Positions 1 through 64,000 of a stretch of 64,000 nucleotides of DNA are shown here, piece by piece. The stretch lies in the NCBI GenBank assembly GCA_026168605.1, contig JAPFDX010000034.1:138887-202886 (forward strand), in the 5' to 3' direction. A program made the translations under genes and the position numbers. The notes below the pieces were generated by a model that was not told the origin of the DNA, made no database searches, and was given only the letters and a program-made list of their open reading frames with translations. The stretch comes from Roseburia sp. (GTDB lineage Bacteria > Bacillota > Clostridia > Lachnospirales > Lachnospiraceae). How positions within the stretch are numbered: the stretch's first letter is position 1; every line of letters starts with the position of its first letter.

Positions 1-688
1 GATGCAAAAAAGCGCCCGCCCGTTCGCTGACATAGGTGCGGTAATCCACCGCCGCGACCGTCCAGCGGCTCGTTGTCCTTCGCCTTAACTGCTCCATGTG
101 GATGATCTTGTTTGCCGTCCGCTCAAGAAGCGTCTCGTCGTGCGAGATAAAGAGCACCGGAACAGACACTCTGCTGATAAAACGCTCCAGCCACTCGAGC
201 GTCTCAATGTCGATGTCGTTGGACGGCTCATCCAGAAACAGAGCGTCCGGCTGCTCCATCAGAAGCCTTGCAAGCTGCAGCTTGACCTTCTCCCCACCGG
301 AAAGCTGTCCCATCCGCTGGTCCGCATAAAAAATGTCCGCGGCAAGCCCAAGCTGCCCCGCGATCGCCGCAAGCTCCCTCGGCGACTGCTCATAAAACAC
401 ATCGCTCTGTGCACAAAATTCGTAGACACTTTCCGCCTTCTGCTCCTCTGTCAGTTCCTGCGCCAGATAGCCGATGCGCGCATGATTTTTGATGATCTCT
501 CCGCTGTACTCCGCATAATCCTCCACCAGCCGCTCATCGTACAAAAGCTTTAACAGCGTAGACTTGCCGTTTCCCTCCTCGCCGATCAGCGCCGCCTTGT
601 CGCCGTCGTTTAACACCATCGAAAAATTTTCCAGTATCACCCGCATATCCTTGCGGTGTGTGATCGTCAGATTTTTTACCTGTATCAT
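1..688 (-). CDS. ABC-F family ATPase, N-terminal part (gene runs off the window start)
   Basis: Minus-strand translation MIQVKNLTITHRKDMRVILENFSMVLNDGDKAALIGEEGNGKSTLLKLL... contains Walker A, LSGGEK signature and LFLDEPSNDID; ATG at 688; no stop before position 1. Confidence 0.85.
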   Translation of the reverse strand, partial: MIQVKNLTITHRKDMRVILENFSMVLNDGDKAALIGEEGNGKSTLLKLLYDERLVEDYAEYSGEIIKNHARIGYLAQELTEEQKAESVYEFCAQSDVFYEQSPRELAAIAGQLGLAADIFYADQRMGQLSGGEKVKLQLARLLMEQPDALFLDEPSNDIDIETLEWLERFISRVSVPVLFISHDETLLERTANKIIHMEQLRRRTTSRWTVAAVDYRTYVSERAGAFLH

Positions 689-1057
689 AAACTCCTCCGT
701 TTCCGGCAGTGTATGTATTTTGCGGAGCGTTTTTCTTTCCGGGGAACGAAGTTTCCTGGAAAGCAAAAAAGGATGCAAGTCTCCTCACATCCTTTCGCCT
801 CTTCCGGTGCAGTCCGAGCCTGCACATAAGTTTTCTATCAATGAAAAGATATTCGTTTCCTGCAAAACACATACCAAAAGAAACATCCCGAAGGACGCCG
901 CTTTACTTCCTGCCTCTCTCTTTTGATATGACTATTTACTTCGTTTTATTTGCAGAAAAACCGATACATCTTTTCTCCTTTCTCACCTATAATCCGACGC
1001 CTGCCACTAAGCCGCGTCTATCATTATTCTACATGAGATCCCCTAAAAATACAAGCC

Positions 1058-2359
1058 CTATTCTTCCACGGCGGCAGAATTTATTTCCTCCGGCTCCGCC
1101 TCCAGTCTGATCCGCAGGATTCCTGCCCCGGCAAATACCACCACACAGAGCACGCCACAGATAAGGAAGATCACAGACACCGACACCTTTAACAGCAGCG
1201 CGCTGATCAAAAAGGACATCACCGGCATCACCGCATAAGCCCCCGCGCTGAAAATGGACGCGGCACGCGCCAGATACTGCTCCTCCACGACCTTCATAAA
1301 CTGTACGTTTAGTGTTCCGATCACAAAGCTCACAGAAGCACCCATCCCAAAGACTGTCACCGCACACAGCATGGCGGACAGCAGGAGATCTCCGTAGGTA
1401 AATCTGCTGAGCAGGATCATGGAGACATAGACAATGCCAAGAAAAATGCCGGATACCGACACGAGGGGAAGCGGCTTAAACTTCTGTATCAGATATGGAA
1501 ATACCACCGTTCCGATTCCCAGTCCCACGGTTGACGCCACACCGAACACGCTGAGCAGCTCACTGCCCACGCCAAAGATCTCAACGGTCATTGCCGACTG
1601 TAAAGAATTTAACGGCACGAGCGTTGCATTCGCAAACGCGGCAAGAATACAGAAATTCATCACCGCCTGCTTGTTCTTCACATAGCGGAAACCGTCCTTT
1701 AACGTGCCGAAATATGCCTTCACGCCCGCATTGATGTCCTCTTTCTGGCGCTTTTCCTCCACCTTTACAAGCATCGTGATGATACCTGAAATAAAAAACG
1801 TCGCGCAGTCAATGAGGATCGCTGCACCAACACCAAGCGCCGCGATCAGCACTCCCGCCAGCCCCATGCCGATCAATTCTGTGATCCTGCTCGCCGTAGA
1901 ATTTAAGGAGGTGCCGAAGGCATAGTACTCTTTGTCAAGAATCTTGGGGACGAGCGCCGTGCTCGCCGGCATACAGAAAGCCTCCACCGAGGAGATCGTC
2001 AGCGTAAAGACCGCCAGAACGAGCGGAGTCACCATGTCTGCCAGATACAGCGCCGCCAGTCCCGCCACGATACCGCCGCGCAGAAAGTCCGACACCACAA
2101 CCACGCTTTTCTTGCGCATTCCCTCGACAAATGCCCCGGCAAACGGCTGCAACACCACGCTCGGGATCTGGTTCAGTGCAAAGATCACTGCCGTCCACGC
2201 GGCGCTCCCCGTCACGGCATATACCAGCCACGTAAATGCGATCGCGTCGATCGAATCGCCGAAACGGTTGATCAGATTCGCGACAATGATCTTCATGTAC
2301 TCCTTTTGGCACAGAATGTCTCTGTAACCGATTTTTTTCTCTGTCACATTTTCACTCAT
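1058..2359 (-). CDS. MFS transporter (12-TM, MFS_3/enterobactin-exporter-like)
   Basis: 433 aa, multiple hydrophobic helices, N-terminal NRFGDSIDAIAFTWLVYAVTGSA typical of MFS. Confidence 0.8.
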   Translation of the reverse strand: MSENVTEKKIGYRDILCQKEYMKIIVANLINRFGDSIDAIAFTWLVYAVTGSAAWTAVIFALNQIPSVVLQPFAGAFVEGMRKKSVVVVSDFLRGGIVAGLAALYLADMVTPLVLAVFTLTISSVEAFCMPASTALVPKILDKEYYAFGTSLNSTASRITELIGMGLAGVLIAALGVGAAILIDCATFFISGIITMLVKVEEKRQKEDINAGVKAYFGTLKDGFRYVKNKQAVMNFCILAAFANATLVPLNSLQSAMTVEIFGVGSELLSVFGVASTVGLGIGTVVFPYLIQKFKPLPLVSVSGIFLGIVYVSMILLSRFTYGDLLLSAMLCAVTVFGMGASVSFVIGTLNVQFMKVVEEQYLARAASIFSAGAYAVMPVMSFLISALLLKVSVSVIFLICGVLCVVVFAGAGILRIRLEAEPEEINSAAVEE

Positions 2360-2418
2360 ACGAAACTCCTCCTTTGTTTCTTATCATTATAATCAAAACA
2401 AAGGGAAAATGGAATACT

Positions 2419-3696
2419 TTACAGCAAAAACTGCGCCAGCACATAGTTGCTCACCTCCTGCCCGCGCTTCGTGAGAAAAATCTGCCCGGCACGTTTCGCC
2501 AGCAATCCCTCCTCCTTCAGTGACTGCATCACCTCCTGATAGACCGCCTCGATCTCGATGCCGAAATTCTGCGCAAAGCGCTCTCTCGACACGCCGTCCG
2601 TCATGCGCAGTCCCAAAAACATAAATTCCTCCATCTGCGCCTTGCGCGGTATGCGCTCCGCCGTCTCATGGAGATTTGTCATAGGAATGACTTGCGCGCT
2701 TTGCCTGCACGCCGCCTGATTCGCAACATCCCCGCTGCCGGGCGCCGCGGTCTGGCGCAGTTCCTCCTTAATATGCACTGTCTTCTCCAAATATTTGTAC
2801 AAATCAGAAACATTGGTGTAGCGGATATTTTCCATCAGGGACGCCGCACCAATCCCAAGACCCAAATAATTCGCCCTCTGCCAGTAGCCGATGTTGTGAC
2901 GGCAGGCATACCCCGGCTTTGCAAAATTGGAGATCTCATACTGTTCATATCCCGCGTCCGAAAGCAGCTCCTCCGTCAGCCGCGTCGTCCGCAAAACCTC
3001 CTCCTCTGTGGGCAGAGCCGCCGTCGGCTCTCCTGCGCTCTGTCTCTTTGCGTCCTCCTGATAGCGCACATAAAACGGCGTCCCCTCCTCAATGATCAGA
3101 GAGTACACCGAAATATGCTCCGGCTTTAAGCGGATGATCTGGCGCAGCGTATGCGAAAAGCTCTCTGCGGTCTGTCCCGGCAGAGAGTTCATCAGATCGA
3201 TATTGATATTGGTAAATCCGTTTCTGCGCGCCAGTTCATAGGTCTTCAAAAACTGTCCGTAGGTGTGAATCCTCCCCAGAAGCCGCAGTTCCCTCTCGTC
3301 CGCCGACTGTAACCCGATACTGATGCGGTTGATGCCGGCACGCCGATAGGCGGCAAACTTTCCGTCTGTCACCGTTCCCGGATTGCACTCGATCGAAATC
3401 TCTGCCTCCGGCGACAGTGAAAAATGACTGCGCACAGCGCTCATGATCCCGGACATCAGCTCCTCGTCCAGCCACGACGGCGTACCCCCGCCGATATAGA
3501 CGCTTGTGACGGTATACTCCCGGCATTTTTCTCCGTAATAGGCGATCTCACGCAGCAGCGCCTCCACATAGGCGTGCTGCGTGTGCTCGTCCGCCCGGAA
3601 AGAGAGAAAATCGCAGTACTCACACTTTTTCATGCAAAACGGAATATGGATATACAATTCCAGTTCTTTTTTCATTCTCTCATCCACACTTCCCAA
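2419..3696 (-). CDS. hemW: Radical SAM coproporphyrinogen III oxidase-like protein / heme chaperone HemW
   Basis: YIHIPFCMKKCEYCDF CxxxCxxC motif, YIGGGTPS, next to lepA as in many Firmicutes. Confidence 0.9.
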   Translation of the reverse strand: MGSVDERMKKELELYIHIPFCMKKCEYCDFLSFRADEHTQHAYVEALLREIAYYGEKCREYTVTSVYIGGGTPSWLDEELMSGIMSAVRSHFSLSPEAEISIECNPGTVTDGKFAAYRRAGINRISIGLQSADERELRLLGRIHTYGQFLKTYELARRNGFTNINIDLMNSLPGQTAESFSHTLRQIIRLKPEHISVYSLIIEEGTPFYVRYQEDAKRQSAGEPTAALPTEEEVLRTTRLTEELLSDAGYEQYEISNFAKPGYACRHNIGYWQRANYLGLGIGAASLMENIRYTNVSDLYKYLEKTVHIKEELRQTAAPGSGDVANQAACRQSAQVIPMTNLHETAERIPRKAQMEEFMFLGLRMTDGVSRERFAQNFGIEIEAVYQEVMQSLKEEGLLAKRAGQIFLTKRGQEVSNYVLAQFLL

Positions 3697-3704
3697 AACA
3701 CGGC

Positions 3705-5516
3705 TTAATCCTCGTCCAGCTTTAAGACGCTCATAAATGCCTCCTGCGGGATCTCCACGTTTCCGACCTGGCGCATCCGCTTCTTTCCTTCCTTCTGCTT
3801 CTCCAAAAGCTTTCGCTTACGGGAAATATCGCCGCCGTAGCACTTCGCGAGAACGTCCTTGCGCATCGCCTTGACCGTCTCGCGCGCGATCACCTTACCG
3901 CCGACCGCCGCCTGGATCGGGATCTCAAACAGGTGTCTCGGGATCTCCTCCTTTAACCGCTCGCACATTCTCCTGCCCCGGTCATAGGCACTGTCCTTAA
4001 ACACGATAAAGGAAAGTGCGTCCACCTGCTCGCGGTTGATCAGAATATCAAGCTTCACCAGCTCGGAGCGCTCGTACCCCTTCAGCTCATAGTCAAAGGA
4101 CGCATAGCCCCGCGAGCGCGATTTGAGCGCATCGAAGAAATCATAGATGATCTCATTGAGCGGCAGATCGTATTTGATGAGCGCACGCGTTTTCTCAATG
4201 TATTCCATACTGATGTACACGCCGCGCCGCTCCTGACAGAGGCTCATGATCGCGCCGACATAATCGCTTGACACCATGATCTCTGCCGCCACGACCGGCT
4301 CCTCCATGTATTCGATCTCGGACGGGTCCGGAAGATTGGACGGATTCGTCAGCTCGATTACCTCGCCGTCCGTCTTGTGCACCTTGTAGATAACGCCCGG
4401 CGCCGTCGTGACGAGATCGAGATTAAACTCGCGCTCCAGGCGCTCCTGAATGATCTCTAAATGCAGCAGACCCAGAAATCCACAGCGGAATCCGAATCCG
4501 AGCGCCAGGGAGGTCTCCGGCTCATACTGTAAGGATGCGTCATTGATCTGAAGCTTCTCTAAGGCATCGCGCAGATCCGGATACTTCGCACTGTCCGCCG
4601 GATACATTCCGCAGTATACCATCGGATTGACTTTCTTATAACCCGGCAGCGGTTTGTCGCACGGACGCGCCACATTCGTCACCGTGTCGCCGACGCGCGT
4701 ATCCCGCACATTTTTGATGCTCGCGCACAGATAGCCGACCATTCCGGCGGAGAGCTCCTCACACGGAATAAACTGCCCCGCGCCGAAATATCCGACCTCC
4801 GTCACCTCGGACTGTGCTCCGGTCGCCATCATGCGGATCGGATCTCCGACCCGGACCGTCCCCTCCTTGATGCGGCAGAATACGATCACACCCTTGTAGG
4901 AATCGTAGAGCGCATCAAAGATCAGTGCCTGAAGCGGTGCGTCTGCATCCCCCTCCGGCGCCGGTATCTTCTCCACGATCTGCTCTAAGACTTCCCCGAT
5001 ATTGAGTCCCGTCTTGGCGGAAATGCGCGGCGCATCCGCCGCCTCAATTCCGATCACATCCTCGATCTCCTGCACGACCTCATCCGGCTGCGCGCTCGGC
5101 AGATCGATCTTGTTGATCACCGGCATCACATCCAGATCATGATCGAGCGCCAGATAGACATTTGCCAGCGTCTGCGCCTCCACGCCCTGCGCCGCGTCCA
5201 CGACGAGGATCGCCCCGTCGCAGGCGGCAAGGCTGCGCGACACCTCATAGTTAAAGTCCACGTGTCCCGGCGTGTCGATCAGGTTGAATACATACTCCTC
5301 GCCGTCCTTCGCCTTGTAGATAATGCGCACCGCCTGCGACTTGATCGTAATGCCGCGCTCGCGCTCCAGGTCCATGTTGTCGAGAACCTGCGCCTGCATT
5401 TCGCGGCTCGTGAGTGTCCCGGTGCTCTCTATAATGCGGTCGGCAAGCGTCGATTTGCCGTGGTCAATATGTGCAATGATACAAAAATTTCTGATTTTAC
5501 TCTGGTCCATAGACAT
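3705..5516 (-). CDS. lepA: Elongation factor 4 (LepA)
   Basis: [30 protein letters not shown]..., GTPase motifs, LepA C-terminal domain; start moved to the RBS-preceded ATG at 5516. Confidence 0.97.
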
Positions 5517-5601
5517 GAAATGTCCTCCTGATTTCGCATTCTCCTGCACATTATACGCGATAAAGGAAAGACGCGTCAAGTAGACGCGTCAGGTAAAGTT
5601 C

Positions 5602-6534
5602 CTATGACTGAAATAATGCTGTGGAATAATAGCGGTCTCCGCTGTCCGGCAGTAAGACGACAACGGTCTTTCCCTTATGTTCCGGTTTCTTCGCCCAGTC
5701 CACGGCTGCCTTTAACGCCGCGCCGGAGGAGATACCGACCAGGACGCCCTCGCTGCGCGCGATCTCTTTTGCAAAGGCAACCGCATCCGCATCCTCCACG
5801 GTCTGCACCTCATCGTAGATCTCCGTATTTAAGATCGCTGGCACAAATCCCGCGCCGATTCCCTGAATCCCATGCTTTCCGCCCACTCCGGTGGAAAGTA
5901 CCGGGGAACCCGCAGGCTCGACGGCGATCACAGTAAGCTCTCCGTTTTTCTCCTTCAGATATCTCCCGGCTCCGGTGATCGTACCGCCCGTGCCAACGCC
6001 TGCGACAAACGCATCGATCGCCCCGTCGGTATCCTCCCAGATCTCCGGCCCGGTCGTCTTGTAGTGCGCCGTGGGATTTGCCGGATTCTCAAACTGCCCC
6101 GCGATAAAGCTGTCCGGGATCTCATCCGCGAGTTCCTTCGCCTTCGCGATCGCGCCGGACATTCCCTTTGCGCCCTCAGAAAGCACCACCTCTGCGCCAT
6201 ACGCGCGGATAAGATTTCTGCGCTCCACGCTCATCGTCTCCGGGATCACGATGATCAGACGGTAGCCGCGCGCCGCCGCGATCGCAGCCAGACCGATGCC
6301 CGTGTTGCCGGAGGTCGGCTCAATGATCGTCGAACCCTCCTTTAAAATACCTCTTCGCTCTGCATCCTCGATCATTTCGCGCGCCACGCGGTCCTTCACA
6401 CTGCCCGCCGGATTCAGGTACTCCAGCTTTGCCAGAAGCCTTACCGAAAGCCCGTGCGCCTCCTCCATATGCTTCAACTCCACCAGCGGCGTATTGCCGG
6501 TCAGTTCATATGCTCCACTGTAAATCTTTCCCAT
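5602..6534 (-). CDS. cysK: Cysteine synthase A (O-acetylserine sulfhydrylase)
   Basis: MGKIYSGAYELTGNTPLVEL..., PLP motif NPAGSVKDR, EPTSGNTGIGLA. Confidence 0.95.
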   Translation of the reverse strand: MGKIYSGAYELTGNTPLVELKHMEEAHGLSVRLLAKLEYLNPAGSVKDRVAREMIEDAERRGILKEGSTIIEPTSGNTGIGLAAIAAARGYRLIIVIPETMSVERRNLIRAYGAEVVLSEGAKGMSGAIAKAKELADEIPDSFIAGQFENPANPTAHYKTTGPEIWEDTDGAIDAFVAGVGTGGTITGAGRYLKEKNGELTVIAVEPAGSPVLSTGVGGKHGIQGIGAGFVPAILNTEIYDEVQTVEDADAVAFAKEIARSEGVLVGISSGAALKAAVDWAKKPEHKGKTVVVLLPDSGDRYYSTALFQS

Positions 6535-6562
6535 TTGCTGTCTCCTTTCACTGTCTGCCCGC

Positions 6563-6976
6563 TCACGGCTGCTGCCACGCAACCAGATCCGCAAGCGTCA
6601 CATTGTCCACCACATCGCGGATCGCCTGATCCACCTTTTCCCATAAGATGATCGTCGCACACTGTCCCTGCTTGGGACAGTTGACGTGCCCTGTCGAGAG
6701 GCATTCGACCGGGGCGAGCGAGCCCTCCGTGAGGCGGAGCACATCGCCGATGACATATTCGCCGAGTGGTTTCGTCAGGCGGTAGCCGCCCTGAAATCCC
6801 CTTGTGCTGCTCACATATCCCGCCTTGTTTAAAATCGCCATAATCTGCTCTGTGTATTTCACTGAGATGTCCTGTCTGGTCGCGATCTCCTTGACCGACA
6901 CCGGGTGTTCTGCTCCATTGACAGCCAGATCATAAAGAATATGAATCGCATATCTTCCTTTTGTCGTTATCTTCAC
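6563..6976 (-). CDS. Rrf2-family (IscR/CymR-like) transcriptional regulator with three Cys
   Basis: MKITTKGRYAIHILYDLA...; C-terminal VECLSTGHVNCPKQGQC. Confidence 0.9.
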   Translation of the reverse strand: MKITTKGRYAIHILYDLAVNGAEHPVSVKEIATRQDISVKYTEQIMAILNKAGYVSSTRGFQGGYRLTKPLGEYVIGDVLRLTEGSLAPVECLSTGHVNCPKQGQCATIILWEKVDQAIRDVVDNVTLADLVAWQQP

Positions 6977-7014
6977 TCCGCATTCATACCCCTTTCATCA
7001 AAAAATACCGGCTC

Positions 7015-7452
7015 TTAGTAATCCTCTTCCTCCTCTTCCTCGTGGATGTCTGTCTTCGGCTTCTCAAGACCTTCGATCTTGATACCGTTTTTCTCTGCAT
7101 AATCCCAGAGCGCGGAATGGATTGCCTCCTCGGCAAGCAGCGAACAGTGCACCTTCACCGGAGGAAGTCCGTCCAACGCCTCCATCACCGCTTTGTTTGT
7201 CACCTTAAGCGCCTCCTCAACCGTCTTGCCCTTCACCAGCTCTGTTGCCATACTGCTCGTTGCAACCGCAGCGCCGCAGCCAAAAGTCTTAAACTTGCAG
7301 TCCCGGATCACCTGATTTTCATCAATGTCGAGATACATACGCATAATGTCCCCACACTTGGGATTCCCGACTGTACCGACTCCACTTGCGTTTTCGATTT
7401 CTCCCATATTTCTTGGATTCTGAAAATGATCCATCACTTTTTCTGTATACAT
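7015..7452 (-). CDS. nifU: Fe-S cluster assembly scaffold NifU/IscU-like
   Basis: MYTEKVMDHFQNPRNMGEIENASGVGTVGNPKCGDIMRMYLDI; FKTFGCGAAVATSSM. Confidence 0.93.
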   Translation of the reverse strand: MYTEKVMDHFQNPRNMGEIENASGVGTVGNPKCGDIMRMYLDIDENQVIRDCKFKTFGCGAAVATSSMATELVKGKTVEEALKVTNKAVMEALDGLPPVKVHCSLLAEEAIHSALWDYAEKNGIKIEGLEKPKTDIHEEEEEEDY

Positions 7453-7484
7453 ACTTTTTTCCTCTCTTTCTTCAACCAAATAAT

Positions 7485-8669
7485 TTACGAATTTTTCTTC
7501 ACAAAGTCCTCGTAAAGAGGAGACATCCCACGCAGGCGTTCGATCACCTGTTTGAGGTTATCCACGACAAAATCTGCCTCCTCCATCGTCGTCTCATCGC
7601 TTAAGGAAAGTCGCAGCGAACCGTGTGCGATCTCATGCGGCAGACCGATGGCAAGCAGCACATGGGACGGATCGAGCGAACCCGAGGTGCACGCGGAACC
7701 GCTGGATGCGCAGATGCCCTTGCCGTCGAGCATGATCAGCATCGACTCTCCCTCGATAAAGCGGAAACAGAAGTTCACGTTGTTTGGCAGACGCTGCTCT
7801 CTGTCCCCGTTTAATTTCGCGTACGGAATCTCCTTCTCGATGCGCTCGATCAGATGGTCTCTGACCCTTCGCTCCTTTCCGGTGATCTCCTCCATATTCT
7901 TCGTTGCGATCTCCGCCGCTTTGGCAAATCCGATGATTCCGGTCACATTCTCCGTGCCCGCTCTTCTCCTGCGCTCCTGCGCGCCGCCGTGTACAAAGGA
8001 GCGAATCTTCACACCCTTGCGGATGTAGAGGAAACCGATACCCTTCGGTCCGTGGATCTTGTGTGCGCTGGCACTCATCATATCGATATTCATCGCCTCC
8101 ACGTCGATCGGCACCTGTGTGTACGCCTGCACCGCGTCGGTGTGGAACAGCACGCCGTGCTCGTGTGCGATCCGTCCGATCTCTGCGACCGGCTCGATCG
8201 TTCCGATCTCATTGTTTGCAAACATCACAGAGATCAGGATCGTGTCCGGACGGATGGCAGCCTCCAGTTCCTCCGGTCTCACCAGACCGTTCTCATCCAC
8301 ATCCAGATAGGTGACCTCAAATCCCTTCTGCTCCAGATATTCGCAGGTGTGGAGGATCGCGTGGTGCTCGATCTTCGTCGTAATGATATGTCTGCCCTTC
8401 TCCCCGTATGCCTCCGCTGTCGCCTTTAACGCCCAGTTATCGGACTCCGAACCGCCCGCGGTAAAATAAATATTCTCCGCTGTCGTGTGGATCGTGCCCG
8501 CGATCGTCTCCCGCGCATCGGTGACCGCCTTCTTCGTCTCCGCTGATATACTGTATATGCTGGATGGATTGCCGAACTTTTCCGTAAAATACGGGAGCAT
8601 CGCCTCTAAAACCTCCGGTCTGACCGGCGTCGTCGCTGCGTTATCCATGTAAATGATTTTCTTGTCCAT
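7485..8669 (-). CDS. nifS: Cysteine desulfurase (NifS/IscS)
   Basis: MDNAATTPVRPEVLEAMLPYFTEKFGNPSSIYS; SAHKIHGPKG PLP lysine; SSGSACTSGS. Confidence 0.95.
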   Translation of the reverse strand: MDKKIIYMDNAATTPVRPEVLEAMLPYFTEKFGNPSSIYSISAETKKAVTDARETIAGTIHTTAENIYFTAGGSESDNWALKATAEAYGEKGRHIITTKIEHHAILHTCEYLEQKGFEVTYLDVDENGLVRPEELEAAIRPDTILISVMFANNEIGTIEPVAEIGRIAHEHGVLFHTDAVQAYTQVPIDVEAMNIDMMSASAHKIHGPKGIGFLYIRKGVKIRSFVHGGAQERRRRAGTENVTGIIGFAKAAEIATKNMEEITGKERRVRDHLIERIEKEIPYAKLNGDREQRLPNNVNFCFRFIEGESMLIMLDGKGICASSGSACTSGSLDPSHVLLAIGLPHEIAHGSLRLSLSDETTMEEADFVVDNLKQVIERLRGMSPLYEDFVKKNS

Positions 8670-8695
8670 GTTCTTACCATGCCTTTCTGGTTCAT

Positions 8696-8752
8696 TTCAT
8701 ATCATAGTTGTATGATATGAATTATACTAGTACCATTTTGGGAGTTTGTCAA
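8696..8752 (-). promoter_or_regulatory. Promoter/operator of the nifS-nifU-rrf2-cysK operon
   Basis: Minus-strand TTGACA (+ 747-752 of the 8 kb block) with 17-nt spacer to TAGTAT (20 to TATAAT); perfect 10-bp dyad TTCATATCAT-agttgt-ATGATATGAA at 8696-8721 abutting the -10. Confidence 0.6.
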
Positions 8753-8753
8753 G

Positions 8754-8783
8754 AAAAAAGTGTGCGCAAAGCGCACACTTTTT
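8754..8783. terminator. Bidirectional intrinsic terminator
   Basis: aaaaaagtgtgcgc-aaa-gcgcacacttttt. Confidence 0.85.
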
Positions 8784-8801
8784 ATTTGAGATAAGAGCAA
8801 C

Positions 8802-9650
8802 TCACGGAGCACGCCCCTCATCTTTTTCAATCCCATCGTTCATGCTTCCCATCCGGTAACCGCCCAGATCCAGCGTCACAAAGGCAAAGCCGATCTCCTT
8901 TAGCTTTTCCTGTATCCTCCGGCACATCGGCACGGAGAGCGCCTTAAAAAAATCGTCCTCGCCGAACTCGATGCGGGCAAGCAGATGCGCGGCGTCCGCA
9001 CCGTGCACGCGGACGCGCACCTGACGAAACCGCAGTTCCGCGAGAAACTGCTCCGCCGCATCCACCATCTCCAACTTCTCCGCCGTGATCTGCTCACCGT
9101 ACACAAAGCGCGTTGCAAGACACGCAAAGGACGGCTTGTTCCACACCGGGATCCCAAGCTCCTTTGCCAGCGCGCGGATCGTCCTCTTGTCGATGCCGGT
9201 CTCCCGCAGCGGACTTAGCACGCCAAGCTCCGCCACCGCACGCAGTCCCGGACGGTAATCCCCGTTGTCGTCGAGGTTCGACGCCTCGGCGATATAGGGC
9301 ATCCCCTGCCGCGCCGCCTCCTCACAGATTTTTCCAAATAGTACTTTCTTGCAGATATAGCAGCGGTCGATGGGATTTTCGGCAAATCCCTCGATCTCCA
9401 GCTCGTCCACCTCCACAATGCTGTGCCGGATGCCCTCTTTTCTGCAAAATTCCCGCGCGATGTCAAGCTCCCGCTTCGGAAGCGAACGCACCTTCGCGGT
9501 GACTGCCACCACATTTTCCCCGAGCACATCATGCGCCACCTTCAACAAAAATGCGGAGTCCACACCGCCGGAAAAACCGACGGCAAGCTGTTTTTTTTCT
9601 GCGAGATATGCCTTTAACGCCTCAAGCTGTTCCACCATGCTCTGTTCCAT
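8802..9650 (-). CDS. larE: LarE-like ATP-dependent sacrificial sulfur transferase (PP-loop)
   Basis: MEQSMVEQLEALKAYLAEKKQLAVGFSGGVDSAFLLKVA (SGGxDS PP-loop); NKPSFACLATRF conserved Cys; start overlaps murE end. Confidence 0.8.
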   Translation of the reverse strand: MEQSMVEQLEALKAYLAEKKQLAVGFSGGVDSAFLLKVAHDVLGENVVAVTAKVRSLPKRELDIAREFCRKEGIRHSIVEVDELEIEGFAENPIDRCYICKKVLFGKICEEAARQGMPYIAEASNLDDNGDYRPGLRAVAELGVLSPLRETGIDKRTIRALAKELGIPVWNKPSFACLATRFVYGEQITAEKLEMVDAAEQFLAELRFRQVRVRVHGADAAHLLARIEFGEDDFFKALSVPMCRRIQEKLKEIGFAFVTLDLGGYRMGSMNDGIEKDEGRAP

Positions 9651-11166
9651 CTGTCTCTCCCTCTGCCACTGTCCGTTTACCCTCCTTGATCTCGTCGAGG
9701 ATCTCTGCGACTGCCTCGCGCTCGTCAAAGTGGTATTTCACGCCCCGGATCTCCTGATAGTCCTCATGCCCCTTTCCGAGCAAAACGATCATATCGCCCG
9801 GCAGGGCGTGCGTCATACAGTAGGCGATCGCCTCTTTTCTGTCGTCGATCTCGATAAATCTGCCGCCGCTTTTTGCCAGCCCCACCTGAATATCCTTATT
9901 GATGTCACGGATGTCCTCGTCTCTCGGATTGTCGCAGGTGAGCACGCACAGATCCGCCATCGCCCCGGTCACCTCGCCCATATCGTAGCGGCGCAGCTTC
10001 GAGCGGTTTCCACCTCCCCCGTAGACACAGATCAGGCGTTTCGGATGATACTCAAGCAGCGTCGTCAGCACGCTCCTCGTGCTCACCTCGTTGTGCGCAT
10101 AGTCGATGATCAGATAGTAATCTTTGGAGACCGGGAGCATCTCCACGCGTCCCCTGACCTGCACCCTCGCAAGTCCTTCCAGGATTGCCTCCTGCGAAAT
10201 GCCAGCAAGATGGCAGACGAGCATCGTCACCAGCGAATTGTACACGGAAAATCTGCCCGGGATATGCACCTTTGCCTCGCAGGACATCAAGCCCCCCACC
10301 GCAAAATGCATCCCGAGTTTTCCGCCCTCGTTTAAAAAGCCGATATCGTACGCAAAAAGATCCGCACACTCCGCCTCCGTCCCGCCGCACGCTGAAAAAC
10401 GATGTACCTCGCAGGTGTGGTTTTTCAAAATCTCCTCACAGTGCGCATCGTCCGCATTCACAATGCCGACCTTACACTGTCGAAACAGTAAGCTCTTGCA
10501 CTCCAAATACTCCTCAAAGGAGTCATGCTCCGTCGGTCCGATGTGATCCGGCGACAGATTCGTAAAAATGCCGTAGTCAAACAAAATCCCCGCGGTGCGG
10601 TCGAGCTTTAATCCCTGTGAGGAAACCTCCATCACCACATACCCGCAGCCCGCCTCCACCATAGCCGCAAACATCCGGTGCAGCTCGTAGGATTCCGGGG
10701 TCGTATTCTTCGACGGCATCTGCTCGTCCCCGACCAACGCGCCGATCGTTCCGATCAGTCCGACTTTTTTGCCCGCCTGCTCTAACACGCTTTTGATCAT
10801 GTAGGTCGTCGTCGTCTTTCCCTTTGTGCCGGTCAGTCCGATCGTGACAAGCTTTCGCGCCGGATAGTCAAAGAGCGCCGCCGACATATAGGCGAGCGCC
10901 TTTCGTGCAGACGCCACCCGAAGCACTGTGACCGTGCGCGGAATCTGCGCCGCCTCGCTCTCCCGTTCCAGCACAATGACGGACGCGCCCTTTTCCACCG
11001 CGTCCGGAATATAGTTGTGACCGTCCGTGACCGCACCGACCATGCAGACAAACATGGTCTCCTTCGCGATCTTTCTCGAATCATAGATAATATCGCGCAC
11101 CTCTGTGTCCATGCTGCCCCAGAGGCACTCGTATTCCAGTTCCTTACAAATCTGACTTAGCTTCAT
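9622..11166 (-). CDS. murE: UDP-N-acetylmuramoyl-tripeptide synthetase (MurE)
   Basis: TIGLTGTKGKTTTTYMIKSVLEQAGKKVGLIGTIG; VDYAH-type motif DYAHNE; CDNPRDED. Confidence 0.93.
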   Translation of the reverse strand: MKLSQICKELEYECLWGSMDTEVRDIIYDSRKIAKETMFVCMVGAVTDGHNYIPDAVEKGASVIVLERESEAAQIPRTVTVLRVASARKALAYMSAALFDYPARKLVTIGLTGTKGKTTTTYMIKSVLEQAGKKVGLIGTIGALVGDEQMPSKNTTPESYELHRMFAAMVEAGCGYVVMEVSSQGLKLDRTAGILFDYGIFTNLSPDHIGPTEHDSFEEYLECKSLLFRQCKVGIVNADDAHCEEILKNHTCEVHRFSACGGTEAECADLFAYDIGFLNEGGKLGMHFAVGGLMSCEAKVHIPGRFSVYNSLVTMLVCHLAGISQEAILEGLARVQVRGRVEMLPVSKDYYLIIDYAHNEVSTRSVLTTLLEYHPKRLICVYGGGGNRSKLRRYDMGEVTGAMADLCVLTCDNPRDEDIRDINKDIQVGLAKSGGRFIEIDDRKEAIAYCMTHALPGDMIVLLGKGHEDYQEIRGVKYHFDEREAVAEILDEIKEGKRTVAEGETDGTEHGGTA

Positions 11167-11178
11167 CTTCTCTCCCGT

Positions 11179-12033
11179 CTATTTCCCTAAAATGTGGGAG
11201 GCGTCTATCTCCGCCTCAAATACCGTGTGGGATGGTCCCGTCATAAACAGATGGTTTGTCGCCTCATCCCACTCGATCAACAGCGGTCCTCCGATCTGCT
11301 CCACCGTCACCTTCCGGTCCAGGCGTCCCGTCAGCACACCTGCGACGACCGCCGTCGCGCAGCCCGTTCCGCATCCGATCGTCTCGCCTGTCCCGCGCTC
11401 CCACTCACGGATTTTGATATAATCACGGCTCACCAGCTCGGCGAACGTCACGTTCGTCTTGTTCGGAAACAGCTCCGTCTTATACTCAAGCGCCCTGCCG
11501 TAGCGCGGCACATTGAGGTCTGCCACCGAATCCACATACATCGCACAGTGCGGATTCCCCCAGGAAACCGCCGTGACAAAAAATTTCTTATCAAACACAG
11601 TCACCGGATGCTCCACAAACTCGGGCAGTTCTGTACACACAGGAATAACGCCCGTGTCAAGCCGCGGCTCCCCGATGTCGGCGCGGATATTGGTCACCAC
11701 CCCGTCAGCGACCGTCAGCGTCAGATGCTGCATCCCGCCCAGCGTCTCTATGACAAGCTGCATCTTGTCTGTCAGCCGGTGGTCGTACACATATTTTCCG
11801 ACACTGCGCAGCGCGTTGCCGCACATCTCCCCCTCCGTGCCGTCCGGGTTAAACATCCGCATCCGAAAATCCCCTTTGTCGGACGGACAGATCAGCACCA
11901 TCCCGTCCGATCCGATGGCAAAATGGCGGTCGCTGACAAAGCGCGCCAGCTCCGGCAAATTTTTTAATTCCTGATGAATGGCGTCGATATAGACATAGTC
12001 ATTGCCGAACGCCTGCATTTTCGTAAACTGCAT
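11179..12033 (-). CDS. dapF: Diaminopimelate epimerase
   Basis: MQFTKMQAFGNDYVYID...; MCGNALRSVGKYVYD; GCGTGCATAVVAG catalytic cysteines. Confidence 0.95.
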   Translation of the reverse strand: MQFTKMQAFGNDYVYIDAIHQELKNLPELARFVSDRHFAIGSDGMVLICPSDKGDFRMRMFNPDGTEGEMCGNALRSVGKYVYDHRLTDKMQLVIETLGGMQHLTLTVADGVVTNIRADIGEPRLDTGVIPVCTELPEFVEHPVTVFDKKFFVTAVSWGNPHCAMYVDSVADLNVPRYGRALEYKTELFPNKTNVTFAELVSRDYIKIREWERGTGETIGCGTGCATAVVAGVLTGRLDRKVTVEQIGGPLLIEWDEATNHLFMTGPSHTVFEAEIDASHILGK

Positions 12034-12059
12034 TTTCTTACTCCTCTTTCTCCTGTGTC

Positions 12060-13253
12060 CTAAACGTTCTGACCGTTCATCGCACGGTCTAAGTCCGCGA
12101 TAATATCATCCACGTTCTCGATGCCGACCGACATACGAAGGAAACAGTCCGTGATGCCGAGCGTCTCCTTGATATCCTTCGGCGTGTCCTCATGCGTCTG
12201 CGTCGTCGGGTAGGTGATCAGCGTCTCCGTGCCGCCCAGGCTCTCCGCAAACATGATCATATCCACGCCCTTTAAAATATCCTTCACCGTCTCAAAGCTG
12301 TCCACCGTAAAGGAGATCATGCCGCCGAATCCGCTCGTCTGCTTTTTCGTCACAGCGTAATCCTTGTGATCCTCAAAGCCCACATAATACACCTGCTTCA
12401 CCTTCGGCTGTGCGCGCAGCCACTCCGCCACTTTTTTCGCGTTCTCACTGTGTCTGTCCATGCGCACGGCGAGCGTCTTGATGCCCCGCAGGATCAGCCA
12501 ACTGTCAAGCGGCGCAAGCTGGCTTCCGTGCGACTTGATGTGCACGTAGATCTTGTGCGCGATCTCCTCGTCGTCCTTCACCACCACGATACCGGAGATC
12601 GTGTCGTTGTGTCCACCGAGATACTTCGTGGAGCTGTGGGTCACGATGTCCGCCCCAAGCGCGAGCGGTTTCTGAAAATACGGCGTTAAAAATGTATTGT
12701 CCACAACCGTCAGGGCGCCGATCTCCTTCGCGATGTCTGCGATGGCACGGATGTCCGCCACCTTCATCATGGGATTGGTCGGCGTCTCCACAAAGAGCAT
12801 TTTCGTCTGCGGTGTGACTGCCGCACGCACCTGATCCAGTTTGGACATATCCACATAGGTGTGCGTGATGCCGTATTTGCCGAACACGTCGCCAACGATG
12901 CGGAATGTGCCGCCGTAGATATCGTCGGAAAGAATGACATGGTCGCCCGGCTCAAGCAGGGAGAACACCGCCATATTTGCAGCCTGTCCGCTGGAAAATG
13001 CAAAGCCTTCGATGCCGCCCTCCAGGATTGCCATCGTGCGCTCCAGCTCCAGTCTCGTCGGATTTTTCAGGCGGCTGTAATCAAATCCCGTCGAGTTGCC
13101 AAGCTCCGGGTGACGGAAGGTCGCCGTCTGGAAGATCGGCATACTCACCGCCCCCGTCAGCGGCTCTGTGCCGAGCGCTCCGTGTACCGCCTTCGACTCA
13201 AAATGCAGGTTTTCTTTTGTATCAAAATCTCTGTAATTGCTAAAATTCTTCAT
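12060..13253 (-). CDS. Trans-sulfuration PLP enzyme (cystathionine gamma-synthase/lyase or methionine gamma-lyase-like)
   Basis: VTHSSTKYLGGHNDTISG, FAFSSGQAANMAVFSLLEPGDHVI. Confidence 0.88.
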   Translation of the reverse strand: MKNFSNYRDFDTKENLHFESKAVHGALGTEPLTGAVSMPIFQTATFRHPELGNSTGFDYSRLKNPTRLELERTMAILEGGIEGFAFSSGQAANMAVFSLLEPGDHVILSDDIYGGTFRIVGDVFGKYGITHTYVDMSKLDQVRAAVTPQTKMLFVETPTNPMMKVADIRAIADIAKEIGALTVVDNTFLTPYFQKPLALGADIVTHSSTKYLGGHNDTISGIVVVKDDEEIAHKIYVHIKSHGSQLAPLDSWLILRGIKTLAVRMDRHSENAKKVAEWLRAQPKVKQVYYVGFEDHKDYAVTKKQTSGFGGMISFTVDSFETVKDILKGVDMIMFAESLGGTETLITYPTTQTHEDTPKDIKETLGITDCFLRMSVGIENVDDIIADLDRAMNGQNV

Positions 13254-13356
13254 AGTCTCCTCCGTTCTTTGACGTGTCCATATATCTCTATTATACATAA
13301 CACTTTTTAAAATATATAGTAGACAAGTGCTTTTTTTATTGCAAATAGTGCTGTTT

Positions 13357-13362
13357 TATACT
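13357..13362 (+). promoter_or_regulatory. Possible -10 hexamer (TATACT) immediately upstream of repeat element copy A
   Basis: TATACT 12 bp before the element's left end; no good -35. Confidence 0.3.
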
Positions 13363-13374
13363 AAAGTAGAGGTA

Positions 13375-13684
13375 GGATGCCGGGGGCAGAAAGGGCTTTT
13401 CAAAAATGGAGTTGGCGAGTGGCATAAATGGTATTCTGATTTGTGAATGTGGAGAAGCTTAGAGCTTCTTAATGTTCTGTCAGTTTCCAGCAATTCGACG
13501 GCAGGGATGCTGGCGAAAGTCCGAACTGCGCCACGGATGGCGCATAGAGGACGGTTGCGTCCGTAAACAATACCGCTGCCAGAACATTTTAGAAGCTCTT
13601 AGATTCGGAACCTGAACAAAAAGAATACCATTTATGCCACTTGCCAGACGCAATCCGTAAAAGCCCCTTTTACCGTCGGCATCC
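13375..13684 (+). repeat. Palindromic non-coding element copy A (about 310 bp) with ANGGAT-hexaloop hairpins
   Basis: Ends GGATGCCG...CGGCATCC; internal inverted arms tggcgagtggcataaatggtattct / agaataccatttatgccacttgcca (1 mismatch in 25); hairpins CGGC-AGGGAT-GCTG (13499-13512) and TGCGCC-ACGGAT-GGCGCA (13527-13544). Confidence 0.85.
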
Positions 13685-13726
13685 ATACAATACAAACGAG
13701 ATTTCCATAAGCGAGGGGGTTTTTCT

Positions 13727-14578
13727 ATGCCGGAATACAAAAAAGTCGGTTATCTGACCAGCAGTTTTAAGATGTTTCATTTAAAGGACACGGAGCACAG
13801 GGAGTTCAGCTACCACTATCACGATTTTCACAAGATCCTGATCCTGTTAAGCGGCGACGTGACGTACACGATCGAGGGTCATGCCTATGATCTGCGCCCG
13901 GACGACATCGTACTCATCAGCGCCGGGGAGGTTCACAAACCCGTCATCCACTCCGACGCGCCCTACGAGCGCATCATTATCTATATTTCCCCTGATTATC
14001 TGAACGAATACCGGGAAAAGGAAAATGATCTCACACTCTGTCTGCACCGGGCGCGCAGCGAGCAGGCGCACGTTCTCCGGCTACAGTCCTCCCGAAACGG
14101 CAGGCTCGGCACAGTCATCCGGGAGCTTGACCGCTCTCTGTACGATGAGGACTACGCAAACGCGCTCCACCACCGTGTTCTCTTTCTGGAATTTATGATC
14201 CAGCTCAACCGTGCGGCGCTGCACAACCACATTCTTTTTATCGAGGACACGACCTCCAACGAAAAAATCCTCTCTGTGCTCTCCTATTTACACAAGCACC
14301 TGACCGAGGATATCAGCATCGAGGAGCTTGCCGCGAGCGTCTTTTTAAGCCGCTCCTATCTCATGCATATGTTTAAGGAGCAGACCGGATACACCCTCGG
14401 AAGCTATATTTCCACCAAGCGCCTCTTCCTTGCAAGAGAGCTGATCGGAGACGGTATGCCTGTCACGGAAGCCTGCTATGCCTGCGGTTTCCGCAATTAC
14501 TCGACCTTCCTGCGGGCATATAAAAAGAGCTTCGGCGAATCCCCGAGGGATCAGCGCCCAAGCTCTCTCAACCCTTAA
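13727..14578 (+). CDS. AraC-family transcriptional regulator (cupin + HTH)
   Basis: YHYHDFHKILILLSGDVTYTIEG cupin; C-terminal double HTH LAASVFLSRSYLMHMFKEQTGYTLGSYISTKR. Confidence 0.9.
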   Translation: MPEYKKVGYLTSSFKMFHLKDTEHREFSYHYHDFHKILILLSGDVTYTIEGHAYDLRPDDIVLISAGEVHKPVIHSDAPYERIIIYISPDYLNEYREKENDLTLCLHRARSEQAHVLRLQSSRNGRLGTVIRELDRSLYDEDYANALHHRVLFLEFMIQLNRAALHNHILFIEDTTSNEKILSVLSYLHKHLTEDISIEELAASVFLSRSYLMHMFKEQTGYTLGSYISTKRLFLARELIGDGMPVTEACYACGFRNYSTFLRAYKKSFGESPRDQRPSSLNP

Positions 14579-14579
14579 A

Positions 14580-16235
14580 TCAAAGGCTCTCTGCAAGTGT
14601 ATTCATCAGCCGTGGGATCAACTGCTTCTTGCGCGAAACAATACCGGGAAGCAGGATCCCCTCTCCATTCTCCGGTTTCTTAAATGCATGGGCAAGCAGT
14701 CTGCCCGAATCCTCCCCCGCAAAAATCACGCGCGAGGACTCCTCCAGAATATCTGTCAGCATGACATATACCATCGAAAGCTTTTTCTCCGCAAGCACCG
14801 GAACCAGAAACGGCCGGAGCTGCTCTCCGAGCTTATCCAGCTCCTCACGGCTCATCGCACTGATCTGCGCCACACCGAAATCACAGTCGTTGGTATGGAA
14901 AATCTTGAAATCCTGATAAAAAATCTCCTCCGCCGTCTTGTTTTTAAAATCACTTCCGGCGCAGAACATATTTTTCGCATATTCTTCAATCTCGATCCCC
15001 GCAATCTGTGCCAGCGCCTCCGCCGCCGCCTTGTCGAACGGCGTGCAGGTCGGTGAACGGAACATCAACGTGTCCGAAATGATCGCCGAGACCAGCAGTC
15101 CTGCGATCTGCTGTGGGATCTCCACCTGCTTCTCCTGATACATCTGGTAAATGATCGTCGAGGTGCAGCCGAGCGGCTGGTTGCGGAAGTAGACCGGAGA
15201 CACCGTCTCCAGGGTGCCAAGTCTGTGGTGGTCGATGATCTCTAAGATCTCCGCCTCACCGATGCCATCCACCGCCTGGGACTTCTCATTGTGATCCACC
15301 ATGATCACCTGCTTCTTCTGCATACTCATAAGGTTACGCCTCGAAACCATACCGACATAGTTGCCGCTTTCGTTCAGCACCGGAAAATCACGGTGGCGCA
15401 CCTTTGCCATCTCTTCCTTCACATCATCCACATAATCGTCGATCTGGAACGTGATCAGGCGCTGCCTCGTCATATACTGCTTGATCGGCATACTCTGGTT
15501 GATCAGACGCGCCACCGAAAAGGTATCGAACGGCGTCGTGATAATGACGCAGTCGTGCCGCTCCGCCAGCTTCTTTACCTCCTCATCGACCTCAATGCCT
15601 CCGCCGATCACGATACAGCTCGCGCCGGAACGGATCGCCTGCATCTGCGCCTCCTCGCGGTCGCCCAGGATCACAATGTCATCCTCCTCGATCACGCCCG
15701 CCATATATTCGGGATTCGAGGTCGCGACAACCACCTTGCCCCGCACAAGATGCGCGTGCTCGTTGCCCACACAGACCTCCCCCTCCAGCGTCTCCGCGAT
15801 CGTCTTGTACGGCGTGCGCGCCTGCGAGAGCGCGCGGTTGTCCCGCACATCCATATAGGAGGTCGCAATATCCTTGGTTACGATAATGCCCTCCATCTTG
15901 CCAAAACGGTTCGTGACCGGAAGTGTCACGACGTCCAGCTTCTTCATCAGCTCCCACGCGCGTTTCAGCGAGATCTGGCTGCTGACCCCCGCCGTCTTTC
16001 GGATGCTGATATCCTTAAGCTGTGCGCCCGCAAAGGTCACGAGCGCCGGCTCCTTTGCCCCAAAATAATCTAAGACATAGCGTGTCTCCTCATTGAGACT
16101 TCCGGCGCGCTTTGCCACAAATTCCTTTTCCTCTGTCTGGTTTTTCAGATATGCATAAGAAATCGCCGCACAGATGGAATCTGTATCCGGATTCTTATGT
16201 CCTACCACCCACACCTTTTTTGATTCTGTACCCAT
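14580..16235 (-). CDS. Manganese-dependent inorganic pyrophosphatase with CBS-DRTGG regulatory insert
   Basis: KVWVVGHKNPDTDSICAAISYAYLKN DHH motif; CBS pair; IIDHHRLG; SDTLMFRSPTCT. Confidence 0.92.
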   Translation of the reverse strand: MGTESKKVWVVGHKNPDTDSICAAISYAYLKNQTEEKEFVAKRAGSLNEETRYVLDYFGAKEPALVTFAGAQLKDISIRKTAGVSSQISLKRAWELMKKLDVVTLPVTNRFGKMEGIIVTKDIATSYMDVRDNRALSQARTPYKTIAETLEGEVCVGNEHAHLVRGKVVVATSNPEYMAGVIEEDDIVILGDREEAQMQAIRSGASCIVIGGGIEVDEEVKKLAERHDCVIITTPFDTFSVARLINQSMPIKQYMTRQRLITFQIDDYVDDVKEEMAKVRHRDFPVLNESGNYVGMVSRRNLMSMQKKQVIMVDHNEKSQAVDGIGEAEILEIIDHHRLGTLETVSPVYFRNQPLGCTSTIIYQMYQEKQVEIPQQIAGLLVSAIISDTLMFRSPTCTPFDKAAAEALAQIAGIEIEEYAKNMFCAGSDFKNKTAEEIFYQDFKIFHTNDCDFGVAQISAMSREELDKLGEQLRPFLVPVLAEKKLSMVYVMLTDILEESSRVIFAGEDSGRLLAHAFKKPENGEGILLPGIVSRKKQLIPRLMNTLAESL

Positions 16236-16244
16236 AAACCTCCT

Positions 16245-17072
16245 TTAGAAATTAAATACGCCAAGAGAATACAAAATGTAACCAATCAGCAGCACAAAAT
16301 TCAGTACCGAGAACCAGGACAAGCATTTCAGATAACCGCGGATGGAACCGACTCCTTTTTCCATCTCATCCATCTTCTCGATCTTGGAATCAAACTCATT
16401 GAACAGATCCTGGATATTGCGGTAGCACTTCACATTCTCGGAATGTACCTTCTCTGACAGATCCGTCTTGATCGACTCAAGCTGCTCTGTGGCATTTTCC
16501 AAAAGCGCCTTCACCTCCGCGATCTGCCCCTCGGAAAGCTTCTTATTCGCAATCGCCTGCTCCTCAAGGAACTGCTTGTTCGTCGCGAGCTGCTCCTCGG
16601 AAAGCTTCTTGTTCGCCGCAATCTGGTCCTCGTTGAGTCTGCGGTTTGCCGCAAGCTGCTCGCCGCTCGCCTGCTTCACCTCCGCCACCTGACCGGAAAT
16701 GCTGCGCTCGATCTCGTCCATCTTCGCAGTCACTCTGCCAGCCAGCTCGTCCACTTTTCTCGTGAACTCCATGACGATCTTGTCCGCCTCCTCCTGCCGC
16801 TCTGTCAGAATGTACTGAAGCTCCTGCGCCTTGTCCTCCCTCTCATTCACAAGAGACTGCAATTCCTTCACCTTGTTCTCCTTCGATGCGAGAAGCTCCT
16901 GAAGCTGCTTTGCTTTCTCCCTGAATTCATCAATCTGGCTTAATAAGAAATCTTCTTTTTCCACTTCTACCTGTATCCTTTCACGCTTATGTGATGCCGT
17001 TTTATTCGTCTGTACCGCTTTCTTTCTGCCGGGCGAAAGCTGTTTTTGCAATATTTGAAAGATATTTGCCAT
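16245..17072 (-). CDS. Coiled-coil protein with C-terminal transmembrane anchor, tandem 11-residue repeats
   Basis: QLAANRRLNED/QIAANKKLSEE/QLATNKQFLEE/QAIANKKLSEG/QIAEVKALLEN; terminal WFSVLNFVLLIGYILYSLGVF. Confidence 0.75.
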   Translation of the reverse strand: MANIFQILQKQLSPGRKKAVQTNKTASHKRERIQVEVEKEDFLLSQIDEFREKAKQLQELLASKENKVKELQSLVNEREDKAQELQYILTERQEEADKIVMEFTRKVDELAGRVTAKMDEIERSISGQVAEVKQASGEQLAANRRLNEDQIAANKKLSEEQLATNKQFLEEQAIANKKLSEGQIAEVKALLENATEQLESIKTDLSEKVHSENVKCYRNIQDLFNEFDSKIEKMDEMEKGVGSIRGYLKCLSWFSVLNFVLLIGYILYSLGVFNF

Positions 17073-17172
17073 GCGCACTTTCTTCCCACTTTCTACGAAT
17101 TTGAAAAACACCTACTCGTATTCTAGCATTATCGGATTGCGTTGTAAAGCGCGAAACTGCACTGGCGGCAAA

Positions 17173-17207
17173 AACGCCCCGGACTGCTTTTCCCAGTCCG
17201 GGGCGTT
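17173..17207. terminator. Intrinsic hairpin downstream of the LNB/GNB operon
   Basis: aacgccccggact-gcttttccc-agtccggggcgtt, 13-bp perfect stem. Confidence 0.7.
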
Positions 17208-17226
17208 CCTCCCATTTCTTCTATTC

Positions 17227-18147
17227 CTATCCCCACAGATGTTCTGGATACAGACCCGCCTTCTTAAAATCGCGGATCGCCTGCTCCACCACCGGTTTAT
17301 CTTCCCGGTAGGTGACGCCGTACCATTTCTCCGTGGTCGCAAGCACCTGCACCGTCGCTTTGTCGGACGCCAGCAGACTGCTGACAACCGCCGGGAGATA
17401 GTACTCGCATTTCTGCGGATTCTCCCGCAGACCCTGCTCTAAGAATGCGCCAAAGCCATTCTCGATCTCCTTTAAGAATCCGGCGCTAAAGCCCCACATA
17501 TTCATGGAGACGATCGTATCGTCCGGCAGGGAAATCCATGTCGCACCGTCATCCTCGGTATATGCCGCACCGTCGCCGCGCTTCTCGATGTGTGTGCGCT
17601 CCGTCACGCTCAAAAGCTCGCCGTCCGCGTTCATCTCACAGATGCCGCGTGACACATAACCGTTCTCCGTCAGGGTGTTCTCCAGATGATAACCGACCAT
17701 CGCATAGCGGTATTTCCCGTCGTCCTCATGTGTGACCAGATAATCGTAGATCTTCCGGAACGCATTTCTTCCGTAATAATCGTCCGCATTGATCACCGCA
17801 AACGGACCGTCGATGACGTCCTTGCAGCAGAGCACTGCGTGCGCTGTCCCCCACGGTTTCACACGCCCGTCGGGAACCTCATAACCGTCCGGAAGATTGT
17901 GCAGATCCTGATAGACATAGGCAACCTCCATCACCCTGGCGATGCGGTTCCCCACCGCCTCCTTAAAGTCTGCCTCATTCTCCTTCTTGATAATGAACAC
18001 AACTTTCTCAAAGCCCGCCTCTCTCGCGTCGTAGACGGAAAAATCAATGATGATATCCCCCTCTTTATCGACCGGATCGATCTGCTTCAATCCTCCATAG
18101 CGGCTGCCCATACCCGCTGCCATGATCACCAGTACCGGTTTTTTCAT
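17227..18147 (-). CDS. Sugar nucleotidyltransferase (NTP_transferase family)
   Basis: MKKPVLVIMAAGMGSRYGGLKQIDPV; GTAHAVLCCKDVIDGPFAVINADDYYG. Confidence 0.85.
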   Translation of the reverse strand: MKKPVLVIMAAGMGSRYGGLKQIDPVDKEGDIIIDFSVYDAREAGFEKVVFIIKKENEADFKEAVGNRIARVMEVAYVYQDLHNLPDGYEVPDGRVKPWGTAHAVLCCKDVIDGPFAVINADDYYGRNAFRKIYDYLVTHEDDGKYRYAMVGYHLENTLTENGYVSRGICEMNADGELLSVTERTHIEKRGDGAAYTEDDGATWISLPDDTIVSMNMWGFSAGFLKEIENGFGAFLEQGLRENPQKCEYYLPAVVSSLLASDKATVQVLATTEKWYGVTYREDKPVVEQAIRDFKKAGLYPEHLWG

Positions 18148-18168
18148 TGCCTTGTCATTCCTTTCCTG

Positions 18169-20349
18169 CTAAATCGCATACCACTTGATCTCGTTTGCGT
18201 CCAGATGGAGTGTAAAGCTGCTACCGTCCCCACGGTAAACGACGGTATCCTGCGGTTCGTAGGTGTTGTTCACCACGCAGTACTTGCCGTTTTTCACATA
18301 GGCGTGAACCTCAACGTTGAAGTTCGTGGAGAACCACTGGGTCAGCGCTTCCTCCTCGCTGTGCGCGCTCCACATAATACTTCTATATAATACGCGGCTG
18401 TTCTCAAAGCTGTACGGCAGACCGCTGATGTATACACAGCGTCCTTTACCATACGCGTTGACTGCAAGCTGCACCTCTTTTTCTCTCTGCACTAAAATCT
18501 CCGTGCCCTCATACGCATAGATACTCTTCTTGCCCTCGCCAAAGTCAACCTCTCCGGCAACGTCCGCAAGGATAAAGTGATCTCTGTGCTCCTCCCAGTT
18601 ATACTTATCGTAATTTAAGGTAAAGCCGGTCTCCTTCTCCACGCCGAGCATTCCTGCGAGCTGTAAATAGTGCCCCTGATACTGGTGTCCCGACGGCTCG
18701 CCGACGCCGATAAATCCGCCGCCGTTATACACGAAAGAGCGGATCGCGGAGGAAATCTGCGGATGTTCCCAGATACTGCCTCCCGTGTGCGCCGTATCTC
18801 CGTCGCCGACATTGATGATCACGTCGATGCCGTCCAGTATCGAAGCGTCCGCCAGAATATCGTCAAAAGAGATAAACTTCACGTCAAACGGTGCGCCGGA
18901 AAGCGCCTCGATAATCCCTGCATAGCTGTAATTCTGCTTCTGGTACAGCGCATGGTGTACCATGTGGCAGCCCCAGCTCCTGATCTTGCCCCAACTGTTT
19001 AAGACAGCGACCGTCTTTGCACAGTAAGGGGTCGTACCCCTCGCGTTCTCGTAGAGCTCACGGAACTCATCGCAAACACTCTCAACATAATCGATAAACT
19101 CCGGAAAGTCAAGCGCCAGTTTCAGATAGCCGCCGTAGCCGATACGGTCGATCGGCTTGCGCAGGATTGCACGCCGTGCCGTCACCCAGTTCTCCTTCGC
19201 CTCCTTCACCGGATCACCGCCCTCGTGGAAGGTATCCGGGAAGAAATACGGCAGGAAACGTCCCTCCGTGTACTTCACGCCCTCAATATCGGAGATCAGA
19301 CGGAGTGTGCTTCCGTTTCCAACGCTTCCCACGACAGAATCCAGACCGATCCCGGCAAACTCCTCCATAAACGGCTCTGTTCCGATCCAGTGATCGCCCA
19401 AAAACATCATCGCTTCCTTGCCGCACTCGTGGGTGATGTCCACCATCTCCTTTGCAAGCTTTGCCACCTCGCGGCGCTGGAATGCCTGAAAATCCTTGTA
19501 TTCTCTGCTCGGCACACGGTACTGGTTGTTGTAATAGCCCTGGTCAATGATAAATTCCGGGCGGAATTTATATCCCACTTCCTTTTCAAACTGCTCCAGA
19601 ATATATGGGCTAACCGACGCAGAATATCCATACCAGTCCACATATTTCTCGCGCTTTAACTCGTCGAACATCAGTGTAAACTGGTGGAAAAACGTCGTGT
19701 ACCGGATCACATTGACATACGGATGCTCCTCGCAGAATTTACGCAGACGCTCCATCGAATACTTGTGTGTCTTTGGCTGGCGCACGTCAAACGTGATCTG
19801 GTGCTCAAAATCCTGCCAGTCATTGGTCACCGCATTGTACATATGTACCGGATCCCAGATCAGGTACGCCAGAAAGCTGACCGTATACTCGTGAAACGGC
19901 GTTGCGTCATGGATCTTTACACAGCCGTCCGTCTCGTCGTACTCCCATTTGTCCGTGGAAACGGCCTCGCCCGAAGAGCGGTCGATCACCTCCCACCAGC
20001 GTCTGATGTCGTCCCTGGTATTGACCTGCATCAGCTCATCGGAAATACCCTTCATCAGCGGGATGGAAACCTCTGTCCCCTCCGCCGGGTAAAAGCCCGT
20101 CATGATATAGCACTGCTGTACCTCATCCGGGTTCGCCTTTGCCCACTCGTTATCTTTTCTCGTCGTGTAATAGGTCGAATAAATCTTCGCCCCCGTCTTT
20201 GTCAGCTCCTCCGGAAACTCTGTTCCGTCGCAGTCGCGGATCGCATCCGCCCCCCACCGCTTCAAAAGCTCGATTGTCTCCGGCACAACGTCCAGATTCG
20301 TCGGAATCGTTACACGCCCTGTTTTCTTCTCTGTTTTCTGCTCGCTCAT
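18169..20349 (-). CDS. 1,3-beta-galactosyl-N-acetylhexosamine phosphorylase (GH112, lacto-N-biose/galacto-N-biose phosphorylase)
   Basis: 726 aa; GRVTIPTNLDVVPETIELLKRWGADAIRDCDGTEFP and VNVIRYTTFFHQFTL, recognised as GH112; ABC sugar transporter upstream. Confidence 0.88.
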   Translation of the reverse strand: MSEQKTEKKTGRVTIPTNLDVVPETIELLKRWGADAIRDCDGTEFPEELTKTGAKIYSTYYTTRKDNEWAKANPDEVQQCYIMTGFYPAEGTEVSIPLMKGISDELMQVNTRDDIRRWWEVIDRSSGEAVSTDKWEYDETDGCVKIHDATPFHEYTVSFLAYLIWDPVHMYNAVTNDWQDFEHQITFDVRQPKTHKYSMERLRKFCEEHPYVNVIRYTTFFHQFTLMFDELKREKYVDWYGYSASVSPYILEQFEKEVGYKFRPEFIIDQGYYNNQYRVPSREYKDFQAFQRREVAKLAKEMVDITHECGKEAMMFLGDHWIGTEPFMEEFAGIGLDSVVGSVGNGSTLRLISDIEGVKYTEGRFLPYFFPDTFHEGGDPVKEAKENWVTARRAILRKPIDRIGYGGYLKLALDFPEFIDYVESVCDEFRELYENARGTTPYCAKTVAVLNSWGKIRSWGCHMVHHALYQKQNYSYAGIIEALSGAPFDVKFISFDDILADASILDGIDVIINVGDGDTAHTGGSIWEHPQISSAIRSFVYNGGGFIGVGEPSGHQYQGHYLQLAGMLGVEKETGFTLNYDKYNWEEHRDHFILADVAGEVDFGEGKKSIYAYEGTEILVQREKEVQLAVNAYGKGRCVYISGLPYSFENSRVLYRSIMWSAHSEEEALTQWFSTNFNVEVHAYVKNGKYCVVNNTYEPQDTVVYRGDGSSFTLHLDANEIKWYAI

Positions 20350-20365
20350 CTTCTAAACTCCTACG

Positions 20366-20569
20366 CTATCTCTTTTTTGCTGTTCTTCCAAATGGTTTGT
20401 TATAGATCCCAAGTGCGACGAGAAGGCAGATCACTCCCACGCACATCAGTCCCAGTCCGCCAAGCTGCCCCGTCATACGCCATCCAATGAGCGTCAGTGC
20501 CACGCCTGCCACAAAGAATACCGCGATCAGCAGTACCCGTAATTTTTCATGTGTCTTCCAAAATTCCAT
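20366..20569 (-). CDS. Small two-TM membrane protein of unknown function in the LNB operon
   Basis: 67 aa, two hydrophobic helices, flanked on the same strand by permease and phosphorylase genes. Confidence 0.6.
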   Translation of the reverse strand: MEFWKTHEKLRVLLIAVFFVAGVALTLIGWRMTGQLGGLGLMCVGVICLLVALGIYNKPFGRTAKKR

Positions 20570-20603
20570 TCTTTCTGCACCTTCCTCTCTGCTCTCTGAG
20601 CCA

Positions 20604-21494
20604 TCAGCCCTTCAGACCGCCGACCGTCATACCCTGCGTCAGCTTGCTCTGCACACAGATGTATAAAATCAGTGTCGGAACCATAACGATGACAAGACCT
20701 GCATACATAATGCCGTACTGCGCCGCAGACTGCTGTGCCTGCATCAGGTTCAAAAGTCCGACCGGAAGTGTCTTCGGCCCTTTTGCGGAACTCATCAGCG
20801 TCATGGAAATGATGTACTCATTCCAGAATGATAAGAAATTGAATAAAATGACTGTGATGATGGACGGCTTCGCCATCGGGAAAATGATCTTCCACATCGT
20901 TGTGCTGTAACTTGCCCCGTCGATATAGGCAGCTTCCTCATAGTCATGCGCCAGCGTTGCGAAATAGCCGGACAGCAGATAGATGGTGAACGGAAGCGCC
21001 GTCGCAGCATAGACAATGGCAAGCACTACCAGATTGTTCAAAAGGAACCCTTCACCCATCACCTTTTTCAGCCACGTATCGCCGTCCCTGAGCATCAGGA
21101 AGATCGGCACCACGATATAGTTCACATTGATAAAAAGTCCTGCCATAAACGCAGCGTTTAAAAATTTGCTGCTGCGGAACTTAAATCTGGACAGCGCATA
21201 AGCCGCCGGAAGCGCCACCACCAGAAGGATCACAAGCGCAAGTGCCGTGACAAACACGGAGTTTAACATATACTCTCCCATCTTTGCGGTGTTCCACGCA
21301 TCGACAAAGTTCTGCCAGTAAAAGCTCTCCGGGAGCGTCCACGGATTTCCATAAAACTCTTTATTCTGCTTCACGGATGCCAGAAACACCCACACCACCG
21401 GGACAATGATACTGATTGCCAACAGCGCCAGAACCAGATATATAAAAAATTTATACAAACGTTCGGTAGAATTTGTATGCTTTTTTTCTTTCAT
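20604..21494 (-). CDS. Carbohydrate ABC transporter permease (MalG-type)
   Basis: EEAAYIDGASYSTTMWKIIFPMAKP EAA motif. Confidence 0.93.
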   Translation of the reverse strand: MKEKKHTNSTERLYKFFIYLVLALLAISIIVPVVWVFLASVKQNKEFYGNPWTLPESFYWQNFVDAWNTAKMGEYMLNSVFVTALALVILLVVALPAAYALSRFKFRSSKFLNAAFMAGLFINVNYIVVPIFLMLRDGDTWLKKVMGEGFLLNNLVVLAIVYAATALPFTIYLLSGYFATLAHDYEEAAYIDGASYSTTMWKIIFPMAKPSIITVILFNFLSFWNEYIISMTLMSSAKGPKTLPVGLLNLMQAQQSAAQYGIMYAGLVIVMVPTLILYICVQSKLTQGMTVGGLKG

Positions 21495-21505
21495 AGTGCC
21501 TCCCC

Positions 21506-22390
21506 TTAAAATTCCAGCGGCTCACGGTCGGTCACCTTGTTTACGATTGCAGACAATGCAAACGAGAACAGGAAGATCACAACGCCGATCGCCATACTAT
21601 AACCATATAAACCTGCATCCTTCTGTCCGTACATATAGCTTAATGCCACCTCGGAGGCACCGTTTGGTCCACCGGATGTCATCGCTTTGACAAAGAGGAA
21701 TGCCATGTTAATTGTCGATATAATGAAAAACGTTAAGGTTGTGCGGATATTTGTCCAAATCAAAGGGATTGTAATCTGAAAGAACTGTGTCAGTCTTCCC
21801 GCACCGTCAAGACTGGCGCTCTCGTAAAGGCTCTCCGGCACACTTGCCATGGACGCCATGTACATGACCATATAGTAACCGATTGCCTGCCACACCATCG
21901 CGATGATGATGCTGACCATAACCAGGGACTCGCCCTTCCATAAGATCGGCTCCTCCATCTTGTGGAACAGACCGATGATGCTGTTTAACATACCATTTTC
22001 CGGCTTATAGATTGCAGAGAAAATACCGGAAATAACAACGATCGATAAGATATTCGGGATATAGAAGACGATCCGGAAGAAATTTTGTCCTTTGATCTTC
22101 TCCCTCGATAAAATGCCAGCAAATATTAACGCAAACGCGAATGTAACAATCGTTACCACCACGATCAGAAGGATCGTGTTCTGCATGGAGCGGATAAAGT
22201 TTGTATCTGAAACCAGCATCTTGAAATTCTTGAGTCCAACGAAGGTTTCATTCGGTGAGTATGCGCCTTTTTCAAACAAAGACATACGAAAAACATTGAG
22301 TGTCGGCAGTATCATAAAGATGAAAAAAAGGATGACCGCCGGTGCGATACAGGCAACCAAAAACCGATTGCGTCCTCTGGCACTTTTCAT
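21506..22390 (-). CDS. Carbohydrate ABC transporter permease (MalF-type)
   Basis: YESASLDGAGRLTQFFQITIPLIW EAA-like motif. Confidence 0.93.
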   Translation of the reverse strand: MKSARGRNRFLVACIAPAVILFFIFMILPTLNVFRMSLFEKGAYSPNETFVGLKNFKMLVSDTNFIRSMQNTILLIVVVTIVTFAFALIFAGILSREKIKGQNFFRIVFYIPNILSIVVISGIFSAIYKPENGMLNSIIGLFHKMEEPILWKGESLVMVSIIIAMVWQAIGYYMVMYMASMASVPESLYESASLDGAGRLTQFFQITIPLIWTNIRTTLTFFIISTINMAFLFVKAMTSGGPNGASEVALSYMYGQKDAGLYGYSMAIGVVIFLFSFALSAIVNKVTDREPLEF

Positions 22391-22486
22391 AATTTTTCTT
22401 TCCTTTCTTAAAATAGTTCCGATAAAATACGGCGGGCAGTACTCTGCCCGCCGTCCTTTTTCATTTGATCATGTGACTCTGAATGA

Positions 22487-23872
22487 TTATTTCAGATTTG
22501 CACGCATCTGGTCGCTTCCTGCGATGACGCCCTCAATCCACTCTTCCTCTGTCATGTCTCCGGATACCAGAGAGTTTACAGGATCGAAGAATACGGAACG
22601 AACCTCAACACCCGGAATTGCCTCGAATGGTGCAAAGTTACCCATAGCAGCCTTAGCGCCGTTGTCGTAGATAGAGTAGAACATTACGTTGTCGCCCTCT
22701 AACTTGTCAGCGATGTTAAGTACCGGCTGGATTGCTCCTGCTTTTGCGAAGATCTCGCAAGCGGTATCGCTGTATAAGAATGCGATGAACTGCTTTGCCG
22801 CATCCTGATGCTCTGCGCCTGCCGGAATCCATGCCTGCTCAAACCATGTGTAGCTGTAAGCGTCTCCGCCTTCCTCTACTGCCGGAAGAGCTGTCATGCC
22901 CCACTTAAAGCCGTCTGCGCGAGGAGCCTCTGCCATCTCGCCAACGATCCATGTACCGTTTGGCATGAAGAGTGCCTTGTTGTCAAGAACTAACTGCTGG
23001 TTCTGTGTGAAGTCCTGATCATTTGCCTGAGCCGGTGTGATCGGGTCTGTGTAAGTTGCTAATTTTGCAACGATGTCAAAGCACTGCTGTGCTTCCGGTG
23101 TCTCCCAGATACCCTCTTCATAGTTGGTAGCCTTGTTGAAGAACTCCGGTCCACCTACGGAATACATCAATGCGTAGAAGAATGCATCAAAGTAACCTGT
23201 GGTCGGATAAGTAAAGAGAGAGATACCCTCTGCCTTTGCCTTGTCACCTAACTCCCACATCTCATCCCATGTGGTAGGAACTGTCCACCCTTTCTCTTCA
23301 AACAGTCCTGCATTGTAGAACAGTCCGCATGGAGAATAGAACATCGGTGCAAGGTAGGTCTTGCCATCGCCGTAAGGATTGGTAAGGGATGTCTCTGTAA
23401 ATCCGCCTGCCAGCTTCTCGGAAACGGTAACGTCCTCGCCCGGCACTGTCATGGATAATACATCTGTGATATCTGCGATCATGTTGCCCTTGATGAACTG
23501 CTCGGTCAGCGCTGCCTCACGTCCGGTTGCAAGATGGATCACATCCGGGTACTCGCCGCCCTGCATGGATGGTCCGATGACATCCTCAAGGTTCTTGTCG
23601 GTTGTCAGCTCTACGTTGATACCGGTCTGCTCTGTGAACGCTGCGGCTACTTCCTGCCACATCTCGGAACCGTAAGCGGTCTCGATTGCAGCTACACTGA
23701 TCGTTTCGCCTTCTGCGTTGCCTGCAGCAGCCTCTGTGCCTTCCTCTGTTCCCGGTGTCACATCGTTTCCTGCGTCCGTCGTCTGCTCTGTTGTGTTGTC
23801 AGAACCGCAGCCTGCAAGCAGAGAAGCAGCCATTGTAACACTTAAGATTGCACACAATAACTTTCTTTTCAT
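22487..23872 (-). CDS. ABC transporter extracellular solute-binding lipoprotein (carbohydrate type)
   Basis: MKRKLLCAILSVTMAASLLAGCGSD lipobox; SBP_bac_1-like. Confidence 0.93.
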   Translation of the reverse strand: MKRKLLCAILSVTMAASLLAGCGSDNTTEQTTDAGNDVTPGTEEGTEAAAGNAEGETISVAAIETAYGSEMWQEVAAAFTEQTGINVELTTDKNLEDVIGPSMQGGEYPDVIHLATGREAALTEQFIKGNMIADITDVLSMTVPGEDVTVSEKLAGGFTETSLTNPYGDGKTYLAPMFYSPCGLFYNAGLFEEKGWTVPTTWDEMWELGDKAKAEGISLFTYPTTGYFDAFFYALMYSVGGPEFFNKATNYEEGIWETPEAQQCFDIVAKLATYTDPITPAQANDQDFTQNQQLVLDNKALFMPNGTWIVGEMAEAPRADGFKWGMTALPAVEEGGDAYSYTWFEQAWIPAGAEHQDAAKQFIAFLYSDTACEIFAKAGAIQPVLNIADKLEGDNVMFYSIYDNGAKAAMGNFAPFEAIPGVEVRSVFFDPVNSLVSGDMTEEEWIEGVIAGSDQMRANLK

Positions 23873-23939
23873 TGTTTTACCTCCCATTTCTTTTGTGATA
23901 TTGACGGAAAATCCGTCCACCACTTAGTTTCTATACGGT

Positions 23940-23976
23940 ATTATAACGTACTTTTTCTGATATGTTTACCCATATC
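23940..23976 (-). promoter_or_regulatory. Putative promoter region of the LNB/GNB operon with small dyad
   Basis: Minus-strand TATAAT at + 23940-23945; GATATG-tttacc-CATATC dyad at 23959-23976 over the -35 region. Confidence 0.4.
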
Positions 23977-24075
23977 TTGCTCTTTTTTTTAGAAATCTTG
24001 TTATACATTGTATACTTGCACGAATCAGTTACATTTTTTAACAATTATCTATGCGGTTTCACGAACAACCGTATC

Positions 24076-24540
24076 TTAAATCACTTTATTTTCCAAATAA
24101 CACTCCAACAGATACGCGGGATTTTCATAATACATACTGCTGTTATAATCATCAATTTTACTGCTTAGAAACGAATTGTAAACCTTTAACAGCGCATCAA
24201 TGATTTCCGTCTTTTCACGCTCTGCCACAGCCTTTATCAGTCTCTTATATACTTTGCCAATATCCCAGTGCGATGGGATGGCATATTTACACGCTGCCAC
24301 ATTGTCAAAACTTCCCGTTTTAATATTCGCTTTTGTGATAAAATCATCACTCACACGTTCTATGCTGTCACTGTGATAGACATCTGCCAGATCATAGATT
24401 TTCGCAAGATTCTTTTTTCCCAGTGCATTTACGACTTCTGCCCTTGTATTTTTCGTCTTTCTCGCAATATAATCAATTAAACTGCATACAAAGAACAGAT
24501 CATTATCTTTTGCCGGTTCTCTCCCCGTATTTTCCATCAC
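24076..24540 (-). CDS. DUF3791-like domain protein, putative partner/antitoxin
   Basis: NDLFFVCSLIDYIARKTKNTRAEVVNALGKKNLAKIYDLADVYHSDS resembles DUF3791; 4-nt ATGA overlap with the upstream gene. Confidence 0.55.
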   Translation of the reverse strand: MMENTGREPAKDNDLFFVCSLIDYIARKTKNTRAEVVNALGKKNLAKIYDLADVYHSDSIERVSDDFITKANIKTGSFDNVAACKYAIPSHWDIGKVYKRLIKAVAEREKTEIIDALLKVYNSFLSSKIDDYNSSMYYENPAYLLECYLENKVI

Positions 24541-24998
24541 AGAACCTCCTCAAATCCTCTGTATTCCAGACATTTTAACGCTTCTTTCGTGCAGAAATTT
24601 ATCTGGTGTGTCGGATACTTGAATTTTGCCAGTACCCAAAACTGTTCTCTTGTAATACTTCCATCCATATAATCAGAAATATAATTATAAATCTGATCAT
24701 CTGCCATTGCTCCGATCACAATGTCATAGATGTGTTTCTTCCCGCTTCTGCCATCAATGATAAAATCCAGCCACTCATCTGTCATTTCTTTAAACTCTTT
24801 TATCTGCAAATCAGAATCCAATCGCACATCATAAATAGATACAATTTTTGTATCATATCGTTTCGCCCACCGTTGTGCCTGCTCCTTGATAATTGTGCAG
24901 TAAAATCCATTTCCAAAATCCTTTGTATTTTTCCCGGCACGAATCTGAGGATTTTCAACCGGCATATATCCCCCATGATATACTGTCATCTTCGCCAT
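24537..24998 (-). CDS. DUF3990-like protein (putative ADP-ribosyltransferase-fold)
   Basis: MTVYHGGYMPVENPQIRAGKNTKDFGNGFYCTIIKEQAQRWAKR typical DUF3990 N-terminus. Confidence 0.65.
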   Translation of the reverse strand: MAKMTVYHGGYMPVENPQIRAGKNTKDFGNGFYCTIIKEQAQRWAKRYDTKIVSIYDVRLDSDLQIKEFKEMTDEWLDFIIDGRSGKKHIYDIVIGAMADDQIYNYISDYMDGSITREQFWVLAKFKYPTHQINFCTKEALKCLEYRGFEEVL

Positions 24999-25138
24999 TT
25001 ATCATTTACCTTTCTGCCCAAAATCTTTCTGTTGCTATTTATTTTATCATATGTTTCCGCTCCAATCAACGCATGGCGAAATTGGCGAAACTTCTACTCA
25101 TCCGTCCAAATGTAAAGCAGGAGCTTTTTTGCGTTTTC

Positions 25139-25167
25139 TTGCCATTTTGCACTTTTTCTTCTATAAT
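25139..25167 (+). promoter_or_regulatory. Sigma-A-type promoter reading into element copy C and the AraC gene
   Basis: TTGCCA-17 nt-TATAAT. Confidence 0.6.
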
Positions 25168-25170
25168 AAT

Positions 25171-25293
25171 TTGAGTGACAAAAGGGAATTTTTAAATTTA
25201 GAAGTTCTTGGTTTCGGAATCCTGAACAAAAAGAATATCATTTGTGCATTTTCCCAATCACAATCTGAAAAACCCCTTTTGACACCCGAATCC
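25171..25293 (+). repeat. Palindromic element copy C, internally deleted (about 123 bp)
   Basis: Left end gtgacaaaaggga fused to right-arm sequence ttagaagttcttggtttcggaatcctgaacaaaaagaatatcatttgtgca...aaaaaccccttttgacaccc shared with A and B; core hairpins missing. Confidence 0.8.
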
Positions 25294-25329
25294 TATTATT
25301 ATAGTAATTCACGGTATAAAGGAGTTCCT

Positions 25330-26154
25330 ATGAGCAATCGAAAATTCAACTTAGAAAACACGGTGCTTCCACAGATTTCGTTCCGGCTTCTGTCCATCTC
25401 CGCTTCCAAATATGAGAATGACTGGGAGAGCTTTCCGCACAGCCACTACTTCACGGAAATCTTTTTCGTCAAAAGCGGCACCGGACATATGCAGATTGAG
25501 AACGAGTCCATCCCGCTTGAGGCAAATAACCTTGTCCTGATCGGCGCGCAGGTGCTCCACACCGAATTTTCCAATCCATCCGACCCGCTCGACTACTATG
25601 TCCTCGGCGTGGAGGGATTAAAGATCAACACCGACCGTCCGGTTGAGTACAGTGTCGTCGACGCCTCCTCCAGCTTTCCCGAAGTGCGCCAGTGTTTCGA
25701 GAGCATTTTGTGGGAAATGCATAACCGCTCGGACGGCTACGCAGAGGTCTGCCAGCACTATCTGGCGATCCTCGTTCTGCTGATCTGCCGCAAGGATCAC
25801 GTTTCTTATGAGCTGGTGGACACCCAGAACAGCAGCCGCGAGTGCCACAAGGTCAAGCGCTATATTGAGACAAACTATCACGACAAGATCACGCTCGATT
25901 CCCTCGCAGAGAACTGTAACCTCACAAAATATTATCTGAGTCACAAGTTTACGGAACTCTACCGCAAATCTCCGATCGCTTATCTGACAGAGATCCGCAT
26001 TGCCGCGGCAAAAGACCTTCTGAAAACGACCAGTTACAGCATTGAAGAGATTGCAAGCGCCACGGGTTTTTCCTCTAGCAGCTATTTTTCGCAGACCTTC
26101 CAGAAGTTCTGCCGGATGTCGCCACAGCAGTACCGGAAGTCACATACCGCGTGA
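25330..26154 (+). CDS. AraC-family transcriptional regulator (cupin + HTH)
   Basis: ORF 25051-26154 trimmed to RBS-preceded ATG (aaaggagttcctATG); HTH LAENCNLTKYYLSHKFTELYRKSPIAYLTEIR. Confidence 0.9.
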   Translation: MSNRKFNLENTVLPQISFRLLSISASKYENDWESFPHSHYFTEIFFVKSGTGHMQIENESIPLEANNLVLIGAQVLHTEFSNPSDPLDYYVLGVEGLKINTDRPVEYSVVDASSSFPEVRQCFESILWEMHNRSDGYAEVCQHYLAILVLLICRKDHVSYELVDTQNSSRECHKVKRYIETNYHDKITLDSLAENCNLTKYYLSHKFTELYRKSPIAYLTEIRIAAAKDLLKTTSYSIEEIASATGFSSSSYFSQTFQKFCRMSPQQYRKSHTA

Positions 26155-26183
26155 TGTCACATTATTTCGCCAGATATCCACTC

Positions 26184-26233
26184 AAAAAGGAGGGACAAAA
26201 TCATGTTTCATATGATTTTGTCCCTCCTTTTTT
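26184..26233. terminator. Bidirectional intrinsic terminator
   Basis: aaaaaggagggacaaaatca-tgtttca-tatgattttgtccctcctttttt. Confidence 0.9.
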
Positions 26234-26247
26234 CGGCATAAAACTAC

Positions 26248-26769
26248 TTACTGAGCTTCCTCTATCTCCGCCCGTGCCTTCTCAATCTCCGAAGTAATCT
26301 CTTCCTGTTCCGTTGTTAATTTTTCCATCACTTTGTCATATTCACGATCTCTAATGAGTCCCTCACTGGTATCCCAAAGCAGATCGGCATAACTGTCTAT
26401 AAAATCTCCATATCTGCCGCTTGCCTCTGCAAGCCTGGAATGCACTTCCTCATATCCCTGTGGCGGATTGGTGATCTCGCTGAAAGCTATAAATGGATCT
26501 TTGGTCACTCTGACTCTTTCGATTCTGGTTTTGACATCTACATCGTCGCTCAGAACATTGAGATATGCCATCAAAAAATCTTCTTCTGCGGCACTTAAAC
26601 CTTCCACCTCTGTCAGATAAGCATCCTCACTCATCGGCTCAGAAGTCTGATTTTCTTCCTGTGATACAAAACTACTGCCACCACTATCGGATGTGCCATT
26701 ACCGCCGCAGCCGACTGCGGAAATTGCCAAAATTGCAACCAGTGCCAACGTGAGCAGTTTCCTTTTCAT
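26248..26769 (-). CDS. Hypothetical lipoprotein
   Basis: MKRKLLTLALVAILAISAVGCGG lipobox; helical Glu-rich C-terminus. Confidence 0.75.
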   Translation of the reverse strand: MKRKLLTLALVAILAISAVGCGGNGTSDSGGSSFVSQEENQTSEPMSEDAYLTEVEGLSAAEEDFLMAYLNVLSDDVDVKTRIERVRVTKDPFIAFSEITNPPQGYEEVHSRLAEASGRYGDFIDSYADLLWDTSEGLIRDREYDKVMEKLTTEQEEITSEIEKARAEIEEAQ

Positions 26770-26932
26770 CCTTTGCCCCTCCTATTATGTATACCCTTCA
26801 TTCTTCTCCCAAAATAGCTGTCCAAAGCAGCCGGGTTTTTCCTCGATATCTGCCAATATTCAATAGGGACGATCCAGTCCCGCCAGTGATAAGCTTCTGA
26901 ATCGTCCCTATATGAAAAATCTAAACCGTCAA

Positions 26933-29900
26933 TTATTTGTATAATTCTACGAGTCTCAGCAGGTGCTCATAGCGCTCCTTTGCTGCTTCCTCAGATGCTT
27001 CAAAGAGTTTCTCTGCTCTCTCCGGGAATGCTCTGTTCAGACGGCTGTAACGCGTCTCGCTGTTCAGGAATTCCTGGTAGGTTCCGTCACCCGGCTTAGA
27101 GGTCAGTGTAAACGGATTCTTGCCCTCTGCCTTGAGTGCCGGATTGAAGGAAAACAGATTCCAGTAACCTGCTGCAACTGCTTTCTTCATCTCATCCTGG
27201 CAGTGGTTCATGCCGCCCTTGATACCGTGAAGCTCACATGGAGCGTAACCGATGATCAGGGAAGGTCCGTTGTAAGCCTCAGCCTCAGCGAGAACCTTAA
27301 CGGTATGAGCCATGTTCGCGCCCATAGCAACCTGTGCCACATATACATAGCCGTAGCTCATAGCGATCTCTGCAAGGCTCTTCTTGCCAACCTCTTTACC
27401 GGAAGCTGCGAACTGGCAAACCTCACCGATATTGGAAGCCTTGGAAGCCTGACCGCCGGTATTGGAGTACATCTCTGTATCAAATACCATAACGTTTACA
27501 TTGTCGCCGGAAGCGAGTACGTGGTCTAATCCGCCGAATCCGATATCGTAAGCCCATCCGTCACCGCCGAAGATCCATACGGACTTCTTGCCGAGGTAGT
27601 CTTTCTTCTCAAGAGCTGCCTTTGCATCCGGACATCCGGCTGCTGCAGCCTTCTCTAACTCTGCCACAAGCGCCTCTGTTGCAGGTGCGTTTGCTCTGGT
27701 GTCATTCTTGGTCTCTTCAAACTTCTCGAAAGCTGCCTTGAGTTCTGCCGGAGCCTTGTCAGACTCTGCACACTTCTTAGCGCTTGCGATCGCCTGCTCA
27801 CGAAGCACGCTCTGTCCGATCTGCATACCAAGACCATGCTGTGCATTGTCCTCGAACAGGGAGTTTGCCCATGCCGGTCCCTTCTGGGAATCCTTATTTA
27901 CCGTATACGGTGATGTAGCTGCCGGACCACCCCAGATGGAAGAACATCCGGTCGCGTTGGAGATATACATATGCTCACCGAATAACTGTGTGATCAAACG
28001 TGCGTAAGATGTCTCAGCACAGCCTGCGCAGGAACCTGAGAACTCAAGCAGCGGCTGGTTGAACTGGGAACCTTTCACTGTATTTTCTGCCGGCATACCC
28101 GGTTTCTTGCCAACGTTTGCTACCAGGTAGTCGAATACCGGCTGCTCTGCTGCCTGTGACTCCTGCGGAACCATCTCGATCGCTCCGGTCGGACATACGG
28201 TGATACACTCGCCGCATCCCATACAGTCTAACGGAGATACGCTCATCGTATACTTGTACTCGCCAGCCTTTGGCTTGGTGTCTGCAAGCTTGATCTGCTC
28301 CGGAGCTGCCTTCACCTCATCCTCGCTCAGCATGAACGGACGGATGGTTGCGTGGGAACATACAAATGCACACTGGTTACACTGGATACACTTCTCTGCA
28401 TCCCATGTAGGAACAGTAACGGCTGTACCGCGCTTCTCGTAAGCGGATGCGCCGTGCTCGAACTGTCCGTCCGGATTTCCGATAAATGCAGATACCGGTA
28501 AGGAATCTCCATCCATTAAGGAGATCGGGTTCATCAGCTCTTTTACCATCTTCACTGTCTCAGGACGTCCTGTCAGCTCTGCCGGAGCCGGATCTGCTGC
28601 CGGGTTCGACCAGGAAGCCGGAACCTCAACCTTATGTACAGCGTCCACACCGGCGTCGATTGCCTTGTAGTTCATCTCTACGACAGCGTCGCCCTTCTTG
28701 CCGTAAGACTTCTTCGCAGCCTGCTTCATGAAGTCAACTGCCTCGTCGATCGGCATCACGTTTGCCAGCTTGAAGAATGCAGACTGAAGGATCGTGTTGG
28801 TACGCTTGCCCATACCGATCTCAATCGCCTTGTCGATCGCGTTGATGGTGTATAACTGAATGTTGTTATCTGCAATGTATTTCTTTGCCGCTGCATTCAA
28901 GTGGTGCTCTAACTCCTCATCACTCCACTGGCAGTTGATCATAAATACTCCGCCCGGCTTTACATCCTGTACCATCTTAAAGCCCTTGGTCACGTAGGAC
29001 GGGTTATGGCAAGCCACAAAGTCAGCCTGGTTGATATAGTACGGGCTCTTGATCGGCTTGTCGCCAAATCTTAAGTGGGAGATCGTCACACCACCGGTCT
29101 TCTTGGAGTCATACTGGAAGTATGCCTGGATGTACTTGTCTGTGTGGTCACCGATGATCTTCGTGGAGTTCTTGTTCGCACCTACGGTACCGTCACCGCC
29201 GAGACCCCAGAACTTACACTCTACCGTACCTGCTGCGGATGTGATCGGAGCCGGTTTTACCTCCGGTAAGCTTAAGTTCGTGACATCATCAACGATACCG
29301 ATCGTAAATCTCTTCTTCGGAGCGTCGTTCTCCAGCTCTTTGTATACTGCAAATACAGAGGAAGGCGGTGTATCCTTGGAACCTAATCCGTAACGTCCTG
29401 CTGTCAGAACGATCGCATCAAGTCCTGCCTCGCGGAGAGTCGTCGCAACGTCTAAGTATAACGGATCGCCAAGTGCGCCCGGCTCTTTGGTTCTGTCGAG
29501 AACAGCAACTTTCTTCACTGTCTTCGGAAGAACCTTTAAGAAGGACTCAGATACCCACGGACGGTATAAGCGAACCTTTACAAGACCAACCTTCTCGCCC
29601 TTAGCGGTCAGGTAGTCGATCACTTCCTCTGCCACGTCGTTGATGGAACCCATAGCCACGATCACGCGCTCTGCATCCTCTGCTCCGTAGTAGTTGAATA
29701 AGTCGTAGTTTGTACCGAGCTTCTCATTTACCTTTGCCATGTACTTCTCTACGATTGCCGGCAGCTCATTGTAAGCTGTGTTGCACGCCTCGCGGTGCTG
29801 GAAGAAAACGTCTCCGTTCTCATGGGAACCGCGCATTGCCGGGTGCTCCGGATTTAATGCGTGTGCACGGAAAGCATTGACTGCGTCCATATTGCACATT

Positions 29901-30478
29901 TCTTTTAAGTCTGCGTAATCCCACTTCTCGATCTTCTGGATCTCATGGGAAGTACGGAATCCGTCAAAGAAGTTGATAAACGGAACCTTGCCCTCGATGG
30001 TTGCAAGATGTGCCACCGGGCTTAAGTCCATAACCTCCTGCGGGTTTGTCTCACACAGCATAGCGAAACCTGTCTGGCGGCAGGCATATACGTCGCTGTG
30101 ATCGCCGAAAATATTTAAGGACTGTGTTGCAACAGTACGTGCAGATACATCGAATACACACGGAAGCATCTCACCTGCGATCTTGTACATATTCGGGATC
30201 ATAAGTAAAAGACCCTGGGATGCTGTAAATGTGGTTGTCAGGGCGCCTGCTGCGAGGGAACCGTGAACAGCGCCTGCGGCACCTGCCTCAGACTCCATCT
30301 CTACGACTCTCACCTGATTTCCAAAGATGTTCTCCTGTCCTGCTGCCGACCACTGATCCACAGAGTCTGCCATCGGGCTGGAAGGTGTAATTGGGTAAAT
30401 AGCTGCAACATCCGTAAACGCATAGGCTACATGAGCTGCCGCTGTATTACCGTCCATTGACTGTTTTGCTCTGGACAT
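26933..30478 (-). CDS. nifJ: Pyruvate:ferredoxin (flavodoxin) oxidoreductase
   Basis: 1181 aa; TPSSPMADSVDQWSA, two 4Fe-4S CxxCxxCxxxC motifs, GDGWAYDIGFGGLDH TPP motif. Confidence 0.97.
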   Translation of the reverse strand: MSRAKQSMDGNTAAAHVAYAFTDVAAIYPITPSSPMADSVDQWSAAGQENIFGNQVRVVEMESEAGAAGAVHGSLAAGALTTTFTASQGLLLMIPNMYKIAGEMLPCVFDVSARTVATQSLNIFGDHSDVYACRQTGFAMLCETNPQEVMDLSPVAHLATIEGKVPFINFFDGFRTSHEIQKIEKWDYADLKEMCNMDAVNAFRAHALNPEHPAMRGSHENGDVFFQHREACNTAYNELPAIVEKYMAKVNEKLGTNYDLFNYYGAEDAERVIVAMGSINDVAEEVIDYLTAKGEKVGLVKVRLYRPWVSESFLKVLPKTVKKVAVLDRTKEPGALGDPLYLDVATTLREAGLDAIVLTAGRYGLGSKDTPPSSVFAVYKELENDAPKKRFTIGIVDDVTNLSLPEVKPAPITSAAGTVECKFWGLGGDGTVGANKNSTKIIGDHTDKYIQAYFQYDSKKTGGVTISHLRFGDKPIKSPYYINQADFVACHNPSYVTKGFKMVQDVKPGGVFMINCQWSDEELEHHLNAAAKKYIADNNIQLYTINAIDKAIEIGMGKRTNTILQSAFFKLANVMPIDEAVDFMKQAAKKSYGKKGDAVVEMNYKAIDAGVDAVHKVEVPASWSNPAADPAPAELTGRPETVKMVKELMNPISLMDGDSLPVSAFIGNPDGQFEHGASAYEKRGTAVTVPTWDAEKCIQCNQCAFVCSHATIRPFMLSEDEVKAAPEQIKLADTKPKAGEYKYTMSVSPLDCMGCGECITVCPTGAIEMVPQESQAAEQPVFDYLVANVGKKPGMPAENTVKGSQFNQPLLEFSGSCAGCAETSYARLITQLFGEHMYISNATGCSSIWGGPAATSPYTVNKDSQKGPAWANSLFEDNAQHGLGMQIGQSVLREQAIASAKKCAESDKAPAELKAAFEKFEETKNDTRANAPATEALVAELEKAAAAGCPDAKAALEKKDYLGKKSVWIFGGDGWAYDIGFGGLDHVLASGDNVNVMVFDTEMYSNTGGQASKASNIGEVCQFAASGKEVGKKSLAEIAMSYGYVYVAQVAMGANMAHTVKVLAEAEAYNGPSLIIGYAPCELHGIKGGMNHCQDEMKKAVAAGYWNLFSFNPALKAEGKNPFTLTSKPGDGTYQEFLNSETRYSRLNRAFPERAEKLFEASEEAAKERYEHLLRLVELYK

Positions 30479-30534
30479 TATTATTCCTCCTTAATCATGC
30501 TTAAAATAGAGCGTCATATTACGACTTAATTCTA

Positions 30535-30563
30535 ATTTTAGCATTTAATTTGTCGATTGTAAA
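30535..30563 (-). promoter_or_regulatory. Promoter of the pyruvate:ferredoxin oxidoreductase gene
   Basis: Minus-strand TTTACA-17 nt-TAAAAT. Confidence 0.55.
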
Positions 30564-30592
30564 GGTTTCCGCCTGTACGAAAACGCGTGCAA

Positions 30593-33430
30593 TCACAAAA
30601 ACCGTTTTTCTTTTGTGATATATTTGCGCTCAAACTCCCCGAGGGGCAGCGGTCTGTCAAAAAGATACCCCTGTCCGCACCGGAATCCCCGCTCCGCGAG
30701 GAACCTGCACTGCGCCTCCTCCTCGATGCCCTCGAACACGACGCCCTCCTTGGCGACGCGCACAAGCTGTCCCATGCGGACGACAAATTCCCGCTGGTCC
30801 TCCAGACTGATGCGGTCTGTGAAACTCTTGTCGATCTTGATCACATCCGCCGGGATCTCCATCAGCATACTGAGCGACGAGTAGCCCGTCCCGAAATCGT
30901 CGATCGCGATCCGAAATCCCATCCCCTTAAGCTTTTCCAGACAGCGGACCAGCCCGTCGACATTTTCTGCGACGGCACTCTCCGTCACCTCAAGTTCAAT
31001 GTAGCGCGGCTCGATCGGGTACCGCTGCATCAACTGCTCCAGCCGCTCCAGAAACTTCTCCCCTCCGTTTTCAAAATGCTTTCTGGAGAAATTCGTGGAC
31101 ACGGCAAACAGCTCCCTGCCGCTCTCACGCCAGCGGCGCATGGCGCGCAAAAGCTGCTCCAACATATAAAAGTCCAGATCTACGATATAACCCATGTTTT
31201 CCAGAGGCGGGATAAACCGCAGCGGCGAGATGACCTCGCCCGACTTCGTCCGCCAGCGCGCAAGAGCCTCCGCCCCGTAGATTGTCCGCTCCCGGAGCAG
31301 AAATTTGGGCTGTAAAAACAGTTCCAGCTCCCCCTTTTGCAACGCGCCGTAAAATCTTCCCGTGATCCAGAAGGAATCCTCCCTTCTGGCGCGCATCTCC
31401 TCCTCATAGATGGCAACGCCGTTGCCTCGCTGTTCCTTCGCCGCCTTTCTCGCCAGGTTCGCTCCCTCCAAAATCGTGTCGAAATTCTCGTCCTCCCCGC
31501 GGATAAAACAGATTCCCGCAGACAGACGCATATCGCTCGCCGGATAGCGGATTTTCTGCAGCTTCTCAAAGTCGCTGTTTTTCTCCAGTACTTTGCGGTA
31601 GATCTCACTTTCATCCCTGCCCTGTACCAGCTCGATAAAATAGTCGGAATACATCCGGCACGCCTCGATAACGTACTCCTCCCGGATCAACATTCTGGCA
31701 AATTCCTTCAGGATGCTGTCGCCGATCTGCTGCCCGAAGTTCTCGTTGACATAGGAGAAATTATTGATATCCACATAGACAAGCGCATACACCTCACTGT
31801 GCTCCTGTTCCTGCCAGCGCCGGCGTTTCCTGATGTACTCCTCCACTTTCCGGCGGAAAGCTTCCATATTATAAAGCCCGGTCAGCGCATCCTGGTTCCG
31901 CAGCTTCCGGATCTCTCTCTGGTCATCGCTCAGCTTGTTGCGCAGAGAGATAAATACGCTCACCACGCGGCTCAGCTCACAGAAGGTATCCTTTTCCACC
32001 GGAGTGAAATCCTCCCTCTCACCGACTCCCAGATAAAGTCCGCCGATCCTTTTCCCCGAAAATTCAAATTTGATGACGGCGAGATTCTGTATCGTGGAAT
32101 TTTCGCGCCACAGACGCCCGGCTTCCTCCCCTTCCCTTGCAAACTCCTCTCTGGAAATCGCGACAAACTCTCCGGGATGCGCCGTTATAAACGATTCTCC
32201 CAGCCTCGGCAGGATCTGCCTCTCGCAGGGGAATCCGTGGCGGTTCCAGTAGTTCATCAAAAGCATCTCTCCCCGCTCTTCCACATCCTCAAAGACAGAT
32301 ACCATATCAAGCCCGTAACGTTTTCCGATCTGCTCGATCAGGACGTTTAGGGAACCGCTGATGTCGCGCGCGTGGGAGAGCAGACTGAACGCAAAGTTCA
32401 AAAATTCCTTGTCCGCCATCCGCGCGGCAGACACCTCCCGCTCCCGCGCCTTTCCGTATCTCCTGCCCTTCGTTCCTATCTCCTTGCCCGCAAGGGAATA
32501 ACTGTTCTTGCCGTTTCCCTTTGTCCGGTACATCGCGCGGTCTGCCATCGCAAACAGGCTCTCATAATCCAGACCGTTTACGCCGTACACGGACAGTCCG
32601 ATACTCAGCGTAACATTGACCACCCCGTCGTCCCCGATCAGGCTCTTTGCCGACTCCTTTCCAAGTCTTTTTGCCTGCCGCTCCGCCTCCTCAACACTCG
32701 TATTTCTCATAAATACCAGAAATTCGTCTCCACCGACACGCGCTACCACATCCGACTCCCCGAATCTGCCGCAGATGATCTGTGAGATGTCGGAGATCAC
32801 CGTATCGCCGACAATGTGCCCGAACGTGTCGTTGATCAGCTTAAAATCATCAATATCGATCAAAAACAGCACGTGTACGCCGCCCGGATTTTCCGTGATG
32901 ACCCTGCTCACTTCCTCCCCTGCCGCCACCTTATTTAAAAGCTTGGTCTGCGGGTCAAGGCGTGTCTCCTCGTTCATCTGGGACGACAGTTTCTGCTCTT
33001 CCCGCCTCGACTGCTCCTCCTCCCTGCTCTTATATTCCTCGACATCCCAACTGGTCAGAATATAATAGGGAACGGCATCACGGTAGCAGTAAAGTCTGCA
33101 CCTCACCATTTCACGGTGCACACTGCCATCCTTCGCGCGCATCCGAAGCTCCATCGTCCCGGTAGAATGTTTCTCTCTGCACTGCTCGATTTTATCCTCA
33201 AAGATCCCGGCATCCTCCCCGTAAATGTAATCTGCATACGGGATCCCACTCCCTGTCAGTTCCTCTCTCGTATAGCCCTCACGGCGCAGGAACTCGTGGT
33301 TCACCGCCTCGATCTCAAGTTCATTTTTTCCTTTTATAATTGCAACACCGACCGGCATCTCATAGAGTAACTCGCCGTGCTTTAGAAATTCCAGACGCCC
33401 GAGATCTCTCGAAAATGCTTCGTACTCCAT
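30593..33430 (-). CDS. PAS-GGDEF-GAF-(degenerate GGDEF)-EAL c-di-GMP signalling protein
   Basis: VARVGGDEFLVFM; second domain ACRMYSDYFIELVQ; EALARWR, DDFGTGYSS, IKIDKSF. Confidence 0.9.
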   Translation of the reverse strand: MEYEAFSRDLGRLEFLKHGELLYEMPVGVAIIKGKNELEIEAVNHEFLRREGYTREELTGSGIPYADYIYGEDAGIFEDKIEQCREKHSTGTMELRMRAKDGSVHREMVRCRLYCYRDAVPYYILTSWDVEEYKSREEEQSRREEQKLSSQMNEETRLDPQTKLLNKVAAGEEVSRVITENPGGVHVLFLIDIDDFKLINDTFGHIVGDTVISDISQIICGRFGESDVVARVGGDEFLVFMRNTSVEEAERQAKRLGKESAKSLIGDDGVVNVTLSIGLSVYGVNGLDYESLFAMADRAMYRTKGNGKNSYSLAGKEIGTKGRRYGKAREREVSAARMADKEFLNFAFSLLSHARDISGSLNVLIEQIGKRYGLDMVSVFEDVEERGEMLLMNYWNRHGFPCERQILPRLGESFITAHPGEFVAISREEFAREGEEAGRLWRENSTIQNLAVIKFEFSGKRIGGLYLGVGEREDFTPVEKDTFCELSRVVSVFISLRNKLSDDQREIRKLRNQDALTGLYNMEAFRRKVEEYIRKRRRWQEQEHSEVYALVYVDINNFSYVNENFGQQIGDSILKEFARMLIREEYVIEACRMYSDYFIELVQGRDESEIYRKVLEKNSDFEKLQKIRYPASDMRLSAGICFIRGEDENFDTILEGANLARKAAKEQRGNGVAIYEEEMRARREDSFWITGRFYGALQKGELELFLQPKFLLRERTIYGAEALARWRTKSGEVISPLRFIPPLENMGYIVDLDFYMLEQLLRAMRRWRESGRELFAVSTNFSRKHFENGGEKFLERLEQLMQRYPIEPRYIELEVTESAVAENVDGLVRCLEKLKGMGFRIAIDDFGTGYSSLSMLMEIPADVIKIDKSFTDRISLEDQREFVVRMGQLVRVAKEGVVFEGIEEEAQCRFLAERGFRCGQGYLFDRPLPLGEFERKYITKEKRFL

Positions 33431-33501
33431 CCGTCAGCTTCCTCCTAAATGTATCACTTCATCCTATTATAACAAATTCTCCCCAAATTCCAAGGCTTGG
33501 C

Positions 33502-33530
33502 TTGCAATTCTACTTTTTTTCTAGTATGAT
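33502..33530 (+). promoter_or_regulatory. Promoter of the ABC-F gene
   Basis: TTGCAA-17 nt-TATGAT. Confidence 0.5.
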
Positions 33531-33616
33531 ACGAATTGGTGTCTCATACACCGCATGGAATCCCAAAGAATCATGGGTTTTCCGTCTGTCTGATAAAAAA
33601 GTTAGGAGAATATAAA

Positions 33617-35257
33617 ATGATTAGTACGAGCAATGTAACGTTACGAATCGGCAAAAAGGCATTATTTGAAGATGTCAGCATCAAATTTACGGAGGGAAGC
33701 TGCTACGGTCTGATCGGCGCCAATGGAGCCGGCAAATCCACATTTCTCAGGATTTTGTCCGGACAGTTGGAGCCGACCTCAGGCGAAGTCATCATCACGC
33801 CGGGACAGCGTCTCTCTTTCTTACAGCAGGACCACTTCAAATATGACAGCTTTACTGTGCTGGACACTGTCATTATGGGAAACAAGCGTCTCTATGACAT
33901 CATGAAGGAAAAAGACGCGATCTATATGAAGGAGGATTTCACGGACGAGGACGGCATCCGCGCCAGTGAGCTCGAGGCAGAGTTTGCCGATATGGACGGC
34001 TGGAACGCGGAGGCGGACGCCGCCACCCTGTTAAACGGGCTCGGCATCCCGTCCGAGGAGCACTACACGATGATGGCGGATCTGCCGGGCGCGCTGAAGG
34101 TCAAGGTACTGCTCGCGCAGGCGCTTTTCGGCAATCCGGATATCCTGCTCCTCGACGAGCCGACCAACCACCTGGATCTCGATGCGATAAGCTGGCTGGA
34201 GGAGTTTCTCATCAATTTTGAGAACACGGTCATCGTCGTTTCCCACGACCGCTATTTCCTGAATAAGGTCTGCACGAACATTGCGGATATCGACTACGGA
34301 AAGATTCAGCTCTACGCCGGAAACTACGATTTCTGGTACGAGTCCAGCCAGCTCCTCGTAAAGCAGATGAAGGAAGCGAACAAAAAAAAGGAGGAGAAGA
34401 TCAAGGAGCTCCAGGAATTTATCTCCCGTTTCTCCGCGAACGCCTCCAAGTCCAAGCAGGCGACCTCCAGAAAGCGCGCGCTCGAGAAGATCCAGCTCGA
34501 CGAGATCCGCCCGTCCAGCCGCAAATATCCTTATATCGACTTCCGTCCAAACCGCGAGATCGGAAACGAGGTGCTCACGGTGGAGGGTATCACCAAGACG
34601 ATCGACGGCGTGAAGGTGCTCGACAACGTTTCCTTTATCGTCGGTCACGATGACAAGATCGCCTTTGTGGGCAGCAATGAGCTCGCCAAGACAACCCTGT
34701 TTAAAATCCTCACCGGTGAACTGGAGCCGGATTCCGGCACTTACAAGTGGGGCGTGACGACAAGCCAGTCCTACTTCCCGAAGGACAACACGGAGATTTT
34801 CGACACCGATCTTCTGATCGTCGACTGGCTGACGCAGTACTCGGAGATCAAGGACGCCACCTATGTGCGCGGTTTCCTCGGACGTATGCTGTTTGCCGGG
34901 GAGGACGGCACCAAGAAGATGCGCGTGCTCTCCGGTGGTGAGAAGGTTCGTGTCCTGCTCTCCCGCATGATGATCATGGGCAGCAACGTCCTGATCTTAG
35001 ACGAGCCGACCGACCACCTTGACATGGAATCCATCACCGCACTCAACAACGGACTGATCAAATTCCCGGGCGTTATCCTGTTTGCGTCCCGCGACCACCA
35101 GGTCGTTCAGACAACCGCAAACCGTATCATCGAATTCCTGCCGGACGGCACCTTTATCGATAAGGTTTCCAGCTATGACGAGTATCTGGAAAATGATGAG
35201 ATGGCGAGAAAGCGTCAGGTTTACTCCATGTCTGCGGAGGAAGAGGGAGATAATTAA
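33617..35257 (+). CDS. ABC-F family ATPase (YbiT-like) with atypical second nucleotide-binding site
   Basis: GANGAGKSTFLRIL first Walker A; second VGSNELAKTTLF; two signature/Walker B regions; RBS-preceded ATG at 33617. Confidence 0.88.
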   Translation: MISTSNVTLRIGKKALFEDVSIKFTEGSCYGLIGANGAGKSTFLRILSGQLEPTSGEVIITPGQRLSFLQQDHFKYDSFTVLDTVIMGNKRLYDIMKEKDAIYMKEDFTDEDGIRASELEAEFADMDGWNAEADAATLLNGLGIPSEEHYTMMADLPGALKVKVLLAQALFGNPDILLLDEPTNHLDLDAISWLEEFLINFENTVIVVSHDRYFLNKVCTNIADIDYGKIQLYAGNYDFWYESSQLLVKQMKEANKKKEEKIKELQEFISRFSANASKSKQATSRKRALEKIQLDEIRPSSRKYPYIDFRPNREIGNEVLTVEGITKTIDGVKVLDNVSFIVGHDDKIAFVGSNELAKTTLFKILTGELEPDSGTYKWGVTTSQSYFPKDNTEIFDTDLLIVDWLTQYSEIKDATYVRGFLGRMLFAGEDGTKKMRVLSGGEKVRVLLSRMMIMGSNVLILDEPTDHLDMESITALNNGLIKFPGVILFASRDHQVVQTTANRIIEFLPDGTFIDKVSSYDEYLENDEMARKRQVYSMSAEEEGDN

Positions 35258-35306
35258 AAGACCTGCAAATATCTATGAAATATTGCAATTTTATGATAAT
35301 GGATAG

Positions 35307-35344
35307 AAAAACGCGTCTGTGCATTTATGCGCAGGCGCGTTTTT
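35307..35344. terminator. Intrinsic terminator
   Basis: aaaaacgcgtctgtgcatttatgcgcaggcgcgttttt. Confidence 0.8.
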
Positions 35345-35405
35345 CATCTTTTGAAATCATGGTTATTTTTGTATGATTTCAGAAAATATAAATATTTTTG
35401 TAAGT

Positions 35406-36704
35406 TTAGAAAATCCTCCGCACTGCGATGACCTCACGGTAGGTCACCGGAGACGTCAGGGTGATTCCCGTCCGCTCATTGCTCGCGTGAAGCAGCGTAT
35501 TATTTCCCGCGTAAATTCCGATGTGTCCGCTGTAACACACAAGATCGCCCGGCTGTATCTCCGAGAGGCTCACCGCATATCCGGCGCTTCTCTGTGCCGT
35601 CGAATTGCGCGGCAGCTTTACACCGAACGCCGCATACACGCTCTGCACAAATCCCGAGCAGTCCGCGCCGTTCGTCAGGCTCGTCCCGCCAAAAACATAG
35701 GGATTTCCGAGAAACTGCATTCCGTAATTGACAACTGCCTGTCCGTTGGAGACATTTCCTATCGGTGTGGAAACGCCACCGCCACTGTTTCCGGCACCGC
35801 CGCCGGACGGACGCGATGCGCCGGACGGATTTTTCGCCGCCTGCTCTTTTTTGCGCTTTGCGGCTTCCTCCGCCTCTCTGGCACGTCTCGCCTCCTCTGC
35901 CGCTCTTGCCGCAGCCTGACGCTCCGCCTCCTCTCTGGCGAGACGTTCTTCCTCCTCCGCCTTGGATTCCGCATGGGTGTACTCCGTAGAGAGCGTGACA
36001 TAATCGGAAGATATATAGCCATCCCCCTCCACAGTTGCCACCTTCACCCAGCCCTCCGTGGATTCATCGAGCACCACCAGATCATCGCCCTCCGGAAGCA
36101 TTGTGAGGATCTTCGCGTCCGTCGTCGGTTCACTGCGGACAAACAGCGTGGTCGTTGTCACTGTCGCATACCGCGTACTCACTGCGCGCGCCAGCCCCTC
36201 ATCGCCGACCACGACGTACTCCGCTTTGACATAACCCTCCACGTTTCCGGAAACAATTTTGTACCAGCCATCCTCGGTCGTCTCGAAAACCGTCGCTGCG
36301 GAATTGTCATAGAGTTTACCGAGCACCTCGCTCTCCGTGTTCGGCAGCGCGCGGACATTCACATAATTGTTGACCTGTGCAATCGCAATATCGGCATATT
36401 CCGACGCCACGACCGGAACCTCATGTTCCCGGGCTGTCGCCACTTCCGTCTCCTCTGCTGTGCCATGGTCCACAGACCGCCCTGCCATCTCATCCATGGC
36501 AGATGCAAGATCCACGCCGTTGTTCTGCTCTGCCTGCGCAGCCGCATTTTTTTCATTCAGCTCCTCCGAAAACATATGGATCACTCCCGCCACCGGTCCC
36601 GTTCCACGGTTCCGCTCTGCGGCGTTTATGTAGGAAGCACCCGCTGCTCCAAAAGCAATTCCTCCGGCAAGCAGTATTGTCAGAAGTCTCATTCTCTGTT
36701 TCAT
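35406..36704 (-). CDS. Secreted NlpC/P60 (C40) peptidase with two SH3b domains
   Basis: NVRALPNTESEVLGKLYDNSAATVFE and VRSEPTTDAKILTMLPEGD SH3b; GADCSGFVQSVYAAFG catalytic Cys; GHIGIYAG His. Confidence 0.92.
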   Translation of the reverse strand: MKQRMRLLTILLAGGIAFGAAGASYINAAERNRGTGPVAGVIHMFSEELNEKNAAAQAEQNNGVDLASAMDEMAGRSVDHGTAEETEVATAREHEVPVVASEYADIAIAQVNNYVNVRALPNTESEVLGKLYDNSAATVFETTEDGWYKIVSGNVEGYVKAEYVVVGDEGLARAVSTRYATVTTTTLFVRSEPTTDAKILTMLPEGDDLVVLDESTEGWVKVATVEGDGYISSDYVTLSTEYTHAESKAEEEERLAREEAERQAAARAAEEARRAREAEEAAKRKKEQAAKNPSGASRPSGGGAGNSGGGVSTPIGNVSNGQAVVNYGMQFLGNPYVFGGTSLTNGADCSGFVQSVYAAFGVKLPRNSTAQRSAGYAVSLSEIQPGDLVCYSGHIGIYAGNNTLLHASNERTGITLTSPVTYREVIAVRRIF

Positions 36705-36831
36705 TGTCTTTCCTCCAAACATCATTTTGTGTCCCAACTTGTTACTTATTTGTTACAAGTTTGTTTCATTTGTATGATGTTTGCATTTTAACAGAGAATC
36801 CGACGCAAATCTACAAGCAGATTCTTCCAAC

Positions 36832-36873
36832 AAAAAGACGGTGCGCGAAAAAACTTCCACACACCGTCTTTTT
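36832..36873. terminator. Intrinsic terminator
   Basis: aaaaagacggtg...caccgtcttttt. Confidence 0.75.
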
Positions 36874-36878
36874 GACAC

Positions 36879-37517
36879 TTACTTCTGATCGTTATATTTT
36901 ACATCACGGACGTCATAGCCGCGCCGCTCCAGCGCGCGCACCACACGTTCAAAATCCGGTGCTTCCACACGCAGAAATACCTCCATCAGGTCAAGCACCT
37001 CCGTTGGGATCACCATCATATTGCAGATGTCCCCGCCCTCTTTGTAAATGAGTTCACAGATTTTTCCAAGGACACCCTTGATATCATAGGTATAGATCGC
37101 CATCGAATTGTGTTTATTTCCAAATATTTTCTGATATTCCTTAAACACTGCCTGCTGCGTGACAATCCCAAGCAGCACGTTGTTGTCGCCGGTGATCGGA
37201 ATAAAACGGACTTTGGAGGTGATAAACTTTGCTGCTGCCTCCTCGATCCTGGTGTTCTCGCTGATGGTGTCAATCTTCGTTTTCATAAACTCCTGCACCT
37301 TTTTCGCGACAAACTCATCTTTTGTGCCCTGGAAGTTCTTGAAATATTCCTCGAACATATACTGCTTCGACAACACCCCGACAAACTCCCTGCCGTTTAC
37401 CACCGGCAGAGAAAGCAGCCCTTGCTCGTCAATAATGCGCATCGCCTCCTCCACCGTGTTGTCCACGCTGATGCACGCCAGTCTGCTAAACGGCATCATA
37501 ATCGCTTTTACTCTCAT
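36879..37517 (-). CDS. CBS-domain pair plus ACT-like domain protein (AcuB-like)
   Basis: MRVKAIMMPFSRLACISVDNTVEEAMRIIDEQGLLSLPVVNG; second CBS; C-terminal ACT-like region. Confidence 0.8.
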   Translation of the reverse strand: MRVKAIMMPFSRLACISVDNTVEEAMRIIDEQGLLSLPVVNGREFVGVLSKQYMFEEYFKNFQGTKDEFVAKKVQEFMKTKIDTISENTRIEEAAAKFITSKVRFIPITGDNNVLLGIVTQQAVFKEYQKIFGNKHNSMAIYTYDIKGVLGKICELIYKEGGDICNMMVIPTEVLDLMEVFLRVEAPDFERVVRALERRGYDVRDVKYNDQK

Positions 37518-37529
37518 AACTCGCACCTC

Positions 37530-38216
37530 CTATATATTTTCAATCTGCCAGTCGATGGGATCGATTCCATGTTCCTTCAAAAATTCATTTGCCTTGCTAA
37601 AATGCCCGCACCCGAAAAATCCGCGGTATGCCGACAGTGGGCTCGGATGGGGCGCTTTTAAAATCAGATGCTTTGGATTCGTCAGCATCGGTATCTTCAT
37701 CTGCGCCGGTCTGCCCCATAAAAAGTAGACGATCGGACGATCCTGCGCGTTCACCGCCTGGATCACCGCATCCGTAAACTGTTCCCAGCCTTTCCCCTGA
37801 TGGGAATTTGCCTGATGTGCCCGCACGGTCAGAACCGTATTCAAAAGCAGTACGCCCTGATCCGCCCATTTTTTCAGGTATCCGTTATTCGGGATGTAGC
37901 ATCCCAGATCATCGTGAAGCTCCTTATAAATATTCTGCAGGGACGGCGGTATCTCCTTCTGTTCCGGGAGCACAGAAAAGGACAGACCATGTGCCTGATT
38001 GACATTATGGTATGGATCCTGCCCAAGCAGAAGCACCTTCACCTTGCTAAGGGGCGTAAAGTGAAATGCATTGAAAATATCATCTGCGGGCGGATAAACC
38101 ACCGCCCGGCTGTATTCCTCCCGCACAAACTGATACAACTCGCGGTAATATGGTTTCCGAAACTCTGCCTCCACCGCCGGCAGCCAGTCATTCTCTATCA
38201 TTGACATCCTGCACAT
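37530..38216 (-). CDS. ung: Uracil-DNA glycosylase
   Basis: VLLLGQDPYHNVNQAHGLSFSV; LKAPHPSPLSAYRGFFGCGHFSKAN. Confidence 0.96.
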   Translation of the reverse strand: MCRMSMIENDWLPAVEAEFRKPYYRELYQFVREEYSRAVVYPPADDIFNAFHFTPLSKVKVLLLGQDPYHNVNQAHGLSFSVLPEQKEIPPSLQNIYKELHDDLGCYIPNNGYLKKWADQGVLLLNTVLTVRAHQANSHQGKGWEQFTDAVIQAVNAQDRPIVYFLWGRPAQMKIPMLTNPKHLILKAPHPSPLSAYRGFFGCGHFSKANEFLKEHGIDPIDWQIENI

Positions 38217-38231
38217 CCTCCTTATATCTTC

Positions 38232-38993
38232 TTATCTGCGCACGGGTACGCCGCGACCTCCAAGATATTCTTTCAAATCTGCAATTTCCAGTTCCTTATA
38301 ATGAAACAGTGACGCCGCCAGCGCCGCATCTGCACCTCCGGCAGTCAGGGCATCATAAAAATGCTCTTTTGTTCCTGCACCTCCCGACGCGATCACCGGA
38401 ATACCAACATTCTCCGCGATCTGCCTGGTCAGCGCAATGTCATATCCCGCCTTCGTTCCGTCACCGTCCATACTGGTCAGCAGGATCTCACCCGCGCCCA
38501 GACGTTCCGCCTGCATCGCCCATTCCACCGCATCCAGTCCCGTATCGATCCTGCCGCCGCACTTATACACATTCCAACCCAGACTATCCTCACGCCTTCT
38601 CACATCGACTGCCACCACCACGCACTGGCTGCCGAACTTATCCGCAGCCTCCGCGATCAGATCCGGCCGGTCAAGCGCCGAAGAATTGACGGAAATCTTG
38701 TCCGCGCCCTCACGCAGAAGCGCTCTGAAATCCTCCACCGTGCGGATCCCTCCGCCAACTGTAAAAGGAATGAACACCCTCTCCGCCACACGGCGCACCA
38801 TATCCACCACGGTTCCCCGCGCATCCGAGGTCGCTGTGATATCCAGAAATACAAGTTCATCGGCTCCCGCCTTATCATAGGCTGCCGCGATCTCCACCGG
38901 ATCTCCCGCATCTCTTAAATCAGCGAAATGAACCCCTTTTACCACGCGCCCATTGTTCACATCCAGACATGGAATAATTCTTTTTGTAAACAC
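38232..38993 (-). CDS. hisF: Imidazole glycerol phosphate synthase subunit HisF
   Basis: [30 protein letters not shown]. Confidence 0.97.
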
Positions 38994-39004
38994 AGGAAAG
39001 CCTC

Positions 39005-39622
39005 CTATATCTGTGCAAAATTTTTCAGTATCTGCAAGCCTGCCGCCCCGCTTTTTTCCGGATGAAACTGACAGGCGAAAATCCGGTCTTTTTCCACGGA
39101 GGCATGGATCTCCACGCCATACTGCGTGACAGCCTTCACGACCGCCAGATCCTGCGCTTTCAAATAGTAGGAGTGCACAAAATACACATACGGCTGCCCT
39201 CCCTGACCGGTGGGAATATCCCGAAACAGCCTGCCCTGACCGCGGAGTTCCAGCGAATTCCAGCCAATGTGCGGGATCTTAAGTCCTTCCTGACCGGGAA
39301 TCCGCAAAATCTCTCCATCCAGAAGATGCAGCCCTTCCACGCCGCCGCTCTCCTCGCTTCCGGCAAAGAGAAGCTGTAAGCCCAGACAGATGCCAAGAAG
39401 CGGCTTTTCCTTCTCTGCCACCTCTTTTACCACCTTATCCAGCTCATATTTCTTCATCTGCTCCATCGCCATGCCAAACGAGCCGACTCCTGGAAGCACG
39501 ACGCGCGCTGCGCGCATAATTTCATCGCGCTTTCTGGTGATCACACATTCCTCTCCAAGCGCGGCAAACGCCTTTTCCACACTCCGCAGATTGCCGGCGT
39601 CATAGTCAATAATCGCAATCAT
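39005..39622 (-). CDS. hisH: Imidazole glycerol phosphate synthase subunit HisH
   Basis: [28 protein letters not shown] glutaminase nucleophile; CQFHPEKSG. Confidence 0.95.
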
Positions 39623-39636
39623 CCGTCTCTCTCCAT

Positions 39637-41058
39637 CTATTCTGCAGCATCTGCCATATATCCGGCATCTGCCAGCACCTCACCCAGCCGGGCAGAATAC
39701 TCACCTCTGTCCTCGATCGCATACAGCTCAAGCGCCCGCTCTCCGGTCATTCCAAAACTGCTTAACGCACCCTCCGTCTGTGTTCTCAGTTTCTCTAACT
39801 CTCCGGTACACCCGTACTCCTGCGCGCTTATCTCATACTTTTCACATCTGCCCACCGCGCGGACCAGCGAATCCAGCGCCATATCATAGATTCCAGCCTC
39901 CATAAATGTCTGGTAAGCGTCATACTCTCCCGCAACATTTCCGATCAGACGGTACTTCTCATACACCGCAATATCCTGTTCCCGGATATCCAGACCGGAA
40001 ACCTGCTGATACGCCTCGGCATAATTGCCAAGCGCAAACTGCTTCCCTGCATTTTTCATGCTTGAGGAATAGCCAAACAGATTTGTTCCGAGCAGTACAA
40101 GAACCAGAAAAGAAGCCGCCATTGCAAAACAGAGGATCACCGGCTTTTTCGGCAGCGGCGGCGCATTATCCGGCTCCTGCGGCTTTTTCATTCTTGCTTT
40201 TTTCGCCTTCTGCTCCATCCGCGCAGCCTTTGCCCGTTCCTTTTTCTCTGCCTTTTCCGCTTTTTTCTTTGCTTTTTTCGCCGCCTTCTCCTGTTTCTTT
40301 CTCGCCTCTGCCTCCTCTTCTGTCTCTGCAACTGCGGACGACTCCGGCTCTGTCGTCTCACTGCTGCCCCCCTCTAACTCCTGAAGCAGACGGAGATCCT
40401 CCTCCGACAAGCCATCTGCATCTGCCGGCGAAAAATCTGACGCCGGCTCCGGTTTCTCTACTGCCCCACCGCTTTCTTCCAGTTCTTCCTCTCCAAAAAG
40501 AATCCGCGATATTTTCTTTAGAAATCCCGACGATTTCTTCTTTTCCTTATCTTTTACAGCCTCTGTCTCCGGTTCTTTTTCTCCCGGTTCTCCGGCAGAT
40601 CCCTCCTCAAAATCCAAAGACAATATGTCATGCGGCGCTTCTTCACTCGCCGCCAGATCCGAGGATCCGAGGATATCCGCAAGCGCTGCCCCCGCAGATC
40701 CCAGCACATCCTCCAGTGTGTCTTTTGCCTTGCCTGCTTCGTCCTTTGCCGCTGTTCCCGCATCGCCCGTCCCAACTTCTGACAACATCCCGTCATCGCC
40801 GAGGTTTAATCCCCCAAGCAAGTCATCCAGACTGGTATCCTCATCTGACACATCCGAAAAATCTGACGCTGTCTCATCTGGATCCTCCTGCTGACCGCTC
40901 TCCGCAAGCTCCTGCTCAAACTGCCGCATAAATTCGTCTGCATTCCCACCGGAGAGAAAATCATCATCAAAAGAATCGAAATCCCCATCCTTCTTCTCTC
41001 CGTCATCCTCTTTCATAGAATTCAATAATTCATCCAGATAATCTTCTGTATTGCCCAT
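39637..41058 (-). CDS. Single-TM protein: acidic N-terminus, Lys/Ala-rich linker, extracytoplasmic helical domain
   Basis: MGNTEDYLDELLNSMKEDDGEKKDGDF...KKQEKAAKKAKKKAEKAEKKERAK...PVILCFAMAASFLVLVLLGTNLFG. Confidence 0.7.
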   Translation of the reverse strand: MGNTEDYLDELLNSMKEDDGEKKDGDFDSFDDDFLSGGNADEFMRQFEQELAESGQQEDPDETASDFSDVSDEDTSLDDLLGGLNLGDDGMLSEVGTGDAGTAAKDEAGKAKDTLEDVLGSAGAALADILGSSDLAASEEAPHDILSLDFEEGSAGEPGEKEPETEAVKDKEKKKSSGFLKKISRILFGEEELEESGGAVEKPEPASDFSPADADGLSEEDLRLLQELEGGSSETTEPESSAVAETEEEAEARKKQEKAAKKAKKKAEKAEKKERAKAARMEQKAKKARMKKPQEPDNAPPLPKKPVILCFAMAASFLVLVLLGTNLFGYSSSMKNAGKQFALGNYAEAYQQVSGLDIREQDIAVYEKYRLIGNVAGEYDAYQTFMEAGIYDMALDSLVRAVGRCEKYEISAQEYGCTGELEKLRTQTEGALSSFGMTGERALELYAIEDRGEYSARLGEVLADAGYMADAAE

Positions 41059-41087
41059 CCGGCACCTCCATAGCTTAAATCTAATTT

Positions 41088-41114
41088 GGGGATGTGATGT
41101 TACATCACACCCCC
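41088..41114. promoter_or_regulatory. Dyad symmetry element
   Basis: ggggaTGTGATGTtACATCACAccccc, 8+1+8 perfect core. Confidence 0.5.
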
Positions 41115-41128
41115 TCTTCACTTCCGTC

Positions 41129-42037
41129 TCACTCCATGCTCTTGTCAATCAGACTGTCAATCGCTTCCACAAGGCTTCCGATCTCGGGCTTGGTCAACTG
41201 CGCATCCGCCCCGAGCTGTTCTCCCTTGATCCGCATCTCCCGGTTCACAAGCGATGAGAAAATGATCACCGGTATGCGCTTCATCGCATCATCCGACTTT
41301 ACCAGCTTCGTCAGACGGTGTCCGTCCATCAGCGGCATCTCAATATCTGTAATGACACAGTGCACTTTCTCCCTGACGCTGCCCTCTTTCTTAAACTCCG
41401 TGAGCTTATCCCATGCCTCCTGACCATTCATCGTGACGATCAGATTCGTATATCCCGCCTTCTTCAGACAATCAGTGATAAGCCTGCTAAGGAGCGGGGA
41501 ATCCTCCGCGATCAGAATCGGGGATTCACAGCGCTCACGCTCTGTCATATTGTCAATATCCGATACTTTCAGTCCGGTCTCCGGGCTGATATCCGATACA
41601 ATCTTCTCAAAATCAAGGATGATGATCAGTTCCTTTCCCATCTTAATCACACCGGTGGAAGCACTGTTCTCCTCGGTATTGATCGTAGCGTCCGGCTTGA
41701 TGATGGATTCCCAGGACACGCGATGGATCCCGATCACCTGATCCACATGAAATGCAATATTTAACTTATTGAAATTCGTAATGATAAACAGACCCTTATC
41801 GTCTTCCGGCGCCGGCATTCCCAGACACTTTTTCAGATTAACAACCGAAATCATGGTATCACGCGGCATAAAAATACCCTCGATACTCGGATGTGCATTC
41901 GGCACCGGAGTCACTGGCTGATATGTCAAAATCTCTTTGATCTTCGCCACGTTAATACCGTAATGGTTTCTGCCCAGCGTAAACTCCAAAACCTCCAGCT
42001 CATTCGTTCCTGATTCCAAAAGAATATTTGTATCCAT
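41129..42037 (-). CDS. cheV: CheV-type chemotaxis coupling protein (CheW + receiver)
   Basis: ELEVLEFTLGRNHYGINVAKIKEIL CheW; ILIAEDSPLLSRL...VITDIEMPLMDG receiver. Confidence 0.9.
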   Translation of the reverse strand: MDTNILLESGTNELEVLEFTLGRNHYGINVAKIKEILTYQPVTPVPNAHPSIEGIFMPRDTMISVVNLKKCLGMPAPEDDKGLFIITNFNKLNIAFHVDQVIGIHRVSWESIIKPDATINTEENSASTGVIKMGKELIIILDFEKIVSDISPETGLKVSDIDNMTERERCESPILIAEDSPLLSRLITDCLKKAGYTNLIVTMNGQEAWDKLTEFKKEGSVREKVHCVITDIEMPLMDGHRLTKLVKSDDAMKRIPVIIFSSLVNREMRIKGEQLGADAQLTKPEIGSLVEAIDSLIDKSME

Positions 42038-42116
42038 TCCGTTCTCTCCTCCTGCGTACTCTTACCGCAATACTTGTCCGTATTATAGCACAATAAGATT
42101 AAAATTGCATTATTTT

Positions 42117-42869
42117 TCAATTATTTTCTAAAACTATTTGATAATTTCCGTCTGTCGTCACAAAAAGTTCTACACCCTCTACTGTCTCCACATCCGCCGG
42201 AATCTGAAACAGTAGCACAGCCTCTTCTGTCTCTCCCACCTGCAATGTGAGATCCAGTGCGGAAAAATCACCCGGCAAAACCGTCTGCTCCGACGGACTC
42301 GTGATATCTCCATTCAGTAGCACCTGAAACTGCGGCATAACCGACAAATAGTCAACTTCAGCCGATTCCGTTCCGGTGTTCGCAACATCAATCCGCAAAA
42401 CAAGATACTGTCTTCCGGCATCCGGATAAAGTGCATAATAGCTTCCTTCCATATAGCTGTCTGTAAGCTCCGCTCCCGCATAGGTAAGCACGATATTCTG
42501 CCCACCAAAAAGCTCGTCCAGTGTCGCCGGCGTATACGCTGTCTCTGCACTGGTCTCTGTCCCCTCCGGCTCTGCTGTCTGCTCCTGCTGCACCGTTTCC
42601 GTCGCTTCTGCCGCCGGAATCTGTGTACTCTCCTCCGGCACTTCCGTCTCCGCCGTACCGGTTTCTTCCACCGGAGTCTGCACCACGGACAGTCCCTCGT
42701 TCTGGTAGGTGTTATACTTTGTCACAATATGCGCTGAATAATTTGCGATCAGCTTCTGTTCATTCTCCGTGAGTTCATATGGTTCTTCCCCACATCCGCT
42801 CATCAGTGCGGCCGCCATCATCGCCGCGATTGTCATCTGTACTCTCGTTCTTCTCATATGACCCCTCAC
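42117..42869 (-). CDS. Hypothetical lipoprotein (DUF4352/TRP-like Ig domain at C-terminus)
   Basis: MTIAAMMAAALMSGCGEEPYELTENEQ lipobox; beta-rich C-terminus. Confidence 0.7.
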   Translation of the reverse strand: MRGHMRRTRVQMTIAAMMAAALMSGCGEEPYELTENEQKLIANYSAHIVTKYNTYQNEGLSVVQTPVEETGTAETEVPEESTQIPAAEATETVQQEQTAEPEGTETSAETAYTPATLDELFGGQNIVLTYAGAELTDSYMEGSYYALYPDAGRQYLVLRIDVANTGTESAEVDYLSVMPQFQVLLNGDITSPSEQTVLPGDFSALDLTLQVGETEEAVLLFQIPADVETVEGVELFVTTDGNYQIVLENN

Positions 42870-42946
42870 AAAATATCATTTACTATACCTATGTTAGCAT
42901 TTTAAGGAAAATATAGCAACACCAAAATCCCATCCTATCTATTTTA

Positions 42947-44461
42947 TCAGTGCTTTCCCATGTCCAGCTCAAACCAGAACTCCACACCATTCTGATAATT
43001 CTTCACGCCGCAGTCCCGGTGAAAAGCTTCCATCACCGCTTTTACAATGGAAAGACCGATTCCGCTGCCGCCATATTCTCTCGTGTGTGCCTTATCGACT
43101 TTATAAAATTTGTTCCAGATCTTCTCCAGGTCTTCCTCCGGTATCGCCTCGCCGGTATTAAACACACTCACCCGGACAATATCCCCTCTCGCCTGATACC
43201 GCACAGCGATTTCTTTGGGGTCTTTCGCATGGTGGATCGCATTGCTCAGATAGTTTGTGATCACTTCCTCCACCATAAACTCGTCCGCCCACACATAAAG
43301 CGGCTCCTCCGGACATTCCGCTACCGTGATCCCGTTCTGCTCCAAAAGGATCCCTGACGAATGGATGACTCCGCCGATCAGCTCTGTCAGGTTAAAGCGC
43401 TCCATCGTCACGGTCTCCCCACCGGATTCTAACTGGTTTAACGTCAGAAGCTTTTTTACCATAAGATTCATCTTCTCCGCCTCATCCATGATGACCTCGC
43501 AGTAGAAGTCCCTGCTCTGTGCATCCTCGTTGATACATTCCCGCAGTCCTTCTGCATAGCCCTGGATCAGCGCAAGCGGCGTCTTAAGCTCATGTGATAC
43601 ATTGGAGAGAAACTCCTTGCGCATCTGGTCGATCTTCGTCTTTTTCTCAATATCTATCAAAAGCTGGTTGTTCGCACTTTTCAGTTCGGAAATCGTCTGC
43701 TCTAACGTTTCTGACATCTCATTCATGTGCGTCCCAAGTTCATCGATCTCATTCTGCCGCACGCTGCGCACCGCATATTTTGCATCGAAATCAAGCTCTG
43801 TCATGCGTTTGGAAAGCTCCGTCAGCTCCACCACCGGATTCGTGACCCTGCGGCTGACAAATACCGCCACCAAAACACTCACCGCAATCGCAAAAATCCC
43901 GATATAAAACAAAAATTTGTTCGACAGTTTCACACTCTCACGGATGCTCTCTAACGCCGAACGCATCAGGATCATATCGCCATTGGAAAGCGTCCCATAC
44001 AACACCAGATATTCCGCATTCAGCCTCGTGTCAGTTCTGCGCTCGATCATGTAAAATTCTTTCTCCACCAGAGTTGTGACCGTCTCGTCTGTCCCTCCGA
44101 AAATAATATCCATAAATTCAATCAGCATCTTCTTCGGATCATTGACCGAGGAGCGGACAACTGCCTGATCCGGTCCACTGATCAAAACGGTGATATTTCC
44201 ATTCGCACAGAGATTGTCAAACGCCACATCGAACCTGGGATCCTCCAGCATTCCCTCCGCGCTTGCCGCATCAATCACCCGGAAACCTTCCTCCAGTTCT
44301 CCCTGCTTGTTAAGCACGTAATAACGCTCTAAAAAAACCGTGTTTAAAAGCCAGCAGAGAAGGACGGTTCCAACCACCATCCCGGAAATGATCATCGCAA
44401 TTTCCCGTGTGAGCGAACCCTTTTCTCTTTTTTTCAATAATTTCGCAATACTTGTCTTCAT
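42947..44461 (-). CDS. Sensor histidine kinase (HAMP, HisKA, HATPase)
   Basis: FLSNVSHELKTPLALIQGYAEGL H-box; YGGSGIGLSIVKAVMEAF. Confidence 0.95.
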   Translation of the reverse strand: MKTSIAKLLKKREKGSLTREIAMIISGMVVGTVLLCWLLNTVFLERYYVLNKQGELEEGFRVIDAASAEGMLEDPRFDVAFDNLCANGNITVLISGPDQAVVRSSVNDPKKMLIEFMDIIFGGTDETVTTLVEKEFYMIERRTDTRLNAEYLVLYGTLSNGDMILMRSALESIRESVKLSNKFLFYIGIFAIAVSVLVAVFVSRRVTNPVVELTELSKRMTELDFDAKYAVRSVRQNEIDELGTHMNEMSETLEQTISELKSANNQLLIDIEKKTKIDQMRKEFLSNVSHELKTPLALIQGYAEGLRECINEDAQSRDFYCEVIMDEAEKMNLMVKKLLTLNQLESGGETVTMERFNLTELIGGVIHSSGILLEQNGITVAECPEEPLYVWADEFMVEEVITNYLSNAIHHAKDPKEIAVRYQARGDIVRVSVFNTGEAIPEEDLEKIWNKFYKVDKAHTREYGGSGIGLSIVKAVMEAFHRDCGVKNYQNGVEFWFELDMGKH

Positions 44462-44463
44462 GA

Positions 44464-45168
44464 TCAGCAATACCGTCCGGCACTTCCATCCGGACACTCA
44501 AATTTATATCCCATCCCCCACTCAGTCTTTATATATGTGCCCTTTTCTCCTATTTTGGCCCGCAGTTTCTTAACATGAGTGTCTATCGTACGCGCATCCC
44601 CAAAATAATCATAATTCCACACATGGTTTAAAATCTTTTCCCGTGAGAGCGCAATCCCTTCATTTTCCAGAAAATACGCCAGCAGTTCAAATTCCTTGTA
44701 ACTCAGTTCCACCGCAGTTCCATCCACTGTGACCAGATGCGCCGTCTTATCAATCACGATCCCGCCCTTGGAAAGAATCTCGTTCTCCTCCTGCTGTCTG
44801 CCGCTGCGTCGCAAAATTGCCCCCACACGCGCCATCAGTATTTTCGGTGAAAACGGTTTGGAAATATACTCATCCACCCCGAGTTCAAACCCGTTTAACT
44901 CGTCGCTCTCCTCGCCTTTTGCGGTGAGCATGATGATCGGCACTTTTGAACCTGACCGTATCTCGCGGCAGACTTCAAATCCATTGCAGCGCGGCATCAT
45001 GACGTCAAGGATCAGCAACGCGATATCCTTTTCCCTGTAAAAAATATCAAGCGCCTCCTCGCCGTCTCCTGCCTCAAGCACTTCATAACCCTCGCGTACA
45101 AGAAAGTCCCTCACCAGCTTGCGCATCCTGCTCTCATCATCCACTACCAGAATTTTTATTTTCTCCAT
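44464..45168 (-). CDS. OmpR/PhoB-family response regulator
   Basis: KILVVDDESRMRKLVRDFLVREGYEV; LLILDVMMPRCNG; winged-helix C-terminus. Confidence 0.95.
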   Translation of the reverse strand: MEKIKILVVDDESRMRKLVRDFLVREGYEVLEAGDGEEALDIFYREKDIALLILDVMMPRCNGFEVCREIRSGSKVPIIMLTAKGEESDELNGFELGVDEYISKPFSPKILMARVGAILRRSGRQQEENEILSKGGIVIDKTAHLVTVDGTAVELSYKEFELLAYFLENEGIALSREKILNHVWNYDYFGDARTIDTHVKKLRAKIGEKGTYIKTEWGMGYKFECPDGSAGRYC

Positions 45169-45235
45169 CTGTCCGCATCCTCCCTATTTCCGGTTGTCTT
45201 TATTCTAGCAGTCATTTATGAAAAATCTGTGACGC

Positions 45236-45814
45236 CTACTCGTCCCCGATCCCAAGCTCCGCCTCTTTTTGGCGTATCACACTTTCACGCTCTTCCAATT
45301 CTTCTTCCCATCCCGCATAGCGGTTGATCAGCTTCTGTTCATAATTGACGATCGTCGGACTTCCCGCCGTCGCAGAGATCACGAACATCGCCGCCACGCA
45401 GACAAACAAAATAGCCGCAACACCACTCATAATGCGGTAACGGTTTTTGTAATCAACATTCACATAGCGCTCCCTGACGGTTTTTCTGGTCTTTGGATTC
45501 TCATACCGCACGCGCATCTGTCTCTCCAGAAGCGTATGCCGCACCGGGATCGGCAGTATCTCAGCCTTATCCACCGATGGTGCCATCTGTAAATACTCCT
45601 GCAATTCTTTAAGATAAGAAAGTCCTGCCGCTGTCTCAAACAGACGCTCCCGCACAAGTTTATTGTAAACCTGAAGCACCTTTTCGGGCTGTTTCATATC
45701 CAGCTTTTCTTTTACGATACGGATCCCTTCCGCCTCCTTTTCCGCCTGCCTCATCTCCGCACTATTGGCAAACAGAAAGCCGTTTACGATCATTTTTTCC
45801 TTTTGTTCTTCCAT
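45236..45814 (-). CDS. Hypothetical protein with one TM helix
   Basis: 192 aa; YRIMSGVAAILFVCVAAMFVISATAG helix. Confidence 0.65.
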   Translation of the reverse strand: MEEQKEKMIVNGFLFANSAEMRQAEKEAEGIRIVKEKLDMKQPEKVLQVYNKLVRERLFETAAGLSYLKELQEYLQMAPSVDKAEILPIPVRHTLLERQMRVRYENPKTRKTVRERYVNVDYKNRYRIMSGVAAILFVCVAAMFVISATAGSPTIVNYEQKLINRYAGWEEELEERESVIRQKEAELGIGDE

Positions 45815-45861
45815 AACCCCACATCCTCTTTTTCAATTATGCCGTTTTATATGCTTTATTA

Positions 45862-46170
45862 GATCAGGGTGTCAAAAGGGAGTTTTCAAAAATGGGATTG
45901 GCAAAATGTACAAATGGTATTCTGATTTGTGCATATGGAGAAACTTAGAAATTCTTAATGTTCTGCCAATTTCCAGCAATTCGACGGCAGGGATGCCGAC
46001 GAAAGCCCGAATTGCGCCACGGATGGCGCATCGAGGGCGGTTGTGTTCCTGCACATGAACAATACCCAGAGCATTTTAGAAATTCTTAGTTTCGGAATCC
46101 TGAACAAAAGGAATATCATTTGTGCAGTTCGCCAGTTGCAATTTATAAAACCCTTTTTGACACCTTGATC
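45862..46170 (+). repeat. Palindromic non-coding element copy B (about 309 bp) with ANGGAT-hexaloop hairpins
   Basis: Ends gatcagggtgtcaaaa...ttttgacaccttgatc; hairpins CGGC-AGGGAT-GCCG (45985-45998) and TGCGCC-ACGGAT-GGCGCA (46013-46030); flanked by direct TTTATTA (45855-45861, 46171-46177). Confidence 0.88.
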
Positions 46171-46210
46171 TTTATTATAAAAAAAGCTGTGGGGAAATGC
46201 AATGGCAGGA

Positions 46211-49162
46211 TTACCGCTTCTCATCCCACTTTCTATTTGTTTCCAAAAAACGGTCATAAAAATCCTGGAGACTCTCTGTTCCGTTCCCGGCCTTCAGCAT
46301 ATGCTCCCGCATCGCCAGCATCTCCTCATGTGTAAAAGAGTATGTCTGTACCGGTGTGTCATTCTCAAGATTATCAAATGCTGCCCGCAATGCAGCCACA
46401 TACTCCGCATCCGTTTTCCAAACGGAATCATCCGCCAAACCGCCATTTTCATATGACTGCCCATAGTAGTGCTCATTGATAAAACGCGTTGTTTCCGCCG
46501 TCTCTGCCGGCATCGGCGCGGTGTCGACGATATGCACGGTGATCTGCTTTTTATAGATACTTCCGGCACTATCTACCACCGTCAGATTCTCCGTACAACT
46601 TCCACTCTTTTGAAACTGCGTGAAATCTGCTGGTGCATAATCCGGTATGGAAAAAGACGTACCGTTTTCGTGAAAACCCGGAAGAATCGGGCTGCCGTCC
46701 TCGCGGTCGGATGCAGTCGCATGGCTTAAGATCTCCTCCTGCGTGATAAAGCCACTCTGTGCCTGCTCCAGCGTATAGTAAAGATCTGCCGCCTGAATCC
46801 ACGGGCAGTCATCCCACACTGCATAGAGAGTGATCGTAGCACCATTTTGCCCCACTACCCCTGCCGCTTCGGTCAGCGCCTTCATATCAATGGTCTCACC
46901 CGCCTTCCACTGCGGTTCCAGGTCGCCTTTTTTATCTTCCAGAGACCACCCGAGGAATACAGACGGGTAAACCTTCGGTTTCTGCTCTGCTTCCGGCTGC
47001 TCCGTTGCCTGCTCCGCTCTGGATTCCTGCTGCTCTGTCTCCGCGCCATCCTCCGGCTGCTGCGTCACCGGAAGATCCATTTTCTCTACAGACGCCCCGG
47101 CTTCTGTTCCCGGCTCCTCTGTTGGTGGCATCACTTCGTCAACTTCCGGTTCTGTCTCTGTGTCCGGTGGCGTCGTTTCATCTGCTTCCGGCTGCTCCAC
47201 CGGTGGCGTCACTTCGTCAATTCCCGTTTCAGTCTCCGGCTGTTCCTCCGGCGTTGTCGCTTCGTCAGCTTCAGACTGTCCTTCCGGTTCTCCCGCTTCT
47301 GCTTCTGCTTCTTCCGGCTCTGCCGTTAAGCTAAGCGCACCGGACAGCACCTGATCCGTCACATTCACGCCGTCCTGCGTGTACTTGGCATAATAAGCTT
47401 CTCCATCCGGTAGCATGATCTGTTTGTCGTACTGCGTTGTGATATTGTCAAGATGCGTCACCTCTCCGCCATCGTTCGGATGGAATGCAACCGTATAGGC
47501 ATTGGCTTCTGCCTCTGCGCGCATGGAAACATTACCGTTTGGCATGGTAAAGGTGTAGTCCTTGTTTGCCATGTTGTAACTTCCCGTCCACCCCTTCCAG
47601 TGATAGCCCGGTTGCACTGTCGCGCCAATCGTCACCTTGCTTCCATACGGATAGTCACCGCCACCCGTCACGGATTCGATTCCGGCGCCTCCCTGCACAT
47701 CGAGCGTATATTTTGGTACTGCACTGGAAGATGCCTTCCACATCTGATCGATCCAGTACCCCGTGTTTGTGCCGTCTGCCCGAAGATAGCCATGAAAACC
47801 TGCGCTGTTTTTAAAGACTGTGCTGCCTGCTCCCTTTGGCTTACACTGCACCGTATAGCTGATCGTGCTGCCATTCATCATGGACGCAACAGAGTTACCG
47901 GAAAATGTCACCGTGTTGCCGCTTATCGCTCCCTGAATCGTGGTGCTGCCATTTACCACCGCCGTAGCACTGGTTGGCGTTAAGCCGCTGTCGATCTGTA
48001 CCGTCATATTTCCGTCATAGATTCCGGTGTCCGGTGTGGATGCAACGTTCTTAAATTCACCCTTTACCGTCACGCCGGAAGGGCTGTTCACTGTCGTTGT
48101 CTGGGTGCCTGCAAAATCAGGATAAGCGATATCTACCGCCATTCCAAGAAGAAACGAAGTCGTCCAGTTGATGTTTTGTACAGTCAGATCAATGCGGTTC
48201 GCATTGTTACCCATGTTACTGTTAATATCCGATAAGTCCATACGGATGCAGCCGTTTCCGTAATCTCTGTCATTGACCAGATTTCCGTTTCTGTACAGTC
48301 CGGGAGAATACGTCGAGTTTGACACCACCTGACCGATCAGTCTCCCGCTATTGTCATACGTGGAAATATTCTCAATCATAGGCTTGTCATGCCCTGCGTT
48401 TGACGCTCCGAAAAACACCTGCCCGGTCGCTGTTCCACTGGATTTTGACTTCAAACCGTTCCCAAGTGTCAGTGTTGAGCCGAAATCAGTTGCCATATAA
48501 AACTTTGCACCCATATCAAGCTTTACAGCCCTGACCGGGAAACTGTCGTCCTCCTCCACAACAATGAGCTGCCATGAGCCCGGGGATTCCCCGCCGCCAT
48601 AATCGCCGCCATCACCGTAATTAAAAAACGGAATGTTGCAGACTGCATAATTACCATATCCGGTATTTTTCACTATTTCAGTTACATCTGTCGCCATACA
48701 GAACAAGCTTCTCATGCCAGAATTATTACCAACCACACGCCAATCATTGATTGCGTATTCTGCACGTATAAAATGCTTGCTGCCATCCGATGCAACAAAC
48801 AAAACAGGATCTGTAGCTGCCTGCTTTGCCCTTGTCTGCCATACCAGATACGCATACTTGATCTTACTTGTACTGGTTGGTCTGTGCAACGTTGCTACCG
48901 AACTGTTTGCGTAACCCCCGCCCAGATCATTGTATATCTGTTTTCCCATCGGGTTCCCATGCGGACTGTACCTCACATAATGGTTTGTGTTTCCAGTATA
49001 GTTAAACTGATACCTGCCGACACGCGTACCGATCAGGGTCTGTATCGTCTCCTGTCCGGTAACTGCCGCGTTTACCCGCTGCGGCATTGCCGTTACAAGA
49101 CAAAGACACACCAGAATCACCGCGATCGCTCTTTCCATATTTAATTTTCTGCCATATTGCAA
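46211..49162 (-). CDS. Large secreted surface/adhesin-like protein with Listeria-Bacteroides-type repeat and acidic Pro/Glu/Thr repeats
   Basis: Signal peptide AIAVILVCLCLVTAMPQRVNA; TVAFHPNDGGEVTHLDNITTQYDKQIMLPDG; TPPVEQPEADETTPPDTETEPEVDEVMPPTEEPG. Confidence 0.85.
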   Translation of the reverse strand: MQYGRKLNMERAIAVILVCLCLVTAMPQRVNAAVTGQETIQTLIGTRVGRYQFNYTGNTNHYVRYSPHGNPMGKQIYNDLGGGYANSSVATLHRPTSTSKIKYAYLVWQTRAKQAATDPVLFVASDGSKHFIRAEYAINDWRVVGNNSGMRSLFCMATDVTEIVKNTGYGNYAVCNIPFFNYGDGGDYGGGESPGSWQLIVVEEDDSFPVRAVKLDMGAKFYMATDFGSTLTLGNGLKSKSSGTATGQVFFGASNAGHDKPMIENISTYDNSGRLIGQVVSNSTYSPGLYRNGNLVNDRDYGNGCIRMDLSDINSNMGNNANRIDLTVQNINWTTSFLLGMAVDIAYPDFAGTQTTTVNSPSGVTVKGEFKNVASTPDTGIYDGNMTVQIDSGLTPTSATAVVNGSTTIQGAISGNTVTFSGNSVASMMNGSTISYTVQCKPKGAGSTVFKNSAGFHGYLRADGTNTGYWIDQMWKASSSAVPKYTLDVQGGAGIESVTGGGDYPYGSKVTIGATVQPGYHWKGWTGSYNMANKDYTFTMPNGNVSMRAEAEANAYTVAFHPNDGGEVTHLDNITTQYDKQIMLPDGEAYYAKYTQDGVNVTDQVLSGALSLTAEPEEAEAEAGEPEGQSEADEATTPEEQPETETGIDEVTPPVEQPEADETTPPDTETEPEVDEVMPPTEEPGTEAGASVEKMDLPVTQQPEDGAETEQQESRAEQATEQPEAEQKPKVYPSVFLGWSLEDKKGDLEPQWKAGETIDMKALTEAAGVVGQNGATITLYAVWDDCPWIQAADLYYTLEQAQSGFITQEEILSHATASDREDGSPILPGFHENGTSFSIPDYAPADFTQFQKSGSCTENLTVVDSAGSIYKKQITVHIVDTAPMPAETAETTRFINEHYYGQSYENGGLADDSVWKTDAEYVAALRAAFDNLENDTPVQTYSFTHEEMLAMREHMLKAGNGTESLQDFYDRFLETNRKWDEKR

Positions 49163-49178
49163 CTTATTCCCTCCGTTC

Positions 49179-50111
49179 TTAATGCCATTCAGACGTACCG
49201 CCTAAATCCGTGCCATCATCTGAGCCAGTGCCCGGCTGTGGTACAAAATCCTCAACGTCGTCAAACTCCGGAGACTCCCACCAGTTATCAGACGGCGCGC
49301 CACTGTTACCAGATGTATCACCACCAGCATTTCCTGCATCTGTACCGCCTGCATTGCCGGTATTTCCGCCATTGCCTGCGTCTCCTGCGTTACCGCCCTG
49401 ATCTGTGCCGCCTGCATTGCCGGTATTTCCGCTGTTATCTGTATTTCCGGTTCCTCCGACATTTCCTGCGCCGCCGTTACTGCCTGCATTCCCAGTGCTG
49501 CCATTATCAGGAGCTGCGGTGCTTCCGGTGTTACCGCTGTTACCCGCACTGTTTGTATTTCCTACATTATTTACATTTTCTACATTTCCAGTATTGCCCG
49601 CAGCCCCTGTATTTCCAGCATTTCCTCCATTATTTCCACTGACCGCACTACCGTTACTTCCTGCTCCCTTTGTCGGAGTACTTACTTTCTGATCGGACAG
49701 ATACTTGTCACTGACATATCCTTCCTCACCGTTATAATTGATCCGGTACCAGCCCGTATCCGCCTGACCGGTCACGGTTACTTTCTGTCCTGCCGTTAAA
49801 CTGCCGAGTTTTTCATGATCGGAGCCAGGACCCTTTCTGACATTTACGGTCTGCGTGGCATACTTTGTAGCAGACAGTTCTGTGACGGCAAATGCCGGAG
49901 TTTCCGTTTCTTCCGGAATCTCTGTTTCTGTCGTCTCTGTTTCCTCTGTTTCTTCCGCGATCTCTGTGACTTCCTCTGTCTCTGTCACTGCAATAACTTC
50001 CGTTCCTACGACATCCTCGGTCTTATTGCTGCCGCATCCGGTCACTGCTCCTGCAAGCACGCTCACGCTTAATCCCATGATTCCCAAAAATTTCAGTGTG
50101 TTCTTTTTCAT
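49179..50111 (-). CDS. SH3b-domain lipoprotein with long Gly-Asn-rich repeat tail
   Basis: MKKNTLKFLGIMGLSVSVLAGAVTGCGSN lipobox; QTVNVRKGPGSDHEKLGSLTAGQKVTVTG SH3b; GNTGNAGGTDQGGNAGDAGNGGNTGNAGGTDAGNAGG. Confidence 0.85.
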   Translation of the reverse strand: MKKNTLKFLGIMGLSVSVLAGAVTGCGSNKTEDVVGTEVIAVTETEEVTEIAEETEETETTETEIPEETETPAFAVTELSATKYATQTVNVRKGPGSDHEKLGSLTAGQKVTVTGQADTGWYRINYNGEEGYVSDKYLSDQKVSTPTKGAGSNGSAVSGNNGGNAGNTGAAGNTGNVENVNNVGNTNSAGNSGNTGSTAAPDNGSTGNAGSNGGAGNVGGTGNTDNSGNTGNAGGTDQGGNAGDAGNGGNTGNAGGTDAGNAGGDTSGNSGAPSDNWWESPEFDDVEDFVPQPGTGSDDGTDLGGTSEWH

Positions 50112-50218
50112 AACTTCTCCTCTTCTTTTCTTCTTCCATTGATAACATTTTTACAACAGTAGTATTAGTATACCTGAACCGCGCTGAAAATACCAGTATA
50201 TCTTTTCTCTGCAACACA

Positions 50219-50824
50219 CTATTCCCATGCGGCGTAATAGGAAAGCTCTCCATGCACCGGCTGTGAAAAATCTGCAAGATAATCATTGCTGTCTCTCCAG
50301 CCGGCAAAGGATGCTCCCTCCAGCCTCGGCTCCACCGGCATTTTCACCGTCTCCCCATCCATCACCACGCAGCGTTTATAACAGTCCCCGTCTTCCACCA
50401 GTTCTTCCTTATTCATATAAAATGAAACTTCGCACACCTTCATCTTTGGTTCCTCCTTTTTCCGTTCACGGATAACCACGCGTTCCCACGAGGTCTCTCC
50501 CTCCATGCCGTTAGGGTGCGCATAGCTTCCCGCCACACGCAATGCCAGAATCCCTTTCTCTGCATCTGCCTGGCAGACTTCAAATGTCAGATCTGTGTCC
50601 GCGTCCACCGCGAGCGCCATGCGCCCGATACAGCCCGCGAGAAGCTCTTTCTCGCCATATACAGTCTCGCTCTCCGCCACTTCTTTTAAGGCGCCCTCCA
50701 TCGCTGTCGACAGATTTTCCCGCACTTCAGTGTTTCGGTTCATGTCCCCACAGATCGTCATGACCATCGCGAGCACCATTACTCCCAAAATCCCACTCAC
50801 AAGCAGCAATGCCACATTTTTCAT
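50219..50824 (-). CDS. Pilus-locus membrane protein with C-terminal Listeria-Bacteroides-like repeat
   Basis: MKNVALLLVSGILGVMVLAMVMTICGDMN; C-terminal GETVKMPVEPRLEGASFAGWRDSNDYLADF. Confidence 0.7.
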   Translation of the reverse strand: MKNVALLLVSGILGVMVLAMVMTICGDMNRNTEVRENLSTAMEGALKEVAESETVYGEKELLAGCIGRMALAVDADTDLTFEVCQADAEKGILALRVAGSYAHPNGMEGETSWERVVIRERKKEEPKMKVCEVSFYMNKEELVEDGDCYKRCVVMDGETVKMPVEPRLEGASFAGWRDSNDYLADFSQPVHGELSYYAAWE

Positions 50825-51306
50825 GCCACACCTCCGTTTACCGGAAGCAGGATCCTGCACCGTTTTATGTGATTCCATCTGTCCGTTGCACACAGTTGCA
50901 CCAGATAAATCCCCGGGCGTTCAAACGAAATCTGTCCGGTCTGCGCATCATAAATGTCATACTCCACCGCTCCCTGTCTGTCGTAGACACCTTCTATTAC
51001 CGGATCCAGTTCTGTGTTTTCACAGTCCGACGCACCGAAAAGCTCTGATGCAGGATAGCTGCCAACAAGCAGCGGCTCTTTTTTCCGGCAGAAAATTTCC
51101 GGTCTTTTCCGCGCCCCCTCCTCCACATAAACCACAAATTCGCTCCCCTTTTCCGGTTGTTCTTCCGTCAAAAATGCTCCCATCATATGCCAGATACCGA
51201 CATTTCCGTTCTCATCCTGTATCCCCGTAAAAAGAAGTACAAGAAAAAGAAACAGCACTGCCAGCCCCAGCAGAAATTTTCCATATATCTCTATGATCTG
51301 TTTCAT
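50821..51306 (-). CDS. Hypothetical single-TM protein of the Tad-like locus
   Basis: MKQIIEIYGKFLLGLAVLFLFLVLLFTGIQ; 4-nt overlap with 50219-50824 gene. Confidence 0.7.
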   Translation of the reverse strand: MKQIIEIYGKFLLGLAVLFLFLVLLFTGIQDENGNVGIWHMMGAFLTEEQPEKGSEFVVYVEEGARKRPEIFCRKKEPLLVGSYPASELFGASDCENTELDPVIEGVYDRQGAVEYDIYDAQTGQISFERPGIYLVQLCATDRWNHIKRCRILLPVNGGVA

Positions 51307-51318
51307 CGCAACTCCCTT

Positions 51319-51465
51319 CTACCCACAAATCGTATACAGATATTGCAGACAGATCTGTCGCAGCGCTCCGCCACTCTGAAATAATTTCATCCAGACGGAA
51401 AACACTGCCAGCCCGCCTGCCAGTTGCAGCAGACTGCTGCCGTAATGCTCCATAATTTCCTTCAT
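51319..51465 (-). CDS. Micro-ORF, 48-aa pilin-like TM peptide
   Basis: Manual translation: MKEIMEHYGSSLLQLAGGLAVFSVWMKLFQSGGALRQICLQYLYTICG*, RBS-like ggagg upstream; not in the ORF track. Confidence 0.6.
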   Translation of the reverse strand: MKEIMEHYGSSLLQLAGGLAVFSVWMKLFQSGGALRQICLQYLYTICG

Positions 51466-51488
51466 GATCTTTCCTCCATTTCATGCAC

Positions 51489-51599
51489 TCACAAAAGTAC
51501 CGACATATAATTTAACAATGTTGCCATCCACACAGCAAAACAGCTTCCGCCCAGCAATACCAGCATTGCCACTCCCATCTCACCGATCACTGTTTCCAT
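51489..51599 (-). CDS. Micro-ORF, 36-aa TM peptide
   Basis: Manual translation: METVIGEMGVAMLVLLGGSCFAVWMATLLNYMSVLL*; not in the ORF track. Confidence 0.5.
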   Translation of the reverse strand: METVIGEMGVAMLVLLGGSCFAVWMATLLNYMSVLL

Positions 51600-51652
51600 T
51601 TTCCGCATCCCCCTCTCATATCCGGTTAAAAACAAGCGTCCACACACCAGAT

Positions 51653-51988
51653 TTATCGTGCAATCCCCCGTGTTGTGCGCTCCTGCGCAATCCCAAGCAG
51701 CGGAATCTTGTAATCATAGATCAGGCATACCTCCGCCATCTGGCGGTTCTCATCCCCTCCATATTTACACGGCGTAATCTCTAACCTATACCCTCTCCGC
51801 TCCGCTTCACGGACGCACCCCGCCGTCACATTCGGATTAAAGTTGCTGTTTTCCAGCTCAGCCACCACCGCAGCCTTATATTCTTTTGCCTCCGCAACCT
51901 CGCCACTGACGCCGAGCATACTGACGCACAGACACAGATTACACATCAGCATCAGAAGTCCCGAAAAAATCTCCACAATATACTTCAA
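51653..51988 (-). CDS. Pseudopilin-like/DUF4320-like protein
   Basis: N-terminal hydrophobic helix MKYIVEIFSGLLMLMCNLCLCVSMLGVSGEVAEAKEYK in Tad locus. Confidence 0.6.
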   Translation of the reverse strand: MKYIVEIFSGLLMLMCNLCLCVSMLGVSGEVAEAKEYKAAVVAELENSNFNPNVTAGCVREAERRGYRLEITPCKYGGDENRQMAEVCLIYDYKIPLLGIAQERTTRGIAR

Positions 51989-51990
51989 GC

Positions 51991-53529
51991 CTACGCACCT
52001 CCTATACTTCCAAGCACCTGCAGCATCACCGCCATCCCGACAGTGAGATCTGTCAGAAGCTTTCCGATCGCCGCAAGCACCGGATAGGAAAAGATCAGTT
52101 TCATCCGAAACGCCATCCTGCCATCCCGGATCGCATCTGCATTCTCCTGCATCTGCCCCGTCCGCTCCAAAAAACGGTTCATCTGCACGCCGACATTCCC
52201 GGTTCCGTTTTCCGAGAATGCGTGCAGCATCTTCATACAGCCTCCAATCTCCGGCAGATCAAAATTCCGGCAAAAATCCGTGTAGGTCTGCAGTTCTCCC
52301 GGGCGCTGCTTCATCCTCTCCCGCAGGGAGACCAGCTCATGACGCAGCACAGCGGGCGCTCTGTCCACCGATTTTACCAGTGCAACCTGCACATTATTAT
52401 TCTGCAATAACAACAGCATCTCCATCAGCCACTGCGGCAGAGCCAGATACATCGCCTCCGTCACATCCTTTTTCGCCAGACGATAGCCAAGCCTGCGGTA
52501 GCCGGCGAGAAATGCGGCAAGAGACATACCGATAACGGCAGGCAGCATCCACCCCGCGATCAGAAATCCTGCTGCCGCCACAAGAATCCCCGCAAAAAGC
52601 CAGTACTGCCACCGTTTTTTCTCCGCCTTCTCATAATTCATCACAAGATCATAGCTGTGCTGCACATATTCCGGCGCGTGGACATCCGTCTCGCTCAGCC
52701 AGTCCGCCGTCAGTCCTCTGGTGCTTTTCACCAGGATCTGAAGGAGCAGCAGGATAAAAACCGTCGACGACACCTGTATCACCGGAATGGAAAAGATGTC
52801 TGCCATGTCTCCCGTGTGAAACAACTGACGCATCCCCTCGAGCACATAGAGCGCCACCGCGCACAGCCCAACCGAAACCACGATCGAGATAATATTGTCC
52901 GTATGGTATTTCTTTTTTTCCGCCTGAAGCTGATATTCCCGTTTCTTCCACTTCTCAAGATCCTCCAGTATCAGCAGGATCGAATCCTCCGCCACGCCTC
53001 CATATGCCTCCGTTGCACGCAAAAGCTCGTGTACCAGCGTCAGCTTCGCACACTTATAATGCTCCTCAATGCGCAAAAGTCCTTCCGCGAGCACCCCCTG
53101 CTCCGTCTCCGGTTTTCCAAGCTCCATGTGGATCAGCGCGGCGTCGATACACCTTCGCATCTGTCCGTCGGGAAAAAGCTCCCTTGTTTCCTTTAACGCC
53201 CCGGTCACCTTTCCCGTTTTCTGAAAAGAATAGAGCATCTGCTCCATATATGCCACAACGTCCGCAAACCGTTTCTGCTCATACATCCGCTTATACATAT
53301 CCAGCACAAGAATGGGCAACACAAACGCCGCTGCCGCTGTGATCACGATCACATACACCGTCTCCAGCCGGAAAATCATTCCCAGCATCCCGCTCCCAAG
53401 CAGCGCTCCCAAAATCCACAGACTGTGCGCCTTCCATGAAAAATGATAACCGTAGATATCGACCTCGCGCTCCAGATTCCTTGGGTTCAGCAGCGCAAAC
53501 TTCTTCCATATTGTTTTTCTGCTCTTCAT
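51991..53529 (-). CDS. Tad-type membrane platform protein (TadB/TadC-like)
   Basis: ORF track 51991-53955 trimmed to MKSRKTIWKKFALLNPRN at 53529; multi-TM, T2SSF-like; directly after tadA-like gene. Confidence 0.75.
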   Translation of the reverse strand: MKSRKTIWKKFALLNPRNLEREVDIYGYHFSWKAHSLWILGALLGSGMLGMIFRLETVYVIVITAAAAFVLPILVLDMYKRMYEQKRFADVVAYMEQMLYSFQKTGKVTGALKETRELFPDGQMRRCIDAALIHMELGKPETEQGVLAEGLLRIEEHYKCAKLTLVHELLRATEAYGGVAEDSILLILEDLEKWKKREYQLQAEKKKYHTDNIISIVVSVGLCAVALYVLEGMRQLFHTGDMADIFSIPVIQVSSTVFILLLLQILVKSTRGLTADWLSETDVHAPEYVQHSYDLVMNYEKAEKKRWQYWLFAGILVAAAGFLIAGWMLPAVIGMSLAAFLAGYRRLGYRLAKKDVTEAMYLALPQWLMEMLLLLQNNNVQVALVKSVDRAPAVLRHELVSLRERMKQRPGELQTYTDFCRNFDLPEIGGCMKMLHAFSENGTGNVGVQMNRFLERTGQMQENADAIRDGRMAFRMKLIFSYPVLAAIGKLLTDLTVGMAVMLQVLGSIGGA

Positions 53530-54593
53530 TACTTCCCCTCTTTTACATACTTCTCCCACTCCGCACACGCAAAAGGATCTTCGATCCCCGCCCGTGCAAA
53601 ACGTTTCCGGATCGCGGGCGGAAACTCCCGCGATACCACCTCTCCGTCCTCCACCAGCATATAGATACAGTTTTCCTTTCCCTCCCTGCTGTAAAAGCAG
53701 AGCTGGTCGATATAACGCCGTATCTTCCCATCCGGCTGCCTGACGCAGCGGATTAAGATCCCGACATCCACATACCTGTAGATCCGGTTCTCCATCCGCC
53801 ACGCATCCTTTGAATCGCTCAGCATATTCTGAATGCGGTCCGGCAGCTTTCTGACATCGTCCAGGTGGATGGTCGTAAACCCGCTGACCCCAGTGCTCCA
53901 CTGCTCCAGAAGCGACAGCACCTCCACAGAGCGCGCCTCGGAGAGCACGAGCCATTTCGGATTCTGGCGCAGGCTCGCCTTGATCGCATCCGTGTAATCA
54001 AAGCCTGCGCCCACCCGCAGCTCGACGGCATCCGCACCCGGATTGATCTCGCCGTAATGAATCTCGTAGGAGTCCTCGATGGTGATGACACGTTCTGACT
54101 TTGGGATAAACTGCATAAAAAATTTGGCGCACTCTGTCTTTCCTGCGCCCGGCTCCCCGCCAAACACAAAATTCATCCCGACCCGCACGCAGTTGACCAG
54201 AAGCTTTAACATCTCCTCCGGCACATAGCCTTCCGCGAGCATCCGCGCAATGCTGTTGCGCACCATGCAGGGGGATTTCCGGATGCAGATGCTGATACCG
54301 GACGCCGTCACCGAATCGTGAATGATACTGATGCGCAGCTCCTTCGTATCCGCCTCCAAAATCTTGTTGGCATGGTTAAACTGCTTGTTCACACAGTTTG
54401 AAATATTGTGGGTGAACGTATGGATAAACTCCTCCGTCAACTGCTCCTTTGCGCGGTAGCGCCCTCTCCGCAGGTCCGTGATCCACAGCTCCCTGCCGTT
54501 ATAGTCCACGTCCGTCACATTCGGCAACTGCAGATATTTCCACAACACGCCAAACTGCTCTGCCGTCGGCTCAAATGTCAGAATCTCTCCCAT
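53529..54593 (-). CDS. TadA/CpaF-family secretion ATPase
   Basis: FVFGGEPGAGKTECAKFFMQFIPKSERVITIEDSYEIH; LRQNPKWLVLSEARSVE. Confidence 0.92.
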   Translation of the reverse strand: MGEILTFEPTAEQFGVLWKYLQLPNVTDVDYNGRELWITDLRRGRYRAKEQLTEEFIHTFTHNISNCVNKQFNHANKILEADTKELRISIIHDSVTASGISICIRKSPCMVRNSIARMLAEGYVPEEMLKLLVNCVRVGMNFVFGGEPGAGKTECAKFFMQFIPKSERVITIEDSYEIHYGEINPGADAVELRVGAGFDYTDAIKASLRQNPKWLVLSEARSVEVLSLLEQWSTGVSGFTTIHLDDVRKLPDRIQNMLSDSKDAWRMENRIYRYVDVGILIRCVRQPDGKIRRYIDQLCFYSREGKENCIYMLVEDGEVVSREFPPAIRKRFARAGIEDPFACAEWEKYVKEGK

Positions 54594-54604
54594 GGTCTCC
54601 TCCT

Positions 54605-54766
54605 ACGACAACTGCCCCATACTGGAAAAGAATCCCGTCAGCGCATTTTTAAACTCCGCCGCCACATAGCCGTTTTCCGAGAGCGCTGCCACAAGGATCG
54701 CCCCAAGCGCCAGCAGCACGATCACCGCCAGAATTGCATTTCCGTAATGTTTCATGATCTGTTCCA
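54605..54766 (-). CDS. Micro-ORF, about 53-aa Flp-pilin-like TM peptide
   Basis: Manual translation: MEQIMKHYGNAILAVIVLLALGAILVAALSENGYVAAEFKNALTGFFSSMGQLS*; not in the ORF track. Confidence 0.65.
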
Positions 54767-54847
54767 TATTCCAATCCTCCATCTTTTTTTACTTACTATT
54801 TTTATTTGTTACTTGTTATTACTCTTTCACGTTCTGTCTCATCCTGC

Positions 54848-55393
54848 TCATAGGAAGTCCTCTCCCGCCAGCCTTAGCATACGGTCCGCCGCCCGTTTCA
54901 CACTGCGGATAAACCGCTCGTTTTCAAACGTCGCAGGCTCTGTGTGCTGGCTTCTGATAAAATCTTCTCCCACGCCGCGCCGAAGCGCCTCCGCAAATGC
55001 AGGATTATAGGGAATGACCGCTACCCGTTCCGGCGGTATGCGGTACATACGGCACAGATACGCCTCGTCCGCACCCTCCTCGCCGTCACGGTTCTCCAGC
55101 AGAAACATCGCCCTCCTCGCTACGTGAAAATCTTCGGCAAAGAAGCGTGCAATGCTCTCCTTTTTACTCCTGAGGTTCACAACGGCAAGATCCGCGTGCC
55201 ATAAAAAATGACACCGTCTGCCCGAAAATCCCGTTCCGCAGTCACTGACCGCGATCTTCCCCGTATCCTCCCGCAGAAAACGTCCGGTCACCACGCACTC
55301 TTCCCCACAAAGAGCGCGAAGCATCCCCGTCACAGCCACCATATGCGCAGTTGTGCCGCTGGCGTGTTCCCTGCCCCAGAACACAAGGTTCAT
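54848..55393 (-). CDS. Degenerate CpaE/MinD-like P-loop protein of the Tad locus
   Basis: MNLVFWGREHASGTTAHMVAVTGMLRALCGEECVVTG; ParA-like layout with non-canonical Walker A. Confidence 0.55.
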   Translation of the reverse strand: MNLVFWGREHASGTTAHMVAVTGMLRALCGEECVVTGRFLREDTGKIAVSDCGTGFSGRRCHFLWHADLAVVNLRSKKESIARFFAEDFHVARRAMFLLENRDGEEGADEAYLCRMYRIPPERVAVIPYNPAFAEALRRGVGEDFIRSQHTEPATFENERFIRSVKRAADRMLRLAGEDFL

Positions 55394-55700
55394 CCGTGCC
55401 TTCTCCGTATTCTGTTGTGTTCATAAAAAGTGAAATATCTGGAATCATTCCAAGAACTGTGGGATTTCACATTCATCCTCTCGTACCTCCTCATTTCAGC
55501 AGATGAAACAAGTGCGATACACAAGCGAACCCACATATTTGATAAAAGATGGTTGTATTATAATCCTTTTCTTTACGTTTGTAAATACTGTTTTTCGAAA
55601 AAAAATTATTTATAAAACTTTTATTTTTGTCACAATTCATTTATAATATCCTTAACAAAAAAGATGTATTTTTTCGCAACATACCATTTTAGGAGGCTTC

Positions 55701-56573
55701 ATGAAAAACTTTATCATCACTACCGATACCACCTGCGACCTTCCCGCGGAATATATCACCGGGCACCGGATCGGTATGCTTTCCCTCACCTACACCATCG
55801 ACGGAAAGACTTACAGTTGGGAAAATCCCCTTCCGGTCGCAGATTTCTACAACTATATGCGCGCGGGTTCTCTGCCCACGACCTCCCAGGCAAACCCCGA
55901 GGAGGCAAAAATGCTTTTTGAGCGTATCATACGGGAGCAGGACTGCGATATCCTGCACATCGCCTTCTCTTCCGGTCTGAGCGGAAGCTACAACAGCAGC
56001 AGGATCGCGGCGGAGGAGCTCTCTGAGGAGTACCCCGGTCACCGCATCGTCGTCATCGACTCTCTGTGCGCTTCCCTCGGTGAGGGACTGCTCGTCCACA
56101 AGGCTGTCACATTGAAATCGGAGGGCAGATCCCTTGAGGAAACTGCTGCCTGGCTGGAAGAAAATAAGCTTCATCTCGTACATAATTTCACGGTAGACGA
56201 CCTTTTCCACCTCTACCGGGGCGGGCGCGTGTCAAAAACCGCCGCGTTCGTCGGCACAATGATCAACCTAAAGCCGATCCTCCATGTGGACAATGAAGGT
56301 CATCTGATCCCGCTCTCCAAAGTGCGCGGACGCAAAAAGTCCATGATCGCCCTCGTGGATGCCATGGAAAAGCAGGTCGGCTCGTGGAGGGACAAAAACG
56401 ATATAATTTTCATCAGCCACGGAGACTGTGAGGACGAAGCGCAGTTTGTCGCAGACCTGATCAAAAAACGCCTTGGCTACGACAGCTTTCTGATCAACCA
56501 CGTCGGTCCTACGATCGGTGCACACACGGGTCCCGGCGTACTCGCACTCTTTTATATGGGTGATTTTCGTTAA
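55701..56573 (+). CDS. DegV family fatty-acid-binding protein
   Basis: IITTDTTCDLPAEYI; AFSSGLSGSYNSSRIAAEEL; HVGPTIGAHTGPGVLALFY. Confidence 0.93.
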   Translation: MKNFIITTDTTCDLPAEYITGHRIGMLSLTYTIDGKTYSWENPLPVADFYNYMRAGSLPTTSQANPEEAKMLFERIIREQDCDILHIAFSSGLSGSYNSSRIAAEELSEEYPGHRIVVIDSLCASLGEGLLVHKAVTLKSEGRSLEETAAWLEENKLHLVHNFTVDDLFHLYRGGRVSKTAAFVGTMINLKPILHVDNEGHLIPLSKVRGRKKSMIALVDAMEKQVGSWRDKNDIIFISHGDCEDEAQFVADLIKKRLGYDSFLINHVGPTIGAHTGPGVLALFYMGDFR

Positions 56574-56605
56574 CGATAAGGCAATCGTCGGAATGGAGGA
56601 ATTTT

Positions 56606-57448
56606 ATGAATGAAGTATTGACATCCCAGGCAGCTATGCAGGTTTCTTCCGGCGCGATCGGCGGTATGATATTTTCTATGGTTGTCTCGATTTTAGGACC
56701 CGTGCTGCTGCTGATCGTCTGGCGTTTGAAAAAGAAATGTAACCTGATACCTGCCGTTGCCGGCGCGGTCACTTTTATCGTCGCCGCGCTCATACTGGAG
56801 GACATCCCGAAATATTTTCTGTTCTCCGGAACAAACGGCGTCTCGGAATATATTTTAAACCACGCGTGGGCATATGCCCTGACCGGCGCGCTTCTCGCAG
56901 GAATCTTTGAGGAGTGCGGGCGTTTTATCACGTTCCGCTGGTTTTTAGGAAATCACACGGCAAAGGAGACTGCCATCACCTACGGCATCGGACACGGCGG
57001 GATCGAATGTATCCTTCTGCTGGGCGTTGGCATGATATCCAACCTCTCCCTCGCCTTTGCGATCAACAGCGGCGCGCTCACCACCCTGATCGGACAGCTC
57101 CCCGCAGATCAGGCAGCCGCCTATGAGCTGATCGCGGCAAACCTCTCCGCCTCCACCTTCTCCCTGTTTTTGTGGAGTGTATGGGAGCGCATTTTTGCGT
57201 TACTGTTCCACATCGCACTTTCCGTACTCGTGTTTGCGGCCGCGCAGGACAAATCCAGAATCTACCTCTTCCCGCTTGCCATACTGCTGCACGCAGGACT
57301 TGATATTTTTGCCGCGCTGTACCAGTTTGGCGTGATCGGTCTTCCCGTTACGGAGTTGCTGATCACAGTGCTCTCGATCGCCTGCGCATTCTTCGCGTTC
57401 CGGCTTTACCGCAGGATTGGCGCAGATTCCGATTCGCAGGCTATATAG
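56606..57448 (+). CDS. YhfC-family putative glutamic-type intramembrane protease
   Basis: GIFEECGRFITFRWFL and GIGHGGIECILL motifs, multi-TM. Confidence 0.8.
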   Translation: MNEVLTSQAAMQVSSGAIGGMIFSMVVSILGPVLLLIVWRLKKKCNLIPAVAGAVTFIVAALILEDIPKYFLFSGTNGVSEYILNHAWAYALTGALLAGIFEECGRFITFRWFLGNHTAKETAITYGIGHGGIECILLLGVGMISNLSLAFAINSGALTTLIGQLPADQAAAYELIAANLSASTFSLFLWSVWERIFALLFHIALSVLVFAAAQDKSRIYLFPLAILLHAGLDIFAALYQFGVIGLPVTELLITVLSIACAFFAFRLYRRIGADSDSQAI

Positions 57449-57486
57449 AAAAAATCGCAGCGCCGAAAATCTACGCTGCGATTTTT
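57449..57486. terminator. Bidirectional intrinsic terminator
   Basis: aaaaaatcgcagcg-ccgaaaatcta-cgctgcgatttttt. Confidence 0.88.
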
Positions 57487-57496
57487 TATCTGCATA

Positions 57497-58948
57497 TTAC
57501 ACATGAATCTCTGCTGTCACGCCAAGTTCCTCTTTATTGGCTTCCAGCACGGGATTTACCACCTTTTCCAAAAACTTCTCCACCTGAAGCGGGGAGCGTC
57601 CCACATATTTCGCCGGGTTCATCGCCGCATGAAGTTCATCCAGTGTGAGGTTAAACTCCGGATCTGCCGCGATCAGCTCAAGGAGATTATTCTCTTTCCC
57701 CTCCTCCTTTACCGTCCTGCCCGCCTGCATGGAAAGCGTGCGGATCTTCTCATGCAGCTCCTGACGGTTTCCGCCATTCTTCACCGCATCCATCATGATA
57801 TTCTCCGTCGCCATAAACGGAAGCTCCGCCATCAGGTGCTTCGTGATGACCTTGTCATACACGACAAGCCCGTCCACCACATTTAAGCAGAGATCCAAAA
57901 TGCCGTCCACCGCCAGAAAGCCCTCCGGCACGGAAAGTCTCTTGTTCGCCGAATCGTCCAGCGTGCGCTCAAACCACTGCGTTGCGGACGTCACCGCCGG
58001 ATTTAAGGCGTCTACCATCACATAGCGCGCCAGTGACGCAATGCGCTCCGAGCGCATCGGATTGCGCTTGTATGCCATCGCAGAAGAACCGATCTGGTTC
58101 TTTTCAAACGGCTCCTCGACCTCCTTCAAATGCTGGAGCAGGCGGATGTCATTGGACATCTTGTGTGCGCTTGCCGCGATCCCCGCGAGCACATTTAACA
58201 CCCTCGTGTCAACCTTTCTCGAATAGGTCTGTCCCGAAACGGCATAACACTCGGCGAATCCCATCTTTTTGGCGATCATCGGATCAATCCTGTCGATCGT
58301 CTCCTGATCCCCGTCAAACAGCTCCAAAAAGCTTGCCTGCGTGCCCGTCGTCCCCTTCGAGCCGAGAAGCTTCAAGCTGCCCATCACATACTCCAGATCC
58401 TCCAGATCCATCAGAAACTCCTGCGCCCAGAGTGTCGCGCGCTTTCCGACTGTCGTCGGCTGCGCCGGCTGGAAATGTGTAAACGCCAGCGTCGGGAGAC
58501 TCTTATAGGTATCCGCAAACTTCGCAAGCTCCGCGATCACACTGACGAGCTTTCTGTGCACCAGCTTTAACGCCTCATGCATCACGATAATGTCCGTGTT
58601 GTCGCCGACATAGCAGGAAGTCGCACCCAAATGGATGATGCCCGCCGCCTTCGGACACTGCTGCCCGTAAGCATAGACATGGCTCATGACATCGTGGCGC
58701 ACCAGCTTCTCGCGCTCCTTCGCCACCTCGTAATTGATGTCATGGATATGCGCTTTCATCTCGTCAATCTGTTCCTGCGTGATGACCGGTCTGCCATTCT
58801 CGCTGAGTCCAAGCTCCATCTCCGTCTCCGCGAGCGCGATCCAGAGCTTTCTCCATGTGGAAAATTTCATATCCGGCGAAAAAATATACTGCATTTCCCT
58901 GCTCGCATAGCGCTCGGACAGCGGACTTTCATATCTGTCTGTACCCAT
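57497..58948 (-). CDS. purB: Adenylosuccinate lyase
   Basis: SSAMAYKRNPMRSERIASLARYV signature; LGATSCYVGDNTD. Confidence 0.96.
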   Translation of the reverse strand: MGTDRYESPLSERYASREMQYIFSPDMKFSTWRKLWIALAETEMELGLSENGRPVITQEQIDEMKAHIHDINYEVAKEREKLVRHDVMSHVYAYGQQCPKAAGIIHLGATSCYVGDNTDIIVMHEALKLVHRKLVSVIAELAKFADTYKSLPTLAFTHFQPAQPTTVGKRATLWAQEFLMDLEDLEYVMGSLKLLGSKGTTGTQASFLELFDGDQETIDRIDPMIAKKMGFAECYAVSGQTYSRKVDTRVLNVLAGIAASAHKMSNDIRLLQHLKEVEEPFEKNQIGSSAMAYKRNPMRSERIASLARYVMVDALNPAVTSATQWFERTLDDSANKRLSVPEGFLAVDGILDLCLNVVDGLVVYDKVITKHLMAELPFMATENIMMDAVKNGGNRQELHEKIRTLSMQAGRTVKEEGKENNLLELIAADPEFNLTLDELHAAMNPAKYVGRSPLQVEKFLEKVVNPVLEANKEELGVTAEIHV

Positions 58949-58972
58949 ATCGTTCTCCTCTATCTTCCTTCC

Positions 58973-59854
58973 CTAAGCTTCAAATTTCGTTCCCGTCAAA
59001 AGCTCAAACGCTTCTTTGTACTTGTCTACGGTTTTATCCACAACCTCCTGCGGCAGCAGAAGATCATTGTCCGGGTTTGCCTTTAACCAGTCCCTGACAA
59101 ACTGCTTGTCAAAGGAAGGCTGTCCCTTGCCTGCCTCATAGCCCGCAAGCGGCCAGAATCTGGAACTGTCCGGCGTCAGCATCTCATCGCCGAGCACCAC
59201 GCAGCCGTTCTCATCGAGACCGAACTCAAACTTGGTATCCGCGATGATGATCCCCTTGGAAAGCGCATACTCTGCGCATTTCTTGTAGAGGGCGATCGTC
59301 TTGTCACGGATCTGCGCCGCATAATCTGCGCCTTTGCCCGGATAAATCTTCTCCAGGATCTCCACGCTTTCCTCAAAGGAAATATTCTCGTCGTGCAGAC
59401 CGATCTCCGCCTTCGTACTCGGTGTGTAGATCGGCTCAGGAAGCTTGTCTGACTCCACCAGTCCCTCCGGAAGTCTAATGCCGCATACCGTTCCATTCTC
59501 CTGATAGCTTACCCATCCGCTTCCCGTAATATATCCGCGCACAATGCACTCGATCGGAAGCATCTCAAGCTTCTTGCACATCATGCTGTTTCCGTCAAAT
59601 CTCTCATTTCTGAAAAATTCCGGCATATCGCATACGTCCACAGAAATCATATGATTCGGCACAATATCCCTGGTGAAATCAAACCAGAACTTCGACATCT
59701 GGGTCAGGATCGCACCCTTTTTTGTGATCTCATTCTTTAAAATATGGTCAAACGCTGAGATTCTGTCTGTTGCAACAATGATAAGGCTGTCTCCGTTATC
59801 GTATACCTCACGTACTTTTCCCTCTTTGAATGGTCTGTATTCCTGCATTTTCAT
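58973..59854 (-). CDS. purC: Phosphoribosylaminoimidazole-succinocarboxamide synthase
   Basis: GKVREVYDNGDSLIIVATDRISAFDHIL; LPIECIVRGYITGSGW. Confidence 0.96.
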   Translation of the reverse strand: MKMQEYRPFKEGKVREVYDNGDSLIIVATDRISAFDHILKNEITKKGAILTQMSKFWFDFTRDIVPNHMISVDVCDMPEFFRNERFDGNSMMCKKLEMLPIECIVRGYITGSGWVSYQENGTVCGIRLPEGLVESDKLPEPIYTPSTKAEIGLHDENISFEESVEILEKIYPGKGADYAAQIRDKTIALYKKCAEYALSKGIIIADTKFEFGLDENGCVVLGDEMLTPDSSRFWPLAGYEAGKGQPSFDKQFVRDWLKANPDNDLLLPQEVVDKTVDKYKEAFELLTGTKFEA

Positions 59855-59925
59855 CCTCTTTTCCGACGGTGCGGACGCTTGTCGCGGACGCCTGTCACTG
59901 ATTCTTGTGTTTTCTTTACGCCCAA

Positions 59926-59955
59926 ATTATAATACAGTCTCTTTTACAAAGTCAA
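59926..59955 (-). promoter_or_regulatory. purC promoter
   Basis: Minus-strand TTGACT-18 nt-TATAAT. Confidence 0.55.
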
Positions 59956-60049
59956 TCTCTTTGCCCTTATTTTATTAGAAAAATCAAATATTTTATCCTA
60001 CTCATTAGTATTTCTTATCAATATATTTAAGAAAAGTTTATTTTCCTAC

Positions 60050-60078
60050 TTGACGTACTTTAGTACCAGTTGTATAAT
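60050..60078 (+). promoter_or_regulatory. Near-consensus promoter with no downstream ORF
   Basis: TTGACG-17 nt-TATAAT. Confidence 0.65.
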
Positions 60079-60084
60079 AACATC

Positions 60085-60232
60085 ATCAATTAGGACTAAA
60101 GTATCATTGCAATTATCTAAAATTTATATAACTCCTCTTTATCTGCCCAGGGCAGATGCCCGGAGAATCTTCCATTGTTTCTCCGGTATATGACACTGGA
60201 AAAAGCAGTTCCTCCCCCGGAACTGCTTTTTC
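60085..60232 (+). ncRNA. Candidate orphan small RNA (about 150 nt)
   Basis: Promoter at 60050-60078, hairpin ccggagaa...ttctccgg (60159-60185 region), intrinsic terminator at 60199-60231; no matching Rfam class recognised. Confidence 0.4.
60199..60231. terminator. Bidirectional intrinsic terminator
   Basis: aaaaagcagttcc-tcccc-cggaactgcttttt. Confidence 0.88.
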
Positions 60233-60292
60233 ATTTCCCAAAAACATCTACAAAAAGCGGCACGCACCACGTGCCGCCCGTTGTCTGTCTCT

Positions 60293-61834
60293 TTATTTTC
60301 TGATCAGCAGGGACTTTCCTGTCATTTCCTCCGGCTGCTCCATTCCCATCAACTCGATCAGAGTCGGGATGATATCTGCCAGACATCCTTTTTCTCTCAG
60401 TCCGTATGCAGGATCTGCATTGATGAGGATAAACGGAACCGGATCCGTCGTGTGTGCGGTAAGCGGCGCTCCCGTCTCATAATCCACGAGCTGCTCCGCA
60501 TTTCCGTGGTCTGCACACAGGAACATCTGACCGTCCACCTCTTTGATCGCGTCAACGGCTCTGCCGACACATTCGTCCACAGTCTCCACCGCCTTTACGG
60601 CAGCCTCCATGATCCCCGTATGACCAACCATATCCGGGTTTGCAAAATTGATGATGATCACATCATACTTTCCGGAACGGATCGCTTCACAGAGCTTGTC
60701 GCACACCTGCGGCGCACTCATCTCCGGCTGAAGATCGTAGGTCGCAACCTTCGGGGATTTCACGAGGATCCTGTCCTCACCCTCGTTCGGCTCCTCCACT
60801 CCGCCGTTGAAGAAAAAGGTAACGTGCGCGTATTTCTCGGTCTCCGCGATTCTCGCCTGCGTCTTGCCATGTGCCGCAAGATACTCGCCGAATGTGTTTT
60901 TCAGCTCCACCTTTTTAAATGCGATCTTCTTGTTCGGGATCGTCACATCATACTCGGTAAAGCAGATATACGTCACATCTTTTCTCGCTCCGCGGTCAAA
61001 TCCGTCAAACTCGTCCGCGCAGAAAGCTCTGGTGATCTCGCGCGCACGGTCCGGGCGGAAGTTGAAGAAGATCACCGTGTCCTTATCCTTTACGACTGCG
61101 CGCGGCGCTCCGTTCTCCGTGATCGCCGTCGGCACAAAAAATTCGTCCGTCACATCCTTCGCGTAGGACGCTTCCATCGCCGCCACAGCGCTCTCTGCGG
61201 TCTCTCCCTCGCCCTTTGTCAGCACGTCGTATGCCTTCTGCACACGATCCCAGCGGTTATCACGGTCCATCACATAGTAGCGTCCGGAGATGGATGCAAT
61301 CTTTCCGACGCCGATCTCCTCCATCTTCGCCTCAAGCTCCTCCACAAAGCCCTTGCCTGATGTCGGAGCGGTGTCACGGCCGTCTAAAAAGCAGTGTACA
61401 TACACATTGGAGATACCCTCTCTCTTTGCCATCTCAAGCAGACCGTACAGATGTGTGATGTGGCTGTGCACGCCGCCGTCTGAGAGCAGACCGTACAGAT
61501 GCAGGTCGGAGTTGTTTTTCTTTACATTCTCCATGCCGGCGAGAAGCGCCTCGTTTTTGAAAAAGTCGCCGTCCTCGATCTCTTTTGTGATCCTGGTGAG
61601 CTCCTGGTACACGATCCTGCCCGCGCCCATGTTCAGATGTCCGACCTCAGAATTTCCCATCTGTCCGTCCGGAAGTCCGACTGCAAGCCCGCTCGCATAG
61701 CCTTTGACAAAAGGATAATCGCGCATCAAACCGTCGAGATTCGGTGTGTTCGCCTGCGCTACCGCATTCCCCTCTGCCTTTTCATTTAATCCGTAACCGT
61801 CTAAAATCATCAATACTGTTGGTTTTTTACTCAT
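60293..61834 (-). CDS. gpmI: 2,3-bisphosphoglycerate-independent phosphoglycerate mutase
   Basis: PTVLMILDGYGLNEKAEGNAVAQANTPNLD; ADHGNAEQ. Confidence 0.97.
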   Translation of the reverse strand: MSKKPTVLMILDGYGLNEKAEGNAVAQANTPNLDGLMRDYPFVKGYASGLAVGLPDGQMGNSEVGHLNMGAGRIVYQELTRITKEIEDGDFFKNEALLAGMENVKKNNSDLHLYGLLSDGGVHSHITHLYGLLEMAKREGISNVYVHCFLDGRDTAPTSGKGFVEELEAKMEEIGVGKIASISGRYYVMDRDNRWDRVQKAYDVLTKGEGETAESAVAAMEASYAKDVTDEFFVPTAITENGAPRAVVKDKDTVIFFNFRPDRAREITRAFCADEFDGFDRGARKDVTYICFTEYDVTIPNKKIAFKKVELKNTFGEYLAAHGKTQARIAETEKYAHVTFFFNGGVEEPNEGEDRILVKSPKVATYDLQPEMSAPQVCDKLCEAIRSGKYDVIIINFANPDMVGHTGIMEAAVKAVETVDECVGRAVDAIKEVDGQMFLCADHGNAEQLVDYETGAPLTAHTTDPVPFILINADPAYGLREKGCLADIIPTLIELMGMEQPEEMTGKSLLIRK

Positions 61835-61865
61835 GTTCTATTTCTCCAAATACCTTCCGCGCTTC

Positions 61866-62615
61866 TTATTTATAATTCACGATCTTGCCGAAATCTGCCT
61901 TTAAGGAAGCGCCTCCAACCAGTCCGCCGTCGATATCCGGCTGTGCAAATAACTCGGCAGCGTTGCCTGCATTGACAGAACCGCCATACTGGATGCGAAC
62001 CTTTCCGGCTGTCTCTGCCCCGTAAACCTCTGCGATGCACTCGCGGATCGCCTTACATACCTCCTGCGCCTGCTCTGTCGTAGCGGTCTTTCCTGTTCCA
62101 ATCGCCCAGATCGGCTCGTATGCGATCACCATGGATGCAACCTGCTCCGCTGTGATGTCCTTGAGATCAGACTTGATCTGATAGCGGATCCAGTCGAGCG
62201 TCACGCCCATCTCTCTCTGCTCTAAGGACTCGCCGCAGCAGAGGATTGGTACAAGGTTATGCTCGAATGCTTTTTTCACTTTCTTGTTGAGCATACAGTC
62301 GCACTCTTTGAAGTAATCACGTCTCTCGGAATGTCCGATGATGACATACTTCACGCCTGCATCCACCAGCATCTCCGGTGAGATCTCTCCGGTGTACGCA
62401 CCGCTCTCCTCATAATACATATTCTCGGCACCGACTGCCACGTTTGTTCCCTTTAACGCCTCCACAACCGGTACGATGTCGATCGCAGGCACACAGTAAA
62501 CAACATCTACTTCATCGCTTGCCACAAGCGGTTTTAACTCCTCTACCAGCTTCACTGCCTGACTCGGGGTCATGTTCATTTTCCAGTTGCCGGCTACAAT
62601 TTTTCTTCTCTCCAT
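61866..62615 (-). CDS. tpiA: Triosephosphate isomerase
   Basis: [31 protein letters not shown]. Confidence 0.97.
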
Positions 62616-62680
62616 GATCTTATCCTTCTTTCTGATTTGTTCTGACACATAAAATTACTCTGCGATCACACGTTTGTTTC

Positions 62681-63910
62681 CTAGCGATTGTCTGCCGCCA
62701 TAACGCCCGGAAGCTCCTTGCCCTCCAGGAACTCTAAGGATGCGCCGCCGCCGGTAGAGATATGGCTCATCTTATCGCCAAATCCGAGCTGGTTGACTGC
62801 CGCTGCGGAATCACCGCCGCCGATGATCGTGGTAGCCTCAGTCTCAGCGAGTGCCTTTGCAACCGCGATCGTGCCCGCTGCCAGTGTCGGGTTCTCAAAT
62901 ACACCCATCGGTCCGTTCCATACAACGGTCTTAGCCGTTTTTACTGCCTCTGCGTACATCGCTGCGGTCTTTGGTCCGATATCGCATCCCTCGCGGTCTG
63001 CTGGCATATTTGTGACATCATAAACCTCAACCTCAACCGGAGCGTCGATCGGGCTTGGGAAATCAGCGATCGTCACGGAGTCAACCGGGAGCAGTAGCTT
63101 CTTGCCGAGCTTCTCTGCCTTCTCCATCATTTCCTTACAGTAATCTAACTTCTCATTGTCAACCAGAGATTTTCCGATTTCATATCCCTTTGCCTTTAAG
63201 AAGGTGTACGCCATACCGCCGCCGATAATTAAGGTATCGCACTTCTCCAGCAAGTTGGAGATCACGTTTAACTTGTCCGCAACCTTAGCGCCGCCAAGGA
63301 TTGCAACGAATGGACGAACCGGGTCTTCCACTGCATTGCCCAGGAAATCGATCTCCTTCTGCATCAGGTAACCAACTACATTCTCGCCGCCCTTTTCGCT
63401 GATGAACTTCGTCACGCCTGCCACGGAAGCGTGTGCTCTGTGGGAAGAGCCGAATGCATCGCATACATATACGTCTGCAAGATCTGCCAGCTCTTTGCTG
63501 AACTCCTCACCGTTCTTTGTCTCCTCCGCGCCGCGGAAACGTGTATTCTGGAGAAGCACTACATCGCCCTCGTTCATCGCTGCAACAGCCGCAGTAGCAG
63601 CCTCGCCGGTCACATTGTAGTCAGATACAAACACAACCTCTTTGCCAAGCTTCTCGGAAAGTCTCTTTGCAACCGGAGCTAAGGACTCGCCCTCGTTTGG
63701 TCCGTTCTTTACTTTTCCAAGATGGGAGCAGAGAATTACCTTGCCGCCGTCGTTCATTAACTTCTGGATCGTCGGGAGCGCTGCCACGATACGTGTCTCG
63801 TCCGTGATCACACCCTCCTTTAACGGCACGTTAAAATCACATCTTACCAATACTCTTTTGCCTTTTACGTTGATATCATCCACTGATTTCTTGTTTAATG
63901 ACATTGTCAT
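62681..63910 (-). CDS. pgk: Phosphoglycerate kinase
   Basis: [37 protein letters not shown]. Confidence 0.97.
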
Positions 63911-64000
63911 GTCCCCCTTTTTTAATGTAATGAACAAAAGTGTGTGACATAGGATTGCAGCGCAATTTCCTATGTCATAAAAAAAGTTTCGCCTGCGAAA

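Follow-up and report, generated by a model that had tools for sequence, protein, structure and literature searches.

A transposable palindromic element with a TwoAYGGAY RNA core, a candidate carrier of CsrA-responsive leaders and decoys in Roseburia sp.

Introduction

The window analysed here is the whole 64,000-nucleotide stretch taken from one contig of a Roseburia sp. genome. Directly in front of a gene for an AraC-family regulator, it contains a palindromic element whose core displays two hairpin loops resembling CsrA recognition sites. An initial annotation made from the letters had read this element as a structured RNA that titrates CsrA or acts as a CsrA-responsive leader. Is the element kept as an RNA, as a DNA, or partly as each, how did it come to stand before the araC gene, and is CsrA its likely partner? 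TwoAYGGAY was described as a candidate RNA of the human gut, gammaproteobacteria and Clostridiales (PMC2864571). In 2014 it was predicted to be a CsrA-binding sRNA (PMC4333381). Both the RNA family and the CsrA hypothesis are already known from these papers.

Results

Layout of the element and its RNA core

The features are listed in Table 1. The inverted-repeat search found the long inverted arms around a small core that the initial annotation had described. The outer arms are 63 nt each and 76% complementary, and the best end match of this copy begins at 13377 (ATGCCGG). The + strand folds at -151.9 kcal/mol (z = -12.9 vs shuffles). The - strand also folds well (z = -12.0), which follows from the outer arms being palindromic DNA. 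The two loops lie exactly where they had been placed. Their stems had been given as 5 and 6 bp; hairpin 2 does have 6 bp on top of a lower stem, but hairpin 1 is built otherwise, with 4 bp (one of them G-U), an A-G mismatch and then 3 bp. No credible ORF was found across the element, as had been claimed; an 86-aa TTG ORF on the - strand overlaps it and is a mechanical call that is not credible. An intrinsic terminator was rejected, for a U-run is absent 3' of the element and the sole terminator-like match (13452-13470) lies within an inner arm. The sequence scan gave no clear promoter inside the element.

Table 1. Coordinates of the element, its parts and neighbouring features in the window
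Feature	Position	Strand	Evidence
Full element, subfamily A copy	13375..13684	+	inverted arms, genome-wide copies, empty site in relatives
Left outer arm (inverted end)	13375..13437	.	inverted-repeat search
Right outer arm (inverted end)	13622..13684	.	inverted-repeat search
TwoAYGGAY RNA core (RF01731)	13447..13613	+	cmscan 110.7 bits, model 1-168; covariation
Hairpin 1, loop AGGGAT 13503-13508	13495..13516	+	helix 4, 91.8% cells paired
Hairpin 2, loop ACGGAT 13533-13538	13519..13552	+	helix 5, 79.7% cells paired
Probable -10 box (TATACT) of araC gene	13357..13362	+	just upstream of element
AraC-family regulator gene, element in its leader	13727..14578	+	HTH_18, HTH_AraC, AraC_binding
Core-deleted derivative	25178..25294, limits approximate	+	repeat family D2, sequence
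Second full element (subfamily B, L025)	45863..46169	+	cmscan 107.5 bits, core 45934-46100

The TwoAYGGAY motif, named as a possibility in the initial annotation, proved to be the right family: cmscan matched RF01731 over the full model, with a score of 110.7 bits and a gathering cut-off of 43. In an alignment of 43 cores, most of them from different genera, 79.8% of the cells were paired in the Rfam structure, compared with 38-42% when the pairing was slid by 1-3 columns; the rows are related, the structure was taken from Rfam, and the values for slid or shuffled pairings are not probabilities, with a large effect in all main helices. Changes on both sides were found in 47 of the 54 pairs. 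These compensatory changes across genera support both predicted hairpins.

The GGA was intact in 78/78 host loops (39 copies, both loops), and the adjacent bases vary. Within the core, the bases of the paired hexaloops vary least; some TwoAYGGAY loops in other genera have no GGA. The first loop, AGGGAT, is strictly ANGGAY rather than AYGGAY. The distance from GGA to GGA is 30 nt. The SELEX consensus for CsrA is RUACARGGAUGU with loops of mostly six bases, and a single CsrA dimer is able to span two sites that are 10-63 nt apart (PMC7652899). Judged by sequence, the hexaloop motif and the 30-nt spacing fit this consensus and bridging range and would suit one CsrA dimer. The CsrA-type character of both loops, claimed at the outset, is borne out by the invariant GGA of the host copies. 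We predict with considerable confidence that CsrA is the ligand of the element RNA.

Core and outer arms appear to be maintained differently

Among the well-supported core pairs of 30 host copies, the ratio of G-U to A-C was 39:3. The corresponding ratio was 101:104 in the host outer arms and 150:211 in those of three relatives. The contrast between core and arms had a Fisher p of 3e-8, in a test that treats cells as independent though the copies share ancestry. The core tolerates G-U and not A-C and therefore appears to be kept as RNA; the outer arms have no such bias and therefore appear to be kept as DNA. Across genera, the core ratio was only 33:27, a weak excess behind which alignment error perhaps lies. 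Arm complementarity was higher within copies than across copies in both host subfamilies (A, 0.735 vs 0.627; B, 0.728 vs 0.682) and in three relatives (0.767 vs 0.360). By the G-U:A-C ratios, maintenance seems to act on a + strand RNA in the core and on a double-stranded palindrome in the outer arms. The initial reading of a structured RNA holds for the core; it seems not to extend to the outer arms, which lack the G-U/A-C asymmetry.

Copies, subfamilies and transposition

The element is dispersed, as had been proposed, with two full copies in the window and 39 RF01731 matches in the host genome (about 40 by DNA); no copies were found in 14 control genomes. A typical element is about 307 bp long with inverted ends. 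The motif GA[AG]TGTG[AG]AGAA separates the host copies by sequence into subfamily A with 12 members and subfamily B with 27; the copy L069 was reassigned to B once its ends and its perfect duplication had been seen, so this step was not blind. The ends of subfamily B are ATTCGGGTGTCAAAAGG. Its 9-bp direct repeats had an identity of 62% vs 40% for cross-pairs, with a peak at k = 9 only, and 0/20,000 permutations were as high; this test was run on those 20 B copies whose ends are clear, with L069 still counted under A. The element ends were fixed from the inverted repeat alone, as joint optimisation of ends and duplication can invent duplications. Perfect duplications flank L069 (CCTATCAAG) and L072 (CCGGATAGG). 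The second full copy in the window lies between the 9-bp repeats CTTTATTAG (45854-45862) and CTTTATTAT (46170-46178), which are 8/9 identical. Copies in G053 have, by eye, the same ends and duplications.

The 13375 copy has no recognisable 9-bp duplication (2/9). In subfamily A as a whole, clear duplications are lacking and the arms have diverged further, traits that would fit older insertions. Mobility had no place in the initial annotation; by its inverted ends, 9-bp target duplications and empty sites, the element is transposable. No autonomous parent with the same ends (up to 2 mismatches) was found in G000 or G053, and we therefore call the element MITE-like and assign it to no class. Phage cargo was considered and set aside: a 35-base core pattern had no exact match in viral contigs, which is a narrow test.

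Several further structures were observed. The core-deleted derivative retains the ends and the right arm only; a TATAAT-like box near 25160 precedes it, and a second AraC-type gene (25330-26154, Pfam) follows it. In G053, the TwoAYGGAY copies L152, L153, L156 and L157 form divergent pairs that belong to a larger repeated unit. Judged by how end matches are spaced, there are also palindromes of about 30-40 bp composed of only the two element ends (G053:C1:2832961-2833001 and 3685266-3685306; G000:C36:277823-277854). Imperfect 63-nt direct repeats at 49338-49631 (family D3) are perhaps a repetitive coding region.

Empty sites and leader positions

Among named organisms, the araC gene has its closest relatives mostly in Roseburia. 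By cmscan, the element was present at 0/19 araC loci of relatives and at 0/20 named loci, two sets that may overlap in species. An ancestral, conserved cis-leader of araC was rejected because the element is absent from all of these loci. The AT-rich region upstream of araC is common to many relatives without the element; the TATACT box in it was not listed by the consensus promoter scan. For the greA, pcrA, dinB, DUF5721 and ABC ATPase (L072) loci, the relatives likewise had the element in 0/19. The promoter region is kept in element-free relatives at araC, greA, pcrA and dinB, and the greA promoter TTGACG-17-TATAAT is retained in several of them; at the DUF5721 locus, the empty site is less clear at the promoter level. 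Because relatives share the promoter region without the element, the element came in behind a promoter that was already there and ahead of the start codon.

With gene directions taken from a simple ORF caller, the next gene was co-directional for 12/12 subfamily A copies vs 13/27 subfamily B copies (p 0.003). Promoter-like matches just upstream of the element averaged 8.83 of 12 in subfamily A vs 6.68 after shuffling, and 6.04 vs 6.07 in subfamily B. Subfamily A copies are therefore predicted to be mostly 5' leaders of the next gene. These genes encode an AraC regulator, a DNA polymerase IV type protein, DUF3783, a short-chain dehydrogenase, a UvrD-type helicase, GreA, a PurL-type protein, DUF5050, RsmF, DUF5721, SecA and one product without a Pfam match. 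At secA, the L003 gene and purL, an additional promoter-like sequence was seen by eye between element and gene. Most copies in G016, G053 and G055 are not leaders, so leader use is not general.

Other effects on neighbouring genes were tried and rejected. Classical occlusion of the Shine-Dalgarno sequence by CsrA is unlikely, as the sites lie about 175-210 nt 5' of it. Hybrid promoters from the outward -35 (TTGACA) in the B ends had no suitably spaced -10 (one copy, by eye). In subfamily B, 18/27 copies are in sense with the upstream gene, a bias that was not repeated in G053 and G055.

Distribution of csrA and of the RNA

The host has five CsrA-family genes, in agreement with the expectation of a csrA in its genome: a FliW-like/CsrA gene pair (named by eye) and four paralogs. 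The paralogs L032, L033, L034 and L035 (about 79-100 aa) each lie, by eye, beside a flagellin-like and/or a tyrosine-recombinase-like gene, and two of them are close to contig ends. They look like cassettes for flagellin variation.

csrA was found in 44/45 RNA-carrying genomes of the family vs 111/254 others (p 2e-13), and in 32/37 RNA-carrying genomes of the class vs 95/357 others (p 9e-13). The family set comprised 299 genomes, almost all one per genus, and the class set 394, with a few genomes common to both; the cross-tables were compiled by hand from lists and the genomes are not independent. Most of the 6 RNA-carrying genomes without a csrA match are incomplete or fragmented. Within the genus, csrA was found in 57/61 genomes and the RNA in 24/61. 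In these genomes, csrA is nearly necessary for the presence of the RNA and not sufficient. Flagellar genes and csrA travel together. The association of the RNA with csrA may be indirect, as csrA co-occurs with flagella and phylogeny.

Discussion

We consider it somewhat probable that this is a MITE-like element carrying a CsrA-docking RNA, with leaders bound by CsrA and CsrA titrated by the roughly 40 copies. Structure, loop conservation, mobility, empty sites, leader position and the association with csrA together give this explanation comparative support. A non-autonomous palindromic element would haul the TwoAYGGAY core as cargo. A transcribed copy would form a long stem with a junction holding two hairpins, each displaying an ANGGAN hexaloop. 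The 13375 copy would have inserted between the pre-existing promoter region and the araC start codon, and the araC mRNA, if transcribed from the araC promoter, would now start with the RNA module. CsrA may dock on such leaders and on other element transcripts; docked CsrA may alter mRNA stability in cis, and the copies summed may titrate CsrA in trans. The wider idea that a transposable element disseminates leaders and decoys responsive to CsrA among Clostridia genomes, its transposition building and rewiring a post-transcriptional regulon that in turn loads the CsrA pool, is plausible at somewhat below even chances. The combination of cis and trans effects of the element RNAs is suggested tentatively.

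Each of the two effects could act by itself. Every transcribed copy might be a CsrA-responsive leader or 3' UTR module with negligible titration, and the constant sense placement of subfamily A, the promoter-like match at the element start and the insertion behind a conserved promoter region agree with this. We consider it unlikely, as the target genes are unrelated (polymerase, helicase, GreA, SecA, PurL-type and others), the sites are distant from the Shine-Dalgarno sequence, and subfamily B and most copies of three relatives are not leaders. The random orientation of subfamily B would suit element RNAs that act jointly as a sponge like CsrB/RsmZ, with gene proximity being incidental; about 40 copies with two sites each and every GGA intact, and the prediction of a CsrA-sequestering sRNA (PMC4333381), point the same way. 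The strict sense placement of subfamily A argues against a pure sponge, and no promoter or terminator of its own was recognised within the element, which makes this reading quite improbable.

A different possibility is that the element is purely selfish DNA and CsrA is irrelevant, the core hairpins being folded single-stranded DNA for transposition as in IS200/IS605 or attC. Mobility is clear, with palindromic ends and duplications, and covariation by itself cannot separate single-stranded DNA from RNA. Against this reading, the G-U:A-C ratio is 39:3 in the core vs 101:104 in the arms, the GGA loops are invariant, and the RNA is associated with csrA. The 9-bp length of the duplication is a sign of a DDE-type transposase acting on double-stranded ends and not of single-stranded DNA transposition. 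We regard purely selfish DNA as very improbable. The least probable reading is that another RNA-binding protein or the ribosome binds the core, the likeness to CsrA sites and the association with csrA coming from a flagellated lifestyle and common descent. That flagellar genes and csrA travel together favours this reading, but paired ANGGAN hexaloops are the exact CsrA signature and hold the most constant bases of the core. We prefer the MITE-like carrier of a CsrA-docking RNA.

For the sites of DNA-binding transcription factors, it is well known that transposition enlarges regulons. To our knowledge, such growth is hardly documented for a bacterial RNA-binding protein. We found no mobile CsrA-binding repeats in the open-licence literature searched, and, with respect to that literature, the mobile carrier, the split RNA/DNA maintenance, the co-occurrence with csrA and the leader insertions appear to be new. 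A moving element may rewire or soak up the global regulator CsrA. If CsrA binds the copies, Clostridia have their own system of CsrA decoys and targets outside Gammaproteobacteria; we found no test of the 2014 prediction of such decoys in the open-licence literature. Under the same condition, nature provides a comparison with and without the element wherever a copy has inserted behind a conserved promoter. An orphan Rfam family gains a mode of spread and a candidate ligand. The comparison of G-U with A-C in core and arms is a simple means to separate RNA-level from DNA-level maintenance in a palindrome.

REP/BIME, Correia and BOX repeats are, like this element, short, dispersed, palindromic and intergenic, and sometimes affect adjacent genes. 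We know of no covarying CsrA-type RNA core in them. Within TwoAYGGAY (RF01731, clan CL00106), the element core is a full-length member with both AYGGAY-type hairpins; no description of a mobile carrier, target duplications or empty sites was found in PMC2864571 or PMC4333381. CsrB/CsrC and RsmX/Y/Z resemble the element in having several GGA hexaloop hairpins per RNA, proposed to hold CsrA dimers. They are single-locus sRNAs of Gammaproteobacteria with their own promoters (PMC4333381, PMC7652899), whereas the element is scattered in about 40 copies, each with two sites, and some of these copies stand in mRNA leaders. The bcr1-bcr3 repeats of the Bacillus cereus group are likewise MITE-like and intergenic, with tens of copies that are often transcribed in UTRs (PMC3446304, PMC6542083). 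They differ in sequence and have TTTAT repeats instead of 9-bp duplications, and PMC3446304 and PMC6542083 report no CsrA-type hairpin pair in them. By analogy, the bcr repeats are the nearest counterpart of the element in lifestyle.

Follow-up and report, generated by a model that had tools for sequence, protein, structure and literature searches.

TwoAYGGAY RNAs (Rfam RF01731) were found by Weinberg et al. in 2010 and tabled as a probable RNA that is probably not cis-regulatory (PMC2864571); Rfam assigns the family to the class Cis-reg, and Rfam 15 improved its structure using covariation (PMC11701678). Gardner and Eldai reported in 2014 that TwoAYGGAY fits the CsrA-binding motif and proposed, as a testable hypothesis, that these are CsrA-binding sRNAs in Clostridia (PMC4333381). 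The literature that we searched, with most subscription journals outside it, held no demonstrated function for this family, catalogued since 2010, and no description of a mobile form or a leader form. RsmE binds hairpins with an ANGGAN hexaloop whose A and GGA are contacted and whose N is variable (PMC7652899). The sponge RNAs CsrB, CsrC and RsmX/Y/Z of Gammaproteobacteria and the hag leader of B. subtilis, with CsrA and FliW, are the nearest described CsrA-binding RNAs (PMC7652899). For the shape of the DNA element described here the nearest systems are bacterial MITEs such as MITEAba12 (PMC6382973), which are small, non-coding and dispersed, with terminal inverted repeats and target duplications.

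The window, the whole 64,000-nucleotide stretch of a Roseburia sp. genome that was analysed, contains two Rfam matches, both to TwoAYGGAY. Copy A scores 110.7 bits, and both copies (Table 1) lie far above the gathering score of 43 bits, with B covering the full length of the model; therefore the RNA is already catalogued and is not a new kind. A weak minus-strand match to MIR821, which reached 26.7 bits where the cut-off is 249, was discarded. Both cores match TwoAYGGAY over the full model and carry the same two loops, but the Rfam model has 168 positions, whereas long outer arms bring the present element to about 310 bp, and its copies include a group that is mobile with 9-bp target duplications. 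The loops of B are of the AYGGAY type, the first, AGGGAT, having a purine at the Y of position 2 as in most copies of this genome, and both are closed by C-G. ANGGAN-type GGA hairpin loops, more than one per RNA, are shared with CsrB, CsrC and RsmX/Y/Z; that likeness concerns the way of working only and implies no sequence kinship, and the RNA here differs in having two sites, many dispersed copies, a leader or transposed setting, and FliW present. The hag system resembles it in having candidate CsrA sites in a 5' leader and csrA beside fliW, but one of the hag sites overlaps the Shine-Dalgarno sequence, whereas here both sites lie within a closed upstream hairpin. The element differs from MITEs in carrying a conserved structured RNA of many species, with outer ends that differ between species.

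Table 1. Coordinates, within the window, of the two TwoAYGGAY copies and their features
Feature	Position	Strand	Details
Copy A, leader-type TwoAYGGAY element	13375..13684	+	RF01731 at 13447-13613
AraC-family regulator gene immediately after copy A	13727..14578	+	
Left target-site duplication of B, CTTTATTAG	45854..45862	.	9 bp; 8/9 match to right copy
Copy B, MITE-like element with TwoAYGGAY core	45863..46169	+	307 bp; ends from terminal inverted repeats and target duplication
Left terminal inverted repeat of B, ATCAGGGTGTCAAAAGGGA	45863..45881	+	anchoring on terminal inverted repeats
RF01731 TwoAYGGAY match in B	45934..46100	+	107.5 bits
GCAA, 5' side of stem closing both hairpins of B	45976..45979	+	Rfam alignment
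Hairpin 1 of B	45980..46003	+	loop AGGGAT at 45989-45994; fold and loop columns
Hairpin 2 of B	46005..46038	+	loop ACGGAT at 46019-46024; fold and loop columns
TTGT, 3' side of closing stem of B	46041..46044	+	Rfam alignment
Right terminal inverted repeat of B, CCCTTTTTGACACCTTGAT	46151..46169	+	anchoring on terminal inverted repeats
Right target-site duplication of B, CTTTATTAT	46170..46178	.	9 bp

The stretch 45862-46170 is a long imperfect palindrome, as the first-pass annotation had described it; its limits as an element were refined to those in Table 1, with an imperfect 9-bp target duplication outside. Checking the sequence bore out that A and B have near-identical cores, and likewise the two loops and the minus-strand ORFs on either side of B (45236-45814 and 46211-49162). 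The two copies have in common a 188-nt stretch of 83% identity. Further along, at 49179-50111 on the minus strand, an SH3-domain protein has a long G/N-rich tail arising from DNA repeats at 49338-49631. The plus strand of 45862-46170 folds at -139.8 kcal/mol compared with -77.1 +/- 5.2 for dinucleotide shuffles (z = -12, none of 100 as good), and B reaches -141 kcal/mol on the plus strand against -114 on the minus strand. A third core hairpin, GGACG-GTTG-CGTCC, had been proposed. It lies outside the Rfam structure: in the Rfam alignment and the fold, the base of hairpin 2 is GGAC or GGGC paired with GUCC or GCCC, and the closing stem pairs GCAA with UUGC or UUGU. At the base of hairpin 2 the difference between A (GUCC/GGAC) and B (GCCC/GGGC) is a compensatory change.

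B does not have the arrangement of a 5' leader: the gene downstream of it is encoded on the other strand, and no convincing plus-strand promoter was found at B, where the sigma-70-like score is below that of shuffles (7.5 versus 8.2). No promoter-like site is convincingly directed into the core, and a minus-strand transcript of B would hold the complement, whose loops lack GGA. B, with a minus-strand gene on each side, is therefore most likely a silent insertion and not an expressed regulator. A possible role as a bidirectional terminator was considered and is not backed by a terminator call at B.

The 2.73-Mb genome contains 39 TwoAYGGAY copies. Carriers made up 10 of 41 relatives, all of the same genus and with up to 49 copies each, 26 of 344 genomes sampled from the order and 33 of 342 from the class. 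Plasmid and phage collections gave no match; one viral contig has the terminal inverted repeat string but no TwoAYGGAY match. Searching genome contigs with a 15-base core pattern was abandoned, as it mostly returned chance matches in unrelated taxa. Aligned cores from this genome fell into two clusters, one of 27 copies including B and one of 12 including A. The two copies of the window had been taken for the same kind of element, which does not hold: A belongs to a promoter-proximal, leader-type group and B to a transposed one. A third copy in the window, near 25177-25287 on the plus strand, has the same ends and right arm with the RNA core deleted.

The 27 copies of B's group have ends that are alike, of the type ATTCGGGTGTCAAAAGGGG, with terminal inverted repeats and 9-bp target duplications. 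When ends were placed by anchoring on the inverted repeats, both were readable in 21 copies (20 of this group and copy A). The flanking 9-mers matched at 5.67 of 9 positions within a copy compared with 3.56 for left and right flanks drawn from different copies (0 of 20,000 permutations as high, p<5e-5), and no excess appeared at 2-8 or 10-12 bp in the same 21 copies. Two copies (L060 and L063) have perfect 9-bp repeats, that of B is imperfect, and copy A is without one (2 of 9 positions alike). The insertion target is AT-rich, about TTnCYTATARGnAA. The inverted repeats are common to the dispersed copies, and the B-type element contains no transposase ORF; a transposase bounded by such ends (ATTCGGGTGTCAAAAGG) was not found in the draft assembly of this genome or in the loci sampled from one relative, G024. 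In view of the inverted repeats and 9-bp duplications of the group, B is, by group-level sequence statistics, a MITE-like, non-autonomous element inserted by transposition with a 9-bp target duplication. In G024 the same ends often stand just after terminator-like T-runs. Its loci L290-L309 have ends ATTCGGGTGTCAAAAGGC in many near-identical copies, some only about 50 bp long; the G024 copies are a recent expansion targeting sites beside terminators.

If each copy, B included, were a stand-alone expressed sRNA that sequesters CsrA in the manner of CsrB or RsmZ, transposition would raise the dosage of the sponge. The 39 copies in one genome, the fact that mobile copies too have kept both of their CsrA-type loops, and the earlier proposal of the family as an sRNA (PMC4333381) agree with this. 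It is nevertheless unlikely, because promoters are not enriched at the mobile copies (score 7.81, shuffles 7.66), these copies are oriented at random to neighbouring genes (downstream gene on the same strand in 13 of 25), and B has no terminator call.

The first-pass annotation had predicted a structured RNA read from the plus strand, and the core is indeed more stable on that strand in 24/27, 10/12 and 38/42 copies of three sets. It had staked this reading on stems and ANGGAN loops being preserved in further copies, and both were kept across the genome-wide copies. The wobble pairs that it had used as evidence for the plus strand did not serve in the outer stems, which have similar numbers of G-U and A-C cells (101:118, 58:49, 154:136); this absence of strand bias accounts for the non-uniform wobble that it had remarked on. 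Within the core hairpins every set had more G-U than A-C (15:9, 4:3, 10:2, 7:2), an excess that was not relied on since it is significant only in the related complete genome G016 and the copies are related. The two apical stems of G016 showed strong covariation: 13 of 18 pairs changed on both sides and the score was 0.419 versus 0.125 in shuffles (0/500), in a set comprising only copies with GGA at both loops, so that the constancy of GGA there is partly due to selection of the set. The loop columns of this genome were examined in an alignment of all covariance-model matches. In the mobile group the A and GGA columns had 1 change in 216, compared with 24% in the N columns and 4.8% in other core columns; in the leader group the contrast was weaker (3 changes in 96 versus 8.1%).

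Copies that lie within about 1.3 kb of each other were also seen in relatives: 13 opposite-strand pairs, counted by eye, were all divergent (minus then plus) and never convergent (L213-L217, L219, L220 and L222-L225 among others). Two loci with close copies (L289 in G016 and L215 in G367) have ORFs between them, and these presumably resemble the C-terminal part of Rpn/PD-(D/E)XK 'recombination-promoting nuclease' proteins.

A's group looks, in its sequence context, like 5' leaders. As a group its copies follow a promoter and precede a start codon on the same strand: the next gene downstream shares the strand of the copy in 12 of 12 compared with 13 of 25 mobile copies (p=0.003), and sigma-70-like promoters score 10.25 at the 5' end versus 8.16 in shuffles (p=1.6e-4). 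Since the grouping and both tests were examined on the same data, these p-values are descriptive; gene calls were made heuristically. Individually, 7 of the 12 copies reached p<=0.05 for a promoter, copy A not being among them; at the leader copy L003 a further promoter-like sequence precedes the gene. Among the genes downstream are a DinB/UmuC-type polymerase, secA, a UvrD/PcrA helicase, greA, rsmF, an SDR, the AraC regulator, a purL-like gene, DUF5050 and DUF5721. In the sampled part of the relatives' loci, no leader copy was seen conserved at orthologous genes. In the leader group, complementarity between the two outer arms of a copy (0.674) exceeds the similarity among left arms from different copies (0.405), suggesting that the outer stem is kept by paired change; quasi-palindrome correction via template switching could also produce this complementarity.

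Both TwoAYGGAY loops are ANGGAN hexaloops with GGA in the loop, the recognition motif of CsrA/RsmE, and judging by this match the two loops of the core most likely bind CsrA. In the order sample csrA was present in 26 of 26 carriers and 177 of 318 (56%) non-carriers (p=8e-7), and in the class sample in 28 of 33 carriers, five being without a csrA match, and 86 of 309 (28%) non-carriers (p=2e-10); genomes were taken as independent in these tests, and some genomes of the source family occur in both samples. CsrA accompanies motility in general, and inside the genus csrA fails to discriminate, being present in 9/10 carriers and 13/15 non-carriers. FliW was found in 17 of 19 carriers tested, and the two without it are also without csrA. 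In the present genome csrA adjoins fliW, and its product matches solved CsrA/RsmE chains and is 54% identical over 54 residues to E. coli CsrA. Four further csrA-like ORFs lie on contigs C47 (L252:3074-3376) and C38 (L254) and at the ends of contigs C26 and C9. The ORF on C47 is directly upstream of a flagellin gene, as, by position, is that on C38.

The core and its loops might instead be needed by a transposase or by a single-stranded DNA step, so that the palindrome would be selfish DNA alone and would not function as RNA. We consider this quite improbable: the target duplications, the wobble pairs of the outer stems without strand bias, and the apparent use of copies as insertion sites by group II introns speak for it, but in most copies the plus-strand core folds more stably than the opposite strand, the leader-type group has its promoter and strand arrangement, and the conserved columns are those that CsrA/RsmE reads, in carriers that have CsrA. 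The intron sites are in G016, where four copies with a truncated core (at 1468841, 2053357, 2184758 and 2406493; L288, L284, L285 and L287) directly adjoin near-identical group II introns with a reverse-transcriptase ORF and, in L288, an Rfam group-II-D1D4-3 match, as if the intron used the TwoAYGGAY element as its insertion site. A cis-regulatory leader sensing a signal other than CsrA, riboswitch-like or through another protein, would suit the Rfam type Cis-reg and the leader arrangement ahead of unrelated genes, but is very improbable, since the absence of a common pathway among secA, greA, UvrD/PcrA, rsmF and AraC argues against a metabolite switch and the conserved columns fit CsrA/RsmE (PMC7652899).

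At the level of sequence statistics, the results show that the RNA core is structured and has loops of the CsrA type, that B's group is mobile, that A's group has a characteristic arrangement of promoter and strand, and that the family co-occurs with CsrA. Our preferred explanation, which we regard as probable, is that B is a silent, MITE-like insertion with a CsrA-type RNA core and that the leader-type group acts through CsrA. B would have been inserted by transposition with its 9-bp target duplication, carrying the TwoAYGGAY core along. Read from the plus strand, the core would form two neighbouring hairpins whose ANGGAN loops would bind CsrA, perhaps filling both RNA sites of one CsrA dimer. 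In leader-type copies including A, between promoter and start codon, CsrA binding may act in cis on the mRNA, and pooled TwoAYGGAY RNAs may titrate CsrA beside its protein antagonist FliW. More tentatively, a transposon may have spread tens of two-site CsrA-binding RNAs through Clostridia, some of them captured as leaders, giving a CsrA regulon and titration pool alongside FliW.

The RNA family itself and the idea that it binds CsrA are prior art; new are the finding that it is mobile, the group of leader-type copies, the pattern of change in the loop columns and the co-occurrence with CsrA and FliW. The loop pattern, the CsrA co-occurrence and the dispersal by transposition turn the motif-based proposal of 2014 into a concrete, testable hypothesis. 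According to a 2020 review, whether FliW and sRNAs act jointly on CsrA is still to be determined in any species (PMC7652899). Because TwoAYGGAY carriers also have FliW, they are a place to test the joint action of FliW and CsrA-binding RNAs. If the explanation is true, the binding sites of a regulator would have been spread by a mobile element.
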